Part shown: positions 1 through 64,000 of the stretch, piece after piece
Layout of the letters: each line of letters opens with the position of its first letter
Position numbering within the stretch: position 1 is the stretch's first letter
DNA from: Streptomyces triculaminicus
GTDB lineage: Bacteria > Actinomycetota > Actinomycetes > Streptomycetales > Streptomycetaceae
Direction of reading: 5' to 3'
NCBI RefSeq assembly: GCF_017349075.1
Contig: NZ_JAFMOF010000001.1
Span: forward strand, 1,612,001 to 1,676,000
DNA length: 64,000 bases
Position numbers and translations under genes: made by a program
Notes under the pieces: generated by a model
The model's input: the letters and a program-made list of their open reading frames with translations, nothing else
Databases searched by the model: none
Told to the model about the DNA's origin: nothing

Positions 1-82
1 TGGCCTACATGGCTCCTACTGTGAACTCGTCGAACAGGAACACAGGAACGCAGGAACAGACGAGAAAGACGGTGGAAGCCCC

Positions 83-622
83 ATGCCTACTCATGTGGTC
101 GAGAAGAACGTCGCCGACGAGCGCGGCACGCTGCTGGACTTCCTCGACGCCCAGCGCGGCGGCATTCGCAGGTCCGTCCTCGGACTGACCGACGAGCAGG
201 CCGACGCCGCGCCGAGCGCCAGCGAGCTCTCGCTCCGGGCGCTCCTGAAGCACGCCGTCGAGGGCGAGCGCGGCTGGGTCGAGCGGGCACGCGGCCTGGC
301 GCCCGAGGACTTCGAGGAGTCCATGGCGCAGTGGCAGGCCAGCTGGCGCCCCACGGAGGAGGAGACCGTCGCCGAGCTCCTCGCCCGCTGGGACGCGGTC
401 GCCGCGGACACCGAGCGCTTCGTCCTGTCGGTGAACCTCGAGGACACGTTCGCGCTGCCCGACGCGCCGTGGTTCCCGCAGGGCGCCGGCGTCTCCGTGC
501 GCTGGCTGCTGCTCCACCTCATCGAGGAGATCGCCCGTCACGCCGGCCACGCGGACATCGTCCGCGAGTCGCTGGACGGGAAGACGGCGTTCGAGCTGCT
601 CGCGGAGCAGCAGGCGGGCTGA
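83..622 (+). CDS. DinB/DUF664-like metal-dependent protein
   Basis: A 179-residue protein that looks like the DinB/YfiT four-helix-bundle superfamily, probably the DUF664 branch common in actinobacteria and related to mycothiol-dependent transferases. Support is the helical pattern and three spaced histidines suited to binding one divalent metal: one in the segment LLKHAVEGERGW (about residue 57), one in LLLHLIEE (about 145) and one in ARHAGHAD (about 155). The ATG follows a purine-rich stretch. The gene stands alone. Its substrate cannot be read from sequence; the family assignment is fairly secure, any enzymatic role is inference. Confidence 0.75.
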   Translation: MPTHVVEKNVADERGTLLDFLDAQRGGIRRSVLGLTDEQADAAPSASELSLRALLKHAVEGERGWVERARGLAPEDFEESMAQWQASWRPTEEETVAELLARWDAVAADTERFVLSVNLEDTFALPDAPWFPQGAGVSVRWLLLHLIEEIARHAGHADIVRESLDGKTAFELLAEQQAG

Positions 623-775
623 GCGGCCGCTCGGGCTCGGGCCGGGCGGGGCGCCGGGCCCGTACGCGCCCCGTCTACGCTGGGCCGTAACGGCACGTGG
701 TCGCACCGGCACTCACGCCGACCGGCCCCGACGCCGTCCCACGGCCCAGGCGGCACAGAGAGACTGAGGCGAGAG

Positions 776-1366
776 ATGTCAGCCATTCGGCTGCTCGTGC
801 TGGGCGCCGTCCGCCGGCGCGGGCGCGCCCACGGCTACCAGGTCCGCAGCGACCTGGAGTTCTGGGGCGCCCACGAGTGGTCCAACGCCAAGCCCGGGTC
901 GATCTACCACGCGCTGAAGGCCATGGCGGGCCAGGACCTCCTCTTCGCCCACGACGTCGCGCCCAGCGAGGCCGGCGGCCCGCCGCGTACGGAGTACGAG
1001 CTGACGGAGGCGGGCGACCGCGAGTACCTCCGCCTGCTGCGCGAGGCGCTCACCTCGGCGGACCAGAGGACCGACGTCCTGACGGCGGGCGTGGGCTTCA
1101 TCGTCGACCTGCCGCGCGCCGAGGCCGTCGCACTCCTCAAGCGGCGGCTCGCCGCGCTCGAGGAGTGGCGCGAGGACATCCGCGCCCGCTGGACCCCGGC
1201 CGAGGGCGAGGACTGGGGCCACATCGGCGAGGTCATGGGGATGTGGGTCCAGATGGCCGACAGCGGCGCGGAGTGGACGCGGGGGCTGATCGGGCGCCTC
1301 GAGGGCGGGGCGTACGTGATGGCGGGCGAGGGCGACCAGTGGGAGGCCGGCGGCCCGCTGGTCTAG
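776..1366 (+). CDS. PadR family transcriptional regulator
   Basis: A 196-residue protein with the N-terminal PadR winged helix (HGYQVRSDLEF, then PGSIYHALKAM as recognition helix, then the wing with RTEYELTEAG) and a long C-terminal helical dimerisation region. PadR proteins are usually repressors of nearby efflux or stress genes. The segment GSIYHAL is the typical DNA-recognition signature. It converges with a second PadR gene, whose stop lies 5 bases beyond this one. No clear target operon sits next to it, so its ligand and regulon are unknown. A TACGCT element near 676 could be its -10 box, leaving a leader of about 90 bases. Confidence 0.88.
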   Translation: MSAIRLLVLGAVRRRGRAHGYQVRSDLEFWGAHEWSNAKPGSIYHALKAMAGQDLLFAHDVAPSEAGGPPRTEYELTEAGDREYLRLLREALTSADQRTDVLTAGVGFIVDLPRAEAVALLKRRLAALEEWREDIRARWTPAEGEDWGHIGEVMGMWVQMADSGAEWTRGLIGRLEGGAYVMAGEGDQWEAGGPLV

Positions 1367-1370
1367 GGGC

Positions 1371-1973
1371 TCAGCGCGTCGCCGGGCGGACCGAGGCGTC
1401 GTCGCGTACGCCCGTTCCGGCCGTCTGCCGTTCGCGCAGGACGGCCGCTGTGCGCAGGCACCAGTCCCGGTTGCCCTGCTCGAAGTCCAGGCCGCGCAGG
1501 CAGGTGAGGTACGGGCCGATCCGCTCGCCGTGGCGCAGGAACTCCTCCTCGTCCGCGTCGCCGCGCATCCGCCGCAGGATCTCACCGAAAAGCCTGATCT
1601 TGGCGTCGGCCGCGGCCGCGCGCTCCTCCAGCTGTTCGATCACCGGCCCGGTGCCGGTGCGGTCGGCGGCCTGGACCTTGACGAGCAGGTCGTCACGGAT
1701 GAACGAGGGCTTCGACGCGGCCGCCGCGAAACGTTCCAGCTCGGCGAGGCCGGCGTCGGTGGTCCGGAAGAGGCGCTTGTTGGGCCGGGTCTCCTGCACC
1801 ACCTGCCGTCCTGTGACCAGGCCTTCCCGCTCCAGCTTGGTCAGTTCGGCGTAGAGCTGCTGAGGGAGCGCGTGCCAGAAGTTGGCGACGCCGACGTCGA
1901 ACGCCTTGGCCAGCTGGTAGCCGCTGTACTCGCCGTCCAGCAGCGCCGCCAGCACCGCGTGCCGCAAGGCCAT
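1371..1973 (-). CDS. PadR family transcriptional regulator, probably controls the divergent NTF2-like gene
   Basis: A 200-residue PadR regulator: N-terminal winged helix (LLDGEYSGYQLAKAF, QQLYAELTKLEREGLV, then the wing around NKRLFRTTDAG) followed by the C-terminal PadR dimerisation helices (residues about 95-180). It is divergent from an NTF2-like gene, and the 91-base intergenic region contains three copies of TACTCA/TGAGTA, a likely operator for autorepression and control of the neighbour. The ATG start is preceded by a purine stretch (GGGAAGGGG). The effector is unknown. Family is secure; the regulatory link is inferred from the divergent layout and the repeat. Confidence 0.88.
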   Translation of the reverse strand: MALRHAVLAALLDGEYSGYQLAKAFDVGVANFWHALPQQLYAELTKLEREGLVTGRQVVQETRPNKRLFRTTDAGLAELERFAAAASKPSFIRDDLLVKVQAADRTGTGPVIEQLEERAAAADAKIRLFGEILRRMRGDADEEEFLRHGERIGPYLTCLRGLDFEQGNRDWCLRTAAVLRERQTAGTGVRDDASVRPATR

Positions 1974-2019
1974 GCGAGACCACCCCTTCCCTTTTCCTCG
2001 TCCGCCGGGGCAGCATACC

Positions 2020-2053
2020 TACTCAAGAATCTGAGTAGTCCTCTTCTTGAGTA
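2020..2053. promoter_or_regulatory. Candidate PadR operator with three TACTCA half-sites
   Basis: TACTCAAGAA (2020-2029) and TTCTTGAGTA (2044-2053) form a perfect 10-base inverted repeat with a 14-base spacer, and a further TGAGTA (2032-2037) gives an inner inverted pair with the first half-site. The block lies between the divergent PadR gene and the NTF2-like gene, just upstream of the latter's Shine-Dalgarno GGAGG. PadR operators are typically such inverted repeats. Assignment to this PadR protein is inference. Confidence 0.6.
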
Positions 2054-2064
2054 TCGGAGGGTTC

Positions 2065-2553
2065 ATGTCCACGGAGACCACCGCCACCGCCACTGCCGCT
2101 GCTGCCGCCGCCACCGCCACGCGCTTCCGCGCCGCCGTCGAGGCGCGCGATCTCGCCGCGATGAACGACCTGTTCACCGAGGACATCCGCTTCTACAGCC
2201 CCGTGAAGTTCACGCCCTTCGAGGGCCGTCCCATGGTGCTGGGCCTCCTCAACGTCCTCCTGCGCACCTTCGAGGACTTCCGCTACGTCGGACGCTTCGA
2301 CGGCACCGCCGAGACCAGCACCGACGGCGCCGAGACCCCCTCGGAGATCCTCCTCTTCCGCGCCGGCGTGGGCGGCAAGGAGATCCACGGCATCGACCTG
2401 CTGCAGTTCGACGAAGCGGGCCGGGTCAAGGAGTTCACCGTGATGGTCCGGCCCCAGTCCGCGGTACGGGCCCTGGGCGAGGCGGTGTTCGCCGGCCTGG
2501 TCGCCGACGGCCTCGTCCCGGAGCCGGACGGCCGCCCGGCGGAGGGCCGCTAG
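2065..2553 (+). CDS. SnoaL/NTF2-like domain protein
   Basis: A 162-residue protein of the NTF2/SnoaL-like fold: helix-rich start (TRFRAAVEARDLAAMNDLF), then the conserved turn with FYSPV and the strands LLFRAGVGGKEIHGIDLLQF and GRVKEFTVMVRP. Such proteins can be small isomerases, hydrolases or non-enzymatic ligand binders, so no reaction is assigned. The ATG at 2065 is chosen over an upstream TTG because GGAGG lies 4 bases before it. The end is odd: the last 18 bases including the TAG are repeated directly after the stop, giving a second TAG. It is probably controlled by the divergent PadR regulator through the TACTCA operator. Confidence 0.8.
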   Translation: MSTETTATATAAAAAATATRFRAAVEARDLAAMNDLFTEDIRFYSPVKFTPFEGRPMVLGLLNVLLRTFEDFRYVGRFDGTAETSTDGAETPSEILLFRAGVGGKEIHGIDLLQFDEAGRVKEFTVMVRPQSAVRALGEAVFAGLVADGLVPEPDGRPAEGR

Positions 2554-2572
2554 TCCGGCGGAGGGCCGCTAG
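2536..2572. repeat. 18-base tandem duplication spanning a stop codon
   Basis: CCGGCGGAGGGCCGCTAG occurs at 2536-2553 and again at 2555-2572, one base apart. The first copy encodes the last five residues and TAG of the NTF2-like gene. The second copy supplies, on the opposite strand, the region around the stop (CTA at 2569-2571) of the convergent secreted-protein gene. It looks like a recent small duplication between convergent genes. Confidence 0.85.
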
Positions 2573-3072
2573 ATCACCGTGTCCGCGTCGCGGTTGTCCT
2601 GGCTGAGCGTGATGCGCTGGGTCCGGTTGACGATCACGCCCTCGCCGCCCGAGTAGTTCATGGTCGCGCGGAACGTGAACGACCACGTGTCGTGGCCGAC
2701 GGGGTCGATGCGGATGTGGACGGTGCCGCCGCTCAGATCGGGCAGGGGGCTGGCCGCGCGGACGACCAGGCCGATCTCCGGCGAGTCCTCGCCCTCGTCC
2801 CACTGCCCCAGGTCGCCGCTCTGCTCGGCGACGACCGCGTGGTTGCGGTCCCGGACCGTGATGGTCACCCGGGTGTCGCCGTCCTTGTCCTCGTCCTCGG
2901 TGTGGAAGCGGATCGAGGCGGACTGAAGGGTCGACACCGCCTTGGGAGCGGCGGCCACGGGCGCCGGGGCGGGGGCGGCGAGGAGGAGGGGGAGCGCTGC
3001 CGCCGCCACGGCGAGGGCCGGCTTCCGGAACGCGGGTCGCCGCGGGGTGTGCCGCGGGGTGTGCCTGCTCAT
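2569..3072 (-). CDS. Secreted protein of unknown function
   Basis: A 167-residue protein with a Sec/Tat-type N-terminus: basic stretch (RHTPRHTPRRPAFRK), hydrophobic core rich in Ala and Leu (about 19-35) and a probable cleavage site near VAAAPK. The mature part is predicted to be beta-rich with alternating hydrophobic residues (TRVTITVRDRN, GTVHIRIDPVG, WSFTFRATMNY), suggesting a single secreted beta-sandwich domain, but I do not recognise the family. ATG at 3072 is preferred to the GTG just before it because AGGAAGG precedes it. It converges on the NTF2-like gene. No function assigned. Confidence 0.65.
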   Translation of the reverse strand: MSRHTPRHTPRRPAFRKPALAVAAAALPLLLAAPAPAPVAAAPKAVSTLQSASIRFHTEDEDKDGDTRVTITVRDRNHAVVAEQSGDLGQWDEGEDSPEIGLVVRAASPLPDLSGGTVHIRIDPVGHDTWSFTFRATMNYSGGEGVIVNRTQRITLSQDNRDADTVI

Positions 3073-3193
3073 CACTCGGCCTTCCTGCCGGGGGAGCGTG
3101 CGTTACGAAGCCAATCCTCTTGTCGGGTGCAAACGAGTGCAATCACCCACAGGGGCGAGCGGTGGCCCGAGCTCGCTCGGGCCCGGGGGCCGT

Positions 3194-3949
3194 CTATCCG
3201 TGATCCGAAGGCGGCGTGGCAGGGCTGTCCGGGGTCGTTTCGGGTTTCGTGTAGAGGAGGTCGCGGGCCTGCTCCGCGGCACGGGTGATGCTCTCGGAGA
3301 CGAAGTCGACGAAGCGGGCGATGTTCTCGAGGCGTTGGGCGGCCGGGGTGTCGGGGCCGAGGACGCTGACGCCCTGCCGTGCCGCTTCGGCGAAGTACGT
3401 GGTGCCGCGGGCGCTGGCGATCATGGACTGGTACCAGACGTCGTCGTCGACGACGTAGCGCTCGCGGCGGCGTTCGTCGCGTTCCCGGCGCACGAGGCCC
3501 TGGCTTTCGAGGAACGCGATCGCCTTGGAGATGGACGCCGGGCTGACCTGGAGGCGCTGGACGAGTTCGGACGCGGTGAGGCTGCCCGCGTCGGTGGTGT
3601 AGAGGCAGGTCAGCACCCGGGCCATCATCTTGGGCGTGCCCGTTCCGATGAGGACGGTGGTGAGCACCTCCTCGTACTCGCGTACGGCCTCGGGGTCGCG
3701 TCCGTGGGCCTGCGCGGGCGCCTGCGACTCACGGGGCGTGGCCTGCCTGCGCCGGGTGGCGCGGCGTTCGGTGGCGCGGTGGGCCAGGTCGGCGCGGTAG
3801 GCGGTGGGGCCGCCGTTGCGCATCACCTCACGCGTGACCGTGGAGGTGGGGCGGTCGAGACGCCTGGCGATCTCCGCGTAGGCGAGGCCGTCGGCCATGC
3901 CCAGCGCGATCTGCTGGCGTTCCTGCTGGGTGAGCCTGCCTCCCGGCAT
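3194..3949 (-). CDS. GbsR/MarR-like regulator with an added N-terminal HTH
   Basis: A 251-residue regulator with two DNA-binding parts. Residues 1-45 resemble the helix-turn-helix of IS30-type proteins (TQQERQQIALGMADGLAYAEI, RPTSTVTREV); about 95-250 form a GbsR/MarR-like winged helix (LTASELVQRLQVSPASISKAI, SQGLVRRERDERRRERYVV) with a C-terminal dimerisation helix. There is no transposase core, so this is a regulator. The ATG has AAGGAG six bases upstream. It is divergent from a DUF4097 gene, and the intergenic region contains repeated TTGCAACG sites, likely its operators. The ligand is unknown. Confidence 0.82.
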   Translation of the reverse strand: MPGGRLTQQERQQIALGMADGLAYAEIARRLDRPTSTVTREVMRNGGPTAYRADLAHRATERRATRRRQATPRESQAPAQAHGRDPEAVREYEEVLTTVLIGTGTPKMMARVLTCLYTTDAGSLTASELVQRLQVSPASISKAIAFLESQGLVRRERDERRRERYVVDDDVWYQSMIASARGTTYFAEAARQGVSVLGPDTPAAQRLENIARFVDFVSESITRAAEQARDLLYTKPETTPDSPATPPSDHG

Positions 3950-4006
3950 CGCGATCTCCTTCGTGGGTCCTAGGTGCCTCCGAGCATAGCCTTCACTTCC
4001 AATTCA

Positions 4007-4129
4007 TTGCAACGAACGGAGGGCTGTCATTGCGTTAAATTCAGGACCGTTGCAACGATATTGCGGCCGTGACCTGCGGTGATGCTGATTATTTGCAACG
4101 AGTGTGTTGCCAGGTCTCGAAACGCAACG
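4007..4129. promoter_or_regulatory. Cluster of TTGCAACG repeats, candidate operators
   Basis: TTGCAACG occurs at 4007-4014, 4050-4057 (inside the perfect palindrome CGTTGCAACG, 4048-4057) and 4093-4100. Related partial copies are GTTGC at 4106-4110 and CGCAACG at 4123-4129. All lie in the divergent region between the GbsR/MarR-like regulator and the DUF4097 gene. The 43-base spacing between full sites is about four helical turns, so bound dimers could lie on the same face. Binding by the adjacent regulator is inferred. Confidence 0.6.
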
Positions 4130-4172
4130 TAGCTTTTCCCTCGTCAGAAACGACGAGCCGAAGGAAGACATC

Positions 4173-4841
4173 ATGCAGAAGTTCGCCACCGCCGCCCCGA
4201 TCGCCGCCGTCCTCGACATCCCCGCGGGCCGCATCCAGTTCATCGCCGCCGACCGGGTCGACGCCACGGTCGAGGTCCGGCCCGCGGACGCCTCGAAGGG
4301 CCGCGACGTGAAGGCGGCGGAGCGGATCGAGGTCGCGTACGCCGACGGCGTCCTGCGGATCGAGGCCCTGGAGGCGAAGAACCGGCTCCTGGGCAACCCC
4401 GGTTCCGTCGAGGTCACCGTCCAGCTGCCCGCCGGCTCCCGCGTCGAGGCGAAGGCGGCCAGCGCCGAACTCCGGGGCGTGGGGCGGCTCGGCGACGTCG
4501 CCTTCGAGGCCGCGCACGGCACGGTCAAGCTCGACGAGGCCGAGGGCACCCACCTCGCCCTCCAGGCCGGCGACATCGCCGTCGGCCGCCTGCGCGGCGA
4601 CGCGCAGATCAGCACCCAGAAGGGCGACCTCCACATCGCCGAAGCGACGTACGGCACGGTCACGCTGCGCACCGAGCACGGCGAGATCTCGGTCGGCGCC
4701 GCCCGCGGAGTCTCCGCCTCCCTGGACGCCGGCACCGCCTACGGCCGCATCCACAACACGCTCAAGAACACCGGCGGCACCGCCGACGTGACCATCCACG
4801 CGACCACGTCCTACGGCAACATCACCGCCCGCAGCCTCTGA
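4173..4841 (+). CDS. DUF4097-type beta-helix/adhesin-like protein
   Basis: A 222-residue protein built of repeated short beta strands (VEVTVQLPAGSRVEAKAASA, GTVKLDEAEGTHLALQAGDIAVG, GDLHIAEATYGTVTLRTEHGEISVG), the pattern of DUF4097/DUF4098 right-handed beta-helix-like proteins. No signal peptide is visible, so it is probably cytoplasmic. The ATG at 4173 is preferred over upstream GTG codons because AAGGAAG lies just before it and the family motif begins soon after. The S9 peptidase follows 48 bases downstream, probably in the same transcript. Streptomyces often pair DUF4097 proteins with such regulators and with an enzyme or transporter; its molecular role is unknown. Confidence 0.78.
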   Translation: MQKFATAAPIAAVLDIPAGRIQFIAADRVDATVEVRPADASKGRDVKAAERIEVAYADGVLRIEALEAKNRLLGNPGSVEVTVQLPAGSRVEAKAASAELRGVGRLGDVAFEAAHGTVKLDEAEGTHLALQAGDIAVGRLRGDAQISTQKGDLHIAEATYGTVTLRTEHGEISVGAARGVSASLDAGTAYGRIHNTLKNTGGTADVTIHATTSYGNITARSL

Positions 4842-4889
4842 CAAGTACTCTTCGCGCCAAAACCGAAAACGATCATGGGGGAAGAAAGA

Positions 4890-7166
4890 ATGAGCACCAC
4901 TGAGGACTACCAGGCCGCCGAGCAACTTTTCCGCCGCCCCGCCCGCCCCGGCGAGCTCGTCGTCGGCGACAAGGTCAGGCCGCAGTGGATCGACGGAGGC
5001 GCCCGCTTCTGGTACGCGGTGAGCAATGGCACCGGCAGGCGGTTCGTCCTGGTCGACCCGGCGGCGGGCACCCGCGAACCGGCCTTCGACCACGCCCGGC
5101 TCGCCGCCGCGCTGACCGCCGCCTCCGGGCAGCAGACCGACCCCGAGGCCCTGCCGTTCATAGCCATCGAACCAGCGGGTAACGCCGTGGAGTTCGCCGC
5201 GTTCGGCGAGTACTGGCGCTGCCGCCTCGACGACTACACCTGCGAGCGGGCCGAGTTCACGCCTCCGGGCAGCCCGCTGGAGGTGTCCTCCCCCGACAAG
5301 AAGGTCGCGGTGTCCCGACGGGGGCACGACCTGTGGGCGCGGTCGCTGTCCGACGGCCGCGAGTGGGCGCTGACCACCGACGGCGAGCCGGACTACCAGT
5401 ACGGCCCCGGCCCGGACTGCACGAGCAACGGCACCCTGCTGCGCAAGATCGGCCTGCCGTACCTGCCGCCCGCGGTGGCCTGGTCGCCCGACTCGACGAA
5501 GGTTCTGGCGCACCGGACCGACGAGCGCGACGTCCGGCAGACCCACCTCGTGGAGGCCCGGCCCGCCGACGGCGGCGCGCCCCTCCTGCACACCCAGCGG
5601 TACGCCTACGCCGGGGACGAGAACATGCCGCTGGCCGAGCTGGTCGTACTGGACGTCGCCGAGGGCACCGTGGTCCGCGCACAGGCCGAGCCGCTGCTCA
5701 TGCCGATGATGTCGCCGATCACGAGCAAGTGGGCGTGGTGGGCCCCGGACGGCTCGGCCGTGTACTACCTCGCCCGGCCCCGCGACCTGCGCACGCTCAC
5801 CCTGCACCGACTGGACCCGGCCACCGGCGAGGTCACCACCGTGCTCACCGAGACCGGCGCCACCCGCGTCGAGCCCAACCAGGGGATGTACGAGCCGCCG
5901 ATCGTGCGGGTGCTGGCCGACGAGGTGCTCTGGTACTCGCAGCGGGACGGCTGGGGTCACCTGTACCGGTACGACCTGCGCACCGGCGAACTGCTCGGGC
6001 AGGTCACCTCCGGGCAGTGGGCGGTCCGGCAGATCCTGCGCGTCGACGAGGCCGAGCGGGTCGTGTACTTCACCGCCTCCGGGCTGGTCGAAGAGGACCC
6101 GTACCGGCGCACGGTGTGCCGGGTCGGCCTGGACGGCACCGGCTTCGCCAAGGTCACCGACGACGAGCTGGACCACGTCGTCACCATGCCGGACGGCCAG
6201 GAGTACTTCATCGACTCCGCGTCCACCGCCGACACCCCGCCGGTGACCCGCGTCCGTGACTGGGACGGGCGGGTGCTGGCCGAGCTGGAGCGCGCCGACA
6301 TCGGCAAGCTCACCGCCACCGGCTGGACGGCGCCGGAACGCTTCCGCGTCAAGGCGGCCGACGGCGTGACGGACATCTACGGCGTGCTGTACCGGCCGCA
6401 CGGGTTCGACCCCGCCGAGCGCTACCCGGTGGTGGACAACGTCTACCCCGGCCCGCAGGTCGCCCGGGTCGCCCCGTGCTTCGACCCCGGCGGGATGGGC
6501 CTCGACGCGGAGCCCCTCGCCGCGCTGGGCTTCGTGGTGATCGCGCTGGACGGGCGTGGCACCCCGGGGCGGAGCAAGTCCTTCCACGACGCCTCCTACG
6601 GCCACCTGGCCGACGCGGGCTGCCTGGCCGACCACGTCGCGGCGCTGCGACAGCTGGCCCGGACCCGGCCGTGGATGGACCTGGACCGGGTGGGCTCGTT
6701 CGGCCACTCCGGAGGCGGTTTCGCCGCGGCGCGGGCGATGCTCGACTTCCCCGAGGTCTACAAGGCCGGAGTCGCCCTCTCCGGCTCCCACGACGCCCGC
6801 CACTTCAACCTGGGCTTCGTGGAGACCTACGACGGCGCGGACAACCCCGAGGCCTGGGCCCGCACCTCCAACGTCGACCTCGCCGACCGCCTGGCGGGCA
6901 AGCTGCTGCTCGTCCACGGCGAAATGGACGACCAGGTCCACCCGCACCACACGCTGCGGCTGGCCGACCGGCTCTTCGCCGCCGACAAGGACTTCGAGCT
7001 CCTCATCGTCCCGGGCGCCGAGCACACCTTCATCGACTGCCTGTCCTACGTCCGCAAGCGCTGCTGGGACTTCCTGGTCCGCGAGCTGATGGGCACCCGG
7101 CCGCCCGCCTACCGGCCCGCCCCTATCGCCCTCGGCCCCGAGCTGCTCGGCGAACTGTTCGCCTGA
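4890..7166 (+). CDS. S9 family prolyl oligopeptidase / DPP IV-like peptidase
   Basis: A 758-residue serine peptidase. Residues about 30-480 form a beta-propeller like the DPP IV N-terminal domain (repeated WSPDSTKV, WAPDGSAVYYL blocks); about 500-750 form the alpha/beta-hydrolase domain. The triad is visible: Ser607 in GHSGGG, Asp in HGEMDDQVHPHH (about residue 679) and His712 in GAEHTF. Family members cleave dipeptides or short peptides. No signal peptide is seen, so it is predicted to be cytoplasmic. ATG 4890 follows GGGGGAAGAAAG; an ATG at 4875 is in frame but overlaps that ribosome site. Its last 58 bases overlap the 3' end of the convergent HTH gene. Confidence 0.93.
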   Translation: MSTTEDYQAAEQLFRRPARPGELVVGDKVRPQWIDGGARFWYAVSNGTGRRFVLVDPAAGTREPAFDHARLAAALTAASGQQTDPEALPFIAIEPAGNAVEFAAFGEYWRCRLDDYTCERAEFTPPGSPLEVSSPDKKVAVSRRGHDLWARSLSDGREWALTTDGEPDYQYGPGPDCTSNGTLLRKIGLPYLPPAVAWSPDSTKVLAHRTDERDVRQTHLVEARPADGGAPLLHTQRYAYAGDENMPLAELVVLDVAEGTVVRAQAEPLLMPMMSPITSKWAWWAPDGSAVYYLARPRDLRTLTLHRLDPATGEVTTVLTETGATRVEPNQGMYEPPIVRVLADEVLWYSQRDGWGHLYRYDLRTGELLGQVTSGQWAVRQILRVDEAERVVYFTASGLVEEDPYRRTVCRVGLDGTGFAKVTDDELDHVVTMPDGQEYFIDSASTADTPPVTRVRDWDGRVLAELERADIGKLTATGWTAPERFRVKAADGVTDIYGVLYRPHGFDPAERYPVVDNVYPGPQVARVAPCFDPGGMGLDAEPLAALGFVVIALDGRGTPGRSKSFHDASYGHLADAGCLADHVAALRQLARTRPWMDLDRVGSFGHSGGGFAAARAMLDFPEVYKAGVALSGSHDARHFNLGFVETYDGADNPEAWARTSNVDLADRLAGKLLLVHGEMDDQVHPHHTLRLADRLFAADKDFELLIVPGAEHTFIDCLSYVRKRCWDFLVRELMGTRPPAYRPAPIALGPELLGELFA

Positions 7167-8005
7167 GCAGCCCGTTTGGGGCGGGCGAGGAAGCGGGCTC
7201 GCCCGGCTTGATGGGCGGCTCTCGCCGCCGCCGCTGCGGCTCGGGTGGGGACGGGTGAGGGCTCGGGCAGCTCGGGCGGCTCGGTCGGGGCGCCGTGGCA
7301 GGGGTGGCAGAGGCCGTCGGGGAGAGCTTCCGGGCGGCCTGGGGTGCCGCAGCCGGCGCATTCCGAGAGGGTGGGTGGGGTGGGTTCCTGAGCGGGGGGC
7401 AGCTCCGGTGGGCACTTCGTGAGCAGGCGACTGCGCGTGAAGGCGGCCGGGGCGTGGATGTCGCCCGGAAGATTCGCCGTGAGTGCTCGGACGAGTTGGG
7501 AGCGAGTGATGCCGCGCGCCAGCCATTCCGCGGCCAGCGGTTCCAGGTCCGCGCACTCCGCAGCGGACAGGGGGAGACGGGGGTCCGTCCGGCCGACGAC
7601 GGCCAGGGCCTCGTAGGCCTCTGAGCGGCGCGGTTCCTCCTCCGCCGCTTGCGGCTCTCCTCCGGCCGTGTCGCCCTTCAGGAAGCGCTTCCACCACGCT
7701 TCGCTGCGCGGCGTGCGCGAGAAGTACGAGCGCCACACCCACTGGGTGCGGCCTTCGCCGACGGTCTCGCGCTTGCGGAAGACATGCCCGGCGGCGGTGA
7801 GCGCGGTGAGGGCTGTACGGATTGCTTGCTGGCCGTACGCCGCCAGCTCCTTGGCCAGGGTCTTCACGTCGATCGCGGCGCCGTCGGGCAGTCGATCGAT
7901 GTGCGCCGCGATGTGCGCTTCGCGCTCGGGCAGATGAGCGAAGGTCTGCCGATCGCGGGCTGCCTGGTCCGGTGCGGAACGTTTTCCGTAGCCGGGTGCG
8001 GCCAT
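7109..8005 (-). CDS. Helix-turn-helix protein with C-terminal zinc ribbon
   Basis: About 298 residues. The N-terminal part has a winged-helix pattern (FAHLPEREAHIAAHIDRLPDG, VKTLAKELAAYGQQAIRTALTALTAAGHVFRKRE) typical of a Streptomyces MarR-like family. A middle helical part (LPLSAAECADLEPLAAEWLARGITRSQLVRAL) and a Cys-rich motif CAGC...CHPC near residue 245, likely one zinc ribbon, follow; the tail is basic and low in complexity. Start is uncertain: ATG 8005 is chosen because a TAGCGT-like -10 box overlaps the upstream GTG at 8134, but GTG 8053 or 8134 would also keep the frame. DNA binding is likely; targets unknown. Confidence 0.65.
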   Translation of the reverse strand: MAAPGYGKRSAPDQAARDRQTFAHLPEREAHIAAHIDRLPDGAAIDVKTLAKELAAYGQQAIRTALTALTAAGHVFRKRETVGEGRTQWVWRSYFSRTPRSEAWWKRFLKGDTAGGEPQAAEEEPRRSEAYEALAVVGRTDPRLPLSAAECADLEPLAAEWLARGITRSQLVRALTANLPGDIHAPAAFTRSRLLTKCPPELPPAQEPTPPTLSECAGCGTPGRPEALPDGLCHPCHGAPTEPPELPEPSPVPTRAAAAAARAAHQAGRARFLARPKRAAQANSSPSSSGPRAIGAGR

Positions 8006-8239
8006 TGGGGGAGTGTGGGGGCGTGCGGCGACGATAGTGTTGGCGATAGCCACAGGATCGGTCCGTTCGATCTTGGTGGTCAGACCCCCGTATCGGTGTT
8101 GGCGCACCGGCGGGGGTTGTTTCTTGCCGCGCACGCTACAGGGCGAGTGCGCACTGTCGCGACTCGGTTGCGCAAAGTCATCTGCGTGTGCTTACGCGGG
8201 GTTGGGAGGGTGGGTGGGTTCAACCCCACCTCCCATTCC

Positions 8240-8449
8240 CTAAAGAGGATGCTCGAGGCTCGACGCCCGAAGCTCGGCTATGAAGCGGCCCCATGTTTGC
8301 GGGGGGATCGTCAGCCGGGGGCCGCGTTCCCGAAGCTCGAGCTTCGAGTCTCGGACGTGAATGACATCGGGGAGGGTGGCGACCTCTATGCAGTTGCCGC
8401 CCACGTTGTCGCTGTAGCTGGACTTGAGCCATGCCAGCTTGTTGCTCAT
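8240..8449 (-). CDS. DUF397 domain protein
   Basis: A 69-residue DUF397 protein with the usual signature WLKSSYSDNVGGNCIEVA, then VIHVRDSK and a C-terminal WGRFIAEL. DUF397 proteins are small partners of DUF5753 helix-turn-helix regulators in Streptomyces developmental loci related to whiJ and abaA, and have been treated as toxin-antitoxin-like pairs. Here the ATG overlaps the stop of the regulator gene by four bases (ATGA), so the two are translationally coupled. It is probably a regulatory partner; its biochemical action is not known. Confidence 0.9.
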   Translation of the reverse strand: MSNKLAWLKSSYSDNVGGNCIEVATLPDVIHVRDSKLELRERGPRLTIPPQTWGRFIAELRASSLEHPL

Positions 8450-9261
8450 AGCGTTTCCAATGCCCTTCTGATGAACTGTTCCGACTCCTCCGCGCTGAGC
8501 GCCTGCATGCGGATCATCCCGTAGCGCTTGGTCAGGGTGCTGACGGTAGGTGCGTCGGAATACAGCACGTGGGTGTTCTGGCCTTCCACGTAGCCATAGT
8601 GGCTGTGTTGCTCGGTCTCCAGTAGCAGCAAGGGGCCGTTCAAGTGGGAGGGTGCGTACCGATCGGCGGGAAGCACCTGGATCGACACGTTGCGCAGAGT
8701 GCCCACGTCGAGCATGTGGCTCAGCTGGTCTTTCATGACCGCTGCGCCGCCAGTGCTGGTGCGCAACGCGGCCTCGTAGACCACGAAGCTGAACAGTGCG
8801 GCTGGCTTGCGCGTCAGTTTTTCCTGGCGCCGTAGGCGGGCTGTCACGCGGTCTTCGAGTGTGTCGTCATCGATGGGCGGCCAATGGCTGGCCATCAGGG
8901 CTTTTGCGTACTCTTCGGTCTGCAACAGGCCCGGGACAAAGAGGGTTTCGTAGGAGTAGATCGCGATTGCCTCGGCCTCGACTTCCATGTACTCCCGGAC
9001 GTGACCGGGCTGTCGTTCCGGCTGCAGATAGTCGGTCGCCGCGACCAACTTGCCCCGCGCCCCGCACATCTCGTCCGCGACCTCGAGCAGCCGAACGGTC
9101 GGCCTCCGCCGCCCCTGCTCCATCGACTTGACCGTCTCGTACTCGTACCCGGCCTCCTTGGCCAGCTCCTCGCGGCTGACGCCGGCCTGCGTGCGCCAGA
9201 GCTTGAGCTGGTTGCCGCAGTACCGCCATGCCATCGGCGGCTGAGAGCTCTCGTTTGTCAC
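8446..9261 (-). CDS. WhiJ-like XRE regulator with DUF5753 domain
   Basis: A 271-residue regulator. Residues about 15-70 are an XRE helix-turn-helix (LKLWRTQAGVSREELAKEAG, YETVKSMEQGRRRPT); about 85-265 form a DUF5753 domain with its motifs (ETLFVPGLLQTEEYAKAL, RLRRQEKL, IQVLPAD, LLLLE). Relatives such as WhiJ act with DUF397 partners in Streptomyces development. The gene starts with GTG and is coupled to the DUF397 gene downstream. It is divergent from an anti-sigma-like ATPase gene, with a perfect 9-base inverted repeat between them that may be its operator. Many paralogues occur per genome, so the particular role is unknown. Confidence 0.92.
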   Translation of the reverse strand: MTNESSQPPMAWRYCGNQLKLWRTQAGVSREELAKEAGYEYETVKSMEQGRRRPTVRLLEVADEMCGARGKLVAATDYLQPERQPGHVREYMEVEAEAIAIYSYETLFVPGLLQTEEYAKALMASHWPPIDDDTLEDRVTARLRRQEKLTRKPAALFSFVVYEAALRTSTGGAAVMKDQLSHMLDVGTLRNVSIQVLPADRYAPSHLNGPLLLLETEQHSHYGYVEGQNTHVLYSDAPTVSTLTKRYGMIRMQALSAEESEQFIRRALETL

Positions 9262-9287
9262 CGTGCGGTCCCCTCCGGTGCCCTGCC

Positions 9288-9309
9288 GGGTACGACAAGG
9301 GTCGTACCC
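9288..9309. promoter_or_regulatory. Inverted repeat, candidate operator of the WhiJ-like regulator
   Basis: GGGTACGAC (9288-9296) and GTCGTACCC (9301-9309) form a perfect 9-base inverted repeat around AAGG. It lies between the divergent DUF5753 regulator and the ATPase gene, where a shared operator is expected. As RNA it would also fold into a hairpin, but the divergent position favours protein binding. The binding partner is inferred. Confidence 0.6.
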
Positions 9310-9389
9310 ACCTCGCTACTCCCGATGGTGCTCCTCCGCCAGCCACGGTTTCAGCCTGAACGCCGAAACTCACCGCTCCGAGGACATCG

Positions 9390-9815
9390 ATGAGAGCAGC
9401 ACGACCTCGCACCCCGCTGAAGTTCGTCGGCTGGTGCTTCCCCTGTCATCCCCGCAGCGTCGGGCGAGCGCGCAGGCTGTTGCGGGAGGAGGCGCGGGAC
9501 TGGCCGGTCGGGAAGGAGACGGCCGACGTGGCCGCGTTGCTGCTGAGCGAGCTCATGGCCAACGCGTGCAGACACGGCCGGACGACGCCCGAGCGGGAGA
9601 TCCGGGCGCTGTGCACCGTCGACGGCGAGAAGCTGCGGATCGAGGTGTCGGACGCCGGGCGCGGCGTCCCCCGCGTGCGGCAGGCGAGGGACGACGAGGA
9701 GGCGGGCCGGGGGCTCGCGCTCGTCGCCGCCCTCGCCGACGTGTGGAACGTCAGCCTGCGCCCACACGGCACCGGCAAGACGGTGTGGTGCGAGCTGAGG
9801 CTCCGCCAGGAGTGA
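9390..9815 (+). CDS. Anti-sigma factor-like serine kinase ATPase (HATPase_c_2)
   Basis: A 141-residue GHKL ATPase of the RsbW/SpoIIAB type. The N box ELMANACRHG, the G1 box VSDAGRG, the G2 region GRGLALVAALAD and the terminal GTGKTVWCEL are all present. Such proteins bind and sometimes phosphorylate anti-anti-sigma partners, or hold a sigma factor; in Streptomyces many are orphans next to DUF5753/DUF397 pairs, as here. No cognate sigma factor is adjacent. Activity is likely because the ATP-binding boxes are intact; partner unknown. Confidence 0.88.
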   Translation: MRAARPRTPLKFVGWCFPCHPRSVGRARRLLREEARDWPVGKETADVAALLLSELMANACRHGRTTPEREIRALCTVDGEKLRIEVSDAGRGVPRVRQARDDEEAGRGLALVAALADVWNVSLRPHGTGKTVWCELRLRQE

Positions 9816-9819
9816 GGTC

Positions 9820-10455
9820 TCAGACCTCGATCAGGCTGCGCAGGTCGATCTCGATGGGGAAGGGGGCGTCCGTCTTGAACGTGCCCACATGCGTGGGGCG
9901 GTCGGGGCTGGGGACGTAGAAGCCCGCCTCCTGGTGGCGCCAGCACTCGTGCACTTCGGGGACGTTCCCCTCGCCCCGCTCGACACGCCAGTAATAGTCG
10001 ATCCCTGCCTGGGCATACATGCCCGGCTTGAGGAAACGGTCTTCGGTGCGCGAGCCGGGAGAGACGACCTCGATGGCGAGGACGACCTTCTCGACGGGAA
10101 TGCACTCCACCTTTCCGACGTCGAGGCCGCGCTTGTCGAAGACCACGATGTCAGGCCTGGGGACGTTGTTGTCGTTGAAGATGACCGATTGCTCGGTGGT
10201 GATCACGAATGCCTCGGGCTTGACGCTCCGCAGCCGGTAATACAGCTCGTCCCGCACCAGGTTGTGCCACCACTTGGCCGCCCCACGTACCACGATCTTC
10301 CCGCCCAGTAGCTCCCAGTCGAATGGCAGGATCAGCTCCCTCACCTGATCCCATGTCCAGCCGCCGTCCGCCGGTGGATACATCCAGTTGTCGCGCGTGG
10401 CGGGTTCGTCCCGCGCGGCACGCTCCGGCTGTTCGTGCCAGGCTTCTGCGGCCAT
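9820..10455 (-). CDS. Uma2 family (DUF820) nuclease-fold protein
   Basis: A 211-residue protein of the Uma2/DUF820 family, a PD-(D/E)XK nuclease fold. Visible elements are WELLGGKIVVRG, the substrate-side RPDIVVFDKRG (acidic residue after PD), VLAIEVVSPGSR with the catalytic E-V-V-S-P-G-S pattern, and KPGMYAQAGIDYYWRVE. Streptomyces genomes carry many copies whose biological role is unclear, and nuclease activity is rarely shown. ATG 10455 is chosen because GGGAG lies eight bases upstream; two more ATG codons occur further out (10467, 10497). It converges closely on the ATPase gene. Confidence 0.9.
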   Translation of the reverse strand: MAAEAWHEQPERAARDEPATRDNWMYPPADGGWTWDQVRELILPFDWELLGGKIVVRGAAKWWHNLVRDELYYRLRSVKPEAFVITTEQSVIFNDNNVPRPDIVVFDKRGLDVGKVECIPVEKVVLAIEVVSPGSRTEDRFLKPGMYAQAGIDYYWRVERGEGNVPEVHECWRHQEAGFYVPSPDRPTHVGTFKTDAPFPIEIDLRSLIEV

Positions 10456-10557
10456 TGCTGCTCCCATGGACCAGATGGTGTGAAGGCTCGTGGGCACATG
10501 TCCCGGTTACGACGTTAGCGCCACCCGCCCGGGTGAGGATGGATCGTTACTCCTCGA

Positions 10558-11499
10558 TCAGGAGGCCACCGTCAGAACGATCTTCCCCGTCGTCCGCCCC
10601 CGCTCCCCCAGCTCGTGGGCCTTGGCGGCCTCCTCCAGGGGGAACACTGCGTCCACCTCGACGCGCAGCTGACCGCTCTCCACGAGCGCGGCGATCTCGC
10701 GCAGGCCCGTGCGGTCGGGTTCGACGAGGACGAACGTGGCCCGTACGCCCGCAGCGCGGGCGGCCTCGGCCGGGAAGGTGTCGTCCGGGGGGACGATCGT
10801 GACGAGGGTGCCGCCGGGGCGCAGGGTGCGCAGGGAGCGGTGGACGTAGTCGCCGCCGATGGTGTCGAGGACGACGTCGACGTCGTGGACGACCTCGGCG
10901 AAGTCCTGCTGGCTGTAGTCGACGAGCTCGTCGGCGCCCAGGTCGCGGAGGAAGGCGTGCTTGGGCTCGCGGGCCGTGCCGATGACGTACGCGCCGCGGG
11001 CCTTGGCGATCTGTACGGCCAGGTGGCCGACGCCGCCGGCGGCGGCGTGGACGAGGACGCGCCGGCCGGGGCGGATGTCGGCGGTGTCGACGAGGGCCTG
11101 CCAGGCGGTGAGGGCGGCGAGGGGGAGGGCCGCGCTGCCGACGTGGCCGAGGCCGGCGGGCTGGTGGGCGAAGTGGCGGGCGGGGGCGGTGACGTAGTCG
11201 GCGTAGGCGCCGGCGGCGTGGGGGAAGCGGGGCATGCCGTAGACCTCGTCGCCGGGGGCGAAGAGGGTGACGCCGGCGCCGACGGCCTCCACGACGCCCG
11301 CCACGTCCCACCCCAGGGTGAACGGCGTGGCCGCTCCGGAGACGAGGACGCCACGGTCGCGGCTCTTCCAGTCGACGGGGTTGACGCCGGCGGCGTGGAC
11401 GCGGACGAGGATCTCGGTCGGGCCGGGCTCGGGGCGGTCGGTCTCGACGAGCTCGAGGACGTCGGGGCCGCCGGGGGCGTTCTGGCTGATGGCGCGCAT
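10558..11499 (-). CDS. NADP-dependent quinone-type oxidoreductase (MDR family)
   Basis: A 313-residue medium-chain reductase. The N-terminal GroES-like domain has GVNPVDWKSRDR, PFTLGWDVAGVVEAVG and FAPGDEVYGM; the Rossmann part has VLVHAAAGGVGHLAVQIAKARGA with the AXXGXXG nucleotide motif, then DLGADELVDYSQQDF. The zinc-ligand pattern of alcohol dehydrogenases is absent, as in quinone oxidoreductases. It likely reduces quinones or enones using NADPH. The ATG follows GAAGGAAG. It is divergent from a GlxA-type regulator, 95 bases away, which may control it. Confidence 0.92.
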   Translation of the reverse strand: MRAISQNAPGGPDVLELVETDRPEPGPTEILVRVHAAGVNPVDWKSRDRGVLVSGAATPFTLGWDVAGVVEAVGAGVTLFAPGDEVYGMPRFPHAAGAYADYVTAPARHFAHQPAGLGHVGSAALPLAALTAWQALVDTADIRPGRRVLVHAAAGGVGHLAVQIAKARGAYVIGTAREPKHAFLRDLGADELVDYSQQDFAEVVHDVDVVLDTIGGDYVHRSLRTLRPGGTLVTIVPPDDTFPAEAARAAGVRATFVLVEPDRTGLREIAALVESGQLRVEVDAVFPLEEAAKAHELGERGRTTGKIVLTVAS

Positions 11500-11594
11500 G
11501 TTTCGCTTCCTTCGGAGGGGGTGTGGCTCAAGATTCCCCGGGCCCGCCGCCGCCGAGTAGTGGCCCGATGGCCAACGTCTGAAAGAATCGGGCC

Positions 11595-12593
11595 ATGAAT
11601 CAGGCCGTGCGGAATCAGGCCATGCACCGCGTCGGAGTCCTCGCGCTGGACGGTGTCGTCCCCTTCGAGCTGGGCATTCCCGCCCGGATCTTCGGTGCCG
11701 CCGTCTCGGCGGCCGGGGAGCCGCTCTATTCGGTGACGACCTGCAGCGTCGACGGCCGGCCCGTGCGCACGGACGCGGACTACGAGCTGGTGGTCGGCCA
11801 CGACGCGTCCGCGCTGGCGGACGTCGACACCGTGGTGATCCCGCCGTCGCACGCCCTGGGGGAGATCCAGGAGACCGGGCTGCTGCCGGAAGACCTGCGG
11901 GCCGCGCTGGCCGCCGTGCGGCCGGGGACGCGCATGGTGGGGATCTGCACCGGGTCGTACGTACTGGCGGCGGCGGGGCTGCTCGACCGGCGGCCCGCGA
12001 CCACGCACTGGAAGGAGGCGGAGCAGCTGCGGCGGATGTTCACCGCCGTCCGGGTGGATGCCGGGGTGCTGTTCGTCGACGACGGGGACGTGCTGACGTC
12101 CGCCGGTGTGGCCGCCGGGGTGGACCTGTGCCTGCACATCGTGCGGCGCGACCACGGCAGCGAGGTCGCCAACGCGGTGGCGCGCATGTGCGTGGTGCCG
12201 CCATGGCGTGACGGCGGGCAGGCGCAGTTCGTCCGGCAGCCGGTGCCCGAGCCGGACGGCAGCGGCACCGCGCCCACGCGCGCGTGGGCGCTGGAGCGGC
12301 TGGAGGAGCCCCTGACGCTGGCCGATCTGGCCGCGCACGCGCGGGTCAGCGTGCGGACGTTCACCCGGCGCTTCCGCGCCGAGACGGGCGACAGCCCGGG
12401 GCAGTGGCTGCTGCGGCAGCGCGTCGAGCGGGCGCGGCGTCTGCTGGAGACCACCGACTGGCCGGTGGACCTGGTGGCGCACCGCGCGGGCTTCGGTACG
12501 GGCGCGTCGCTGCGGCAGCATCTGCACACCGCCATCGGGGTGTCCCCCCTGACGTACCGGAGGACGTTCCGGGCCATGCGGGACGCCGCCTGA
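11595..12593 (+). CDS. GlxA family transcriptional regulator (DJ-1/PfpI plus AraC HTH)
   Basis: A 332-residue regulator. Residues 10-190 form a DJ-1/PfpI-like class I glutamine amidotransferase fold including the nucleophile-elbow cysteine in GICTGSYVLAAAGLL; residues about 225-330 form an AraC-type double helix-turn-helix (LTLADLAAHARVSVRTFTRRF, VERARRLLETTDWPVDLVAHRAGFG, SPLTYRRTF). The amidotransferase part is thought to be a sensor rather than an enzyme. It is divergent from an NADP oxidoreductase gene, a common arrangement for control. A second ATG at 11622 starts MHRVGVLALDG and is an equally plausible start. Confidence 0.92.
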   Translation: MNQAVRNQAMHRVGVLALDGVVPFELGIPARIFGAAVSAAGEPLYSVTTCSVDGRPVRTDADYELVVGHDASALADVDTVVIPPSHALGEIQETGLLPEDLRAALAAVRPGTRMVGICTGSYVLAAAGLLDRRPATTHWKEAEQLRRMFTAVRVDAGVLFVDDGDVLTSAGVAAGVDLCLHIVRRDHGSEVANAVARMCVVPPWRDGGQAQFVRQPVPEPDGSGTAPTRAWALERLEEPLTLADLAAHARVSVRTFTRRFRAETGDSPGQWLLRQRVERARRLLETTDWPVDLVAHRAGFGTGASLRQHLHTAIGVSPLTYRRTFRAMRDAA

Positions 12594-12626
12594 CGGGCGC
12601 CTGACGCCGCCCGACGGCGGCGCCCG
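12594..12626. terminator. Hairpin between convergent genes
   Basis: CGGGCGCC (12594-12601) pairs with GGCGCCCG (12619-12626), with further pairing of the inner GCCGCC region. It begins immediately after the GlxA-type stop and precedes the end of the convergent YbjQ gene. There is no T-run, as is common for Streptomyces terminators. Confidence 0.55.
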
Positions 12627-12657
12627 GGCTCATGCCGGCGGGGTCACGTCAGCGGGG

Positions 12658-13026
12658 TCATGCCAGCGGCGTGATCACCACGGCCGTGCCGTACGCGCAG
12701 ACCTCCGTGCCGACGTCGGCGGCCTCGGTGACGTCGAAGCGGAACATGAGGACGGCGTTGGCGCCGCGCGCGCGGGCCTGCTCGACCAGGCGCTCCATGG
12801 CCTGGTTGCGGGTCTGGACGAGGGTCTTGGTCAGGCCCTTGAGCTCGCCGCCGATGAGGGACTTCAGGCCGGCGCCGATCTGACTGCCGACGTGGCGGGA
12901 GCGGACGGTCAGGCCGAACACCTCTCCGATGACCCGGTCGACCCGGTAGCCGGGCACGTCATTGGTCGTGACGACCAACACATCGGACTTCTCGTGCTGG
13001 CCGCCGCCGTACTCGTCGATGCCCAT
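12658..13026 (-). CDS. YbjQ family (UPF0145) protein
   Basis: A 122-residue YbjQ/UPF0145 protein: VVTTNDVPGYRVDRVIGEVFGL at the start, RHVGSQIGAGLKSLIGGELKGLTK in the middle and ARGANAVLMFRFDVTEAADVGTEVCAYGTAVV at the end, the full family pattern. The fold forms a pentamer in solved members; the function is unknown. The ATG at 13026 is chosen because GGAGG lies nine bases upstream, though the frame stays open further. It stands alone, converging on the GlxA regulator. Confidence 0.93.
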   Translation of the reverse strand: MGIDEYGGGQHEKSDVLVVTTNDVPGYRVDRVIGEVFGLTVRSRHVGSQIGAGLKSLIGGELKGLTKTLVQTRNQAMERLVEQARARGANAVLMFRFDVTEAADVGTEVCAYGTAVVITPLA

Positions 13027-13221
13027 CGGGCCCACCTCCGTCTGTCTGTGCAGTTTTGCCGTTCGTTGTCCGTGACGCACCCTGGAGGCGTGGGGTTGCG
13101 CCGATCGGGTGGAACCGAGACGGGCCCGGTGGCGTTGATAACTTTGGGCCGCACACCACACTCCCCGCCTGTGCCCGGACCTCGCACGAGCCTGTGCCCT
13201 CCATTCAGGAGCCTGTCACCC

Positions 13222-14427
13222 GTGACTCCCATGACCACCCTCGCGCTCGGCCCCCAGTGGCTCGACGCGAACTATCTGATCGAGCAATTCGGTCTGATCG
13301 GCGTCCTGGCCATCGTCTTCGCGGAGTCCGGCCTTCTGATCGGGTTCTTCCTCCCGGGTGACTCGCTGCTGTTCACCACGGGCCTGCTGGTCACCACCAA
13401 CCAGATCGACAAGCCGCTGTGGATGGTGTGCACGCTGGTGGGTGCCGCGGCGATCCTCGGCGACCAGGCCGGCTATCTCTTCGGCCGCAAGGTCGGCCCC
13501 TCGCTCTTCAAGCGGCCGGACTCCCGCCTCTTCAAGCAGGAGAACGTCGAGAAGGCCCACGAGTTCTTCGAGAAGTACGGCCCGAAGTCACTGGTCCTGG
13601 CCCGCTTCGTGCCGGTGATCCGGACCTTCACGCCGATCATCGCCGGCGTGAGCCGGATGAACTACCGCTCGTTCCTCATCTTCAACATCATCGGCGGCCT
13701 CCTGTGGGGCGTCGGCGTGACGCTGCTCGGTGCGTCGCTGGGCAAGATCGACTTCGTTCACCAGCACATCGAGATGATGCTGGTCGCGATCGTGCTGATC
13801 TCGGTGGTGCCGATCGCCATCGAGTTCCTGCGCGCCCGGTCCAAGGCGAAGAAGGCCGCGGCCCAGGCGCCGGCGACCCCGGCGGCGCCGGCCCCGATGG
13901 CCGGCGGTTACGGCGCCGACCAGGGCGGCTTCGGCGGCCCCCAGCGCGGCTACGGCGCCGACCAGGGTGGCTTCGGCGGCAACCAGGGCGGCTACGGCGG
14001 TGGCGACGGGGGCTACGGCGGCGGTCAGGACAGCGTCTACGGCGGCCAGGGCAACGGCGGCGGCTACTACGGCGGCGCCGGTGCCGGTTACGGCGGCCAG
14101 GGTGGCCACGGCGCTGGCTACGGCAACCAGGGCGGCTACGGCAACGGTGGCGGTCAGGGCGGCTACGGCAACGGTGGCAACGGCGGCGGCCACGGCCAGG
14201 GTGGCTACGGCGGCGGCCACGGCGGTGGCTACGGCAACCAGGGCGGCTACGGCAATGGTGGCTACAACCCCGGCAACGGCGGCCACAACCCCGGCAACGG
14301 GGGCTACAACCCCAACGGTGGCGGCTACAACCCCGACAACGGCGGTTACAGCCCCGACGACGACGGCGGCTACAACCCCGACGACCAGCAGCCGCCCGGC
14401 CCGCGCGGCCGGCACGCCCGGCGCTGA
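13222..14427 (+). CDS. DedA family membrane protein with a glycine-rich tail
   Basis: About 401 residues. Residues 1-215 are a DedA/SNARE-associated (VTT) membrane domain: AESGLLIGFFLPGDSLLFTTG, the amphipathic re-entrant region, and the conserved LARFVPVIRTFTPIIAGVSRM with the essential arginine; about five hydrophobic segments follow the family plan. DedA proteins are polyprenyl-phosphate or phospholipid flippases. After a Lys/Ala linker comes a tail of about 165 residues rich in Gly, Tyr, Asn and Gln, unlike ordinary DedA proteins. GTG 13222 is taken as the start because AGGAG lies ten bases upstream; ATG 13231 is the alternative. Confidence 0.9.
   Translation: MTPMTTLALGPQWLDANYLIEQFGLIGVLAIVFAESGLLIGFFLPGDSLLFTTGLLVTTNQIDKPLWMVCTLVGAAAILGDQAGYLFGRKVGPSLFKRPDSRLFKQENVEKAHEFFEKYGPKSLVLARFVPVIRTFTPIIAGVSRMNYRSFLIFNIIGGLLWGVGVTLLGASLGKIDFVHQHIEMMLVAIVLISVVPIAIEFLRARSKAKKAAAQAPATPAAPAPMAGGYGADQGGFGGPQRGYGADQGGFGGNQGGYGGGDGGYGGGQDSVYGGQGNGGGYYGGAGAGYGGQGGHGAGYGNQGGYGNGGGQGGYGNGGNGGGHGQGGYGGGHGGGYGNQGGYGNGGYNPGNGGHNPGNGGYNPNGGGYNPDNGGYSPDDDGGYNPDDQQPPGPRGRHARR
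13903..14400 (+). repeat. Glycine-rich GGYG repeat region in the DedA tail
   Basis: The region encodes dozens of short imperfect repeats based on GGYGNGG, GGYGADQGGFGG and NPGNGG, changing gradually from GGYG units to GGYNP units near the end. The DNA shows matching iterated GGCGGCTACGGC words. Such low-complexity aromatic-glycine tails often self-associate or bind cell-surface polymers. Repeat number is likely to vary between strains. Confidence 0.9.
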
Positions 14428-14645
14428 GCCCCGGGCCGGCTCCCGGCTTCCGGCTCCGGCTCCCACGGCCCGCCCCCAGGGCCCACTACGGCCCACCACG
14501 GCCCCCGGAACCCACCACGGCAGTCTCCGCGGCACCCCGCTGAGGCTGCCGTTCCGTATATCCGGGCCCCCGATGCGCGCCCGTACGGCCCATCAGGCAT
14601 GGTGGCACTGAGCAGGACGGTGCACGAGGGCCTGACGAGGAGCGT

Positions 14646-16346
14646 GTGGTGGCGGATCGGCAGCGGGGAGGCGGCGGTTCGGGCCCGGGGGGCCCGGCGG
14701 ACGGCCGGGCGGGTGATCCGGCCGAGGACCGCAAGCCGCAGTCCGACGAGGCGCGCAGCGCCTTCACCCCGCCGCTGGGGGTGCCGCTGCCGCCCGTACC
14801 GGAGGACGAGCACCCCACGTCGGAGTTCGCGCTGCCCGAGGGCGTCGCGCCCGAGCCGGAGACCGAGCCCGAGGGGTCGGCCTTCACCTGGCCCGGCGCC
14901 GGCCCGGCCGCCTCCTTCCCCGCCTTCACCCCGCCCCACGGCATACCCAAGGTCAGCCTCATCAAGGAGGAGGCGCCCTGGCAGGACCGCATGCGCACCA
15001 TGCTGCGCATGCCGCTCGCCGAGCGCCCGATGCCCGACCGCCCGCCGCGCCAGGAGGAGGAAGCAGGCCCGGCCGTGCCGCGCGTGCTCGACCTGACGCT
15101 GCGCATCGGCGAGCTGCTGCTCGCCGGCGGCGAGGGGGCCGAGGACGTGGAGACGGCGATGCTCGGCGTCGCGCACGCCTACGGGCTCGGGCGCTGCGAG
15201 CCCACCGTCACCTTCACCCTGCTGACCGTCAGCTACCAGGCCTCGCTCGTCGACGACCCGGTCACCGCCCACCGCACGGTCCGCCGGCGCGGCACCGACT
15301 ACACCCGGCTCAACGCCGTCTACCGCCTCATCCACGACATCACCTCCAACGGCCTGACCTTGGAGGAGGCGTACGGCCGGCTGGCCGAGATGCGCCGCAA
15401 CCGCCACCCCTACCCCGGCTGGGCGCTGACGCTGGCCTCCGGGCTGCTGGCGGGCGCGGCGAGCATGCTGGTGGGTGGCGGGCCGGTGGTGTTCCTCGCG
15501 GCGGCGGTCGGCGCGATGCTCGGCGACCGGCTGGCGTGGCTGGCGGCGGGGCGCGGGCTGCCGGAGTTCTACCAGTTCGTCGCCGCCGCGCTGCCGCCGG
15601 CGGCGATGGGCGTGGCGCTGAGCGCCAGCCGCCCGGACATCCAGGCCTCCGCCGTGATCACCGGTGGTCTCTTCGCCCTGATTCCCGGGCGGGCCCTGGT
15701 CGCGGGCGTACAGGACGGCCTGACCGGCTTCTACATCACCGCGGCCGCCCGGCTGCTGGAGGTCGGCTACCTCATCGTGGGCATTGTCTGCGGTGTGCTC
15801 GTCGTGCTCTACGGGGGCGTGCACATCGGCGGCGGCACGCTCAACCCCGAGGCGGCGCTGCAGCACAAGGAGCGGCCCGTCATCCAGATCGTCGCGGCGA
15901 TGCTGCTGGCCTTCGCCTTCGCGGTGCTGCTTCAGCAGGAACGTCACACCGTGTGGGTCACCACGCTCAACGGCGGGGTCGCCTGGGTGATCTACGCGGC
16001 GCTCGCCGACACCATGCGGGCCGACCCGGTGCCCGCCACGGCCGTGGCCGCAGGCCTCGTGGGCCTCTTCGGGCAGCTGCTGGCGCGCTACCGGCACGCC
16101 TCGGCGCTGCCGTACATCACGGCGGCGATCGGGCCGCTGCTGCCCGGTAGCGCGGTGTACTTCGCGCTGCTGAACTTCGCGAAGAACGAGCTCAACACCG
16201 GCATCTCCAGCCTCACCAAGGCGGCGGCCCTGGCGCTGGCGATCGCCATCGGAGTGAATCTCGGCTCCGAGATGGCCCGGCTGTTCCTCAAGGTGCCCGG
16301 CGAGGGCGCCGGGCGCCGGGCGGCGAAGCGGACGCGCGGCTTCTAG
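14646..16346 (+). CDS. Threonine/serine exporter ThrE family protein
   Basis: A 566-residue membrane protein. Residues 1-145 are a Pro/Glu-rich cytoplasmic extension; the ThrE core follows: the DUF1212-type domain (LDLTLRIGELLLAGGEGAEDVETAM, PTVTFTLLTVSYQ, TRLNAVYRLIHDI) and then about ten hydrophobic segments across two modules. ThrE in Corynebacterium exports threonine and serine by proton antiport; the homology covers both halves. Start is GTG 14646 (or GTG 14649), just after GAGGAG. It stands alone, and a strong hairpin overlaps its 3' end. Substrate in Streptomyces is inferred. Confidence 0.9.
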   Translation: MVADRQRGGGGSGPGGPADGRAGDPAEDRKPQSDEARSAFTPPLGVPLPPVPEDEHPTSEFALPEGVAPEPETEPEGSAFTWPGAGPAASFPAFTPPHGIPKVSLIKEEAPWQDRMRTMLRMPLAERPMPDRPPRQEEEAGPAVPRVLDLTLRIGELLLAGGEGAEDVETAMLGVAHAYGLGRCEPTVTFTLLTVSYQASLVDDPVTAHRTVRRRGTDYTRLNAVYRLIHDITSNGLTLEEAYGRLAEMRRNRHPYPGWALTLASGLLAGAASMLVGGGPVVFLAAAVGAMLGDRLAWLAAGRGLPEFYQFVAAALPPAAMGVALSASRPDIQASAVITGGLFALIPGRALVAGVQDGLTGFYITAAARLLEVGYLIVGIVCGVLVVLYGGVHIGGGTLNPEAALQHKERPVIQIVAAMLLAFAFAVLLQQERHTVWVTTLNGGVAWVIYAALADTMRADPVPATAVAAGLVGLFGQLLARYRHASALPYITAAIGPLLPGSAVYFALLNFAKNELNTGISSLTKAAALALAIAIGVNLGSEMARLFLKVPGEGAGRRAAKRTRGF

Positions 16347-16373
16347 TCACGTAGGACGGGGAAGCCGCGCGTC
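16331..16373. terminator. Hairpin terminator overlapping the end of the ThrE gene
   Basis: GACGCGCGGCTTC (16331-16343) is perfectly complementary to GAAGCCGCGCGTC (16361-16373), with a 17-base loop containing the stop codon. It lies between convergent genes (ThrE and pyrophosphatase) and could serve both. Confidence 0.7.
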
Positions 16374-16414
16374 GCGGGTGCTTCAGGCTCGGTGGCGCGA
16401 GCCCTTCAGGCTGC

Positions 16415-16912
16415 TCAGTGGTGCGAGCCGCCGGCGGCCTCGAGGCGCTTGTAGGAGGCCTCGATCTCGGCCTCGGCCTCGGCGCGGCCGACCCAGTCGG
16501 CGCCCTCGACGGACTTGCCCGGCTCCAGGTCCTTGTAGACCTCGAAGAAGTGCTGGATCTCCAGGCGGTCGAACTCCGACACGTGGTGGATGTCGCGCAG
16601 GTGCTCCACGCGGGGGTCGTTCGCCGGGACGCACAGCAGCTTGTCGTCGCCGCCGGCCTCGTCCGTCATGCGGAACATGCCGATGGCGCGGCACTTGATG
16701 AGGCAGCCGGGGAAGGTCGGCTCGTCCAGAATGACCATCGCGTCCAGCGGGTCGCCGTCCTCGCCGAGGGTGTTCTCGACGAAGCCGTAGTCGGCCGGGT
16801 AGGAGGTCGAGGTGAAGAGTCGGCGGTCCAGACGGATGCGACCGGTCTCGTGGTCCACCTCGTACTTGTTCCGCGAACCCTTCGGGATCTCGATGGTGAC
16901 GTCGAACTCCAC
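16415..16912 (-). CDS. ppa: Inorganic pyrophosphatase
   Basis: A 165-residue family I soluble pyrophosphatase, hydrolysing PPi to phosphate and so driving polymerisation reactions. It has [29 protein letters not shown] and the signature [11 protein letters not shown] with three metal-binding aspartates, then [19 protein letters not shown]. The frame is open upstream to a GTG at 16936, but AAGGAG placed six bases before GTG 16912 fixes the start, giving the usual [13 protein letters not shown]-terminus. Length is normal. It is divergent from the carboxypeptidase gene. Confidence 0.97.
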
Positions 16913-16995
16913 GGGTGGCTCCTTCATGATCAACACATACGTCTGGTGATTAAGTGTCCCCCACGTAGGTGTGTGGTGGCGAAAGGGGCTGGTCC

Positions 16996-18459
16996 GTGGA
17001 GCCTGGAGCCGGATGGTGGCAGGTCAGACAGTGGCGGGACGCCCCCCTGGCGCAGCGCCGGACCATGGGGTTCGCCGCCGCGTCAGCCGTGGCCGGAATC
17101 GTGATCGCGACCGGTGCGGTGGCGGCCTCCGGCCCCTGGGACGGAGGCCAGCGTAAGGCCGAACGGGTCCGGGCCGCCGCCGCGGTACGTCCGGGGGGTG
17201 ACGCCCCGCGTGGCGCCGCGCGCGCCGCCGGGCCGGTCACGGCGCCTCCCGTGCTCGGCGCGCTCCGCACCCGGGGCGCGGCAGCCTCCCGGGAGAGCCT
17301 GGCCGGAGCGCTGGAACCGCTGCTGGGCGACTCCGCGCTGGGCACCGACCACGCCGCGTCCGTCGTCGACGCCGCCACCGGGGAGCAGCTCTACGGGTCC
17401 GGCGAGGGCACCGCGTACACCCCGGCCTCGACGATCAAGATCGCCACGGCCGCCGCCGCGCTCGCCGCGCTGGGGCCCGAGCACCGCATCGAGACCACCG
17501 TGGTCGCCGGTTCGGACGGCATCGTGCTGGTGGGCGGGGGCGACCCCACGCTCACCGCCGCGCCCTCCGGCAAGGGCGGCGGGCCGCGCTTCGCCTCGCT
17601 CTCCGACCTCGCGGACGCCACGGCCCGCTCCCTCAAGGCCCGCGGGACCGCCCGCACCCGGCTCGCCTACGACGCCTCGCGCTACTCCGGCCCCGCCCTG
17701 CACCCCATCGGCCTCAACGTGAACATCGCCCCCGTCAGTGCGCTGATGGTCGACGAGGGCCGCCTCGACGACTCCTTCCGCGGACCCGCCGACCGCACGG
17801 CCGAGCCGGCCGCGGACGCGGCGCGGAAGTTCGCGGACCTGCTGCGCGAGCGGGGCGTGGAGGTCGAGGGCGACGTGTCGGAGACCCGGGCCGACGCCAA
17901 GGCGGCCCGCGTCGCCGCCGTCGCGTCGGCACCGCTGGCCGATCTGGTCGAGCGGGCGCTGACCTACAGCGACAACGACATCGCCGAAGCGCTCGCCCGC
18001 CAGACCGCCCTCGCCTCCGGCCGTCCGGCCGACTTCGAGGGCGCGGCCAAGGCCGTCACGGACCGGCTGGCAGGTCTGGGGCTGCCCATGGAGGGCGTAC
18101 GGATCGCCGACGGCAGCGGCCTCGACCGCGCCGACCAGGTCTCCGCCGGCTTCCTGGCCCGCCTCCTGGCCCGCTCCGCGGACCCGCGCACCCCACGCCT
18201 GCGACCCGTCCTCACCGGCCTGCCGGTGGCGGGTTTCAGCGGCACCCTCCGCGACCGCTACCCCCGCGAGAACGCCGGCCGCGCCACCGTACGCGCCAAG
18301 ACCGGCACCCTCACCGGTGTCAACACCCTCGCCGGCACGGCGGTGACCCCCTCGGGCCGCCTCCTGACCTTCGGCTTCATGGCCTCGGGCACGACCGACG
18401 GCGACGCGGCGCAGAGGGCCCTCGACCGCCTGGCGGCGGTGGTGGCCACGGCCGGGTGA
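16996..18459 (+). CDS. dacB: D-alanyl-D-alanine carboxypeptidase/endopeptidase (PBP4, class C)
   Basis: A 487-residue penicillin-binding protein of the S13 family, which trims peptidoglycan stem peptides or cleaves cross-links outside the membrane. An N-terminal membrane anchor or signal lies at about 28-48. The active-site motifs are present: SxxK as ASTIKIATA (Ser145), SxN as [10 protein letters not shown], and KTG as [18 protein letters not shown] 16996 follows GAAAGGGG; upstream in-frame GTG codons lack a ribosome site. The gene is divergent from ppa and lies upstream of the tilS-hpt-ftsH group, as in other Streptomyces. Confidence 0.94.
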
Positions 18460-18563
18460 GGGCGGGGCGCAGCCCCGGGATTCTTTCCGCCGCAACGGTG
18501 TTCAGCTCACCGCAAGGGGCCCGGCGGTGCCGAACCGGCCGTCCAGGTGCGGCCCGGTGGGCC

Positions 18564-18635
18564 GGTTTGTGCCCACCCTCCCCCAGCTACCGCTGGGAGG
18601 TGCCCCCAGCCCTGCGGAACGACTGCCCACAAACC
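18564..18635. repeat. Nested intergenic inverted repeat
   Basis: Outer arms GGTTTGTG (18564-18571) and CACAAACC (18628-18635) enclose an inner hairpin CCCAGC/GCTGGG (18582-18587 and 18592-18597). The words CCCCCAGCTACCGCTGGG and TGCCCAC resemble dispersed intergenic repeats found in many Streptomyces genomes (from memory). It sits in the 234-base gap between dacB and the metalloprotease gene and may also end dacB transcription. Confidence 0.6.
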
Positions 18636-18681
18636 CCGTGGGGGACCGGGTAAGACCTCACTCGGAGCCGTGCGCAGCACG

Positions 18682-18687
18682 TACGGT
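18682..18687 (+). promoter_or_regulatory. Candidate -10 box for a leaderless transcript
   Basis: TACGGT ends seven bases before the ATG at 18694 of the metalloprotease gene. With transcription starting about seven bases after the hexamer, the mRNA would begin at or near the start codon, and no Shine-Dalgarno is visible. Leaderless mRNAs are frequent in Streptomyces. The -35 box is not clear. Confidence 0.4.
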
Positions 18688-18693
18688 GAAGGC

Positions 18694-19815
18694 ATGACGA
18701 GCGTCGGTGGCACGGAGATGGTCGACTGGAAGCTCGCGGTCGCGACCGCGACCCGGCTCGTACGTCCGGGGCCGGAGGTGAGCCGGGACGAGGCGCGTGA
18801 GGTGGTCGCCGAACTGCGGCGGCACGCCGAGGCGTCGGAGGGGCATGTGCGGGGGTTCACGCGCATGGGCCTGCGGGAGGGCGAGGCCGGGGTGCGGACG
18901 CCCGTGCTGGTCGTCGACCGGGCGGGGTGGGTGAAGGCGAACGTCGCCGGGTTCCGGGCGGTGCTCGGGCCGTTGCTGGAGAAGATGCAGGGCCGCCGCG
19001 CGGGCCTGCCGGGCGGTGCCGTGCTGGGGACGGTCGGCGGCAAGGTGACCGGCGTCGAGCTGGGGATGCTGCTGTCGTTCCTGGCGTCGCGGGTGCTGGG
19101 GCAGTACGAGACGTTCGCGCCGGTGACGCGCGACCTGCCGGGGTCTCCCGAGAGCGGCGGGCGGCTGCTGCTCGTGGCGCCCAACATCGTGCAGGTGGAG
19201 CGCGAGCTGGACGTCGACCCGCATGACTTCCGGCTGTGGGTGTGCCTGCACGAGGAGACCCACCGGACGCAGTTCACGGCCGTGCCCTGGCTGCGGGACC
19301 ACATCGAGGGGGAGATCCAGACCTTCCTGGCGGAGACGGACGTGGACCCCGCCACGCTCCTCGAGCGGGTGCGGGAGGCGGCGCAGTCGTTGACGGGCGC
19401 GCGGCCTCCGCAGGAGGGGCGCAGCATCGTCGAGCTGGTGCAGACGCCCGCGCAGCGGGAGATCCTCACCCGGCTGACGGCCGTGATGTCCCTGCTGGAG
19501 GGTCACGCCGACTACGTGATGGACGGCGTGGGCCCTCAGGTCGTGCCGAGCGTCGCGGAGATCCGGGAGAAGTTCCAGAAGCGGCGCGCCAGCGGCGCGG
19601 GCCGGCTGGACGCGGCGCTGCGCAAGCTGCTGGGTCTGGACGCCAAGCTGCGGCAGTACCGTGATGGCGAACGGTTCGTGCGGGCCGTGGTCGACGAGGT
19701 CGGCATGGACGGCTTCAACCGCGTCTGGACGTCGCCGAACACGCTGCCCACCAAGGCCGAGATCGCCAAACCGGCGGACTGGGTCGCACGGGTGCACGGT
19801 CGTACCGACGGGTGA
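18694..19815 (+). CDS. Zinc-dependent metalloprotease-like protein (DUF2342)
   Basis: A 373-residue protein of the actinobacterial DUF2342 family, sometimes annotated as coenzyme F420 biosynthesis-associated. It contains WVCLHEETHRTQF, an HExxH zinc motif, followed by VMSLLEGHADYVMD where a downstream Glu and His may complete the site. Conserved parts include VDWKLAVATATRLV at the start, GQYETFAP and RDGERFVRAVVDEVGMDGFNRVW near the end. The gene precedes tilS in the usual Streptomyces order. The substrate is unknown and the F420 link is only by annotation history. Confidence 0.88.
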   Translation: MTSVGGTEMVDWKLAVATATRLVRPGPEVSRDEAREVVAELRRHAEASEGHVRGFTRMGLREGEAGVRTPVLVVDRAGWVKANVAGFRAVLGPLLEKMQGRRAGLPGGAVLGTVGGKVTGVELGMLLSFLASRVLGQYETFAPVTRDLPGSPESGGRLLLVAPNIVQVERELDVDPHDFRLWVCLHEETHRTQFTAVPWLRDHIEGEIQTFLAETDVDPATLLERVREAAQSLTGARPPQEGRSIVELVQTPAQREILTRLTAVMSLLEGHADYVMDGVGPQVVPSVAEIREKFQKRRASGAGRLDAALRKLLGLDAKLRQYRDGERFVRAVVDEVGMDGFNRVWTSPNTLPTKAEIAKPADWVARVHGRTDG

Positions 19816-20027
19816 CGTCGGCACGCGCCGTGCCGGAAGAACGCTCCCGTTATCACCCGTCCGAGGGACCGTTTGCCAAGGGTGGGCGTGCGATGCTCGG
19901 GTAAAGGCTCGTCTCTGTCACCATCGACGCACACAGCGTGACGGAGACGGCGGATACTCGGAGCCGGCAAGGCGCCGAGGTCGGCTCCGCCACCCCCCTT
20001 TCGCATGGAACGATTGGACACACGGAC

Positions 20028-21050
20028 ATGGGTCCACACCCCGCGGTCGCGGCGATACGCCTGGCGGTCCGCCGCGTTCTCCACGACGTACTCACCCTCG
20101 CTCCGCCCGCCTCCGTACCCAGCGCGGCCGGCGACCGGCCGCCGCTCGTCCTCGCCGCCTGCTCCGGCGGCGCCGACTCCATGGCCCTCGCCTCCGCCCT
20201 CGCCTTCGAGGCCCCCCGTCTCGGAGTCCGGGCCGGCGGCGTGACCGTGGACCACGGCCTCCAGGCCGGTTCCGACCTGCGTGCCGCCGAGGTCGTCAGC
20301 CGCCTCGCCGTTCTCGGCCTCGACCCCGTGGAGGCCGTGCGCGTCGACGTCGGCCGTGAGGGCGGCCCCGAGGCCGCCGCCCGCGACGCCCGCTACGCCG
20401 CCCTGGACGCCGTCGCCGACCGGCACGGCGCGGCCGCGATCCTGCTCGGCCACACCCGTGACGACCAGGCGGAGACCGTGCTGCTGGGCCTCGCCCGCGG
20501 CTCCGGCATCCGCTCGCTGTCCGGCATGGCCACCGCCTCCGGCGTCGGCGGCCGCTACCGCCGGCCCTTCCTCGGCCTGGACCGCCAGACCGCCCGCAAG
20601 GCCTGCATGGTGCAGTCCCTGCCCGTCTGGGACGACCCGCACAACGCCGACCCGGCCTACACCCGCTCCCGGGTCCGCCACGAAGCCCTGCCCGTCCTGG
20701 AGAAGGCCCTGGGCAAGGGCGTCGTCGAGGCGCTCGCCCGGACCGCCCAGCTCTCCCGCGACGACGCCGACGCCCTCGACTCCTGGGCCGCCGCCGTGGA
20801 GCCCTCCGTCCGGGACGACGCCGGCGACCTCGAGGTCGCCAAGCTCTTCGCCCTGCCGCCCGCCGTCCGCCGCCGGGTGCTGCGCCGCGCGGCCATCGAG
20901 GCGGGCTCCCCGGCCGGTTCCCTCTTCGCCCGGCACCTGGAAGAGGTCGACCGGCTGATCACCGGTTGGCGCGGCCAGGGGGCCATCAACCTGCCCGGGC
21001 GCGTCGCGGTGCGCAGGCAGGGTGGCAGACTGGTCCTCCGGCAATCGTGA
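20028..21050 (+). CDS. tilS: tRNA(Ile)-lysidine synthetase
   Basis: A 340-residue PP-loop ATPase that converts C34 of the CAU-anticodon isoleucine tRNA to lysidine, allowing AUA reading. The PP-loop SGGADS (46-51) is intact, followed by [30 protein letters not shown] and the GGRYRRPFL region; the C-terminal domain is short, as in actinobacteria. ATG 20028 is chosen because the conserved helix starts right after it; the frame extends to a GTG at 19938. hpt begins 20 bases downstream and ftsH follows, matching the widespread tilS-hpt-ftsH order. Probably essential. Confidence 0.95.
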
Positions 21051-21069
21051 ACGAGCGAGAGTGGCGCGG

Positions 21070-21624
21070 GTGGACGACAAGGACATGGGCACCGATCTGA
21101 AGTCGGTGCTCATCACCAAGGAAGAGATCGACGCGAAGCTGGCTGAGCTGGCCGCGAAGATCGACGCGGACTACGCGGGCAAGGACCTGCTCATCGTGGG
21201 CGTTCTCAAGGGCGCCGTGATGGTGATGGCGGACCTGGCGCGTGCCCTGTCCAACCCCGTCACCATGGACTGGATGGCCGTGTCCTCCTACGGCGCGGGC
21301 ACCCAGTCCTCCGGAGTGGTCCGCATCCTCAAGGACCTCGACACCGACATCAAGGGCAAGCACGTCCTGATCGTCGAGGACATCATCGACTCCGGCCTGA
21401 CCCTGTCGTGGCTGCTGTCGAACCTCGGCTCCCGCGAGCCGGCGTCGCTCAATGTCGTGACGCTGCTGCGCAAGCCGGAGGCGGCCAAGGTCGCCATCGA
21501 CGTGAAGTGGGTCGGCTTCGACATCCCCAACGAGTTCGTCGTCGGTTATGGTCTCGACTTCGCGGAGAAGTACCGCAATCTGCCCTTCGTGGGCACGCTC
21601 GCGCCGCACGTCTACGGCGGCTGA
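21070..21624 (+). CDS. hpt: Hypoxanthine phosphoribosyltransferase
   Basis: A 184-residue purine salvage enzyme making IMP (or GMP) from hypoxanthine (or guanine) and PRPP. It shows the loop [14 protein letters not shown], the flexible-loop start [18 protein letters not shown], the PRPP motif [18 protein letters not shown] and the C-terminal [24 protein letters not shown]. Start is uncertain between GTG 21061, GTG 21070 and ATG 21085; 21070 matches the usual VDDKDMG N-terminus. It probably shares a transcript with tilS. Confidence 0.95.
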
Positions 21625-21711
21625 GCGTCCCCGCACCCCTGACGGACGGGGTCTTCCGGCGGGCGGGAACCGAATTCGGCTTCCCGCCGTTGGAGCAGGG
21701 GAGGGCGGGTG

Positions 21712-21742
21712 TTGACCGTCCTTGGCGGCGTCGGGTGACAAT
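21712..21742 (+). promoter_or_regulatory. Candidate promoter of ftsH
   Basis: TTGACC (21712-21717) and TGACAAT (21736-21742) resemble the -35 and -10 boxes of a HrdB-type promoter with a spacer of 18-19 bases. They lie in the 253-base gap between hpt and ftsH, giving ftsH a leader of about 130 bases. A hairpin, GGCGGGAA (21662-21669) with TTCCCGCC (21681-21688), lies just upstream and may end hpt transcription. Confidence 0.5.
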
Positions 21743-21877
21743 GCTGGGGTACCGTCCGAAGGTCAGTCTTTTCAATCTTTTCAAGGTCGAGCACGACACC
21801 GCACGCACAGGCACCCCGATCCGGGGTCGCCGTGCCTCACTGTGGCAGGAGGGACGGGGCGCTCGCGCCCCGTATGG

Positions 21878-23893
21878 ATGGACGTGAAGCGCTACTTCCG
21901 TGGGCCGGTCATGTGGATCGTGCTGGCCGTCCTCGCCGTGGTCGTGTTGATGCAGGTCGTCGGCTCGTCCGGCGGCTACAAGTCGGTGGACACCAGTCAG
22001 GTAGTCCATGCGATCGACAAGAACCAGGTGAAGTCGGCCGAACTGACGACCGGCGACGAGAACAAGATCAAGATCGAGCTCAAGAGCGGCGTCAAGATCA
22101 AGGGCTCGAGCAAGGTCCAGGCGAACTACATCGGCGACCAGGGCGTCGAGATCTCCAAGGATCTCCAGGCCAAGGCCGATGACGACGACACCAGCACGCT
22201 GCCCGACGGGTACAACGTCTCGACGTCGAAGCAGAACCCCTTCCTGGGCGTGCTGCTCTCGCTGCTGCCGTTCGTCCTCATCGTCGTCGTCTTCCTGTTC
22301 CTGATGAACCAGATGCAGGGCGGCGGCTCCCGGGTCATGAACTTCGGGAAGTCCAAGGCCAAGCTGATCACCAAGGACACCCCGAAGACGACCTTCTCCG
22401 ACGTGGCCGGCTCCGACGAGGCCGTCGAGGAGCTCCACGAGATCAAGGAGTTCCTGCAGGAGCCCGCGAAGTTCCAGGCCGTGGGCGCCAAGATCCCCAA
22501 GGGTGTGCTGCTCTACGGCCCGCCCGGTACGGGCAAGACCCTGCTCGCGCGCGCCGTCGCCGGCGAGGCGGGCGTGCCGTTCTACTCCATCTCCGGCTCC
22601 GACTTCGTCGAGATGTTCGTGGGTGTGGGTGCCTCCCGGGTCCGTGACCTGTTCGAGCAGGCCAAGGCCAACGCCCCCGCCATCGTCTTCGTCGACGAGA
22701 TCGACGCCGTGGGCCGGCACCGTGGCGCGGGCCTCGGCGGCGGTCACGACGAGCGCGAGCAGACCCTGAACCAGCTGCTCGTCGAGATGGACGGCTTCGA
22801 CGTCAAGGGCGGCGTCATCCTGATCGCCGCCACCAACCGCCCGGACATCCTCGACCCGGCGCTGCTGCGCCCGGGCCGTTTCGACCGGCAGATCGCCGTC
22901 GACCGTCCGGACATGCAGGGCCGTCTGGAGATCCTCAAGGTTCACCAGAAGGGCAAGCCGGTCGCCCCGGACGTCGACCTGGGCGCCGTCGCCCGTCGTA
23001 CGCCCGGCTTCACCGGCGCGGACCTGTCGAACGTGCTGAACGAGGCGGCGCTGCTCACGGCCCGCAGCGACAAGAAGCTGATCGACAACCACTCGCTGGA
23101 CGAGGCGATCGACCGTGTCGTGGCCGGACCGCAGAAGCGGACCCGGATCATGAGCGACAAGGAGAAGAAGATCACCGCGTACCACGAGGGCGGACACGCC
23201 CTGGTCGCGGCGGCCTCCCCGAACTCCGACCCGGTGCACAAGATCACGATCCTGTCCCGGGGCCGCGCGCTCGGCTACACCATGGTCCTCCCCGACGAGG
23301 ACAAGTACTCCACCACGCGCAACGAGATGCTCGACCAGCTGGCCTACATGCTGGGCGGCCGCGCGGCCGAGGAGCTGGTCTTCCACGACCCGACCACGGG
23401 CGCCGCGAACGACATCGAGAAGGCCACCGCCACGGCCCGCGCGATGGTCACCCAGTACGGCATGACCGAGCGCCTCGGCGCGATCAAGTTCGGCTCCGAC
23501 AATTCCGAGCCGTTCCTGGGCCGCGAGATGGCGCACCAGCGCGACTACTCCGAAGAGGTCGCCGCGCTGGTCGACGAAGAGGTCAAGAAGCTCATCGAGA
23601 CCGCGCACAACGAGGCGTGGGAGATCCTGGTCGAGAACCGTGACATTCTCGACAACCTCGTTCTGGCCCTCCTCGAGAAGGAGACGCTGAACAAGGAGGA
23701 GATCGCCGAGATCTTCAAGCACGTCGTGAAGCGCCCGGCCCGCCCCGCGTGGACCGGCTCCTCGCGCCGTACGCCCTCCAGCCGCCCGCCGGTGCTCTCG
23801 CCCAAGGAGCTCGCCCCGGCCAACAACGGCGCCTCGCCGTCGGTCGACTCGGTCGAGCTGTCCAAGGACGCGCCGAGCACTCCGGAGAGCTGA
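21878..23893 (+). CDS. ftsH: ATP-dependent zinc metalloprotease FtsH
   Basis: A 671-residue membrane AAA protease that degrades misfolded membrane proteins and selected cytosolic ones. Order: membrane segment 1 (about 10-28), extracytoplasmic domain, membrane segment 2 (about 122-142), AAA domain with Walker A GPPGTGKT (from 214), Walker [12 protein letters not shown] and second region of homology [19 protein letters not shown], then the M41 protease domain with HEGGH (436-440). The C-terminal tail is Ser/Pro-rich. ATG 21878 gives the standard MDVKRYFRG start; AGGAGGG lies 24 bases upstream, too far to be ideal. Confidence 0.97.
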
Positions 23894-23943
23894 TCGGCGG
23901 CTCCCCGCGAGCCGTCGCCCGGGGCCGTACAGGGCCCGGAATG

Positions 23944-23985
23944 GATGCCGCGCCACCCAGGTTTTAGCCTTGGGGGCGCGGCATC
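23944..23985 (+). terminator. Hairpin between ftsH and folE
   Basis: GATGCCGCGCC (23944-23954) pairs perfectly with GGCGCGGCATC (23975-23985); CCCA/TGGG extends the stem inward. It lies 50 bases after the ftsH stop and 64 before folE, and is followed by TTTCCCCCC. It may end ftsH transcription or attenuate folE. Confidence 0.6.
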
Positions 23986-24049
23986 GCGCATTTCCCCCCT
24001 CCGGTGGGGCCGCACGCAGCGCATAGGCACGAGAGAACGAGGCAAGCCC

Positions 24050-24655
24050 ATGACCGACCCGGTGACGCTGGACGCCGAGGGCTCCATCGGTGAGTTCGAT
24101 GAGAAGCGGGCCGAGAACGCCGTCCGTGAGCTGCTGATAGCGGTCGGGGAGGACCCGGACCGGGAGGGCCTGCGGGAGACCCCGGCGCGGGTGGCCCGGG
24201 CGTACAAGGAGATATTCGCCGGCCTGTGGCAGGAGCCGCAGGACGTGCTCACCACGACCTTCGACCTCGGCCACGACGAGATGGTGCTGGTCCGCGACAT
24301 CGAGGTGTACAGCACCTGCGAGCACCACCTGGTGCCGTTCCACGGCGTGGCGCACGTGGGCTACATCCCCTCCACCAGCGGCAAGATCACCGGCCTCTCG
24401 AAGCTGGCCCGGCTGGTGGACGTCTACGCCCGCCGCCCGCAGGTGCAGGAGCGGCTGACGACGCAGATCGCGGACTCGCTGATGGAGATCCTGGAGCCGC
24501 GCGGCGTCGTCGTGGTCATCGAGTGCGAGCACATGTGCATGTCCATGCGCGGCATCCGCAAGCCGGGCGCCAAGACGCTGACCTCCGCCGTGCGGGGCCA
24601 GCTGCGCGACGCGGCCACGCGTGCCGAGGCCATGAGCCTGATCATGGCCCGCTGA
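24050..24655 (+). CDS. folE: GTP cyclohydrolase I
   Basis: A 201-residue enzyme forming dihydroneopterin triphosphate from GTP, the first step of folate synthesis. Signatures: [32 protein letters not shown] (zinc Cys and His), [21 protein letters not shown] and [19 protein letters not shown] with the second zinc Cys. ATG 24050 is the usual start ([11 protein letters not shown]), although the frame is open further up. folP, folB and folK lie a few kilobases downstream, separated by an esterase and a lysyltransferase. Confidence 0.97.
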
Positions 24656-24735
24656 CGCCGAGCCCGATCACGGCCCGCTGGGACGGGGCCGGGCGCCGGC
24701 CCCGGGCCACGGCGTACCGCCCCCGGACATGGAAA

Positions 24736-24757
24736 GGGCCCGCACGACGGCGGGCCC
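24736..24757. terminator. Bidirectional hairpin terminator
   Basis: GGGCCCGC (24736-24743) and GCGGGCCC (24750-24757) form a perfect 8-base GC stem with a 6-base loop between convergent folE and the esterase gene, preceded by AAA on the folE side. Confidence 0.6.
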
Positions 24758-24771
24758 CGGGCTGGTGGCGA

Positions 24772-25884
24772 CTAGGCGCTCAGGCGGCTGCTCATCCACT
24801 TGAGGGTGGGGTTCAGCTCGCGGCGCCAGGTGTTGAAGTTGTGGCCGCCGCTCTCGAGGATGATCGAGGAGACCCGGGTGGGGGACTTCGACGCCATGTC
24901 GATGAACTTCAGGGTGTCCTTGTAGTTGTGCTCGCCCTTCTTGCTGGAGGTCACCAGCAGCGAGACGGGCGGCAGCTCCTTGTTCTTCAGCCGCCACAGC
25001 AGGTCGTTCTCCCGCTCCAGCGACTTGCTGTTGCCGAAGAGGTTTCCGGTGGTGGCGTCCTGCGGGGCCTTGTAGTAGCCGGACAGGGAGGCGGCGGCGG
25101 AGTACGCGTCGGGGTGGCGCATGGCGAACTTCAGGGCGCAGTAGCCGCCGGTGGAGTCGCCGATGATGCCCCAGTTCTTCGCCTGGGTGCCGACGCGGTA
25201 GTGCTCGGAGACGGCCTTGCGCAGGTCCTTCGTGAAGAAGGTCTCGGTCTGGGGGCCGTTGGGTATGTCGATGCACTCGGTGTCGCGGGGCGGGGCGACG
25301 GTGGGCCGCATCATCACGAGGATGGTGGGCTGCATCTTCTTGTCCTTGGCCAGCTTGTGCGCGCGCACCGGGTAGTCCAGGCCCTTGACCAGGGCCTCGG
25401 CGGTGCCCGGGTAGCCGGTCAGGGCGACGGAGGCCGGAAAGGTCTTGTTCGCGTACTCCGGCTGGAAGTACTCCGGCGGCAGGTAGACGTAGGCCGGGCT
25501 GCTGATCTTCGACTCGGGGCCGACGATGTTGATCTTCTCGATCTTGCCGCCGACGCGCGGTACGTCACCGCGCGGGACCTTCACGGCCTGGGCGCTGACG
25601 ACCTGCACCCGCTTGGCGCCCGCGCTGTGGTCGACGACGACGCCCTCGTTCTTGACCTGTCCGAAGAGGTCGGCCCAGGATCCGTAGAAGCCGAAGGACT
25701 GGTTCGCCCACAGGCCGATCGCGGCGAACAGCGACAACTGCGTGGCCAGCATCATGCCGATGCGGGCGCTGACGGGACCGATGCCCTTCTTGCCGAGCCG
25801 GGGCCAGAGCCAAATGGTCAATGCGAAGAGCACTACCGCAGCCACGATGGCCAGCAGGAGTACTGGCATGCTGGTGAGACCCAT
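24772..25884 (-). CDS. Membrane-anchored esterase (mycolyltransferase/esterase D-like fold)
   Basis: About 370 residues. Hydrophobic segments at about 6-27 and 40-60 anchor the protein; an alpha/beta-hydrolase domain of the esterase D / antigen 85-like family follows. The nucleophile is Ser244 in IIGDSTGGYCAL, with the probable acid in the ENDLLWRL-STRand area and His in ESGGHNFNTW. Conserved parts include SPAYVYLPPEYF and PASVALTGYPG. Streptomyces lack mycolic acids, so a carboxylesterase acting on an envelope or secreted substrate is more likely. ATG 25884 is chosen before the first membrane helix; ATG 25869 is possible. Confidence 0.85.
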   Translation of the reverse strand: MGLTSMPVLLLAIVAAVVLFALTIWLWPRLGKKGIGPVSARIGMMLATQLSLFAAIGLWANQSFGFYGSWADLFGQVKNEGVVVDHSAGAKRVQVVSAQAVKVPRGDVPRVGGKIEKINIVGPESKISSPAYVYLPPEYFQPEYANKTFPASVALTGYPGTAEALVKGLDYPVRAHKLAKDKKMQPTILVMMRPTVAPPRDTECIDIPNGPQTETFFTKDLRKAVSEHYRVGTQAKNWGIIGDSTGGYCALKFAMRHPDAYSAAASLSGYYKAPQDATTGNLFGNSKSLERENDLLWRLKNKELPPVSLLVTSSKKGEHNYKDTLKFIDMASKSPTRVSSIILESGGHNFNTWRRELNPTLKWMSSRLSA

Positions 25885-26054
25885 GAGGTGCTTTCTGCCG
25901 AGCGACCCGGCGCCGAGTCGCGGAATGGTTACTTCTTTCCGGGCTCGGCCCCCCACGGAACCTCAACCCCGAAACCGTCGTCCTACAGGGCGCACATTGT
26001 CCGGGCGCTGCCGCCGAACGGCGCAGGTCCTCTCGACATGGACGACGGGAAGAG

Positions 26055-27908
26055 ATGTCTGTCAGGGTAGATGGCAAAAAGTCCGATGGGGTTCCCTCGG
26101 GGCCCAAGTGGCTGTCGGGGCTTGCGCGTATCGCCAGGGGACCCAGGCCGGAGCGCGTTCCGGCGGTCGTGGGCACGGTCGCCGCCCTCATCGGTCTGGC
26201 CGACATCGCGGCGGGGGTCATCCCCCGGTTCCGCTGGAGCAAGGTCCACTCCCTCGCCGAGGTCCTGCCCGGCAGTGTGACCCAGCTGGCCGCGGCCGGC
26301 TCGATCATCGTCGGCATCCTGCTGCTCATGCTCGCCCACGGCCTCAAGCGGGCCAAGAAGCGGGCCTGGCTCGCCGCCGTCGTGGTGCTGCCGATCGGCG
26401 CCGCCGCCCAGCTGATCTACCGCCACTCCTACGCCGGCGCGATCCTGTCGCTGCTGCTGTTCATCTACCTCGTCGGCCACAGCAAGGCCTTCTACGCGCT
26501 GCCCGACCCGCGCAGCCGCTGGAAGGCGCTGGCCAACTTCATCCTGATGGGCGCCTTCAGCTTCGGCCTGGGCTGGGTCATCGTCGGCTCGCACCCCAAG
26601 CAGATGGTCGGCGACCCGCCGGTGCTGGAGCAGATCGAGCACGTCATCTGGGGCCTGTTCGGCTTCGAGGGATCGATCCGCTACACGGGCGGCGTCGACT
26701 ACACCGTCGGCTACTCCCTGGGTGCCCTCGGCCTGCTGACCGTGGCCACCACCGCGTACCTGGCCTTCCTCCCGGCGTACCCCGCGCCCGTGCTCACCGA
26801 GCAGGACGAGGACAAGCTGCGCGAGCTGCTCGCCAAGCACGGTGAGCGCGACTCGCTCGGCCACTTCGCGCTGCGCCGCGACAAGAGCGTCGTCTTCTCG
26901 CCCTCCGGCAAGGCCGCCGTCTCCTATCGCGTGGTCTCCGGCGTGATGCTGGCCAGCGGTGACCCGATCGGCGACGTCGAGGCCTGGCCGGGCGCGATCG
27001 AGCAGTTCATGGAGCTGGCCAAGCGCCACTCCTGGACCCCCGCGGTCGCCGGCTGCAGCGAGACCGGTGGCGAGGTCTGGACCCGCGAGACGGGCCTGGA
27101 CGCCCTCGAGATGGGTGACGAGGCCATCGTCGACGTCGCCGACTTCAGCCTGACCGGCCGTTCCATGCGCAACGTCCGCCAGATGGTCAAGCGCATCGAG
27201 CGCAACGGCTACTCCACCAAGGTGCGCCGCGTCGGCGACCTGACCCCCGAGGAGCTGGAGGCCGTCCAGAAGGCCGCCAACGCCTGGCGTGACACCGAGG
27301 ACGAGCGCGGCTTCTCCATGGCCCTGGGCCGCATCGGCGACCCCAAGGACCTGGACGCGATCATCGCGACGGCCCACAAGGACCCGGAGGAGGGCGAGGA
27401 CCTCGCCTTCGGCGACCTGCGCGCCATGCAGCACTACGTGCCGTGGGGCAAGGACGGCAGCTCGCTCGAGCTGATGCGCCGCGACCGCAGCGCCGACCCG
27501 GGCATGAACGAGCTGCTGATCGTCGCCTTCCTCCAGGCCGCGCCCGAGCTCAAGATCAAGCGCCTGTCGCTGAACTTCGCGTTCTTCCGCTCCGCCCTCG
27601 AGCGCGGCGGCAAGCTGGGCGCGGGCCCGGTCGTGCGCATCCAGCGCACGGTGCTGATCTTCCTCTCGCGCTGGTTCCAGATCGAGTCGCTGTACAAGTT
27701 CAACGAGAAGTTCCGGCCGCGCTGGGAGCCGCGCTTCATCGTCTTCCCGACCAGCCGCGACCTGCCCCGCATCGGCTTCGCGATGATGCAGGCGGAGGGC
27801 TTCCTGGAGCTGCCGCGCCTGCTGCGCCGCCGCCCGACGGAGCCCAAGCCGGAGCTGGACGACGAGGGCACCCTCGCCGAGCAGGGCGAGGTCACGCGCG
27901 CGGCGTGA
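26055..27908 (+). CDS. MprF/LysX-like phosphatidylglycerol lysyltransferase domain protein (DUF2156)
   Basis: A 617-residue membrane protein. Residues about 35-260 contain around six hydrophobic segments; about 265-600 form the DUF2156 GNAT-like catalytic domain of MprF (SLGHFALRRDKSVVFSPSGKAAVSYRV, GDPIGDVEAWPGAIEQFMEL, DFSLTGRSMRNVRQMVKRIERNGYS, NFAFFRSALERG). MprF transfers lysine from Lys-tRNA to phosphatidylglycerol, altering membrane charge. The lipid and amino acid used here cannot be read. It is divergent from the esterase gene and precedes the folP group. GGGAAG lies very close to the ATG. Confidence 0.9.
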   Translation: MSVRVDGKKSDGVPSGPKWLSGLARIARGPRPERVPAVVGTVAALIGLADIAAGVIPRFRWSKVHSLAEVLPGSVTQLAAAGSIIVGILLLMLAHGLKRAKKRAWLAAVVVLPIGAAAQLIYRHSYAGAILSLLLFIYLVGHSKAFYALPDPRSRWKALANFILMGAFSFGLGWVIVGSHPKQMVGDPPVLEQIEHVIWGLFGFEGSIRYTGGVDYTVGYSLGALGLLTVATTAYLAFLPAYPAPVLTEQDEDKLRELLAKHGERDSLGHFALRRDKSVVFSPSGKAAVSYRVVSGVMLASGDPIGDVEAWPGAIEQFMELAKRHSWTPAVAGCSETGGEVWTRETGLDALEMGDEAIVDVADFSLTGRSMRNVRQMVKRIERNGYSTKVRRVGDLTPEELEAVQKAANAWRDTEDERGFSMALGRIGDPKDLDAIIATAHKDPEEGEDLAFGDLRAMQHYVPWGKDGSSLELMRRDRSADPGMNELLIVAFLQAAPELKIKRLSLNFAFFRSALERGGKLGAGPVVRIQRTVLIFLSRWFQIESLYKFNEKFRPRWEPRFIVFPTSRDLPRIGFAMMQAEGFLELPRLLRRRPTEPKPELDDEGTLAEQGEVTRAA

Positions 27909-27937
27909 CGGCGCGCCCGTCGCCGACGGCATCCCCT

Positions 27938-27970
27938 AAGGCCCTCCCGGACACGTTCCGGGAGGGCCTT
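27938..27970 (+). terminator. Strong hairpin terminator after the lysyltransferase gene
   Basis: AAGGCCCTCCCGGA (27938-27951) is perfectly complementary to TCCGGGAGGGCCTT (27957-27970), a 14-base stem with loop CACGT, 30 bases after the stop. Confidence 0.85.
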
Positions 27971-28030
27971 CGCGCCGTCCGGGCCCGTTTGTGGCCTCCC
28001 CGCGGGCGGTGCCGGGCCGTGCCTACGCCC

Positions 28031-28036
28031 TAGGCT
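28031..28036 (+). promoter_or_regulatory. -10 box for a leaderless folP mRNA
   Basis: TAGGCT, a good Streptomyces -10 hexamer, ends seven bases before the folP ATG at 28044, so transcription should start on or next to the A of ATG. No Shine-Dalgarno is present. The -35 region is not obvious. Confidence 0.5.
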
Positions 28037-28043
28037 GGTCGGT

Positions 28044-28928
28044 ATGAGTACGTTGCGCGGCCCGGTCGGGCCGGTCGGACTGCCCGCGTGGGACCGGTGT
28101 GCGGTGATGGGCGTGGTGAACGTCACCCCCGACTCGTTCTCCGACGGGGGGCACTGGTTCGACACCGCCCTCGCCGTCAAGCGGGGCCTGGAGCTCGTCG
28201 CGGCCGGCGCCGACCTGGTCGACGTGGGCGGGGAGTCCACCCGCCCCGGCGCGGTGCGCGTGGACGAGGACGAGGAGCTGCGCCGGGTGGTCCCGGTCGT
28301 CCGCGAGCTGGCCGGCGAGGGGGTGGTGGTGTCGGTGGACACCATGCGCGCCTCGGTCGCCGAGGCCGCCGTCGCGGCTGGCGCGGTGCTGGTCAACGAC
28401 GTCAGCGGCGGCCTGGCGGACCCGGCGATGGTGCCCGTGGTGGCCGCCGCCGGGGTGCCGTTCGTGGTCATGCACTGGCGCGGCTTCAGCGCCGACATGA
28501 ACAGCCGGGCGGTCTACGGGCCCGATGTGACCGGCGAGGTCCTCGCCGAGATGCGGCGGCGGGTCGACGAGGTGATCGCGGCGGGCCTGGAGCCGGACCG
28601 CCTGGTCGTCGACCCGGGGCTGGGCTTCGCCAAGAACGCCGAGCACGACCTGGCACTGGTGGCCGGGCTGGCCCGGCTGCGCCGGGAGCTGGACCTGCCG
28701 CTGCTGGTGGCCGCCTCCCGCAAGCGCTTCCTGGGCCGGGTGCTGGCCGGCCCCGAGGGGGATCCGCCGCCCGCCCGCGAGCGGGACGCCGCCACGGCCG
28801 CCGTCTCCACGCTCGCGGCGTACGAGGGGGCCTGGGCGGTGCGGGTGCACGAGGTGCGGGCCAGCGCGGACGCCGTACGGGTCGTCCGGGCCGTCCGGGC
28901 CGCCGCGGCCGCAGAGGGGGCCGCGTGA
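28044..28928 (+). CDS. folP: Dihydropteroate synthase
   Basis: A 294-residue TIM-barrel enzyme joining p-aminobenzoate to dihydropterin pyrophosphate; it is the sulfonamide target. Motifs: MGVVNVTPDSFSDGG, DVGGESTRPGA, VVVSVDTMRASVAEAA, LVNDVSGG, VMHWRG, VVDPGLGFAKNAEHDLAL and AASRKRFLGRVL. It overlaps the next gene by four bases (GTGA), and folB and folK follow, so an operon is likely. Transcription probably begins at the ATG itself. Confidence 0.96.
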   Translation: MSTLRGPVGPVGLPAWDRCAVMGVVNVTPDSFSDGGHWFDTALAVKRGLELVAAGADLVDVGGESTRPGAVRVDEDEELRRVVPVVRELAGEGVVVSVDTMRASVAEAAVAAGAVLVNDVSGGLADPAMVPVVAAAGVPFVVMHWRGFSADMNSRAVYGPDVTGEVLAEMRRRVDEVIAAGLEPDRLVVDPGLGFAKNAEHDLALVAGLARLRRELDLPLLVAASRKRFLGRVLAGPEGDPPPARERDAATAAVSTLAAYEGAWAVRVHEVRASADAVRVVRAVRAAAAAEGAA

Positions 28929-29407
28929 GCGCCGCCCGTACGGACAGCGAGCGGGTCGAGCTGGCGAACACCGCCCTGTACGAGGCGGTGGAGCGCGGGG
29001 ACACCGCGGCGATGGACCGCCTCTGGCTGAACGATCCCCGCACCGACGTCTCCTGCGTGCACCCCGGCTGGCCGGTGCTGCGCGGGCGCAACGAGGTGCT
29101 GCGCTCGTACGCCCTGATCATGGCCAGCACGGACTACATCCAGTTCTTCCTCACGGACGTCGAGGTGTCCGTCTCCGGCGACACCGCCCTGGTGACCTGC
29201 ACGGAGAACATCCTCAGCGGCGCCCCGGCGGAGAACGAGGGCGAGCTGGGCCCGCTGGTGGGCCAGCTGGTCGTGGCCACCAACGTCTTCCGGCGGGCCG
29301 GCGACGAGTGGAAGGTCTGGTCGCACCACGGGTCGCCGGTGCTGGCGGGGCGCGAGGACGAGGACGAGGAGGACGAGGAGTCCGGGCCGACGGAGCCGGC
29401 GGGCTGA
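28925..29407 (+). CDS. NTF2/SnoaL-like protein in the folate cluster
   Basis: A 160-residue NTF2-like protein: LANTALYEAVERGDTAAMDRLW, VSCVHPGWPVLRGRNEVLRSYALI, then strands IQFFLTDVEVSVSGDTALVTCTENI and VVATNVFRRAGDEWKVWSHHGSPV, ending in a very acidic tail (EDEDEEDEE). It is a constant neighbour of folP in Streptomyces, and its GTG overlaps the folP stop, so it is translated together with folP. The conserved location suggests a folate-related or housekeeping role, but no enzyme activity is known. Confidence 0.88.
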   Translation: MSAARTDSERVELANTALYEAVERGDTAAMDRLWLNDPRTDVSCVHPGWPVLRGRNEVLRSYALIMASTDYIQFFLTDVEVSVSGDTALVTCTENILSGAPAENEGELGPLVGQLVVATNVFRRAGDEWKVWSHHGSPVLAGREDEDEEDEESGPTEPAG

Positions 29408-29716
29408 GCGGACAGGCTGGGCCGACGGGGTGACGGGCGGGTACGACACGTCAGCGTGAAGGGTATGTGACCACTCGTTCGAGCTGCTTGCTGCCCGGGT
29501 AGGGGTGGATCACGGAGCTCCGGGTAAGCGCGGCGGGAGCCGGCTAGCACCCTCGGCGTCCTTTGTCCATAGCACCCGTGGACGGGCACTGTCGGTGCCC
29601 GCAGGTAGATTCGAACGTGGGCGACCCGGTCCGGGACCGGGTCCGGGCGCAGCGCCGGCCATGGGCCGGGGCGCTCCCGTACCGGCCCATACCGACAACC
29701 AGCAGGAGTGATTCGT
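29408..29716 (+). other. Intergenic region upstream of folB with two hairpins and a promoter-like box
   Basis: This 309-base gap has no convincing gene. It holds GGGCAC/GTGCCC around TGTCG (29584-29600), a TAGATT box (29606-29611) and a perfect inverted repeat GACCCGGT/ACCGGGTC (29623-29643). The TAGATT box could start a folB-folK transcript with a leader of about 100 bases that contains the second hairpin. Whether folB is also read through from folP is unclear. Confidence 0.5.
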
Positions 29717-30076
29717 GTGGATCGTGTCGCGCTGCGCGGCTTGAAGGCTCGCGGGCACCACGGGGTGTTCCCCCGGGAACGCGAGGAGGGTCAGACCTTC
29801 ATCGTGGACCTGGTGCTGAGCCTGGACACGCGGGCTGCCGCGGCCGACGACGACCTCGCGAAGACAGTGCACTACGGCATCGTGGCGGAGGAGGTCGTCG
29901 GCATCGTCGAGGGCGAGCCCGTCGACCTCATCGAGACGCTTGCCGAGCGGATCGCCGAGCAATGCCTCAAGCACGATCCGGTGCGGGAGGTGGAGGTCGT
30001 CGTGCACAAGCCCGACGCGCCGATCACCGTGCCGTTCGACGATGTGACCATCACGATCACCCGGAGCCGAGTATGA
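29717..30076 (+). CDS. folB: Dihydroneopterin aldolase
   Basis: A 119-residue enzyme cleaving dihydroneopterin to hydroxymethyl-dihydropterin. Motifs: LRGLKARGHHGVFPREREEGQTF, VDLVLSLDTR, HYGIVAEEVV with the conserved Tyr, and VEVVVHKPDAPI with the catalytic lysine. GTG 29717 is chosen because GGAG lies 8 bases upstream; an in-frame GTG at 29708 overlaps that site. The stop overlaps the folK start by four bases (ATGA). Confidence 0.95.
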   Translation: MDRVALRGLKARGHHGVFPREREEGQTFIVDLVLSLDTRAAAADDDLAKTVHYGIVAEEVVGIVEGEPVDLIETLAERIAEQCLKHDPVREVEVVVHKPDAPITVPFDDVTITITRSRV

Positions 30077-30666
30077 GCAGCAGCGACCCGACCGTGCAGC
30101 CGGTGCCCGCCTCCGTGGTGGAGCGGGTGGACGCCGCCGATGTGACGCTGAGCAACCCCAAGCGAGCCGTGATCTCCATCGGCAGCAACCTGGGCAACCG
30201 CCTGGAGATCCTCCAGGGCGCGATCGACGCGCTGGAGGACACGCCGGGCCTGCGGGTCAAGGCCGTCTCCCCGGTCTACGAGACCGAGCCGTGGGGCGTC
30301 GATCCGGGCACCCAGCCGTCGTACTTCAACGCGGTGGTGCTGGTGAAGACCACCCTGCCGCCGGACTCCCTGCTCGAGCGCGGTCACGCGATCGAGGAGG
30401 CCTTCGAGCGGGTGCGGGAGCGCCGCTGGGGCGCGCGCACGCTGGATGTGGACATCGTCACGTACCAGGACGTCGTCTCCGACGACCCGGGGCTGACGCT
30501 GCCGCACCCGAGGGCCCACGAGCGCGCCTTCGTGCTCGTGCCGTGGTACGACGTGGACCCTGAGGCCGAGGTTCCGGGCCGGGGCCCGGTGGTGGAGCTG
30601 CTGGCCGAGATCGGCAGTGCCGGGGTCGAACCCCGTACCGACCTGGAACTCCGACTGCCGGAGTAG
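30073..30666 (+). CDS. folK: 2-amino-4-hydroxy-6-hydroxymethyldihydropteridine pyrophosphokinase
   Basis: A 197-residue kinase transferring pyrophosphate from ATP to hydroxymethyl-dihydropterin, the step before folP. Motifs: AVISIGSNLGNRLEILQGAI, VYETEPWGV, SYFNAVVLVKTTL, ERRWGARTLDVDIVTY with the two magnesium aspartates, and LPHPRAHERAFVLVPW. There is a 35-residue N-terminal extension before the core. Translation is coupled to folB. Confidence 0.96.
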   Translation: MSSSDPTVQPVPASVVERVDAADVTLSNPKRAVISIGSNLGNRLEILQGAIDALEDTPGLRVKAVSPVYETEPWGVDPGTQPSYFNAVVLVKTTLPPDSLLERGHAIEEAFERVRERRWGARTLDVDIVTYQDVVSDDPGLTLPHPRAHERAFVLVPWYDVDPEAEVPGRGPVVELLAEIGSAGVEPRTDLELRLPE

Positions 30667-30702
30667 CCGTTCGGCGTGTGTAGTGGTCGAGGGAGAACGA
30701 CG

Positions 30703-31212
30703 ATGAGGGGCGACGGCTCGGTGAAGCAACTTCGGATCGGGGTGCTGGTCGGGCTGTTCGCCGCGGCCGGGGTGCTGTCGTGGGCCGGTGCCCGCCTGTG
30801 GGACTCCTTCGGCACGCTTCCGAGCGTGCCGGTGGCCGCGCCGATCGTGCTGGCGGTGATCGCCGTCGTGCTCGCCGCGACGGCCCTGTCCCTGCGGGCC
30901 AGGCTGCGCGCCCAGCGCGAGCGCCGGCCCGGCGCGAAGGGCGTCGACCCGCTGCTGGCCGCCCGTGCCGTCGTCTTCGGGCAGGCCAGCGCCCTGGTCG
31001 CCGCCCTGGTCGCGGGCGTGTACGGCGGCGTCGGCGTCTTCCTCCTCATCGACGGGCTCGACGTCCCCGCCCGGCGGGATCAGGCCATCTACGCCGGTGC
31101 CTCCGTCCTCGCGGGCGCGTGCGTCGTGGCCGCGGCCTTCTTCATGGAGCGGGTGTGCAAGCTCCCGGAGGACGACGACGAGAACGGCGGAGCGGACGCC
31201 ACCCGCGCGTGA
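30703..31212 (+). CDS. DUF3180 family membrane protein
   Basis: A 169-residue protein with four hydrophobic segments (about 8-28, 43-60, 88-112, 122-142) and an acidic C-terminus, matching the actinobacterial DUF3180 family that follows folK. ATG 30703 has GAGGGAG seven bases upstream; a GTG at 30721 is the alternative. It is probably the last gene of the folate operon. Function unknown. Confidence 0.88.
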   Translation: MRGDGSVKQLRIGVLVGLFAAAGVLSWAGARLWDSFGTLPSVPVAAPIVLAVIAVVLAATALSLRARLRAQRERRPGAKGVDPLLAARAVVFGQASALVAALVAGVYGGVGVFLLIDGLDVPARRDQAIYAGASVLAGACVVAAAFFMERVCKLPEDDDENGGADATRA

Positions 31213-31232
31213 GGCGCCGTCACGCCCTAGGC

Positions 31233-32405
<1,173 letters not shown>

Positions 32406-32537
32406 GGTTCCCCATTGTCGCCGTACTGCCGCTCGAACAATGGTGGCAGGGATCCGCACGGCCGGAGGCGAATGTCAGTGCCCCGGGTTAGGGTCGCCGT
32501 GACAGACCGTGAAGGCCGAGGGGGAGGTGAGGCACGG

Positions 32538-33269
32538 ATGGCGGACGGGAACTGCTTGATCGCCAATGACTGGATCTGCGGCGAGTACGTGCGCACGCGC
32601 GGTCAGGAGCTGACGGACGCGACCCTCCAGCACATCGGCATCACCCTGGCGTCGGTCGCCATAGGCCTGCTGGTCGCCTTCCCCCTGGCCCTGCTCGCCC
32701 GCAGGTGGCGGGCCGTCGCGGGGCCGGTCCTCGCCTCCACCACGATCCTGTACACGATCCCGTCGCTGGCCATGTTCTCGCTGCTGGTGCCCGTGTTCGG
32801 GCTGTCGGCGGCGGTCGTGGTGACCGGCCTGGTGCTGTATTCGCTGACGATCCTCGTGCGGAACATCCTCGCCGGCCTCGCGTCGGTGCCCCGTGAGGCC
32901 CGGGAGGCCGCGCGCGGCATGGGATACGGCCCGGTGCGCCTGCTGTTCGGGGTCGAACTGCCCCTCGCCCTGCCCGCCATGATGGCGGGTCTGCGGATCG
33001 CCACGGTCTCGACCGTCTCGCTGACCACGGTGGGGGCCATCATCGGGTACGGCGGCCTGGGCAACCTCGTCTACGAGGGCATGCGCAGCTACTTCAAGGC
33101 CCAGGTGCTGACCGCGTCGGTGCTGTGCGTGGTGCTGGCGGTCGTCGCCGACCTCGCCCTGCTGCTGGTGCAGCGGCTGCTGACGCCCTGGGCGCGGCCC
33201 AAGCGCCGTACGACGTCCCGCGGACCCGCCGCCCGCGGGGCCGGCCGGCCCGAGAAGGCGGTGGCCTGA
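32538..33269 (+). CDS. OpuC-type ABC transporter permease
   Basis: A 243-residue BPD-type permease with about five membrane segments and the EAA loop REAARGMGYGPVRLLFGVELPLALPAMMAG. The start ATG has GGGGAGGTGAGG upstream. The order permease-permease-binding protein with a divergent ATPase matches OpuC/OsmU-like osmolyte importers. It ends in TGATG, sharing bases with the next permease start. Confidence 0.92.
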   Translation: MADGNCLIANDWICGEYVRTRGQELTDATLQHIGITLASVAIGLLVAFPLALLARRWRAVAGPVLASTTILYTIPSLAMFSLLVPVFGLSAAVVVTGLVLYSLTILVRNILAGLASVPREAREAARGMGYGPVRLLFGVELPLALPAMMAGLRIATVSTVSLTTVGAIIGYGGLGNLVYEGMRSYFKAQVLTASVLCVVLAVVADLALLLVQRLLTPWARPKRRTTSRGPAARGAGRPEKAVA

Positions 33270-33961
33270 TGGGAGTCGTCGAGCGGACGTGGGACTGGCT
33301 GACCACCGCCGCCCACTGGAGCGGCACGGACGGCGTCTGGCACCGCCTGGGCGAGCATCTCTTCCTGACCGTGGTGTGCCTGCTGGTCTCGTGCGCCATC
33401 GCCCTGCCCGTCGCCGTGGTGCTGGGGCACCTGGGCAAGGGCGGCGCCCTCGCGGTGAACATCGCCAACGTGGGGCGGGCGGTGCCCACGTTCGCGGTGC
33501 TGGTGCTGTTGCTGCTCAGCCCGCTGGGCACGCACGGCTCCTGGCCCACCGTCATCGCGCTGGTGCTCTTCGCGATACCCCCGCTGCTGACCAACGCCTA
33601 TGTGGGGATGCGCGAGGTCGACCGCGACATGGTGGAGGCCGCGCGGGGGATGGGCATGACGGGCGTTCAGGTCGTCGCCCGGGTCGAGCTCCCGCTGGCC
33701 TTCCCGCTGATCGTGACCGGGGTGCGGTCGGCCGCCGTGCAGGTGGTGGCCACGACCACGCTCGCCGCGCTGCCCGGCGGCGGCGGCCTCGGCCGGATCA
33801 TCACGGCCGGCTTCCGGCTCACCGACACCGCGCAGGTGGTGGCGGGCGCCCTGCTGGTGGCCGTGCTGGCGCTGCTGGTCGAGGGCGCCTTCGTGCTGGC
33901 GCAGCGGTTTCTGGACCCGATGCGCGGGCATGTGACGTCTGTTCAAGATCGACTCGCCTGA
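33269..33961 (+). CDS. OpuC-type ABC transporter permease
   Basis: A 230-residue permease paralogous to the preceding one, with the EAA loop EAARGMGMTGVQVVARVELPLAFPLIVTG and VGRAVPTFAVLVLLLL. The start overlaps the previous stop by one base (TGATG), indicating translational coupling and a heterodimeric permease. Confidence 0.92.
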   Translation: MGVVERTWDWLTTAAHWSGTDGVWHRLGEHLFLTVVCLLVSCAIALPVAVVLGHLGKGGALAVNIANVGRAVPTFAVLVLLLLSPLGTHGSWPTVIALVLFAIPPLLTNAYVGMREVDRDMVEAARGMGMTGVQVVARVELPLAFPLIVTGVRSAAVQVVATTTLAALPGGGGLGRIITAGFRLTDTAQVVAGALLVAVLALLVEGAFVLAQRFLDPMRGHVTSVQDRLA

Positions 33962-33977
33962 CTGGATGGAGAAGCGT

Positions 33978-34961
33978 ATGCCCAGGACCCCGCGCCGGGC
34001 GCGGACCGTTCGCGCCCTGCTGGCGGCGGCCGGCGTCACCGCACTGACGGTGGGTCTCGCCGCGTGCGGCGGCGACAGCCTGGAGAAGTCCGCCGGCGGG
34101 GCGGGCGGCCCCGCGAAGCCGGGGCAGGAGTCCCTGGTCATCGGCTCCGCTTCTTTCACGGAATCGAAGATTCTTGCGGAGATATACGCGCGGCTGCTCA
34201 GGGACGCCGGATATTCCACGTCGATCAAGACCGCGGACGCGCGCGAGCTCTATGAACCGGAGCTGGAGAAGGGCGAGATCGACGTCGTTCCCGAGTACGC
34301 CGCCACCCTGGCCGAATTCCTCAACAAGAAGCAGAACGGCAAGGACGCCCCCCAGGTCGCCTCGGCCGATGCCGAGGCCACGGTGAAGGCCCTCCGTAAA
34401 CTCGCGGAGCCGCGTGGTCTGAAGGTGCTCGACGCGGGCGGCGCCGTCGACCAGAACGCCTTCGCGGTGACCGCCGAGTTCGCCAAGGAACACCAGCTCA
34501 AGACCCTTTCCGACCTGGGAAAGGCGAAGCAGCCGGTCAAGCTCGCGGCGGGCGACGAATGCTCCCAGCGCCCCTTCTGCAAGCCCGGCCTGGAGAAGAC
34601 CTACGGCATCGAGATCAGCGGCATCGACCCGCTCGAGGTCGGCAGCACCCAGGCCAAGCAGGCGGTCAAGGACGGCAAGGACCAGCTGCTGCTGACCACC
34701 ACCACGGACGCCACGCTCGAACAGTTCGGGCTCGTTCTCCTCGAGGACGACAAGAAGCTGCAGAACTCCGACAACGTCCTGCCGGTCGTGAATGCCAAGA
34801 AGGCCGGCTCGCAGAAGATCACCGACGCCCTGGGGAAGCTCACCCGGGTGCTGACCACGGCCGATCTCACCGAACTCAACAAGAAGGTCGACGCGCAGCG
34901 CCTCAAGCCCGCCGACGTGGCCGCGCAGTACCTCAAGGAGAAGCGGCTTCTGACGAAGTGA
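33978..34961 (+). CDS. OpuC-type substrate-binding lipoprotein
   Basis: A 327-residue extracellular binding protein. A twin-Arg-containing signal ends in the lipobox VGLAACGG (Cys30 lipidated); the OpuAC-like domain follows (SLVIGSASFTESKILAEIYARLL, ELEKGEIDVVPEYAATLAEFL, LTTTTDATLEQFGLVLLEDDK, AKKAGSQKITDALGKLTRVLT). ATG 33978 follows GGAGAAG; an in-frame ATG 33966 overlaps that site. Ligand is probably a quaternary amine osmolyte, by family. Confidence 0.92.
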   Translation: MPRTPRRARTVRALLAAAGVTALTVGLAACGGDSLEKSAGGAGGPAKPGQESLVIGSASFTESKILAEIYARLLRDAGYSTSIKTADARELYEPELEKGEIDVVPEYAATLAEFLNKKQNGKDAPQVASADAEATVKALRKLAEPRGLKVLDAGGAVDQNAFAVTAEFAKEHQLKTLSDLGKAKQPVKLAAGDECSQRPFCKPGLEKTYGIEISGIDPLEVGSTQAKQAVKDGKDQLLLTTTTDATLEQFGLVLLEDDKKLQNSDNVLPVVNAKKAGSQKITDALGKLTRVLTTADLTELNKKVDAQRLKPADVAAQYLKEKRLLTK

Positions 34962-35017
34962 CCGCGTAGGGGAGAAGTAAGATCAAGGGAACAGTTTGGT
35001 GGGGGAGTCCCACGGTC

Positions 35018-36121
35018 ATGGCAACGCACGGTAAGTTTCAGGCCATGCCACGAGGACGCCACCGCCATTCCGCACCCCTGCACCGGCTTCTTCCACCGTT
35101 GACGGTCGCCGCGACATCGGTCGCCTGCGCCGCCGGCGCCCTGGTGGTGGGTGAAACGACCGTCATACGGGGCCTCGCCGTGGCCGCCGCGGCCGCCACC
35201 GTCGTCGGCTCGGTCCTGACGCGCCGCTGGGACCGCGCGGCCGGCCGGCGCGTCGCCCAGCTCACCGCCGCCCGCACGCGCGAGGAGTGGAAGACCGAGG
35301 AGCGCATAGCCGAGCTCGAGACGGAGGTCGAGGAGACCCGTCTGGCACGGACGCGCATGGAGTCCAAGCTCCGCAACAAGCGCGCCGAGCTCGCCCGCCT
35401 CCGCACCGAACACGCCGACCTGCTGCGCCGCTACGCCGCCGCCGAGACCGGGCGTGCCAGCGCGCTGGAGGGCCGCCGCCTGCTCGCCAAGGGCAAGGCG
35501 CCCGCCAAGGCGAAGAAGCTCGAGCTGGAGGCCGCGGGCACGTCCGCCACGCGCTCCGGCGGCACCGCCCCCGACGCCGCCGCGTTCCGCCGGGCCGCCG
35601 ACGCCCTGCGGGACCTCGAGCGCAACGCCGCCGCCCAGCGCGCCGCGGCGGCCGCGAAGCCCGAGGCCGAGCCCGCGCCCGTCGAGGCGAAGGCGGCCAA
35701 GCCCCGGACCGGGCCCGGGCCGACGCCCCCGGCCGCGCCGGCGCCCGCTCCCGCGTCCATGACCACGCCCAAGGCCGTCGCGCCCGCGAAGTCCCCGGCA
35801 CCGGCCAAGGCCCTCGCCCCCGCGAAGGTCGCCGTGCCCCCGGCCGGCACCGCCGTGGCGCTGCCCGCCGCGCGCCGCCCGGCGTCCCGGGCCCAGGGCG
35901 GCTTCGACTTCTTCGGCAACAAGAAGGGGGCCCCGGCCCCCAAGCCCGTCGATGAGCAGGACCTCGCGGACGTCGTCGGCGAGGAGGTCCTGGCCGACGC
36001 GCAGGCCGTCCGGGCCGTCGGGACCGTCGAGGCCGTCGAGTCGGACGAGGTCATCGACCTCACCGCGCACGACGAGACCGAGCAGATAGACCTCGCCGAG
36101 TTGCGCACGGCGATCTCGTAG
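35018..36121 (+). CDS. Membrane-anchored coiled-coil protein, function unknown
   Basis: A 367-residue protein: two hydrophobic segments (about 27-47 and 50-68), then a coiled coil at about 80-155 (KTEERIAELETEVEETR, TRMESKLRNKRAELARLRTE), a long Ala/Pro/Lys-rich linker (165-300) and an acidic end (LADVVGEEVLADAQ, VIDLTAHDETEQIDLAEL). It appears conserved beside nuoD2 in Streptomyces. The plan suggests a scaffold at the membrane. GGGGGAG lies upstream of ATG 35018; ATG 35045 is also possible. A 27-base hairpin terminates it. Confidence 0.75.
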   Translation: MATHGKFQAMPRGRHRHSAPLHRLLPPLTVAATSVACAAGALVVGETTVIRGLAVAAAAATVVGSVLTRRWDRAAGRRVAQLTAARTREEWKTEERIAELETEVEETRLARTRMESKLRNKRAELARLRTEHADLLRRYAAAETGRASALEGRRLLAKGKAPAKAKKLELEAAGTSATRSGGTAPDAAAFRRAADALRDLERNAAAQRAAAAAKPEAEPAPVEAKAAKPRTGPGPTPPAAPAPAPASMTTPKAVAPAKSPAPAKALAPAKVAVPPAGTAVALPAARRPASRAQGGFDFFGNKKGAPAPKPVDEQDLADVVGEEVLADAQAVRAVGTVEAVESDEVIDLTAHDETEQIDLAELRTAIS

Positions 36122-36129
36122 CGGGCCGC

Positions 36130-36186
36130 TTCCGCATACGCCCGAGGGCCGGCCCGTAACGGGCCGGCCCTCGGGCGTATGCGGAA
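36130..36186. terminator. 27-base perfect hairpin, bidirectional terminator
   Basis: The arms 36130-36156 and 36160-36186 are perfectly complementary over 27 bases with only TAA as loop; the stem starts TTCCGCATACG and ends CGTATGCGGAA. It sits between the convergent coiled-coil gene and nuoD, so it can end both. This is the longest uninterrupted stem I found in the window. Confidence 0.93.
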
Positions 36187-36209
36187 CGCCTGCCCACGAA
36201 CCGGCGGCG

Positions 36210-37352
36210 TTACTTGTCGATGTCGCCGACGACGAAGAACAGCGAGCCCAGGATCGCGACCATGTCGGCGACGAGCGTCCCCGGCAGCAGCTCGGTCAGC
36301 GCCTGGATGTTGTTGAAGGACGCCGAGCGCAGCTTGAGCCGGTAGGGCGTCTTGTCGCCCTTGGAGACCAGGTAGTAGCCGTTGAGGCCCAGCGGGTTCT
36401 CGGTCCACACGTAGGTCGAGCCCTCGGGCGCCTTGAGCACCTTGGGCAGCCGCTGGTTGATCGGGCCGGGCGCGAGCTCGGCGATCCGGTCCAGGCAGGC
36501 GTCGGCCAGGTCCAGCGCGTTGTGCGTCTGGTCCAGCAGGCACTCGAAGCGGGCCAGGCAGTCGCCCTCCTCGCGGGTGACGACCTTCAGGACGTCGCCC
36601 AGCTCCCCGTAGGCGAGGTACGGCTCGTCGCGGCGCAGGTCGAAGTCGACGCCGGAGGCGCGGGCGATCGGCCCGCTGACCCCGTAGGCGTGCACGGCCT
36701 CGCGCGAGAGGACGCCGACGCCGCGCGTACGGCCCCGGAAGATCTCGTTGCCGAGCACCAGCCGGTCGTAGACGTCCATCCGGGAGCGGACCTGGGCCAC
36801 CGCGTGCCGGGCCCGGCCGAGCCAGCCGGCGGGCAGGTCCTCCTTCAGGCCGCCCACACGGTTGAACATGTAGTGCATCCGGCCGCCGGAGACCTCCTCC
36901 ATCACCGTCTGCAGCTCCTCGCGCTCGTGGAACGCGTGGAAGACGGGGGTGATGCCGCCGAGCTCCAGCGGGTAGGAGCCGAGGAACATCAGGTGGTTGA
37001 GCACCCGGTTCAGCTCGGCCAGGAGGGTGCGCGTCCACACGGCCCGCTCGGGGACCTCCATGCCGAGCATCCGCTCGACGGCGATGACGACGCCCAGCTC
37101 GTTGGAGAAGGCCGACAGCCAGTCGTGGCGGTTGGCGAGCATGATGATCTGCCGGTAGTCGCGCGCCTCGAAGAGCTTCTCCGCGCCCCGGTGCATATAG
37201 CCGATGACCGGCTCGGCATGCTGGACCCGCTCGCCGTCCAGGACGAGGCGCAGCCGCAGCACGCCGTGGGTGGACGGGTGCTGAGGCCCGATGTTGAGCA
37301 CCATGTCGGTGCTCTCCGCCGCGCCGCCGATGCCGACTGTCGTCTCCGTCAT
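36210..37352 (-). CDS. nuoD2: Orphan NADH-quinone oxidoreductase subunit D (NuoD2)
   Basis: A 380-residue homologue of the 49 kDa subunit of complex I, which forms part of the quinone-binding site. It has [34 protein letters not shown], the middle [33 protein letters not shown] and the end FVVGDIDK. No other nuo gene lies in this window, so it is an orphan copy separate from a nuo operon. The arginine of HRG near cluster N2 is kept. Its partner here is the MidA-type methyltransferase gene 12 bases upstream. It may substitute for NuoD or serve another oxidoreductase. Confidence 0.93.
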
Positions 37353-37364
37353 GGGGCTAGTTTC

Positions 37365-38390
37365 TCAGCCCCCGGCCGCGGGCTCGCCCGGGGCGCCGCC
37401 CGGCAGCCCCGCGCAGGCCTCGCCCACCGGCTGCAGCAGCCAGCCGAAGCCGCCCAGCCCCGCCGGGGACGTCAGCTCGGCCGCCTCGCCGGCCGCTCCC
37501 AGCGCCCGTACGTACGCGGCCGGGTCGGCCGAGGCGAGGGACAGCGGCGGGCGGGAGCCGTCCACGCCCAGGGCGCGCAGCGCCTCGCGCTGGGTGGTGA
37601 CCGAGCCGCCCGGCAGGGCGGCCGCGTCGAGGGCCACATGGGCGGTGATGTCGCAGGAGCCGTCCGGCACCGGCCGCACCTCGCGGCCCTCGCGGAAGCC
37701 GGTGAGGGTGCCGAAGGGCGGGCGGGTGGCGCGATCGTGCGCGTAGTCCACGGCCACCGCGAGCCCGGCCCGCAGACCGCCGGCCGCGCGGGCCCACGCG
37801 GCGTCGCGCGGGAGGCCGATCTCGGCGCGGGAGCCGGGCGGCGCGCCCTCCAGCGGCCACCAGCGGGCCAGCCAGTCGGCGTCCTCGCCGGTGACCGGGT
37901 CGCCGAGCAGCTCCTCGCCGTCCGGCCGGACGAGCACCTGGCGGGGGGTGCCCCCGCCGTCGGTCTCGGCGACGTCCAGCGGCACGTTGTCCAGCCACTC
38001 GTTGGCGAAGAGCAGGCCCTCGACGCCGTCCGGGGGAGTGTCCAGCCAGCTCACGCGCGCGTCGAGGCCGGGCGGGCGGGCGGCGAGCTCCACGGCGTAC
38101 GGGCGCAGCCGCCCGGCGAACTCGGGCGGGCACCGGTCGAGCACGCCGGTGACGAGCTCGCCGCGGCCCGCCCCGACGTCGACGAACGCCAGCTCCGCCG
38201 GGTGCCCGAGCGCGGAGTCGACGCGGCGCAGCAGCTCCACGACGGCCCCGGTGTAGAGCGGGGAGGCGTGCACGGACGTACGGAAATGGCCGGCAGGGCC
38301 CTCGGGGCGGCGGTAGAAGCCGCCGGGGCCGTAGAGGGCGGCCTCGGCGGCCTCCCGCCAGGTTCTCGTTCCGTCCGTTCCGCTTGCCAT
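37365..38390 (-). CDS. MidA/NDUFAF7-like SAM-dependent methyltransferase (DUF185)
   Basis: A 341-residue protein with the MidA fold: [22 protein letters not shown] at the start, SAM site [17 protein letters not shown], then [18 protein letters not shown] and late [21 protein letters not shown] with [10 protein letters not shown]. Mitochondrial MidA (NDUFAF7) methylates an arginine of NDUFS2, the NuoD homologue, during complex I assembly. Here the gene lies directly upstream of nuoD2 in the same direction, so it may methylate that protein; this is inference. ATG 38390 is used, GTG 38396 is possible. Confidence 0.88.
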
Positions 38391-38498
38391 ACGCACACGG
38401 TAAGCCGGGGCGGCGGCGGGAGGGCCTCCACCTTGGGGAGTAGAAGGGAGGCGACCGGATCGATCGCCGGGCTGACCCCGGCGGCGATCCGGCGTGCC

Positions 38499-38504
38499 TA
38501 CGCT
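38499..38504 (+). promoter_or_regulatory. -10 box for a leaderless histidine kinase mRNA
   Basis: TACGCT ends seven bases before GTG 38512, placing the transcript start at the start codon. No ribosome-binding site is visible. The -35 region is not distinct; CTGACC at 38472 is too far for standard spacing. Confidence 0.45.
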
Positions 38505-38511
38505 GGGTGAC

Positions 38512-39708
38512 GTGCACCGCCTCTACGACTTCCTCCGCAGGCACCCGACGGGTGTGGACAGCTTCTGGGCCCTCCTGCTCCTCGCGCTCAGCGGCCTGGC
38601 CGTCGTCTCGGAGACGGGCGGGCACGCGCGGCTGGCCCTGCACGTGCTCACGGCGGTGGCGCTGAGCGCCGTGATCGCCCTGCGCCGGCGCTGGCCCGAG
38701 AAGATGCTGCTGCTGGCGACGGCGGCCGGGCTGCTCCAGCTGGCGTTCGACGTGGGCCCCAACATCTGGGACTTCGCCTTCCTGGTGATCATCTACACGG
38801 TGGCGTCCGGCAACACCCGCTGGGCCTCCCGCTACGCCCTCGTCGGCGGCCTGCTGGCGCCGCTGCTGGCCACGGTCCGCTGGCCGGACCCCGTGACGTC
38901 GGCGGGCAAGAACGTCATCGGCGCGGTCTTCCTGACCGTCCCCTTCATCCTCGCCTGGGTCCTCGGCGACTCCGTCCGCACCCGCCGCGCCTACTGGGCG
39001 CAGCTGGAGGAGCGGGCCACCCGCCTGGAGAAGGAGCGCGAGCAGCAGGCGCAGATCGCGGTCACCGCCGAACGCGCCCGTATCGCCCGCGAGCTCCACG
39101 ACGTCGTCGCGCACAACGTCTCGGTGATGGTGGTGCAGGCCGACGGTGCCGCCTACGTCCTGGACTCCTCGCCCGAGCAGGCCAAACAGGCCCTGGAGAC
39201 GATCTCCGGCACCGGCCGCCAGGCCCTGGCCGAGATGCGGCGGCTGCTGGGCGTGCTGCGCACGGACGACGCCGCCGAGGGCGGCGAGTACGTCCCGCAG
39301 CCCGACGTGGAGCAGATCGGCGACCTGGTCGAGCAGGTGCGCCGGGCGGGGCTGCCGGTGGAGTTCCGCATCGAGGGCGCGCCGCGGCCGCTGCCGAGCG
39401 GCGTGGAGCTGACCGCGTACCGCATCGTCCAGGAGGCGCTGACCAACACCCGCAAGCACGGCGGCCCCGACGTCGGCGCCACCGTGCGGCTGACCTACTT
39501 CGACGACGGGCTGGGCCTGCTGGTCGAGGACGACGGCCGCGGCGCCCAGCACGAGCTGTACGAGGCGGGCGGCGCGGACGGCATGGGGCACGGCCTGATC
39601 GGGATGCGCGAGCGCGTGGGCATGGTCGGGGGCACGCTGGACGCGGGCCCGCGGCCGGGCGGCGGATTCCGCATCAGCGTGCTGCTGCCCATCAGGTCCG
39701 GCCGCTGA
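38512..39708 (+). CDS. NarL-type sensor histidine kinase
   Basis: A 398-residue kinase with four to five membrane segments (about 12-145), a coiled linker ([20 protein letters not shown]), the HisKA_3 motif [15 protein letters not shown] with phospho-acceptor His196, and a HATPase domain (N box [39 protein letters not shown]). It partners with the response regulator 46 bases downstream. Signal unknown. GTG 38512 is preferred since a -10 box lies seven bases before it. Confidence 0.92.
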
Positions 39709-39754
39709 GCGGCTGCGTACCCTGCGTGTACCACTACTTCGAGAGGGACCTCGC

Positions 39755-40435
39755 ATGTCGATCCGCGTGATGCTCGTCGACGACCAGGTGCTGCTGCGCA
39801 CCGGCTTCCGCATGGTGCTGGCCGCCCAGCCCGACATGGAGGTCGTCGCCGAGGCCGGGGACGGCCAGGAGGCGCTGGAGGTGCTGGCCCGCACGGGGGT
39901 GGACGTCGTCCTGATGGACGTCCGCATGCCGCGGATGGACGGGGTGGAGGCGGCCCGGCGCATCTGCATCCAGGACGACCCGCCGAAGGTGCTCATCCTG
40001 ACCACCTTCGACCTCGACGAGTACGCGTTCTCGGCGCTCAAGGTCGGCGCGAGCGGCTTCATGCTCAAGGACGTGCCGCCCGCCGAGCTGCTGGGCGCGA
40101 TCCGCGCCGTGCACAGCGGCGACGCGGTGGTCGCCCCCAGCACCACCCGCCGCCTGCTGGACCGCTTCACCCCGATGCTGCCCAGCGCCGGCAACGAACC
40201 CACCACCGCGGAGATCGGCCGGCTGACCGAGCGGGAGCGCGAGGTGATGCTGCTGGTGGCCCAGGGCCTGTCCAACGGCGAGATCGCGGCCCGCCTGGTG
40301 CTGTCGGAGGCGACGGTGAAGACCCACGTCGGCCGGATCCTGACCAAGCTGGGCCTGCGCGACCGGGTACAGGTCGTGGTGATGGCGTACGAGAGCGGGC
40401 TGGTCCGGGCCGGCGGTGGCGGCGCGGCGCACTAG
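39755..40435 (+). CDS. NarL/FixJ-type response regulator
   Basis: A 226-residue regulator. The receiver domain (1-120) has the acidic pair DD at 9-10, phosphorylation site Asp55 in VVLMDVRMPRMDG, Thr in LTTF and Lys in MLKDVPPAEL; the LuxR-type HTH (about 150-215) has LTEREREVMLLVAQGLSNGEI and LSEATVKTHVGRILTKLGLRDR. It forms a pair with the preceding kinase. AGAGGGA precedes the ATG. Confidence 0.94.
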   Translation: MSIRVMLVDDQVLLRTGFRMVLAAQPDMEVVAEAGDGQEALEVLARTGVDVVLMDVRMPRMDGVEAARRICIQDDPPKVLILTTFDLDEYAFSALKVGASGFMLKDVPPAELLGAIRAVHSGDAVVAPSTTRRLLDRFTPMLPSAGNEPTTAEIGRLTEREREVMLLVAQGLSNGEIAARLVLSEATVKTHVGRILTKLGLRDRVQVVVMAYESGLVRAGGGGAAH

Positions 40436-40456
40436 CGCCCGCTCCCCCTCCCGCGT

Positions 40457-41575
40457 TCAGCGCAGCACGCCCTCCACGAAGTCGCTGCCGAGCCGGGCCA
40501 CCACCGTCAGGTCGAGCTGGTGCAGGACGTACCGGCCCCGGCGGCGGGTGGTGACCAGGCCGGCCTTCTTGAGCACCGCGATGTGCCGGGAGACCTCCGG
40601 CGCGCTGATGTCGAGCCCGGCCGCCAGCTCGCCCGTGCTGTACGCGGCCCGTGCCAGGTAGCGGCACATCCGCATCCGCATGTGGTGGGACAGGGCCTCC
40701 AGGCGCAGCTTGAGCAGGTCCAGGGAGGCGGGGCCGGGCAGCTCGGGCGCGGCCACGGGGTAGTGGATCACCGGGCGCCAGCCGGGGGCGTGCAGCACCC
40801 ACAGGTGGGGCCAGCCGATGGCGGACGGGACGAAGGTGACGCCCGCGCCGACCGCCGGGTCGAGCGCGCTCGTCCGGCCGCTGCCGAGCTTGTCGACGAC
40901 GATCCGGGTGCCGTTCTCCGTCAACGTCATGGCGGGCGACACCTCGGCCAGCGCCTCGGCGAGGCCCTTGTGCCGCAGCAGCTCCGTCTTGTGCCGGGCA
41001 TCGGCGGCCAGCTGGAGGCGCACCCGCTGCCAGAGGTCGTTGAAGAACGCCTCCGCGCAGTCCTCGAAGAGACGGCGCAGCCAGGCCCGTACGGCCGGCG
41101 GGTCCTCCAGCAGCCGCTTGGCGAAGTCCAGCTGGCGCGGGCCGCGCGCGGTGGCCCGCTCCAGGGCCAGTTCCCTGGCCCTGGCGTTCACCAGCGGCGA
41201 CGGGCCCTTCTGGGTGTAGAGCTGGGAGCAGGAGATCTCCAGGGCGGCGTCGGCGAAGAGCTCGTCGTCGAGCCGGTCCAGCTGGTCGAGGTCCTCGGTG
41301 AGCGTGGCTCCCGGCTGGCCGTGGGCGTCCGGCAGCGCGGCGAACGGCAGGCTGATGTCCGAGAACGTCGAGGTCCACAGGAAGTCCGCCTCGCACAGCC
41401 GGTCCGCGAGGTCGGGCTTGAGGGAGGAGTTCGTCGCCGTCGTCCAGCCGTGCAGGCCGGGGTGGTGCCCGGGCTCGGCCAGGGCGTGCAGCGCGGTGCA
41501 CAGCTCGGCGAGGGGCGAGGGGCGGAACACCAGGCGTTCGGTGGGCAGGCCCGCGATGTCGATCATCACGCTCAT
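40457..41575 (-). CDS. ArsR-like regulator with DUF5937 domain
   Basis: A 372-residue protein. The N-terminal two thirds match the DUF5937 family (LVFRPSPLAELCTALHALAEPGHHP, RRLFEDCAEAFFNDLWQRVR); the C-terminal part is an ArsR-type winged helix (LSHHMRMRMCRYLARAAYSTGELAAGLDISAPEVSRHIAVLKKAGLVTTRRRGRYVLHQLD). No metal-binding Cys pair is evident, so it senses something other than metal. A perfect GATTGACG inverted repeat lies upstream and may be its operator. It converges on the response regulator gene. Confidence 0.87.
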   Translation of the reverse strand: MSVMIDIAGLPTERLVFRPSPLAELCTALHALAEPGHHPGLHGWTTATNSSLKPDLADRLCEADFLWTSTFSDISLPFAALPDAHGQPGATLTEDLDQLDRLDDELFADAALEISCSQLYTQKGPSPLVNARARELALERATARGPRQLDFAKRLLEDPPAVRAWLRRLFEDCAEAFFNDLWQRVRLQLAADARHKTELLRHKGLAEALAEVSPAMTLTENGTRIVVDKLGSGRTSALDPAVGAGVTFVPSAIGWPHLWVLHAPGWRPVIHYPVAAPELPGPASLDLLKLRLEALSHHMRMRMCRYLARAAYSTGELAAGLDISAPEVSRHIAVLKKAGLVTTRRRGRYVLHQLDLTVVARLGSDFVEGVLR

Positions 41576-41613
41576 GGGGCCATCGTGCCTCTCTTTGCGC
41601 AGGTCGGGCCGCC

Positions 41614-41634
41614 GATTGACGTTCCTCGTCAATC
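41614..41634. promoter_or_regulatory. Inverted repeat, candidate ArsR-type operator
   Basis: GATTGACG (41614-41621) and CGTCAATC (41627-41634) are perfect 8-base arms with 5-base spacer TTCCT, located between the divergent ArsR/DUF5937 gene and a small protein gene. TTGACG within the arm could also serve as a -35 box, so binding would block transcription. Confidence 0.6.
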
Positions 41635-41673
41635 CGCGATGCGAAAGTGGCCGCCGGTTCGCACCGTAGAGAC

Positions 41674-41961
41674 ATGGACGCCACTCAGCAGCACATGTTC
41701 GACCTCTACCGTTCCGCCCGGCACGACGTGCCCGCACCTCCCGCCCCCGGGACCGGCGAGTGGCAGCTGATCCGCGGGATGCGCACCCGGCGGGCCTTCC
41801 GCGCCGTCGTCGACGAGCGCGTCGCCGCCCGGCGGGCCCGGTGGGCCGCCGTCCTCGGCCGCCTGCGGCGCCCGGCCGCCCCCGCCCGTACCGCCCCCGC
41901 CCGCACCGCCGCGTCCGGGCAGGGGCGCACCGCCCGGACGGTGCCCGGCGCCCGGCGCTGA
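41674..41961 (+). CDS. Small hypothetical protein
   Basis: A 95-residue protein starting MDATQQHMFDLYR, with a conserved-looking N-terminal half (GTGEWQLIRGMRTRRAFRAV) followed by a basic Ala/Arg/Pro-rich tail. No signal peptide, membrane helix or known domain is seen. It is divergent from the ArsR-like gene and shares the candidate operator with it. Coding potential is supported by the codon bias and the ATG placed about 40 bases after the repeat; function unknown. Confidence 0.55.
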   Translation: MDATQQHMFDLYRSARHDVPAPPAPGTGEWQLIRGMRTRRAFRAVVDERVAARRARWAAVLGRLRRPAAPARTAPARTAASGQGRTARTVPGARR

Positions 41962-41962
41962 A

Positions 41963-41990
41963 CCGTCGTCCACAGGGCTGGGGACGACGG
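41963..41990 (+). terminator. Hairpin after the small hypothetical gene
   Basis: CCGTCGTCC (41963-41971) pairs with GGACGACGG (41982-41990), with an inner CAG/CTG pairing. It follows the stop directly and precedes the panC operon. Confidence 0.55.
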
Positions 41991-42072
41991 AGGAGGCGTG
42001 CGGGTCCTCGCGTAGCATGACAAGGGAATCGTCCGGTACCCCCGCGGACTGGAACGGAAGGCATCCCGCCGC

Positions 42073-42993
42073 GTGAACGCACACCTCTCGCCCGAGCATG
42101 CGAGCCCCAAGGACCGTCCCGCCCGGCTCACCGTCGGCGTCGTCGGCGCGGGCCGCGTGGGCCCCGCCCTCGCGGCGTCCCTGCAGCTCGCCGGGCACCG
42201 TCCGGTCGCCGTCTCCGGCGTCTCCGACGCCTCCCTGCGGCGCGCCGCCGCCATGCTGCCGGACGTGCCGGTCATGGCCCCCGCCGATGTGCTCGCGCAC
42301 GCCGAACTGGTCCTGCTGACCGTGCCGGACGACGCCCTGCCGGGCCTCGTCGCCGGGCTCGCGGAGACCGGCGCCGTGCGCCCCGGGCAGCTGCTGGTGC
42401 ACACCTCCGGCCGGCACGGCACCGCCGTGCTCGACCCGGCCACCCGCGCGGGCGCCCTGCCGCTGGCCCTGCACCCCGCGATGACCTTCACCGGCACCCC
42501 GGTCGACGTCCAGCGCCTGGCCGGCTGCTCCTTCGGCGTCACCGCGCCCGAGGCGCTGCGGCTGGCCGCCGAGGCGCTGGTCATCGAGATGGGCGGCGAG
42601 CCCGAGTGGATCGAGGAGAGCGCCCGCCCGCTCTACCACGCGGCCCTGGCCATCGGCGCGAACCACCTCGTCACCCTCGTCGCCCAGAGCATGGAGCTGC
42701 TGCGCACCGCCGGCGTCGGGCACCCCGCCCGCATGCTCGGCCCGCTCCTGGGCGCCGCCCTCGACAACGCCCTGCGCAGCGGTGACGCCGCCCTGACCGG
42801 CCCCGTCGCGCGCGGCGACGCCGGCACGGTCGCCGCGCACATCGCCGAGCTGCGCGCGCACGCCCCCCAGGCCGTCGCCGGATACCTGGCCATGGCCCGT
42901 ACGACCGCGGACCGCGCCCTCGCGCACGGCCTGCTCAAGCCCGAACTGGCGGAGGACCTGCTCGGCGTCCTCGCGGACGGAGGCAACCAGTGA
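42073..42993 (+). CDS. Rossmann/DUF2520 dehydrogenase, candidate ketopantoate reductase
   Basis: A 306-residue protein with an N-terminal NAD(P)-binding motif ([17 protein letters not shown]) and a C-terminal all-helical DUF2520 domain ([36 protein letters not shown]), the two-domain plan of 6-phosphogluconate-dehydrogenase-like enzymes including ketopantoate reductase. It overlaps panC by four bases, and panE is not seen nearby, so a role in pantothenate synthesis is plausible but unproven. GTG 42073 starts the gene; a GGAAGG lies about 12 bases upstream. First gene of the cofactor operon. Confidence 0.85.
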
Positions 42994-43865
42994 CCATCCA
43001 GCTCACCCGCACCGCCGAGGAGCTGCACGCCCTCCCGCGCACCGGCCGCCGCGCCGTGGTGATGACCATGGGCGCCCTGCACGAGGGCCACGCCACCCTC
43101 GTGCGCGCCGCCCGCGAGCTGGTGGGCGGCGACGGCCAGGTCGTCGTCACGGTCTTCGTCAACCCGCTGCAGTTCGGCGCCGGCGAGGACCTCGACCGCT
43201 ATCCGCGCACCCTGGACGCCGACGTCGAGATCGCGCGGGAGGCCGGCGCCGACGCCGTGTTCGCCCCGTCCGTCGACGAGGTCTACCCCGGCGGCGAGCC
43301 GCAGGTCCGGGTCAGCGCCGGCCCCATGGGCGAACGCCTCGAGGGCGCCTTCCGCCCCGGCCACTTCGACGGCGTGCTCACCGTCGTCGCCAAGCTGCTC
43401 CACCTCACCGCGCCCGACGTGGCGCTGTTCGGACAGAAGGACGCCCAGCAGCTGGCCCTGATCGGCCGCATGGCGCGCGACCTGAACTTCCCCGTGGAGA
43501 TCGTCGGCGTGCCCACGGTCCGGGAGGCCGACGGCCTGGCCCTCTCCAGCCGCAACCGCTACCTTTCCGCCGCCGACCGCACCACCGCGCTCGAGCTCTC
43601 CCGCGCCCTGCTCGCCGCCCACAACGTCGTCGAGCTCGGCCCCGCGGCCGTCCGCCACGCCGCCCACGTCGTCCTGCACGAGGCCGCCGGGATGACCCCG
43701 CCGGCCGACCTGGACTACCTGGCCCTCGTCGACCCTTCCGACTTCACCGAGGTCGCCGACGACCACACCGGCCCGGCCGTCCTCGCCGTCGCCGCCAAGG
43801 TCGGCACGACGCGCCTGATCGACAACGTCCCGCTGGAATTCGAGGCACCTGGAGCAGACCGATGA
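42990..43865 (+). CDS. panC: Pantothenate synthetase
   Basis: A 291-residue ligase condensing pantoate and beta-alanine with ATP. Motifs: [18 protein letters not shown] (HIGH-like), [48 protein letters not shown] and [16 protein letters not shown] (KMSKS-like). GTG 42990 overlaps the previous stop by four bases, and its own stop overlaps nadB by four, indicating tight translational coupling. Confidence 0.96.
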
Positions 43866-46558
43866 CCGGTATACGACTGCACGCGCCCCGCCCCGGCTGG
43901 GCGGCCAGTGCCGACGTCGTCGTCATCGGCTCCGGAGTCGCCGGCCTCACCGTGGCGCTGCGCTGCGCCGCCGCCGGCCGCAAGGTCACCCTCGTCACCA
44001 AGGCCCGCCTGGACGACGGCTCGACCCGCTGGGCCCAGGGCGGCATCGCCGCCGCCCTCGGCGACGGCGACACCCCCGCCCAGCACCTGGACGACACCCT
44101 CGTCGCCGGGGCCGGGCTGTGCGACGACGAGGCCGTACGGACCCTGGTCACCGAGGGTCCCGACGCCGTGCGCCGCCTGATCGCCGCCGGCGCCCGCTTC
44201 GACACCGACGCCGGCACCGGCGAGATCCTGCTGACCCGCGAGGGCGGCCACCACCGCAACCGCATCGCCCACGCCGGCGGCGACGCCACCGGCGCCGAGA
44301 TCTCCCGCGCCCTGGTCGAGGCCGTGCGCGCGGCGGGCATCGAGACGATCGAGCACGCGCTCGTGCTGGACCTGCTCAAGGACGCCGAGGGCCGGACGGC
44401 CGGCGTCTCGCTGCACGTCATGGGCGAGGGACAGCACGACGGCGTCGGCTCGGTGCGGGCCTCGGCCGTGGTGCTGGCCACCGGCGGCATGGGCCAGGTG
44501 TTCTCCGCGACCACCAACCCCGCCGTCTCCACCGGCGACGGCGTGGCGCTGGCCCTGCGGGCCGGCGCGGAGGTCTCCGACCTGGAGTTCGTGCAGTTCC
44601 ACCCCACCGTGCTGTGGCTGGGCCCGGACGCCGAGGGCCAGCAGCCGCTGGTCTCCGAGGCGGTGCGCGGCGAGGGCGCCCACCTGGTGGACGCCGACGG
44701 CCACCGCTTCATGGTCGGCGCGCACGAACTGGCCGAGCTCGCCCCGCGCGACATCGTCGCCAAGGGCATCATGCGGCGCATGCAGGAGCAGGGCGCCGAG
44801 CACATGTACCTCGACGCCCGCCACTTCGGCGCGACGATGTGGGAGCACCGCTTCCCCACCATCCTCGCCGCCTGCCGGGCGCACGGCATCGACCCGGTCA
44901 CCGAGCCCATCCCGGTCGCGCCCGCCGCGCACTACGCCTCGGGCGGCGTCCGCACGGATCTGCGCGGACGCACCACGATCGAGGGTCTCTACGCCTGTGG
45001 CGAGGTCGCCTGCACGGGTGTGCACGGAGCGAACCGGCTGGCGTCCAACTCGCTGCTGGAGGGGCTGGTCTTCGCCGAGCGCATCGCCGCGGACATCACC
45101 GCGGACGCCGCCGACGGCGTCCGCCCCGCGGGTGAACCGGTGGCCGGCACGGCGACGCTGCCGCTGCTCGCCCCCGAGGCCCGCCAGGCCGTCCAGCGCG
45201 TCATGACGCAGGGCGCCGGCGTGCTGCGTTCCCGGCGGAGCCTGGAGCACGCCGCCGCCGAGCTGGCCCGCATCCAGGAGGAGGCCGACAAGGCCGCCGA
45301 GCCCGGAACGGAGGCCTGGGAGACCACCAACCTGCTGCACGTCGCCCAGGTCCTCGTCGCCGCCGCGCTGCGCCGGGAGGAGACCCGCGGCTGCCACTGG
45401 CGCGAGGACCACCCCGACCGTGACGACGCCGCCTGGCGCCGTCACCTGATCGTGGCGCTGCGCCCGGACCGTACGCTTACGGTTTCCGCCACGGAATCGG
45501 CCGCCTTCCCGCCCCTGACTCCCGCCCCCAAGGAGATCCGCGTGAGCACCAACGACGACCGTCCGCTGCACCAGATCGGCCTGCCCGGCCAGGAGTCCGC
45601 CGAGGACGCGTCCGGTGGCTGCGGCGACGGCTGCGGCTGCGGCGCGTACGACGGCGAGGCCTACGAGTGCGGGCTCGACCCCGAGCTCGTCCGCCTGCTG
45701 GCCGCGGCCGGGCTGGACCCGCTGCAGATCGAGGACATCGCGCACCTGGCCATCGAGGAGGACCTCGACGGCGGCAAGGACATCACCTCCTTCGCGACCG
45801 TCCCCGAGGACGCGGTGGCCACCGGCGACTTCACCGCCCGCGAGGCCGGCACGATCGCGGGCCTGCGCGTCGCCGAGGCGATCCTCTCGGTGGCCTGCAC
45901 CGACGAGTTCGAGGTCGAGCGGCATGTGGAGGACGGCGACCGGGTGGAGGCCGGCCAGAAGCTGCTGACGGTCCGCACCCGCGCCACCGACCTGCTCACC
46001 GCCGAGCGCAGCATGCTCAACATCCTGTGCCACCTCTCCGGCATCGCCACCGCCACCCGCGCCTGGGCGGACGCCCTGGAGGGCACCGGCGCCGCCGTCC
46101 GCGACACCCGCAAGACGACGGTCGGGCTGCGCGCCCTGGAGAAGTACGCGGTCCGCTGCGGCGGCGGCGTCAACCACCGCATGTCGCTGTCCGACGCCGC
46201 CCTGGTCAAGGACAACCACGTGATCGCCGCCGGCGGCGTGGCCGAGGCCTTCCGGGCCGTCCGCCGCGAGTTCCCCGACGTGGCGATCGAGGTCGAGGTC
46301 GACCGCATCGACCAGATCGCGCCGGTCCTGGCCGAGGGCGCCGACCTCGTCATGCTCGACAACTTCACGCCCGAGCAGACCCGCGAGGCCGTCGAACTCG
46401 TCGCCGGCCGCGCCAAGCTGGAGTCCTCGGGCCGCCTGACGCTGGCCAACGCCCGCGCCTACGCGGACACCGGCGTCGACTACCTGGCCGTCGGCGCCCT
46501 CACCCACTCCTCCCCGATCCTCGACATCGGGCTGGACCTGCGGGAAGAGGACAACTGA
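43862..46558 (+). CDS. nadB: L-aspartate oxidase reading in frame into NadC (NadB-NadC continuous frame)
   Basis: An 898-codon open frame. Residues 1-560 are L-aspartate oxidase, the FAD enzyme making iminoaspartate for [22 protein letters not shown] (FAD site), [50 protein letters not shown] and [30 protein letters not shown], then the C-terminal helical domain. No stop separates it from NadC, which begins at codon 561 with its own ribosome site. Ribosomes starting at nadB would make a fusion unless they terminate or a base is missing. In related Streptomyces the two are, as I recall, separate genes. The GTGA/ATGA overlap with panC is kept. Confidence 0.85.
45542..46558 (+). CDS. nadC: Nicotinate-nucleotide pyrophosphorylase (carboxylating), internal start
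   Basis: A 338-residue quinolinate phosphoribosyltransferase producing nicotinate mononucleotide. AAGGAG sits six bases before GTG 45542, an ideal ribosome site inside the nadB frame. The N-terminus has the Cys-rich stretch [10 protein letters not shown] usual for Streptomyces NadC, followed by [66 protein letters not shown] (active-site loop) and [12 protein letters not shown]. Its TGA shares one base with the coaX ATG. Separate NadC is very likely to be made from this start. Confidence 0.92.
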   Translation: MSTNDDRPLHQIGLPGQESAEDASGGCGDGCGCGAYDGEAYECGLDPELVRLLAAAGLDPLQIEDIAHLAIEEDLDGGKDITSFATVPEDAVATGDFTAREAGTIAGLRVAEAILSVACTDEFEVERHVEDGDRVEAGQKLLTVRTRATDLLTAERSMLNILCHLSGIATATRAWADALEGTGAAVRDTRKTTVGLRALEKYAVRCGGGVNHRMSLSDAALVKDNHVIAAGGVAEAFRAVRREFPDVAIEVEVDRIDQIAPVLAEGADLVMLDNFTPEQTREAVELVAGRAKLESSGRLTLANARAYADTGVDYLAVGALTHSSPILDIGLDLREEDN

Positions 46559-47355
46559 TGCTGCTCACCATCGATGTAGGCAACACCCAGACCGTCCTCG
46601 GCCTGTTCGACGGCGAGGACATCGTCGAGCACTGGCGCATCTCCACCGACCCCCGCCGCACCGCCGACGAACTCGCCGTGCTGCTGCAGGGGCTGATGGG
46701 CCGCCACCCGCTGCTCGGCGACGAACTGGGCGAAGGCATCGAGGGCATCTGCATCTGCTCCACCGTCCCCTCCGTGCTGCACGAGATGCGCGAGGTGACC
46801 CGCCGCTACTACGGCGACGTACCGGCCATCCTCGTCGAGCCGGGCGTGAAGACCGGCGTGCCGATCCTCATGGACCAGCCCAAGGAGGTCGGCACGGACC
46901 GCATCATCAACGCGGTCGCCGCCGTCGAGCTCTACGGCGGCCCGTGCGTCGTCGTCGACTTCGGCACGGCCACCACCTTCGACGCGGTCAGCGCGCGCGG
47001 CGAGTACGTCGGCGGCGTCATCTCCCCCGGCATCGAGATCTCCACGGAGGCACTGGGCGTCAGGGGCGCCCAGCTCCGCAAGATCGAGATCGCCCGGCCG
47101 CGCAGCGTCATCGGCAAGAACACCGTCGAGGCCATGCAGTCCGGCATCCTCTACGGCTTCGCGGGCCAGGTCGACGGCGTCGTCGGCCGCATGGCGCGCG
47201 AGCTGGCGGACGACCCCGACGACGTCACGGTCATCGCCACGGGCGGCCTGGCGCCGCTGGTCCTCGGCGAGGCGAGCGTCATCGACGAGCACGAGCCCTG
47301 GCTGACGCTGATCGGCCTGCGGCTGGTCTACGAGCGGAACATCGCGCGGGGCTGA
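46558..47355 (+). CDS. coaX: Type III pantothenate kinase
   Basis: A 265-residue ASKHA-fold kinase for the first step of CoA synthesis, not inhibited by CoA. Motifs: LTIDVGNTQTVLGLF, WRISTDPRRTADELA, GVKTGVPILMDQPKEVGTDRIINAVAA and VVVDFGTATTFDAVSA, then GGVISPGIEIS and ATGGLAPL. It is the last gene of the panC-nadB-nadC operon, sharing a base with nadC, and is followed by a hairpin. Confidence 0.96.
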   Translation: MLLTIDVGNTQTVLGLFDGEDIVEHWRISTDPRRTADELAVLLQGLMGRHPLLGDELGEGIEGICICSTVPSVLHEMREVTRRYYGDVPAILVEPGVKTGVPILMDQPKEVGTDRIINAVAAVELYGGPCVVVDFGTATTFDAVSARGEYVGGVISPGIEISTEALGVRGAQLRKIEIARPRSVIGKNTVEAMQSGILYGFAGQVDGVVGRMARELADDPDDVTVIATGGLAPLVLGEASVIDEHEPWLTLIGLRLVYERNIARG

Positions 47356-47382
47356 GGCGTGTCCGACGGGTCGGCACACGCC
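47356..47382 (+). terminator. Hairpin terminator of the cofactor operon
   Basis: GGCGTGT (47356-47362) pairs with ACACGCC (47376-47382), extended by CCGA/TCGG with one bulged base. It begins directly after the coaX stop. Confidence 0.65.
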
Positions 47383-47508
47383 CTAGGCCTGAAACCGCCT
47401 CAGCCGTGCCCTCCCGTCACCCCCTTGAGGCAACCAACCGGCGTCCAGGACTGTCCTGACTGCTGTCAGAGCGGATCAGGACACCGGACGGGCTGGGGCG
47501 TGGGCAGC

Positions 47509-48108
47509 GTGAAGCGATCACTGCGACTGGCGGCGGCGGCCGCCCTCGTGGCGGCGGCCGGCCTGGTCCCGACCGCCGCCGTCGCCGCCGAGGCGGCCGC
47601 CCGCGCCGACTACCAGGCCATCGCCCACCCGGTCACCGGCCGCGTGGGCGAGACCGTCGTCGTCGAACTGGGCGTGCGCAAGGCCGGCCCCGGCCGGGCC
47701 CTGGCGGACCGGGCGTACGAGGTCACGGCGCCGGAGGGCACCACGATCGTCTCGGCGGCCGCCTGCGCGCCGGGCGACGCCGACCCCCGTACGTACCGCT
47801 GTGCCATCGGCGCCGACTTCCCCGCGGACGACCGGGAGACGCTGCGCTTCCGGGTCCGCATCGACGAGCGGATCGACGGCGCCGAGGGCTGGGTGCGCGT
47901 GGTCGACGGCGACGAGGACCCCGACCCGGACGCCGACCCCGGCAACGACTCCGCGCCGATCCCCGTCGAGGTGACGGGCTCCGGCACGCCGCACCGCACC
48001 ACCGGCGACCGGGTCGCCTCCGGCACCCTGCTCATCGCCACCACCTCCGGGACCGCGCTCTCCGCCGGCGCCATCGCCCTGGGCGCCGCCCGCCGCCGGG
48101 AGAACTGA
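47509..48108 (+). CDS. Secreted or cell-wall protein with C-terminal membrane segment
   Basis: About 199 residues: basic start and hydrophobic signal (about 4-26, probable cleavage at AVAAEA), a beta-rich body (PVTGRVGETVVVELGVRKAGPGRA, APEGTTIVSAAAC, YRCAIGADFPADDRETLRFRVRIDE) resembling DUF11/CARDB-like extracellular domains, an acidic Asp-Pro-rich linker (DEDPDPDADPGND) and a hydrophobic segment near the C-terminus ending with Arg residues. It looks like a surface protein held at the membrane. Start is uncertain (GTG 47509 or GTG 47500). Function unknown. Confidence 0.65.
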   Translation: MKRSLRLAAAAALVAAAGLVPTAAVAAEAAARADYQAIAHPVTGRVGETVVVELGVRKAGPGRALADRAYEVTAPEGTTIVSAAACAPGDADPRTYRCAIGADFPADDRETLRFRVRIDERIDGAEGWVRVVDGDEDPDPDADPGNDSAPIPVEVTGSGTPHRTTGDRVASGTLLIATTSGTALSAGAIALGAARRREN

Positions 48109-48155
48109 GGCCGCGCGTTCGAGCCGTGCGGCCGTCATGCCACGCCCGAGATGGT

Positions 48156-48184
48156 GTGCTAAGCGAATTTTGTCCGCTTAGCAC
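48156..48184. promoter_or_regulatory. Inverted repeat GTGCTAAGCG upstream of a hypothetical gene
   Basis: GTGCTAAGCG (48156-48165) and CGCTTAGCAC (48175-48184) form a perfect 10-base inverted repeat with 9-base spacer AATTTTGTC. It ends 13 bases before ATG 48198, so it may be an operator over the promoter. No adjacent regulator is an obvious partner. Confidence 0.55.
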
Positions 48185-48197
48185 TTAAAGTCAGCCC

Positions 48198-48932
48198 ATG
48201 CCCACGCCCTATGGATCCCGCGGCGGCATGGCGTTCAGCGCGGACGAGCTGCGCGTGCTGCGCCGTGCCCTCGACATCGCACTCCGCCCCCACTCCCTCC
48301 CCGACCGGCCCGGCCCCGAACGGGACGCCGAGATGCGCGACCGCCTCCGGCTCGCGGAGGCCATGACCGAGGCCGCCCACGAGGGCGCCCGGCTGCGCGC
48401 CTTCCTCCTCGCCGACCTCGCCCGCTACCGCGACGCCCTGCCGGGCGCCGCCCCCGGCTATGTGCGCCGGCTCCAGGACGCCCTCGCGGACGGCTACGGA
48501 CCCGGCGCCGAGGACCTCGCCGCCCTGCGCTCGCTGTGCGCGGCCCCCTGCGGCGAGGCCGAGGCGACCCGCCGCAGGGCCCTGCTGCTGTGCTGCGAGC
48601 ACCTCGCCGAGCGGGCGGTACGGGACCGGCTCACGGCCCGCGCGGCGCCCGCGATGCCGGGCGCCCGGCCGGAACCCGGGGCGGTCGCCTGCTCGCGCTG
48701 CGCGGCGGGCGGACTCCGCACGCCGCCGAACCGGGGCCGGGGCCCGGGCCCCGGCCGGGGGAGACCCCGCGCCGCCGAACAGGCCCGCACCGGCCCCGCC
48801 GCCGGCCGCGCCCCCGCCACGCCGAAGCCGCAGCCGGGCCGGCCCATCCCGACGCCCGGCGAGGTGTTCCCGCCGCGCCGCAAGCCGACCCCGCCGACGG
48901 TCCTCGCCCTGACGGAGGCCCGCCCCGCCTGA
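48198..48932 (+). CDS. Hypothetical protein with Pro/Arg-rich tail
   Basis: A 244-residue protein. Residues about 12-150 are helical (SADELRVLRRALDIALR, MRDRLRLAEAMTEAAHEGARLRAFLLADLARYRDAL), with LCAAPCGEAE and a CSRCAAGG motif near 175 that might bind a metal weakly. The remainder is low-complexity Pro/Arg/Gly-rich ending in PGEVFPPRRKPTPP. I do not recognise a domain. The gene lies between coaX and lsr2, in the conserved Streptomyces order, and has an inverted repeat over its promoter region. Confidence 0.6.
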   Translation: MPTPYGSRGGMAFSADELRVLRRALDIALRPHSLPDRPGPERDAEMRDRLRLAEAMTEAAHEGARLRAFLLADLARYRDALPGAAPGYVRRLQDALADGYGPGAEDLAALRSLCAAPCGEAEATRRRALLLCCEHLAERAVRDRLTARAAPAMPGARPEPGAVACSRCAAGGLRTPPNRGRGPGPGRGRPRAAEQARTGPAAGRAPATPKPQPGRPIPTPGEVFPPRRKPTPPTVLALTEARPA

Positions 48933-49132
48933 CCCCGCCCGACCTCGCCCGACCCCGCTCTGACCGACCGGCCGGTACGCATCGCCGCCGGGCCGCCGCG
49001 CCCGGCCGCCGTCCGACTCGCCCCGTTCGCCCCGGCCCCACCCGACCGGTCCGCGTGCGGGGCGGGCGCGTAATCTGGTCGGGTCGCTCAGCATGCGCAT
49101 GCGCAGACCCGATCCAGAAGGAGCCGAAGGCC

Positions 49133-49312
49133 ATGGACTATGTCGCCGCGCTGGTCCCGCCCGTGGTGATGGCGGTGGCTTTCACCGCTCTGGTTGTGAC
49201 GATCATCAAGAGCCAGGGTGGTGCGAACAAGGCCAAGGAAGACGCCATTGTCGATGCCGCGCTGGCCCGCGCCGAGGCCGCCCGGCAGCCTTCCAAGGGC
49301 ACCGCGGCCTGA
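49133..49312 (+). CDS. Small single-pass membrane protein
   Basis: A 59-residue protein with one hydrophobic helix at about 4-26 and a polar Lys/Ala-rich C-terminal half. AAGGAG lies ten bases before the ATG. A hairpin followed by six T residues starts 17 bases after the stop, supporting a real transcription unit. Its function is unknown; a partner role at the membrane is possible. Confidence 0.65.
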   Translation: MDYVAALVPPVVMAVAFTALVVTIIKSQGGANKAKEDAIVDAALARAEAARQPSKGTAA

Positions 49313-49329
49313 GCCGAGCGGCGACGCTC

Positions 49330-49384
49330 GGCGCACCGGGGCGTACGTACCGGGACCGAATTCTCGGACCGTGCGCCCTTTTTT
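49330..49384 (+). terminator. Hairpin plus T-tract terminator
   Basis: GGCGCAC (49330-49336) pairs with GTGCGCC (49371-49377), with a smaller CCGA/TCGG hairpin inside, followed by TTTTTT (49379-49384). A U-tract of this length is unusual in this GC-rich DNA, so this resembles a classical rho-independent terminator. Confidence 0.75.
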
Positions 49385-49433
49385 AGTCGGGGGATTGCCG
49401 CCCCGATAAACCGGCATTCGAGACATCTCCCAC

Positions 49434-49439
49434 TATTAT
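49434..49439 (+). promoter_or_regulatory. -10 box for a leaderless BlaI-type mRNA
   Basis: TATTAT ends six bases before GTG 49446; transcription would start at the start codon. No Shine-Dalgarno is present. Confidence 0.4.
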
Positions 49440-49445
49440 TCGCGT

Positions 49446-49841
49446 GTGGTTCGACGCCTGGGTGATCTGGAAGACGCCGTGATGACGCGCGTGTGGGAGT
49501 GGAACCGGCCGGTCACTGTTCGGGAAGTGCTGGAAGACCTTCAGCAGGAACGGTCCATCGCCTACACCACCGTGATGACCGTAATGGACAACCTGTATCA
49601 GAAGGGCTGGCTGCGGCGGGAAGCCGAAGGCCGCGCCTATCGATATGAAGCGGTCTCCAACCGTGCCGCCTACTCGGCCGCACTGATGAACGAAGCCTGG
49701 TCCCTCAGCGACAACCCCGCGGCCGCTCTCGTCGCCTTCTTCGGCATGATGTCGGCCGAACAACGCGAAGCCCTCCGCGACGCGATCCGGGTCGCCCAAC
49801 TCGACGGGCCCGACGAGCCCCCGCAAGCCCCGGGGCGATAG
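49446..49841 (+). CDS. BlaI/MecI/CopY family transcriptional regulator
   Basis: A 131-residue winged-helix repressor: LGDLEDAVMTRVWEWNRPVTVREVLEDL, recognition region RSIAYTTVMTVMDNLYQKGWLRREAEGRAYRYEAV, then a C-terminal dimerisation helix. BlaI proteins are often inactivated by a BlaR-type protease, but no such membrane protease gene is adjacent. The GNAT gene follows ten bases after the stop. Target genes are unknown. Confidence 0.9.
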   Translation: MVRRLGDLEDAVMTRVWEWNRPVTVREVLEDLQQERSIAYTTVMTVMDNLYQKGWLRREAEGRAYRYEAVSNRAAYSAALMNEAWSLSDNPAAALVAFFGMMSAEQREALRDAIRVAQLDGPDEPPQAPGR

Positions 49842-49850
49842 CGTCCGGAC

Positions 49851-50369
49851 ATGCCCGCTCTCACTAAAGTCGTCACCGTCCGCAGGGCCCGCACCAGCGA
49901 TGTCCCCGCGCTGCGCCGCCTCCTCAACAGCTACGTGCGCGACCGCATCCTGCTCGACAAAGCCACGGTGACGCTTTACGAGGACATCCAGGAGTTCTGG
50001 GTCGCGGAGCGGGACGAGGACGGTACGGTCATCGGGTGCGGCGCGCTCCATGTGATGTGGGAAGACCTCGCGGAGGTACGCACTCTCGCCGTCGACCCGG
50101 ATGTCCGCGGCGGCGGAGTCGGCCACCTGCTACTGGACAAGCTGCTGCGCACGGCCGGCTGGCTGGGTGTGCGGCGCATTTTCTGCCTCACCTTCGAAGT
50201 CGACTTCTTCGCGAAGCACGGCTTCGTCGAGATCGGAGAGACCCCGGTGGACGGTGATGTCTACAGCGAGCTGCTGCGTTCCTATGACGAGGGCGTTGCC
50301 GAGTTCCTGGGTCTCGAACGAGTGAAGCCGAACACCCTTGGCAACAGCCGGATGCTTCTGCATCTGTGA
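49851..50369 (+). CDS. GNAT acetyltransferase, ArgA-like amino-acid N-acetyltransferase
   Basis: A 172-residue GNAT protein: VRRARTSDVPALRRLLNSYVRDRILL, WVAERDEDGTVIGCGALHVMWEDLAEVRTLAVDPDVRGGGVGHLLLDKLL with the acetyl-CoA loop RGGGVG, and VDFFAKHGFVEIG. The pattern is close to stand-alone N-acetylglutamate synthases of actinobacteria, which start arginine synthesis. That substrate is inferred from the family; no other arg gene lies nearby. It follows the BlaI gene within ten bases. Confidence 0.85.
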   Translation: MPALTKVVTVRRARTSDVPALRRLLNSYVRDRILLDKATVTLYEDIQEFWVAERDEDGTVIGCGALHVMWEDLAEVRTLAVDPDVRGGGVGHLLLDKLLRTAGWLGVRRIFCLTFEVDFFAKHGFVEIGETPVDGDVYSELLRSYDEGVAEFLGLERVKPNTLGNSRMLLHL

Positions 50370-50486
50370 AGCGCGGTCCCTATGTCCGAATCGCGCCCCT
50401 ATCGTGCGGGCCCGGAAGCCATCGTTCCCACGCCGAAGGCGGACTGAACCTTCCCGGGGGGTTTGTGTTTTTCCGGGAAAGGCGGT

Positions 50487-50516
50487 TTGCTATTCCTTCG
50501 TAATCCCTTTTACGCT
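50487..50516 (+). promoter_or_regulatory. Candidate promoter of lsr2
   Basis: TTGCTA (50487-50492) and TACGCT (50511-50516) with an 18-base spacer give a plausible HrdB-type promoter 18 bases upstream of GTG 50534, with AAAGGA as ribosome site. The region just before is comparatively T-rich (TTTGTGTTTTTCC), which could allow Lsr2 to bind its own promoter. Confidence 0.55.
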
Positions 50517-50533
50517 GATGAAAGGAATCCCCC

Positions 50534-50878
50534 GTGGCGCAGAAGGTTCAGGTCCTTCTTGTCGACGACCTCAACGGCGGCGAGGCCGACGAGACCGTGA
50601 CGTTCGCCCTGGACGGCAAGTCCTACGAGATCGACCTCACCACCGACAACGCGGACAAGCTGCGTGAGGCGCTCGCGGACTACGTCAAGGCGGCCCGTCG
50701 TACCGGTGGCCGTACCGCCGGAGCCCGCGGCAAGGCCCGCGCCGGTGCCACCGCGGCCGCCGGCAGCCCGGACACCGCGAAGATCCGCGCCTGGGCCAAG
50801 GAGAACGGCTACAACGTGAACGACCGTGGCCGTGTCCCCGCCGAGATCCGCGAGGCGTACGAGAAGGCCAACGCCTGA
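50534..50878 (+). CDS. lsr2: Lsr2 nucleoid-associated protein
   Basis: A 114-residue xenogeneic silencer binding AT-rich DNA. The dimerisation domain (KVQVLLVDDLNGGEADETVTFALDGKSYEIDLT) and C-terminal DNA-binding domain (TAKIRAWAKENGYNVNDRGRVPAEIREAYEKA) with the RGR AT-hook-like loop are intact. GTG start. Its 3' end overlaps the convergent SCO3374-like gene by 70 bases. Confidence 0.97.
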   Translation: MAQKVQVLLVDDLNGGEADETVTFALDGKSYEIDLTTDNADKLREALADYVKAARRTGGRTAGARGKARAGATAAAGSPDTAKIRAWAKENGYNVNDRGRVPAEIREAYEKANA

Positions 50879-51579
50879 TCGTCCGGATCCCCCGGCCCCG
50901 CGGGCCGGTCCGGCGGCTGGTCCCTGCGCGCCCGAGCGGCGCGCAGCAGCCGGTTCCGGTGGCACTCCGTGGCCGCCGCGCTCACGAGCCGTACGAGATC
51001 GGGGGCGCCGCCGTCGCCCCCGAGGCCGGCCACCGGCAGCGTCGGCTCCACGGCGCCCCCGGGCTCGGGAGGCCGCACCCATACGGCCTCCACGGCGCCA
51101 CCGGGCCCGTACGGCCCCCTGAGCGCCTGCCGGGCCCCCGAGGGCTCCGGAGCGACCAGCCGGCCTCCCGGACCCAGCACGGACAGCTCCAGGGCGATCC
51201 CGCCCCATTCCAGCCAGGCGAGCAGCCCCGGCAGCTCGTCGGCGCTGCCGACGGCGGTCAGGAACCACATCCTCCGGGCCCGCCCGTCCAGCGCCACCGG
51301 CCCTGTGGCCGGCACCCGGCCGAGCGCGGCGAACCCGGCCTCGGCGGGCATCCCCAGCGCGTCGAAGCGGACCCCGGTGATCAGCTCCAGCGGCCGGCCC
51401 TCCGCGGCCGGCCAGGTGGGCCAGCCCAGGACGCACTCGTACCACTGGCGCCATTGCCGCCGACCGCGCGGATCCGCGGGTGACCCCGCGTCCGCGGCGG
51501 AAACCGCAGGTGGGCCCGTGGGCGGAGCCGCGTGCGGGTCGTCCGGGGGGCGGCACGGGCGCGGGAGGGCTACCGTCAT
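50809..51579 (-). CDS. SCO3374-like protein (primase/polymerase N-domain-like)
   Basis: A 256-residue protein whose position between lsr2 and clpC matches SCO3374 of S. coelicolor. The recognisable core is WYECVLGWPTWPAAEGRPLELITGVRFDALGMPAEAGFAALGRV, MWFLTAVGSADELPGLLAWLEWGG and LELSVLGPGGRLVAP, resembling bifunctional primase/polymerase N-domain folds, then AAATECHRNRLL. No catalytic function is established. Its last 70 bases overlap lsr2 antisense, so the C-terminal FSYASRISAGTRPRS segment is doubly constrained and may not be functional. Confidence 0.75.
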   Translation of the reverse strand: MTVALPRPCRPPDDPHAAPPTGPPAVSAADAGSPADPRGRRQWRQWYECVLGWPTWPAAEGRPLELITGVRFDALGMPAEAGFAALGRVPATGPVALDGRARRMWFLTAVGSADELPGLLAWLEWGGIALELSVLGPGGRLVAPEPSGARQALRGPYGPGGAVEAVWVRPPEPGGAVEPTLPVAGLGGDGGAPDLVRLVSAAATECHRNRLLRAARARRDQPPDRPAGPGDPDDQALAFSYASRISAGTRPRSFTL

Positions 51580-52079
51580 GAACGGTGCAACTGTGGAAAA
51601 CCCAAGAGGTTACGCTGGGTGGATAGTTGGGCACGCTCCGTATAAGAGGACAGGGGCGCACAGGCGCTCCGGATGGCGCGAGGGTGTTCGCCCGTAGCGG
51701 ATGGAAAAGCCCCGCGCCGCATGGAGTGTCAGTCCCCACGGGTAAGACATTCCCCGTGGGAAGAGGCTGTACAACGGGGCCCGGACCGCGTCATCAGGGG
51801 TGGCGGCGGGACCATGGACGGGCGTGTCGGCCCGGCCGGGCGTTCGCCATGGGCGTAGTGGTGGTGGGCGTATATGCCTGGCCTGCGGGAACATCGTCTC
51901 CCACCATCGGGTTGGAGGAGATGTCGGCTGTTCGGCAGCAGGTTCCCCGCCGGCGCGGGGGTGATCCGGACGGGTGTCGGCAGTTGGAATGAGCTGTCCC
52001 GCCCAGCGGGACTAGCATGCGGAAGGACAGGGAGGGGACCGACCCCTAACTGCCTGACCGCTCTGAGGAGCGATTAACG
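51580..52079 (+). promoter_or_regulatory. Long clpC upstream region with two ClgR-like sites
   Basis: This 500-base region has no credible gene. Two GTTCGC-N5-GCG elements, at 51686-51699 and 51842-51855, match the ClgR operator pattern known for actinobacterial clp genes (CGC-N5-GCG core). A perfect inverted repeat GTCCCGC/GCGGGAC (51996-52012) lies just before a TAGCAT box (52013-52018), a candidate -10. GAGGAG then lies nine bases before the clpC ATG. ClgR control is inferred. Confidence 0.6.
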
Positions 52080-54605
<2,526 letters not shown>

Positions 54606-54621
54606 CGAATAAGTGAGTGGG

Positions 54622-54668
54622 CCGGCCCCGGAACCGTGGAGACACGGTTCCGGGGCCGGTTTCGTTTT
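54622..54668 (+). terminator. Strong intrinsic terminator of clpC
   Basis: Arms 54622-54638 and 54643-54659 are perfectly complementary over 17 bases with loop GAGA, followed by TTTCGTTTT. It directly precedes the end of the convergent trypsin-NACHT gene at 54670. Confidence 0.92.
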
Positions 54669-54669
54669 G

Positions 54670-57519
54670 CTACGGACCGGACGGTTCTTTGTGGATCCGC
54701 AACCGGTCGCCGAAGCGGTCGGCGCCTACAACGGTTAGTTCCACTTCCGGGTCTAGGTTTACCTTCAATCCGTCGGCTGGCAAGGGACCTGTGTGGCCGG
54801 TCAGGTCGAGTACCACGGCGGCCCTCAGCCCCCACGCATTGAGGCTCAGCGAGCTCAGCCCTGGGAAGGCGGTCAGAAGACGCTCGTTGACCCGATCTCC
54901 CGGCTCCACCAGAAGCCTCACCGCGCCGACGTGGGGGAGCGGGGGAGCGGTGTCCAGGATGCGCAGGAGATCTGTCTCGAGTTCAAGCGTCCGCAGAGCT
55001 GAGCCACCCAATCCGGAGAGGTCCTCAAGGAAACAGCCCACGAGTGACAGGTCCTCGATCTCCGGGTGATCGGCCAGGAAGTCCAACGTCATGAGTGACG
55101 TGTTGTTCTCCAGGACGAGATCTCGCACCTGCCGGTCCCGAAAAGCTCGGCGAAGACTGTCCGACGAGTGGTTGCCGAAGACAATGAAGCCGCCGACAGG
55201 ACCGAGGGTCGGCAGGGGGGAAAGCTGCTCAGGAAGCATCATGGGAAGCGTGATGTCGTCAAGGCGCATGGTCGAGAGGATTTCGTCCGTGAACACGCGG
55301 GCGTCCGCAATGTGCCAGCAATCGGCGATCCGGGAGCGGACCCGGGCTGACTCGTGCTGCCCGTACTTCTGAAGCAGCGGAATACCCGCGTTCCCTAGGG
55401 AAGCAAGGACGTTCACCACTCCGCTCGCTTCTGCCGGGCCCAGCGCCGTCGGATCATCCGACAGGTACGGCAGCACCTCGGGGCCCAGAGTGGACAGAAG
55501 TTCCTCCTCGCCCTCCGAGAGCGGCGGCCCCAGGGCCCTCACTCCCTCCCACACCGCCTCATGCTGCGCGTCGTCCAGATAGACCGCGCTCATCGCACAT
55601 TCGGCCGCCAGGGTTCGCTGCGACCACAGCGTCTCGCGCTTGTCCGTCTCGTCGCCCGCCACGATGAGACCTGCGATGACCCGTCGCGCTTCCGCGCGGC
55701 CGCAGTGTCCTATGACCAGCCGGATGACGTCCTGCCACTGCTCCTCCGTCGCGTGCCCCAGGAGTTCGTCCAGGCTGTCGTTCTCCCGGAATTCCTTTGC
55801 CGCCAGGAAATCCTGGAAAGTGCGGTGGATGAATTGGATGGAATCCGCCGAGCGCTCCTGCAGAAGACCGCTGCGATTCAGGAGGTGGGTGAGCGTCTCG
55901 AGCGCCGTTCCTTGTTCCCGGACATGCCGCAGACCGTTCATGGCCCGCTCCAGCTGGCCCACGGCTTGGTCCCGGGACAGTTCGGCGCGGCCGCTGCGCA
56001 CCAGCCACACGGCAATGCGCTGCAGCAGTTGTCGGCCGTCGTCGACCGTCAGGTTCATGCCCTCGGGGGCGCCGATGCGGCGGTACGCGTCCCGGTTGCC
56101 CAGCAGCATGGACAGCGCGGCGTCGTACAGCTGCCATCGGGTGCGCGGCAGCAGGCCGCTGCGGCGGCGGTGCAGGGCGCAGATGACCGCGCACAGCAAA
56201 GGGGTGCGGGCCAGGTCGCGCAGGCCGGTGTTGCGGCGGAACTCCTGGGAGAGATCGCGTTCGAGCGCGGTGAGACGGGACCGTTCCTGCTCGGCGCGCG
56301 CCTTGTCCGCGTAGGCCCCGTACTCCAGCCGTGCCGCCTTGTGCCAGGCGGCGACGAATGACTGGATGCCGCCTTTGTTCATGGGCAGGAGCTGCAGCTC
56401 TTCGAAGCCCTCCGACTCCAGCCACGCGTGCTCGACGGCCAGCGGCCGCACGGTGACGAGGCAGCGGGTGTCCGGGTACATCCGCAGGAGCTGGGCGAGC
56501 CATCGCCGGGCGGGGTCGCGGTCGGTCTGGGGCAGCTCGTCCAGGCCGTCGAGCGCGCTCAGCTTCTCGGGCAGGGTGCGGCAGACGGCATGGGAGGCCA
56601 GCCACCACACCAGCGTGGTCTTGCCGGCGCCGGCCTCGCCCCGCAGGACGGTTCGGGGGCGGGAGCCGAGGAGATCCTCGATGCGTTGCCGTTCGGGCCG
56701 GAGTGAGGTCTCCGGGCCTGCCTTCCGCGCCTCGAGGCTCAGGTAGGCCGTGTCCAGGTCCCAGCTGTTCTCGTTCGTGCCCAGATCGTCGAGGCCGAAG
56801 ACCTCCATGCGGCTGTAGCGGGCCTTGATGGCCTTCGCGTACTGCTCCTCGTAGGCGAGGTCCTGGGGGTCGGGGCCGCTGAGTTCCTCGAGGGGCGGGG
56901 CGTCGGGCCAGTACTGCTTGAGCACCTCGGACAGCCCCTCGGCCAGGGCGCGCGCGATCGGCACGGCATCGATGACCGAGTGTTCCCAGCCCTGGGGGTC
57001 CTCGGTGGCGATTCCCAGCAGCACCGGTCCGGTGAAGAGCGGGCCGCCGGACAGGCCCGCCCAGGGGGATCGCGTGAAGGCTCCGGGCGGGTGGTGGTCG
57101 CTGTGCAGCACGTATCTGCCCCGCATCCGCCCGGACAGGGGCGTCAGCGTGCCCACGATCTGGGCGGCCTCCAGCTCGCCGCCCCGGTACCGCTGTACCT
57201 GCGGGAAGCCGAGTATCTGGCAGCCGGCCACCGGCTGCTTGGCGGCGAGGGTGCCCCAGCGCAGCGGCGGCAGGCGGTCGGCGGGAACCAGATCGCGCCG
57301 GGCCCGCAGGAGCGCGGCGTCGCAGCGGTCGGGGCGGCCGGCCCACAGGACTTCGCAGCTCACCGTGCCGGAGCCGCCGGGCGCGGCCGCCTCGGCGACC
57401 GCGTCGCGACTGAAGTCGACCATGTGGCTGCTGGTGAGGATCAGGTTCGGGGTCAGCAACACCCCACTGCCCTGCTGCGCGGCCAGCACCGCCACCAGCC
57501 GGTCCTCCACCGACCTCAT
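54670..57519 (-). CDS. Trypsin-NACHT-leucine-rich-repeat STAND protein (bacterial NLR-like)
   Basis: A 949-residue protein. Residues 1-190 are a trypsin-like protease with triad His32 (LTSSH), Asp67 (RCDAALL) and Ser157 (GLSGGP). A linker leads to a NACHT NTPase: Walker A GEAGAGKTT (294-302), Walker B LDGLDEL (323-329) and sensor CLVTVRP (about 353). Helical, HEAT-like regions follow (about 400-780), then leucine-rich-repeat-like units at about 798-900 (LEDLSLVGCF, LRTLELETD, LSSLSLNAW). Only about 23 residues separate Walker A from Walker B, far fewer than usual. The start overlaps the Trypco2-like gene by four bases. The family is linked to conflict or immunity systems; function here is inferred. 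Confidence 0.88.
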   Translation of the reverse strand: MRSVEDRLVAVLAAQQGSGVLLTPNLILTSSHMVDFSRDAVAEAAAPGGSGTVSCEVLWAGRPDRCDAALLRARRDLVPADRLPPLRWGTLAAKQPVAGCQILGFPQVQRYRGGELEAAQIVGTLTPLSGRMRGRYVLHSDHHPPGAFTRSPWAGLSGGPLFTGPVLLGIATEDPQGWEHSVIDAVPIARALAEGLSEVLKQYWPDAPPLEELSGPDPQDLAYEEQYAKAIKARYSRMEVFGLDDLGTNENSWDLDTAYLSLEARKAGPETSLRPERQRIEDLLGSRPRTVLRGEAGAGKTTLVWWLASHAVCRTLPEKLSALDGLDELPQTDRDPARRWLAQLLRMYPDTRCLVTVRPLAVEHAWLESEGFEELQLLPMNKGGIQSFVAAWHKAARLEYGAYADKARAEQERSRLTALERDLSQEFRRNTGLRDLARTPLLCAVICALHRRRSGLLPRTRWQLYDAALSMLLGNRDAYRRIGAPEGMNLTVDDGRQLLQRIAVWLVRSGRAELSRDQAVGQLERAMNGLRHVREQGTALETLTHLLNRSGLLQERSADSIQFIHRTFQDFLAAKEFRENDSLDELLGHATEEQWQDVIRLVIGHCGRAEARRVIAGLIVAGDETDKRETLWSQRTLAAECAMSAVYLDDAQHEAVWEGVRALGPPLSEGEEELLSTLGPEVLPYLSDDPTALGPAEASGVVNVLASLGNAGIPLLQKYGQHESARVRSRIADCWHIADARVFTDEILSTMRLDDITLPMMLPEQLSPLPTLGPVGGFIVFGNHSSDSLRRAFRDRQVRDLVLENNTSLMTLDFLADHPEIEDLSLVGCFLEDLSGLGGSALRTLELETDLLRILDTAPPLPHVGAVRLLVEPGDRVNERLLTAFPGLSSLSLNAWGLRAAVVLDLTGHTGPLPADGLKVNLDPEVELTVVGADRFGDRLRIHKEPSGP

Positions 57520-57857
57520 CGCTCAGCGGCTGGGCCGAACCCCGACAGCCCCGCCGCCCGGTCGTTGCCGACCTTCCAGCCGTCGCCCGTGTGCCGGTCC
57601 TTCGGTGTCAGGGTGAAGGCGACCCGGTGGGTGCGGGCCCTGGCGTGCGAGGCGTCCGCGCCGGCCTCGACGATCCAGGCCTTCACCTTGCCGCCCGCCT
57701 TGGCGTCGCGGCGCAGTTCCACCGTGAACTCCAGCGTGATGTCACCGACGTCGAAGGCGAGGTCCTCGCCGGCCCCGGCCGCCGCCGCGTCGGTCAGGCC
57801 CGCGCGGATCGCCCGCACCGCCTCCGCCAGCTCTATGTCCTCGAAACCGTTGCTCAC
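57516..57857 (-). CDS. Trypco2-like small protein, partner of the trypsin-NACHT protein
   Basis: A 113-residue protein: helix DIELAEAVRAIRAGLTDAAAAG then beta strands LAFDVGDITLEFTVELRRDA and GKVKAWIVEAGADAS, with a conserved THRVAFTLTPKD. This is the layout of trypsin-co-occurring domain 2 (Trypco2), found beside trypsin-like proteases in NTP-dependent conflict systems. GTG 57857 is chosen because GGGGGG lies upstream and the domain begins there. Its TGA overlaps the protease-NACHT ATG (ATGA), so the two are co-translated. Its role, possibly a regulator or substrate of the protease, is unknown. Confidence 0.82.
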   Translation of the reverse strand: MSNGFEDIELAEAVRAIRAGLTDAAAAGAGEDLAFDVGDITLEFTVELRRDAKAGGKVKAWIVEAGADASHARARTHRVAFTLTPKDRHTGDGWKVGNDRAAGLSGFGPAAER

Positions 57858-58195
57858 TGCGAGACCCCCCGCACGGTGCGTACATATCTGCCGCCCGGAG
57901 CGTACCGCCGATCTCGGGTCTCCGGTCCCGGAATGCGGGGTCCGGACCGGCCTCCGCGGTGACATGGGGCACAGGCCATTTCGGCGCTACTACGCCGCAT
58001 AGCGGAGAAGTCGATCTCGGGAATCACCCCGGAATTCCGGGGGAGGCGGCGGTCGGCCGTTCTCTGAATTCCGGATCCGGTTACGGCATCGGCTAGTAGG
58101 AGGGGCACTCGACACGACCGGGAAGCGCTGGTTACCAAGGTATGGCGATCCCGGCCCGCAGTCGGGACCTGTTTATTGCCTGGAGGTTTATCCGT
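57858..58195. promoter_or_regulatory. Divergent region between the Trypco2-like and M23 genes, palindrome-rich
   Basis: This 338-base gap has no convincing gene. It contains CGCTA-N10-TAGCG (57986-58005), the perfect palindrome CCCCGGAATTCCGGGG (58027-58042) and CCGGATCCGG (58071-58080). TAGTAG near 58094 could be a -10 box for the M23 gene with a leader of about 95 bases. Peptidoglycan-hydrolase genes in Streptomyces often carry a c-di-AMP riboswitch, but its conserved elements are not evident here. Confidence 0.45.
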
Positions 58196-58930
58196 ATGTC
58201 GAAGCGCACCGCTTTCCGTAACTCGAGCAAGGCCGTTCTCCGTACCCGTGCCGCCGTCGTGGCAGCCGGTCTGGGAGCCTCGGTCGCGCTGGGTTCCGGG
58301 GTCGCGCTCGCAGCCGACACCACCGCCACGGTGAGCGAGTTCCCCGCGTTCGCGTCCGTCGCCTCCCTGGGCGACTCGCTGAACACGCAGGCCGCCACCC
58401 AGCTGAAGGTGGCGGAGAAGGAGAAGCAGGCCGCCGAGCAGGCCAAGCGGGACGCCGCCAAGCGTGCCGATGAGGTCCGTAAGCAGGCCGAGGCCTCGCG
58501 TAAGCGTGCCGACGGCTGGGTCGCCCCCGTCGCCGGCTACCAGATCGGCCAGCCGTTCGGTAAGGCCGGTTCCATGTGGGCCCACAAGCACAGCGGCCAG
58601 GACCTCGTCGTGGGCACCGGCACCTCCGTCATGGCCGTTCACGGCGGTACGGTCGTCAAGGCCGGCCCCAACGGCGGCGGCGACGGTCCGGCGTACGGCA
58701 ACGCCATCGTGATCAAGCACGACGACAACACGTATTCGCAGTACGCCCACCTCTCGCAGGTGAAGGTGTCCGTCGGCCAGACCGTGACCACCGGCCAGGT
58801 GATCGGTCTCTCCGGCTCCACCGGCAACTCGTCCGGTCCCCACCTGCACTTCGAGATCCGCACCACCCCGAACTACGGCTCCGGCATCGAGCCCGTCGGC
58901 TTCATGAAGGCCCACGGCGAGAACCTCTGA
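58196..58930 (+). CDS. Secreted M23 peptidoglycan endopeptidase
   Basis: A 244-residue secreted enzyme. Signal peptide at 1-38 (basic start, hydrophobic core, cleavage near ALAADT); a coiled-coil-like region at about 70-100 (KVAEKEKQAAEQAKRDAAKRA); an LytM/M23 domain at about 125-235 with HSGQD (zinc His and Asp), and HLHFEIR holding the C-terminal zinc histidine, plus GNAIVIKHDDNTYSQYAHL. It cleaves peptide cross-bridges for wall growth. ATG 58196 follows GGAGG; an upstream in-frame ATG (58142) lacks a ribosome site. A 14-base hairpin follows. Confidence 0.93.
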   Translation: MSKRTAFRNSSKAVLRTRAAVVAAGLGASVALGSGVALAADTTATVSEFPAFASVASLGDSLNTQAATQLKVAEKEKQAAEQAKRDAAKRADEVRKQAEASRKRADGWVAPVAGYQIGQPFGKAGSMWAHKHSGQDLVVGTGTSVMAVHGGTVVKAGPNGGGDGPAYGNAIVIKHDDNTYSQYAHLSQVKVSVGQTVTTGQVIGLSGSTGNSSGPHLHFEIRTTPNYGSGIEPVGFMKAHGENL

Positions 58931-58977
58931 TCCCACCGGATCCGCCTCTGCACGGGCCACGGCCCGACAGCGTCACG

Positions 58978-59012
58978 AGCCGGCGCACCGCCTCACCCGC
59001 GGTGCGCCGGCT
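58978..59012. terminator. Hairpin between convergent genes
   Basis: AGCCGGCGCACCGC (58978-58991) pairs perfectly with GCGGTGCGCCGGCT (58999-59012), 14 bases with a 7-base loop, between the M23 gene and the convergent ABC permease gene. Confidence 0.85.
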
Positions 59013-59058
59013 TCGTCGTACGCGGTCGTACGCGAGCCCGGAAGCCCGCCGCGGCCGG

Positions 59059-59886
59059 CTACGTCCGGGCGCGGTAGGCCCGCATCGCCAGCGGCATGAA
59101 CACCGCCACGATGCCGGCCGCCCACGCCAGCGTCCACAGCACCGAGCTGCTCGACGCGTCGCCGAGCAGCAGCCCCCGGAAGGCGTCCGACAGGTGGGTG
59201 ACGGGGTTGAGGTGCACCCAGGCCTGCAGCCAGCCCGGCATGGTCTCCACCCGGACGAAGGCGCTGCTGGTGAACGTGATCGGGAAGATCAGGACGAAGG
59301 CGAAGACCTGCACCTTCTCGGCGTCGCCCGCCAGCATGCCGATCAGCACCGCGATCCAGGAGACGGCGGCGGCGAAGATCAGCAGCATCAGCGTGGCGCC
59401 CAGGAAGCCGCCCAGGCCGCCGGTGATCCGGAAGCCGAGGGCCACGCCCAGCGCGATCATCAGCAGCATCGCCCACAGCTGCTTGACGAGGTCGGCGGCG
59501 ATCCGGCCGAACAGCGGCGCCGACCGGGCGATGGGCAGGCTGCGCAGCCGGTCGAAGACGCCCTTGGTCAGATCGGTGTTCAGCGACATCGCGGTGTACG
59601 TGGTCATGAACAGCGTGTTCTGGACGATCACCCCGGCCAGCGCGTACCGCAGGTACTCCTCGGGGGAGCCCGCCATCTGTCCGCCGAACACGTAGGTGAA
59701 CAGGAACACGAACATGATCGGCGTGATGCTGTAGTCGACCAGCTCCAGGGGGTTGTGCTTGATGGACACCAGGCTCCGCCAGGCCAGCGTGGCGGTCTGC
59801 CGCAGCGCGTCCAGCGGGCGCACACGGCCGCTCCCGCGCAACCTGGGGGCGACGACCGGGGCGGGGGCCCGGCTCGCGGCGGTCAT
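59059..59886 (-). CDS. DrrB-type ABC exporter permease
   Basis: A 275-residue ABC-2 family permease with about six membrane segments and the conserved end MPGWLQAWVHLNPVTHLSDAFRGLLLG. It forms the membrane part of a drug or antibiotic exporter with the ATPase gene upstream, overlapping it by four bases (ATGA). Substrate unknown. Confidence 0.92.
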   Translation of the reverse strand: MTAASRAPAPVVAPRLRGSGRVRPLDALRQTATLAWRSLVSIKHNPLELVDYSITPIMFVFLFTYVFGGQMAGSPEEYLRYALAGVIVQNTLFMTTYTAMSLNTDLTKGVFDRLRSLPIARSAPLFGRIAADLVKQLWAMLLMIALGVALGFRITGGLGGFLGATLMLLIFAAAVSWIAVLIGMLAGDAEKVQVFAFVLIFPITFTSSAFVRVETMPGWLQAWVHLNPVTHLSDAFRGLLLGDASSSSVLWTLAWAAGIVAVFMPLAMRAYRART

Positions 59887-60908
59887 GACGGCCTCCCGCT
59901 GCCCGGCCCCCACCGGCAGGCCCCCGCCGCCCGGTGGCCCCCGCCCTCCGGCCTCTCCCCGTCCGGCCCCGTGCGGTGGCCGGTCAGGGCGAGGAACACC
60001 TCGTCCAGGGAGGAGCGGCGCAGGCTCAGCTCGCCGACCGCGATCGACGCCTGGTCCAGCCGCCGCACCACCGAGGGCATCAGCGCCGGGTCGTTGACGG
60101 GTGCGGTGATCTCGTCGCCCTCGATCCGGGCCTTCGGGCCCGCCGCCTCCGTGATCAGGGCGTGGGCGGTGGCCAGATCGGCCCGGTGCACCGGTCTGAG
60201 CTGGAGCACCTGCCCGCCGGCCTGCGATTTCAGCTGGTCCGGGGTGCCTTCGGCGATCACCTTGCCCCGGTCGATGACGACGATGTCGTCGGCGAGCCGG
60301 TCGGCCTCGTTCAGATACTGCGTGGTGAGCAGCGCGGTCACCCCGTCGGCGACCAGGCCGCGCAGCATGTCCCACAGCTCGCCGCGGCTGTGCGGGTCGA
60401 GTCCGGTGGTCGGCTCGTCGAGGAAGAGGACGCGCGGCCGGCCGACGAGGCTCGCCGCGAGGTCGAGGCGGCGGCGCATGCCGCCGGAGTACGTCTTGGC
60501 GGCCCGCGCGCCGGCGTCGGCGAGGTGGAAGCGCTCGAGCAGCTCTCTGGCGCGGGCGCGGGCGTCGGACCGGGTCATGCCCAGCAGGCGGCCGATCAGC
60601 AGCAGGTTCTCGGAGCCGGTCAGCTGTTCGTCGACGGCCGCGTACTGGCCGGTGAGCCCGACGACGGCGCGGACCCGGCCCGGCTCGCGCACGACGTCGT
60701 GGCCCGCGACCTCGGCCCGGCCGGCGTCGGGGCGCAGGAGGGTGGCGAAGATCCGTACGGCGGTGGTTTTGCCGGCGCCGTTGGGGCCGAGGAGGCCGAG
60801 GACGGTGCCGGGGCGCGCGGCCAGGTCGACCCCGGCCAGCGCCTGGGTCTCCTTGAACCGCTTCACCAGGGCCTCGGCCCGGATCGCGTACGTCATGGCG
60901 GTGGTCAT
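59883..60908 (-). CDS. DrrA-type ABC exporter ATP-binding protein
   Basis: A 341-residue ATPase of the daunorubicin-resistance type: Walker A LLGPNGAGKTTAVRI, signature YSGGMRRRLDLAASLV, Walker B VLFLDEPTTGLDPHSRGELW, H-loop TTQYLNEADRLADDI, and the extra C-terminal domain with SLRRSSLDEVFLALTGH that contacts the permease. AGGGGGACT precedes ATG 60908; ATG 60896 is also in frame. Likely a resistance or self-protection exporter; it lies just downstream of the cse operon but on its own. Confidence 0.93.
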   Translation of the reverse strand: MTTAMTYAIRAEALVKRFKETQALAGVDLAARPGTVLGLLGPNGAGKTTAVRIFATLLRPDAGRAEVAGHDVVREPGRVRAVVGLTGQYAAVDEQLTGSENLLLIGRLLGMTRSDARARARELLERFHLADAGARAAKTYSGGMRRRLDLAASLVGRPRVLFLDEPTTGLDPHSRGELWDMLRGLVADGVTALLTTQYLNEADRLADDIVVIDRGKVIAEGTPDQLKSQAGGQVLQLRPVHRADLATAHALITEAAGPKARIEGDEITAPVNDPALMPSVVRRLDQASIAVGELSLRRSSLDEVFLALTGHRTGPDGERPEGGGHRAAGACRWGPGSGRPS

Positions 60909-60994
60909 GGCAGTCCCCCTAGGAGCGACTCCCTCAACTGTGACCCATGCCACTGACAACGCGCGCCCGCTGGCCGCCCGCCGACGGAGAGGCC

Positions 60995-62311
60995 TTAGTC
61001 CGGCACCTGAATGATCGGGAAGCTGCCCGTGCTGGTGGGGGACGACTCGGGGAGCCAGAGCACCGCGATCGCGCCGCCGCCCCCCTCCGCCTCCGGGTCG
61101 GCGTTGCGGAAGGTCAGGCGGGCGCCCAGGACGCGGGCCTGGCCGGCGGCGATGGTCAGGCCCAGGCCGTGGCCCTTGCCGGCCCGGTCCTTGCTGCCCG
61201 TACGGAAGCGGCTCGGCCCCTCCCGCAGGAGTTCCTCGGGGAAGCCGGGGCCGTGGTCGCGCACGCGCAGCACCCGGCCCTCGACGGAGACCTCGACCGG
61301 GCCCCTGCCGTGCTTGGCGGCGTTGGCGAGCAGGTTGCCCAGGATCCGCTCCAGGCGGCGCGGGTCGGTGGAGGCGTAGGCGTTGCGCACGACCGTGACC
61401 TTGGCGTCGGGGGCCGCGGACCGCACCCGGCGCTGTACGAACTCGCCGAGCTCGATGTCCTGCATCTCGGCGCGTTCGGCGAAGCCGTCCAGCCGGGCGA
61501 CCTCGAGCACGTCCTCGACGAGCGTGCGCATGGCCTGGGCCCGGTCCCGTACGAGCTCGGTGGGCCGGCCCGGCGGCAGCAGCTCGGCGGCCGTGAGCAG
61601 GCCGGTCACGGGGGTGCGCAGCTCGTGGGCGATGTCGGCGGTGACGCGGCGTTCGGCCTCCAGCCGGTCGCGCAGCGCCTCGGCCATGCCGTCGACGGCC
61701 CGGGCGAGGTCGTCGGTCTCGTCGCGCACCCGGCCGCCGATGGCGTCGCGCACGCGGACGTCCGGGTCGTCGCCGTCGGCGAGCTTGCGGGCGGCGGTGG
61801 CGGCCTTGCGCAGGCGGCGGGAGAGCTGGCCGCCGATGAGGATGCCGAGCGCGCAGCCGCCGAGGACGACGGAGACCGAGCCGATGATCAGCGCCCGGTC
61901 GAGGTCGTTGAGGATGTCGTAGCGGTCCTTGAAGCGGGTGTGGATCGACAGGATCCGGCCGTTGCGCAGGGGCGTGGAGGCCCACACCTCGGGGGCCCCG
62001 CTGCCGTTGTCCTGCAGGTAGGTGGCGCGCAGGCCCACGTCGGCGGCGTCGCGCAGCGGCTTGGGCAGCGCGGGGTCGTCCACCTTGGCGCGCAGCATCA
62101 GTTTGCCGCCGGTGGATTCGTAGTACCGCTGGGCGATCTGGACCCGGTCGTCCATCTGGTCGCGGCTGCTGTTGAGCATGGAGACGCGCGCCGCGTTGTG
62201 GACGACGAGGCTGAGCGCGACGGCGACGAGCGCGCCGACGGCGGCGATCGCCAGACTGACCTTCCAGCGCAGGCCGCTGCGGAGGGCGAGCTTCACCACG
62301 AGGGGTTCCAC
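60995..62311 (-). CDS. cseC: Sensor histidine kinase CseC
   Basis: A 438-residue kinase: membrane segments at about 18-40 and 138-160, an extracytoplasmic sensor between, a HAMP domain (QLSRRLRKAATAARKLADG), the phospho-acceptor His229 in DIAHELRTPVTGLLTAAELL, and a HATPase domain (LGNLLANAAKHG, RVRDHGPGFP, GKGHGLGLTIA). By order and similarity it is CseC, the envelope-stress sensor controlling sigE through CseB. The start is GTG; no clear ribosome site is seen. Confidence 0.92.
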   Translation of the reverse strand: MEPLVVKLALRSGLRWKVSLAIAAVGALVAVALSLVVHNAARVSMLNSSRDQMDDRVQIAQRYYESTGGKLMLRAKVDDPALPKPLRDAADVGLRATYLQDNGSGAPEVWASTPLRNGRILSIHTRFKDRYDILNDLDRALIIGSVSVVLGGCALGILIGGQLSRRLRKAATAARKLADGDDPDVRVRDAIGGRVRDETDDLARAVDGMAEALRDRLEAERRVTADIAHELRTPVTGLLTAAELLPPGRPTELVRDRAQAMRTLVEDVLEVARLDGFAERAEMQDIELGEFVQRRVRSAAPDAKVTVVRNAYASTDPRRLERILGNLLANAAKHGRGPVEVSVEGRVLRVRDHGPGFPEELLREGPSRFRTGSKDRAGKGHGLGLTIAAGQARVLGARLTFRNADPEAEGGGGAIAVLWLPESSPTSTGSFPIIQVPD

Positions 62312-62352
62312 GGGGGGTTCACGAGGGGTTCACCGGACGATCCACCGGAGGC

Positions 62353-63063
62353 TCAGCCCCTGAGCTTGTAGCCGAAGCCACGGACCGTCTCGATCCGGTC
62401 CTGGCCGATCTTTCCGCGCAGGCGCTGCACGTGGACGTCGACGACGCGGGTGTCGCCGCCCCAGCCGTAGTCCCAGACCCGCTCCAGGAGCCGGTCGCGG
62501 GAGAGGACGGTGCCCGGCGCGGACGAGAACTCCAGCAGCAGCCGCATCTCGGTGGGGGTCAGGGCGACGGGCGTGCCGGCCTTGCGGACCTCCATGCCAT
62601 CGGTGTCGACCTCCAGGTCGCCGAAGCGCAGCACGCCGCCCTCGAGGGTCTCGTCGGCGGGGTCCGCCGCGCCGCCGCCGGCGGCACCGCTGGCGTGGCC
62701 GAAGCGGCGCAGGACCGCGCGGATCCGGGCGACGAGCACGGCGCCGTCGAAGGGCTTGGTCACATAGTCGTCGGCGCCGGCCTCGAGGCCGAGGACGACG
62801 TCGATGGAGTCGGCGCGCGCCGAGAGCATGATCACGGGAACGGTCGACTCGTCACGGATCCGGCGGCACAGGCTGACCCCGTCCAGTCCCGGAACCATCA
62901 CGTCCAGCAGCGCGATGTCCGGCCGCCGGGCGCGGAAGCTCTCCAGCCCCGACAGGCCGTCCGGCACCGCCGTGACGACGAAGCCGTCGCGCTCCAGGGC
63001 GAGCTGCGTAGCCTCGCGGATGACGTCGTCGTCCTCGACGAAGAGGACATGCGTATCGGCCAC
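62353..63063 (-). CDS. cseB: Response regulator CseB
   Basis: A 236-residue OmpR-type regulator. Receiver: FVEDDDVIREATQLALERDG, Asp54 in IALLDVMVPGLDG, LSAR and TKPFD; the winged helix is at about 140-235 (LTPTEMRLLLEFSSAPGTVLSRDRLLERVWDYGWGGDTRVVDVHVQRLRGKIG). Matches the conserved CseB, which activates the sigE promoter. GTG start, seven bases after the cseA stop. Confidence 0.95.
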   Translation of the reverse strand: MADTHVLFVEDDDVIREATQLALERDGFVVTAVPDGLSGLESFRARRPDIALLDVMVPGLDGVSLCRRIRDESTVPVIMLSARADSIDVVLGLEAGADDYVTKPFDGAVLVARIRAVLRRFGHASGAAGGGAADPADETLEGGVLRFGDLEVDTDGMEVRKAGTPVALTPTEMRLLLEFSSAPGTVLSRDRLLERVWDYGWGGDTRVVDVHVQRLRGKIGQDRIETVRGFGYKLRG

Positions 63064-63070
63064 GCTGCTC

Positions 63071-63760
63071 TCAGCCCTCCGTTCCTTCGCTCGGCACCTT
63101 GCCGGTGTTGCCGACCTTGCCGAAGTCGGTGTGGGTGCGACCGGTCTCGCGGAAGGTGTTGTCCGACCAGTGGTAGGTCAGGACGTCCTCACCCGAGGCG
63201 CAGCAGACGGCGTCGCCCGGGCCGTAGACCTGCTTGGTGATCGTGAGATCACGCCGGTCGATGTCGGCGTAGACGGGCGCCTGCTCGGCCACGAACACAT
63301 TCTCGTACGTGTTGCCCTTGGCACGGTACACATAGGAACCGACGCCGACGGAATCGCCGCACGTCAGGACGTTCACCACGACGTCGGGGCGGGAGCCGCC
63401 GGTCAGCTGCCCGTAGATCACGTCGACGGGGTACTGGTCCTTCACGCACGGCTTGAGGTTCTTCTTGACCTGCTCGCCGACCTTGGGGTCGGACTTGATC
63501 AGCTTGACGGCGTCGACCTTGTCCTGGGGCGAGGCGGCCGACGCGGACGCCGAGGGCGTCCGGGGGGAGGCGGCCTTGGCCGCCGGCTGGGTCTGCGCGG
63601 GCCCCTCCTTGCGCACGCCCTCACTGCTCGTACCGCATCCGGCCAGCAGAAGACCGGCAGTGGCGGCCATCGCGGTGACCGCACCACCGGTGATCAGTGC
63701 CGGCGTGGCCCTGCGCCTCCTGCCGGGGCGGGAACCCGCCGACCCGTTCAGGCCGCGCAC
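63071..63760 (-). CDS. cseA: CseA-like lipoprotein
   Basis: A 229-residue lipoprotein: signal with lipobox LLLAGC (Cys42), Pro/Ala/Ser-rich linker (about 48-75), and a sensor-like globular part (IYGQLTGGSRPDVVVNVLTCGDSVGVGSYVYRAKGN, DRRDLTITKQVYGPGDAVCCASG) with several cysteines. In S. coelicolor CseA lies between sigE and cseB and dampens the system, which is the position here. GTG 63760 overlaps the end of sigE by 13 bases. Identity rests on position and the lipobox. Confidence 0.82.
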   Translation of the reverse strand: MRGLNGSAGSRPGRRRRATPALITGGAVTAMAATAGLLLAGCGTSSEGVRKEGPAQTQPAAKAASPRTPSASASAASPQDKVDAVKLIKSDPKVGEQVKKNLKPCVKDQYPVDVIYGQLTGGSRPDVVVNVLTCGDSVGVGSYVYRAKGNTYENVFVAEQAPVYADIDRRDLTITKQVYGPGDAVCCASGEDVLTYHWSDNTFRETGRTHTDFGKVGNTGKVPSEGTEG

Positions 63761-64000
63761 CGTTCGCGCCCCCGATCGGTGCGCTCCAGGGCGTGGAAGT
63801 CCAGGTCGCGGCTCTCCAGCTCCTGGCGGAGCCGGGCCAGCGCACGGTGCAGCGTGCTCTTGACCGTGCCGGTCGACATGCCGAGCGCCTCCGCGGTCTC
63901 CTCGGTGCTCATCTGCTCCCAATGTCGCAGGACGACGACGCTTCGCTGCTTCGGTGCCAGGACGCCGAGGATGTCCATCAGCAGGGCACGGTCGGCGTGC
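63748..64000 (-). CDS. sigE: ECF sigma factor SigE, C-terminal part (5' end beyond the window)
   Basis: Only the last 84 or so codons are present; the gene continues past the right edge. The visible part is region 4 of an ECF sigma factor: VLAPKQRSVVVLRHWEQMSTEETAEALGMSTGTVKSTLHRALARLRQEL, the helix-turn-helix that reads the -35 box. With cseA, cseB and cseC downstream this is the SigE envelope-stress operon. Its promoter is outside the window. Confidence 0.88.
   Translation of the reverse strand, partial: HADRALLMDILGVLAPKQRSVVVLRHWEQMSTEETAEALGMSTGTVKSTLHRALARLRQELESRDLDFHALERTDRGRERCAA

What the first reader, a model, noticed from the sequence alone, without database searches (positions are those of the whole stretch)
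54670..57857. NLR-like conflict system: Trypco2-like protein coupled to a trypsin-NACHT-LRR protein
Two co-translated genes (ATGA overlap) form an accessory unit between core genes clpC and an M23 peptidase. The large protein joins an active-looking trypsin protease (His32, Asp67, Ser157), a NACHT ATPase and C-terminal leucine-rich-repeat-like units, the domain plan of NLR immune receptors with a protease effector. Families pairing trypsin, NACHT and Trypco2 are recognised as bacterial NTP-dependent conflict systems, but few have been tested.
Basis: partly seen in the sequence, partly recalled or inferred. Interest (0 to 1): 0.8.

Follow-up and report, generated by a model that had tools for sequence, protein, structure and literature searches.

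The report
Bacterial NLR-type receptor with broken switch
A Streptomyces gene pair resembling immune receptors of animals and plants sits in a chromosomal slot whose content differs between relatives, but this copy has lost the core of its ATP switch, so it is probably a natural dud of a known kind of system.

Summary
The two overlapping genes are real: Trypco2 (57516-57857) and a 949-aa protein (54670-57519) with an intact-looking trypsin triad, a NACHT match and a predicted LRR-like C-terminus. The NACHT ATPase is not intact. Walker A and Walker B lie 22 residues apart; 13 of 13 relatives have 76-78. A 165-bp in-frame deletion removed 55 residues, including beta-2 and the native Walker B strand; in the S. 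griseocarneus ortholog its ends carry an exact 11-bp direct repeat. AlphaFold2 builds a NACHT core for the S. cinnamoneus ortholog but not for the window protein, from the same 13 sequences. Likeliest: a natural loss-of-function allele of an NLR-like receptor.

The clpC-M23 slot is the more interesting part. In 98 Streptomyces genomes it holds trypsin-NACHT plus Trypco2 (16), NACHT without trypsin or Trypco2 match (37; 7 of 7 scanned carry NNH1), NACHT with Trypco2 (2) or no NACHT match (43, six uninformative). Genomes with similar M23 genes can differ in occupant, and C-terminal parts diverge more than NACHT. The window or the S. griseocarneus allele is recombinant. No function was tested.

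The parts
57516..57857 (-). Trypco2 gene (113 aa, GTG start), the only Trypco2 match in its genome
   Evidence: PF19631 E 2.4e-29, over the cut-off; 1 match in the genome search
54670..57519 (-). trypsin - NACHT (core deleted) - LRR-like protein, 949 aa, ATGA overlap with Trypco2
56905..57519 (-). trypsin-like peptidase domain (residues 1-205; H32, D67, S157)
   Evidence: PF13365 E 2.4e-7; triad columns invariant in 13 aligned sequences; Foldseek match of the model to Rv3671c protease 3k6z
56200..56667 (-). remnant of the NACHT domain (residues 285-440); Walker A at 56617-56640 and Walker B at 56530-56550 kept, 55 residues between them missing
56533..56553 (-). deletion junction; holds one copy of TCGACGGCCTG, which in the S. 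griseocarneus ortholog (L039) occurs at both ends of the missing 165 bp
   Evidence: DNA matches in relatives end near query 979 and resume near 968
55600..56199 (-). helical region after NACHT (residues 441-640; winged-helix/helical-domain region by position, inferred)
   Evidence: alignment, AF2 model
55270..55599 (-). helical-repeat-like region (residues 641-750)
   Evidence: AF2 model, block pLDDT 78-94
54673..55269 (-). LRR-like C-terminal region (residues 751-949), putative sensor
   Evidence: strand spacing 20-28 residues in the AF2 model; no Pfam LRR match in this copy
56320..56397 (-). approximate switch point (residues 375-400): upstream nearest to S. griseocarneus, downstream nearest to S. 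cinnamoneus; either the window or the S. griseocarneus allele is recombinant
   Evidence: informative-site counts
54623..54668 (.). GC-rich hairpin followed by a T-rich run between the convergent clpC and NLR genes, terminator-like
   Evidence: read directly in the sequence; no terminator program was run
52080..54605 (+). flanking core gene clpC

Best explanation
The locus is one allele of a chromosomal NLR-type receptor unit in Streptomyces. In intact orthologs (inferred, not shown) the C-terminal LRR-like region senses an invader-derived or stress signal, the NACHT ATPase switches and oligomerises the protein, and the N-terminal trypsin domain, probably with Trypco2 as its adapter, is activated and cleaves a target, leading to cell arrest or death. 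In this window a slippage-type 165-bp deletion removed beta-2, the helices after it and the native Walker B strand. The NTP switch is therefore most likely dead and the copy a natural loss-of-function allele, although the reading frame, the trypsin triad, Trypco2 and the sensor are still intact. Shown here: domains, deletion, conserved gene overlap, variable slot content, recombination at the locus. Inferred: sensing, activation, outcome, loss of function, and that the deletion is recent.
For: Domains. Walker A to B spacing 22 aa in the window against 76-78 aa in 13 of 13 relatives and 63-94 aa in the 53 of 55 slot proteins in which both motifs were found. Ends of the missing stretch in S. griseocarneus carry an exact 11-bp direct repeat. 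The missing segment is not elsewhere in the held assembly: the best matches are the three paralogs at 41-49% identity. AF2 from the same 13 sequences: window residues 216-406 at pLDDT <50 with no core sheet; L037 has strands at 294-298, 332-337, 379-384, 412-417 and 433-437, with 15 of 16 ten-residue blocks of 281-440 at 70-88. PDB top hits of the L037 model are NOD2, NLRC4 and NLRP3. Walker A and Walker B point mutants of the analogue LypB failed to complement (PMC13236601, passages). Trypco2 is called an adapter domain in PMC10907252 (passages).
Against: The rest of the protein shows no excess of private substitutions, so the deleted form could still be functional. [quoted passage not shown] The AF2 comparison rests on 13 sequences, and low confidence is not confined to the deleted copy: the L037 model is below 50 in parts of 519-640, where the window model is mostly above 60. 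The exact 11-bp repeat is found in 1 of 13 relatives; the others differ in one or both copies. No reads were available to exclude an assembly error. Anti-phage function is by analogy only.
Confidence: 0.68

Rival explanations
1. Intact, working trypsin-NACHT-LRR/Trypco2 conflict system.
For: Three domain profiles over their cut-offs, triad and Lys300 invariant; Walker B sequence DGLDELP retained; no excess private substitutions.
Against: 55 residues of the NACHT core missing, a spacing not seen in the relatives compared; the NACHT region has no core sheet in the model.
Confidence: 0.1
2. The deletion made an altered but useful protein: a protease with Trypco2 and sensor but without NTP switching, acting as a decoy, partner or dominant-negative regulator of other NACHT proteins in the cell.
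For: Frame, triad, Trypco2 and sensor kept; shortest terminal branch of the tree; three paralogs in the genome, two of which match from the trypsin domain on; LypA is a precedent for a Walker-less ATPase domain that is still needed (passages).
Against: No second genome with the deletion was seen (listed rows); the paralogs are 33-42% identical over the matched stretches; a recent null allele predicts the same sequence pattern.
Confidence: 0.14
3. Assembly or sequencing artefact: the real gene is full length.
For: Single assembly, no reads available; deletion seen in this genome only.
Against: A clean in-frame 165-bp deletion at a direct repeat looks like replication slippage; an 11-bp repeat is short for assembly collapse (established knowledge); the missing segment is not found elsewhere in the held 13 contigs.
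Confidence: 0.06
4. A housekeeping partner of ClpC or of the M23 peptidase rather than a conflict system.
For: Fixed position beside core genes: among 13 relatives clpC is found beside it in 12 and M23 in 12.
Against: 37 of 98 sites have M23 and no NACHT match, the occupant type varies, and against S. griseocarneus NLR and Trypco2 are far more diverged than clpC and M23.
Confidence: 0.02

Closest known systems
Trypsin/Trypco2 modules of NTP-dependent conflict systems (Kaur et al. 2020, PMC7159879; passages seen)
   Same: Trypco2 encoded next to a trypsin-like peptidase domain that is part of a larger NTPase-based system
   Different: The passages seen describe Trypco1/Trypco2 beside trypsin-bearing VMAP proteins of MoxR-vWA ternary systems; here the trypsin is fused to NACHT and an LRR-like region, and no MoxR or vWA gene was recognised among the neighbouring ORFs read by eye. 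Whether the paper's tables list this architecture was not checked.
bacterial NACHT proteins (bNACHT; PMC12169576, passages)
   Same: Tripartite plan: N-terminal effector, central NACHT, C-terminal sensor; the passages mention bacterial NACHT modules with leucine-rich repeats from earlier work
   Different: Trypsin effector plus Trypco2 partner; NACHT core deleted in this copy; no phage test
CARD-NLR systems such as LypABC (PMC13236601, passages)
   Same: Trypsin-like peptidase coupled to NLR-like ATPases; LypA joins a trypsin-like domain to a divergent ATPase domain without Walker residues, and peptidase-serine mutants lose lysis
   Different: There a CARD-like domain precedes the peptidase, and the sensor-like ATPase with TPR-like repeats (LypB) is a separate protein; here one polypeptide with LRR-like repeats, no CARD match, and Trypco2
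NNH1-NACHT proteins (Pfam PF22733)
   Same: Sit in the same clpC-M23 slot; slot genes are opposite to clpC in the 50 of 55 cases where this was determined
   Different: Helical NNH1 N-terminus instead of trypsin; the NACHT regions fall in a separate group

Membership tests
Trypco2 family | PF19631 match over the curated cut-off | tested here: met
   E 2.4e-29, 101.8 bits against 24.2
Trypco2 family | neighbouring trypsin-like peptidase | tested here: met
   PF13365 in the overlapping downstream gene; overlap kept in 10 of 11 relatives with a Trypco2 match
VMAP/MoxR-vWA ternary conflict system | MoxR AAA, vWA and VMAP genes alongside | tested here: inconclusive
   ORFs of 50-62 kb read by eye only; no profile search for MoxR, vWA or VMAP was run
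bacterial NACHT / NLR-related protein | complete NACHT NTPase core (Walker A, beta-2, Walker B strand) | tested here: not met
   55 core residues missing; better stretch starts at profile position 87; no core sheet in the model. Met in the L037 ortholog
bacterial NACHT / NLR-related protein | N-terminal effector domain | tested here: met
   trypsin-like domain with intact triad
bacterial NACHT / NLR-related protein | C-terminal LRR or other sensor | tested here: inconclusive
   LRR-like strand spacing in the model; no Pfam LRR match in this copy
bacterial NACHT / NLR-related protein | ligand-triggered oligomerisation and defence | not testable with these tools
   needs experiments
CARD-NLR | CARD-like domain | tested here: not met
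   no CARD profile among Pfam matches to E<=10; in the model the trypsin-like strands begin at residue 8

The most novel reading that the evidence does not exclude
The clpC-M23 slot is a fast-turnover receptor locus of Streptomyces, comparable in behaviour to plant resistance or fungal incompatibility loci: close relatives exchange whole receptors (trypsin type, NNH1 type, none) and recombine the sensor half inside a receptor. The window allele would be a receptor that kept protease, Trypco2 and sensor but works without an NTP switch.
Probability: 0.12. Interest if true: 0.75.

Novelty: new member of a known kind. Interest (0 to 1): 0.42.

Why it matters
It corrects the reading of this locus: a profile match over the cut-off hid a NACHT domain without its core, a warning for defence-system surveys based on domain hits alone. 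It also points to one fixed chromosomal slot where Streptomyces carry different NLR-type receptors and diverged sensors, which offers natural allele pairs (intact and switch-less, trypsin type and NNH1 type, present and absent) for testing what these receptors detect.

Tried and rejected
PADLOC and NCBIfam gave no assignment for the 949-aa protein (best E 0.026; antiphage_EruA E 2.7e-6, 25.8 bits against a cut-off of 1000). Rfam at gathering threshold on 52000-60000: 0 matches. Relaxed selection as a sign of decay was tested and not found. A recent N-terminal domain swap at the slot was considered: in the NACHT tree the 17 trypsin-type proteins (window included) and the 38 others form separate groups (midpoint-rooted FastTree, the 319-aa fragment L085 dropped before the run), so the slot occupants look like different old lineages. 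Against a simple story, the genome's own three paralogs, two of which match from the trypsin domain on, fall on the NNH1 side of that tree, so older N-terminal exchange in the wider family is possible. Deletion and recombination in one event was considered: the junction (residue 323) lies in the S. griseocarneus-like half, about 50-75 residues from the switch point, so this is not supported. Paper searches for Trypco2, NACHT with trypsin and Streptomyces, bNACHT, NNH1 and a clpC/NLR hotspot in Streptomyces listed no paper that I recognised as describing this slot; only listings, abstract starts and passages of four papers (PMC7159879, PMC10907252, PMC12169576, PMC13236601) were seen, and most subscription papers are not held, so this is no evidence of absence from print.

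Full report
What is there. Two overlapping minus-strand genes lie between clpC and an M23 peptidase gene. The first encodes Trypco2 (PF19631, E 2.4e-29). The second encodes 949 aa with Trypsin_2 (E 2.4e-7) and NACHT (E 1e-13) matches. Among the 13 named relatives, tblastn found clpC beside the NLR gene in 12 (not L046), M23 in 12 (not L047) and Trypco2 in 11 (not L047, L049). The gene overlap (ATGA or GTGA) is kept in 10 of those 11; L039 is the exception. Trypco2 has one match in the genome; NACHT has 10 matches, 9 over the cut-off, this one included.

The NACHT domain is broken. The NACHT match comes in two stretches, the better one covering positions 87-166 of 167, whereas 10 of 10 other proteins scanned (L037 and nine slot proteins) give one stretch from position 2-3 to 166. 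In the window Walker A and Walker B are 22 aa apart; in 13 of 13 relatives (L037-L049) they are 76-78 aa apart. Of 55 slot proteins 53 had both motifs, at 63-94 aa; two (L079, L085) gave no motif match. The difference from most relatives is 55 aa, 165 nt, in frame. In S. griseocarneus (L039) the sequence TCGACGGCCTG occurs at both ends of the missing stretch, and the window has one copy; in the other 12 relatives at least one of the two copies differs from it. In the protein search of 199 Streptomyces genomes the listed matches break at about query residue 317-330; one listed piece (G007) runs to 365, but its partner piece begins again at 320. In the DNA search of 392 genomes I saw no listed row, other than the window's own, that crosses query 968-979. 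In both searches further rows were not listed. The missing peptide is not elsewhere in the held assembly; the best matches are three paralogs at 41-49%.

Structure. AlphaFold2 was run on the window protein and on the S. cinnamoneus ortholog with the same 13 sequences. The window model has pLDDT under 50 over 216-406 (and 415-460) and no core sheet; the ortholog model has a five-strand NACHT core. Mean pLDDT was 68.5 and 73.7, pTM 0.49 and 0.42, so the domain arrangement is not reliable. Against a simple reading, the ortholog model is itself below 50 in parts of 519-640, where the window model is mostly above 60. Foldseek matched the ortholog model to NOD2, NLRC4 and NLRP3 and the window model to NAIP/NLRC4, NLRP1 and trypsin-like proteases; whole-length TM-scores to the NLRs are about 0.2. 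The C-terminal strands of the window model start 20-28 residues apart, as in LRRs.

Age and constraint. The window sequence carries 4 private substitutions at columns invariant in the other 12 (797 ungapped columns), the others 1-12; among the 8 nearest it has 11, the others 11-22 (840 columns); it has the shortest terminal branch. One private change is D384G. So the deletion is recent or the protein is still constrained; the data do not tell which.

The slot. The clpC end was sought in 101 genomes, and the region beyond it was fetched for 98 of the 100 other than the window's own (G001, with only a weak match, and G078, with the gene at a contig end, were left out). With tblastn at E<=1e-3: 16 of 98 had NACHT, trypsin, Trypco2 and M23 matches; 2 of 98 NACHT and Trypco2 but no trypsin match (L085, a decayed 319-aa fragment, and L151); 37 of 98 NACHT without trypsin or Trypco2 match (31 with M23, 6 without); 37 of 98 M23 only, with clpC and M23 matches 0.86-3.6 kb apart in the 36 where both were measured; 6 of 98 none of these, some of them contig ends. 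Divergent trypsin domains could be missed at this threshold. Of the 37 NACHT-only proteins 7 were scanned with Pfam and 7 carry NNH1, as does L151; the others were judged only by their N-terminal sequence. L092, trypsin type by tblastn, gave no Pfam trypsin match at E<=0.001. The two types separate in the NACHT tree.

Turnover and recombination. Against S. griseocarneus the window has dS 0.04 in clpC and 0.05 in M23, but 0.25 in Trypco2, 0.29-0.30 in trypsin, linker and NACHT, and 0.63, 0.86 and 1.54 in successive C-terminal parts (the last values are near saturation). Against S. cinnamoneus the contrast is weaker: clpC 0.14, M23 0.29, Trypco2 0.29, NLR parts 0.50-0.83. Sliding identity agrees. 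At informative sites, residues 1-375 favour S. griseocarneus 198 to 39, and residues 401-950 favour S. cinnamoneus 248 to 108, so either the window or the S. griseocarneus allele is recombinant. The alignment of the L039 C-terminus is poor, which weakens the second count. Of 39 pairs with the M23 fragment at least 93% identical, 2 are one genome met twice; occupants differ in 13 (3 trypsin type against other NACHT, one of them the decayed L085; 7 trypsin type against none; 3 other NACHT against none), or 11 after removing rows doubled by L048/L093. In 15 of 15 same-type pairs the C-terminal part is less conserved than NACHT, and in 13 of 15 it is the least conserved of three parts. M23 identity over a few hundred bases is only a proxy for relatedness.

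How it works, and standing. The most likely mechanism for intact members is sensor-triggered NACHT oligomerisation that activates the trypsin effector, with Trypco2 as adapter; every step is inferred from the families (passages). The window copy lacks a complete NTP switch and is probably inactive. As a kind this is known; the slot turnover is something I did not see described in the limited paper searches made.

Noticed in passing
   Followed up: partly
   Followed up: no
L047 and L049 (Streptomyces sp. ERV7 and CBMA152): Two NLR-type genes side by side next to clpC (second match about 32-34% identical) and no Trypco2 match.
   Followed up: no
L039 (S. griseocarneus) and L046 (Streptomyces sp. 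AV19): Orthologs with shortened C-termini (919 and 790 aa), L046 ending before the LRR-like part: further possible loss events at the locus.
   Followed up: no
G000:C7:1118873-1121050, G000:C8:72531-74750, G000:C1:860186-862624: Three paralogs with full-length NACHT matches in the same genome, in open frames of 1022, 1147 and 1062 aa.
   Followed up: partly
window 50534-50878: ORF that looks like Lsr2 (recalled resemblance, no search run), upstream of clpC.
   Followed up: no
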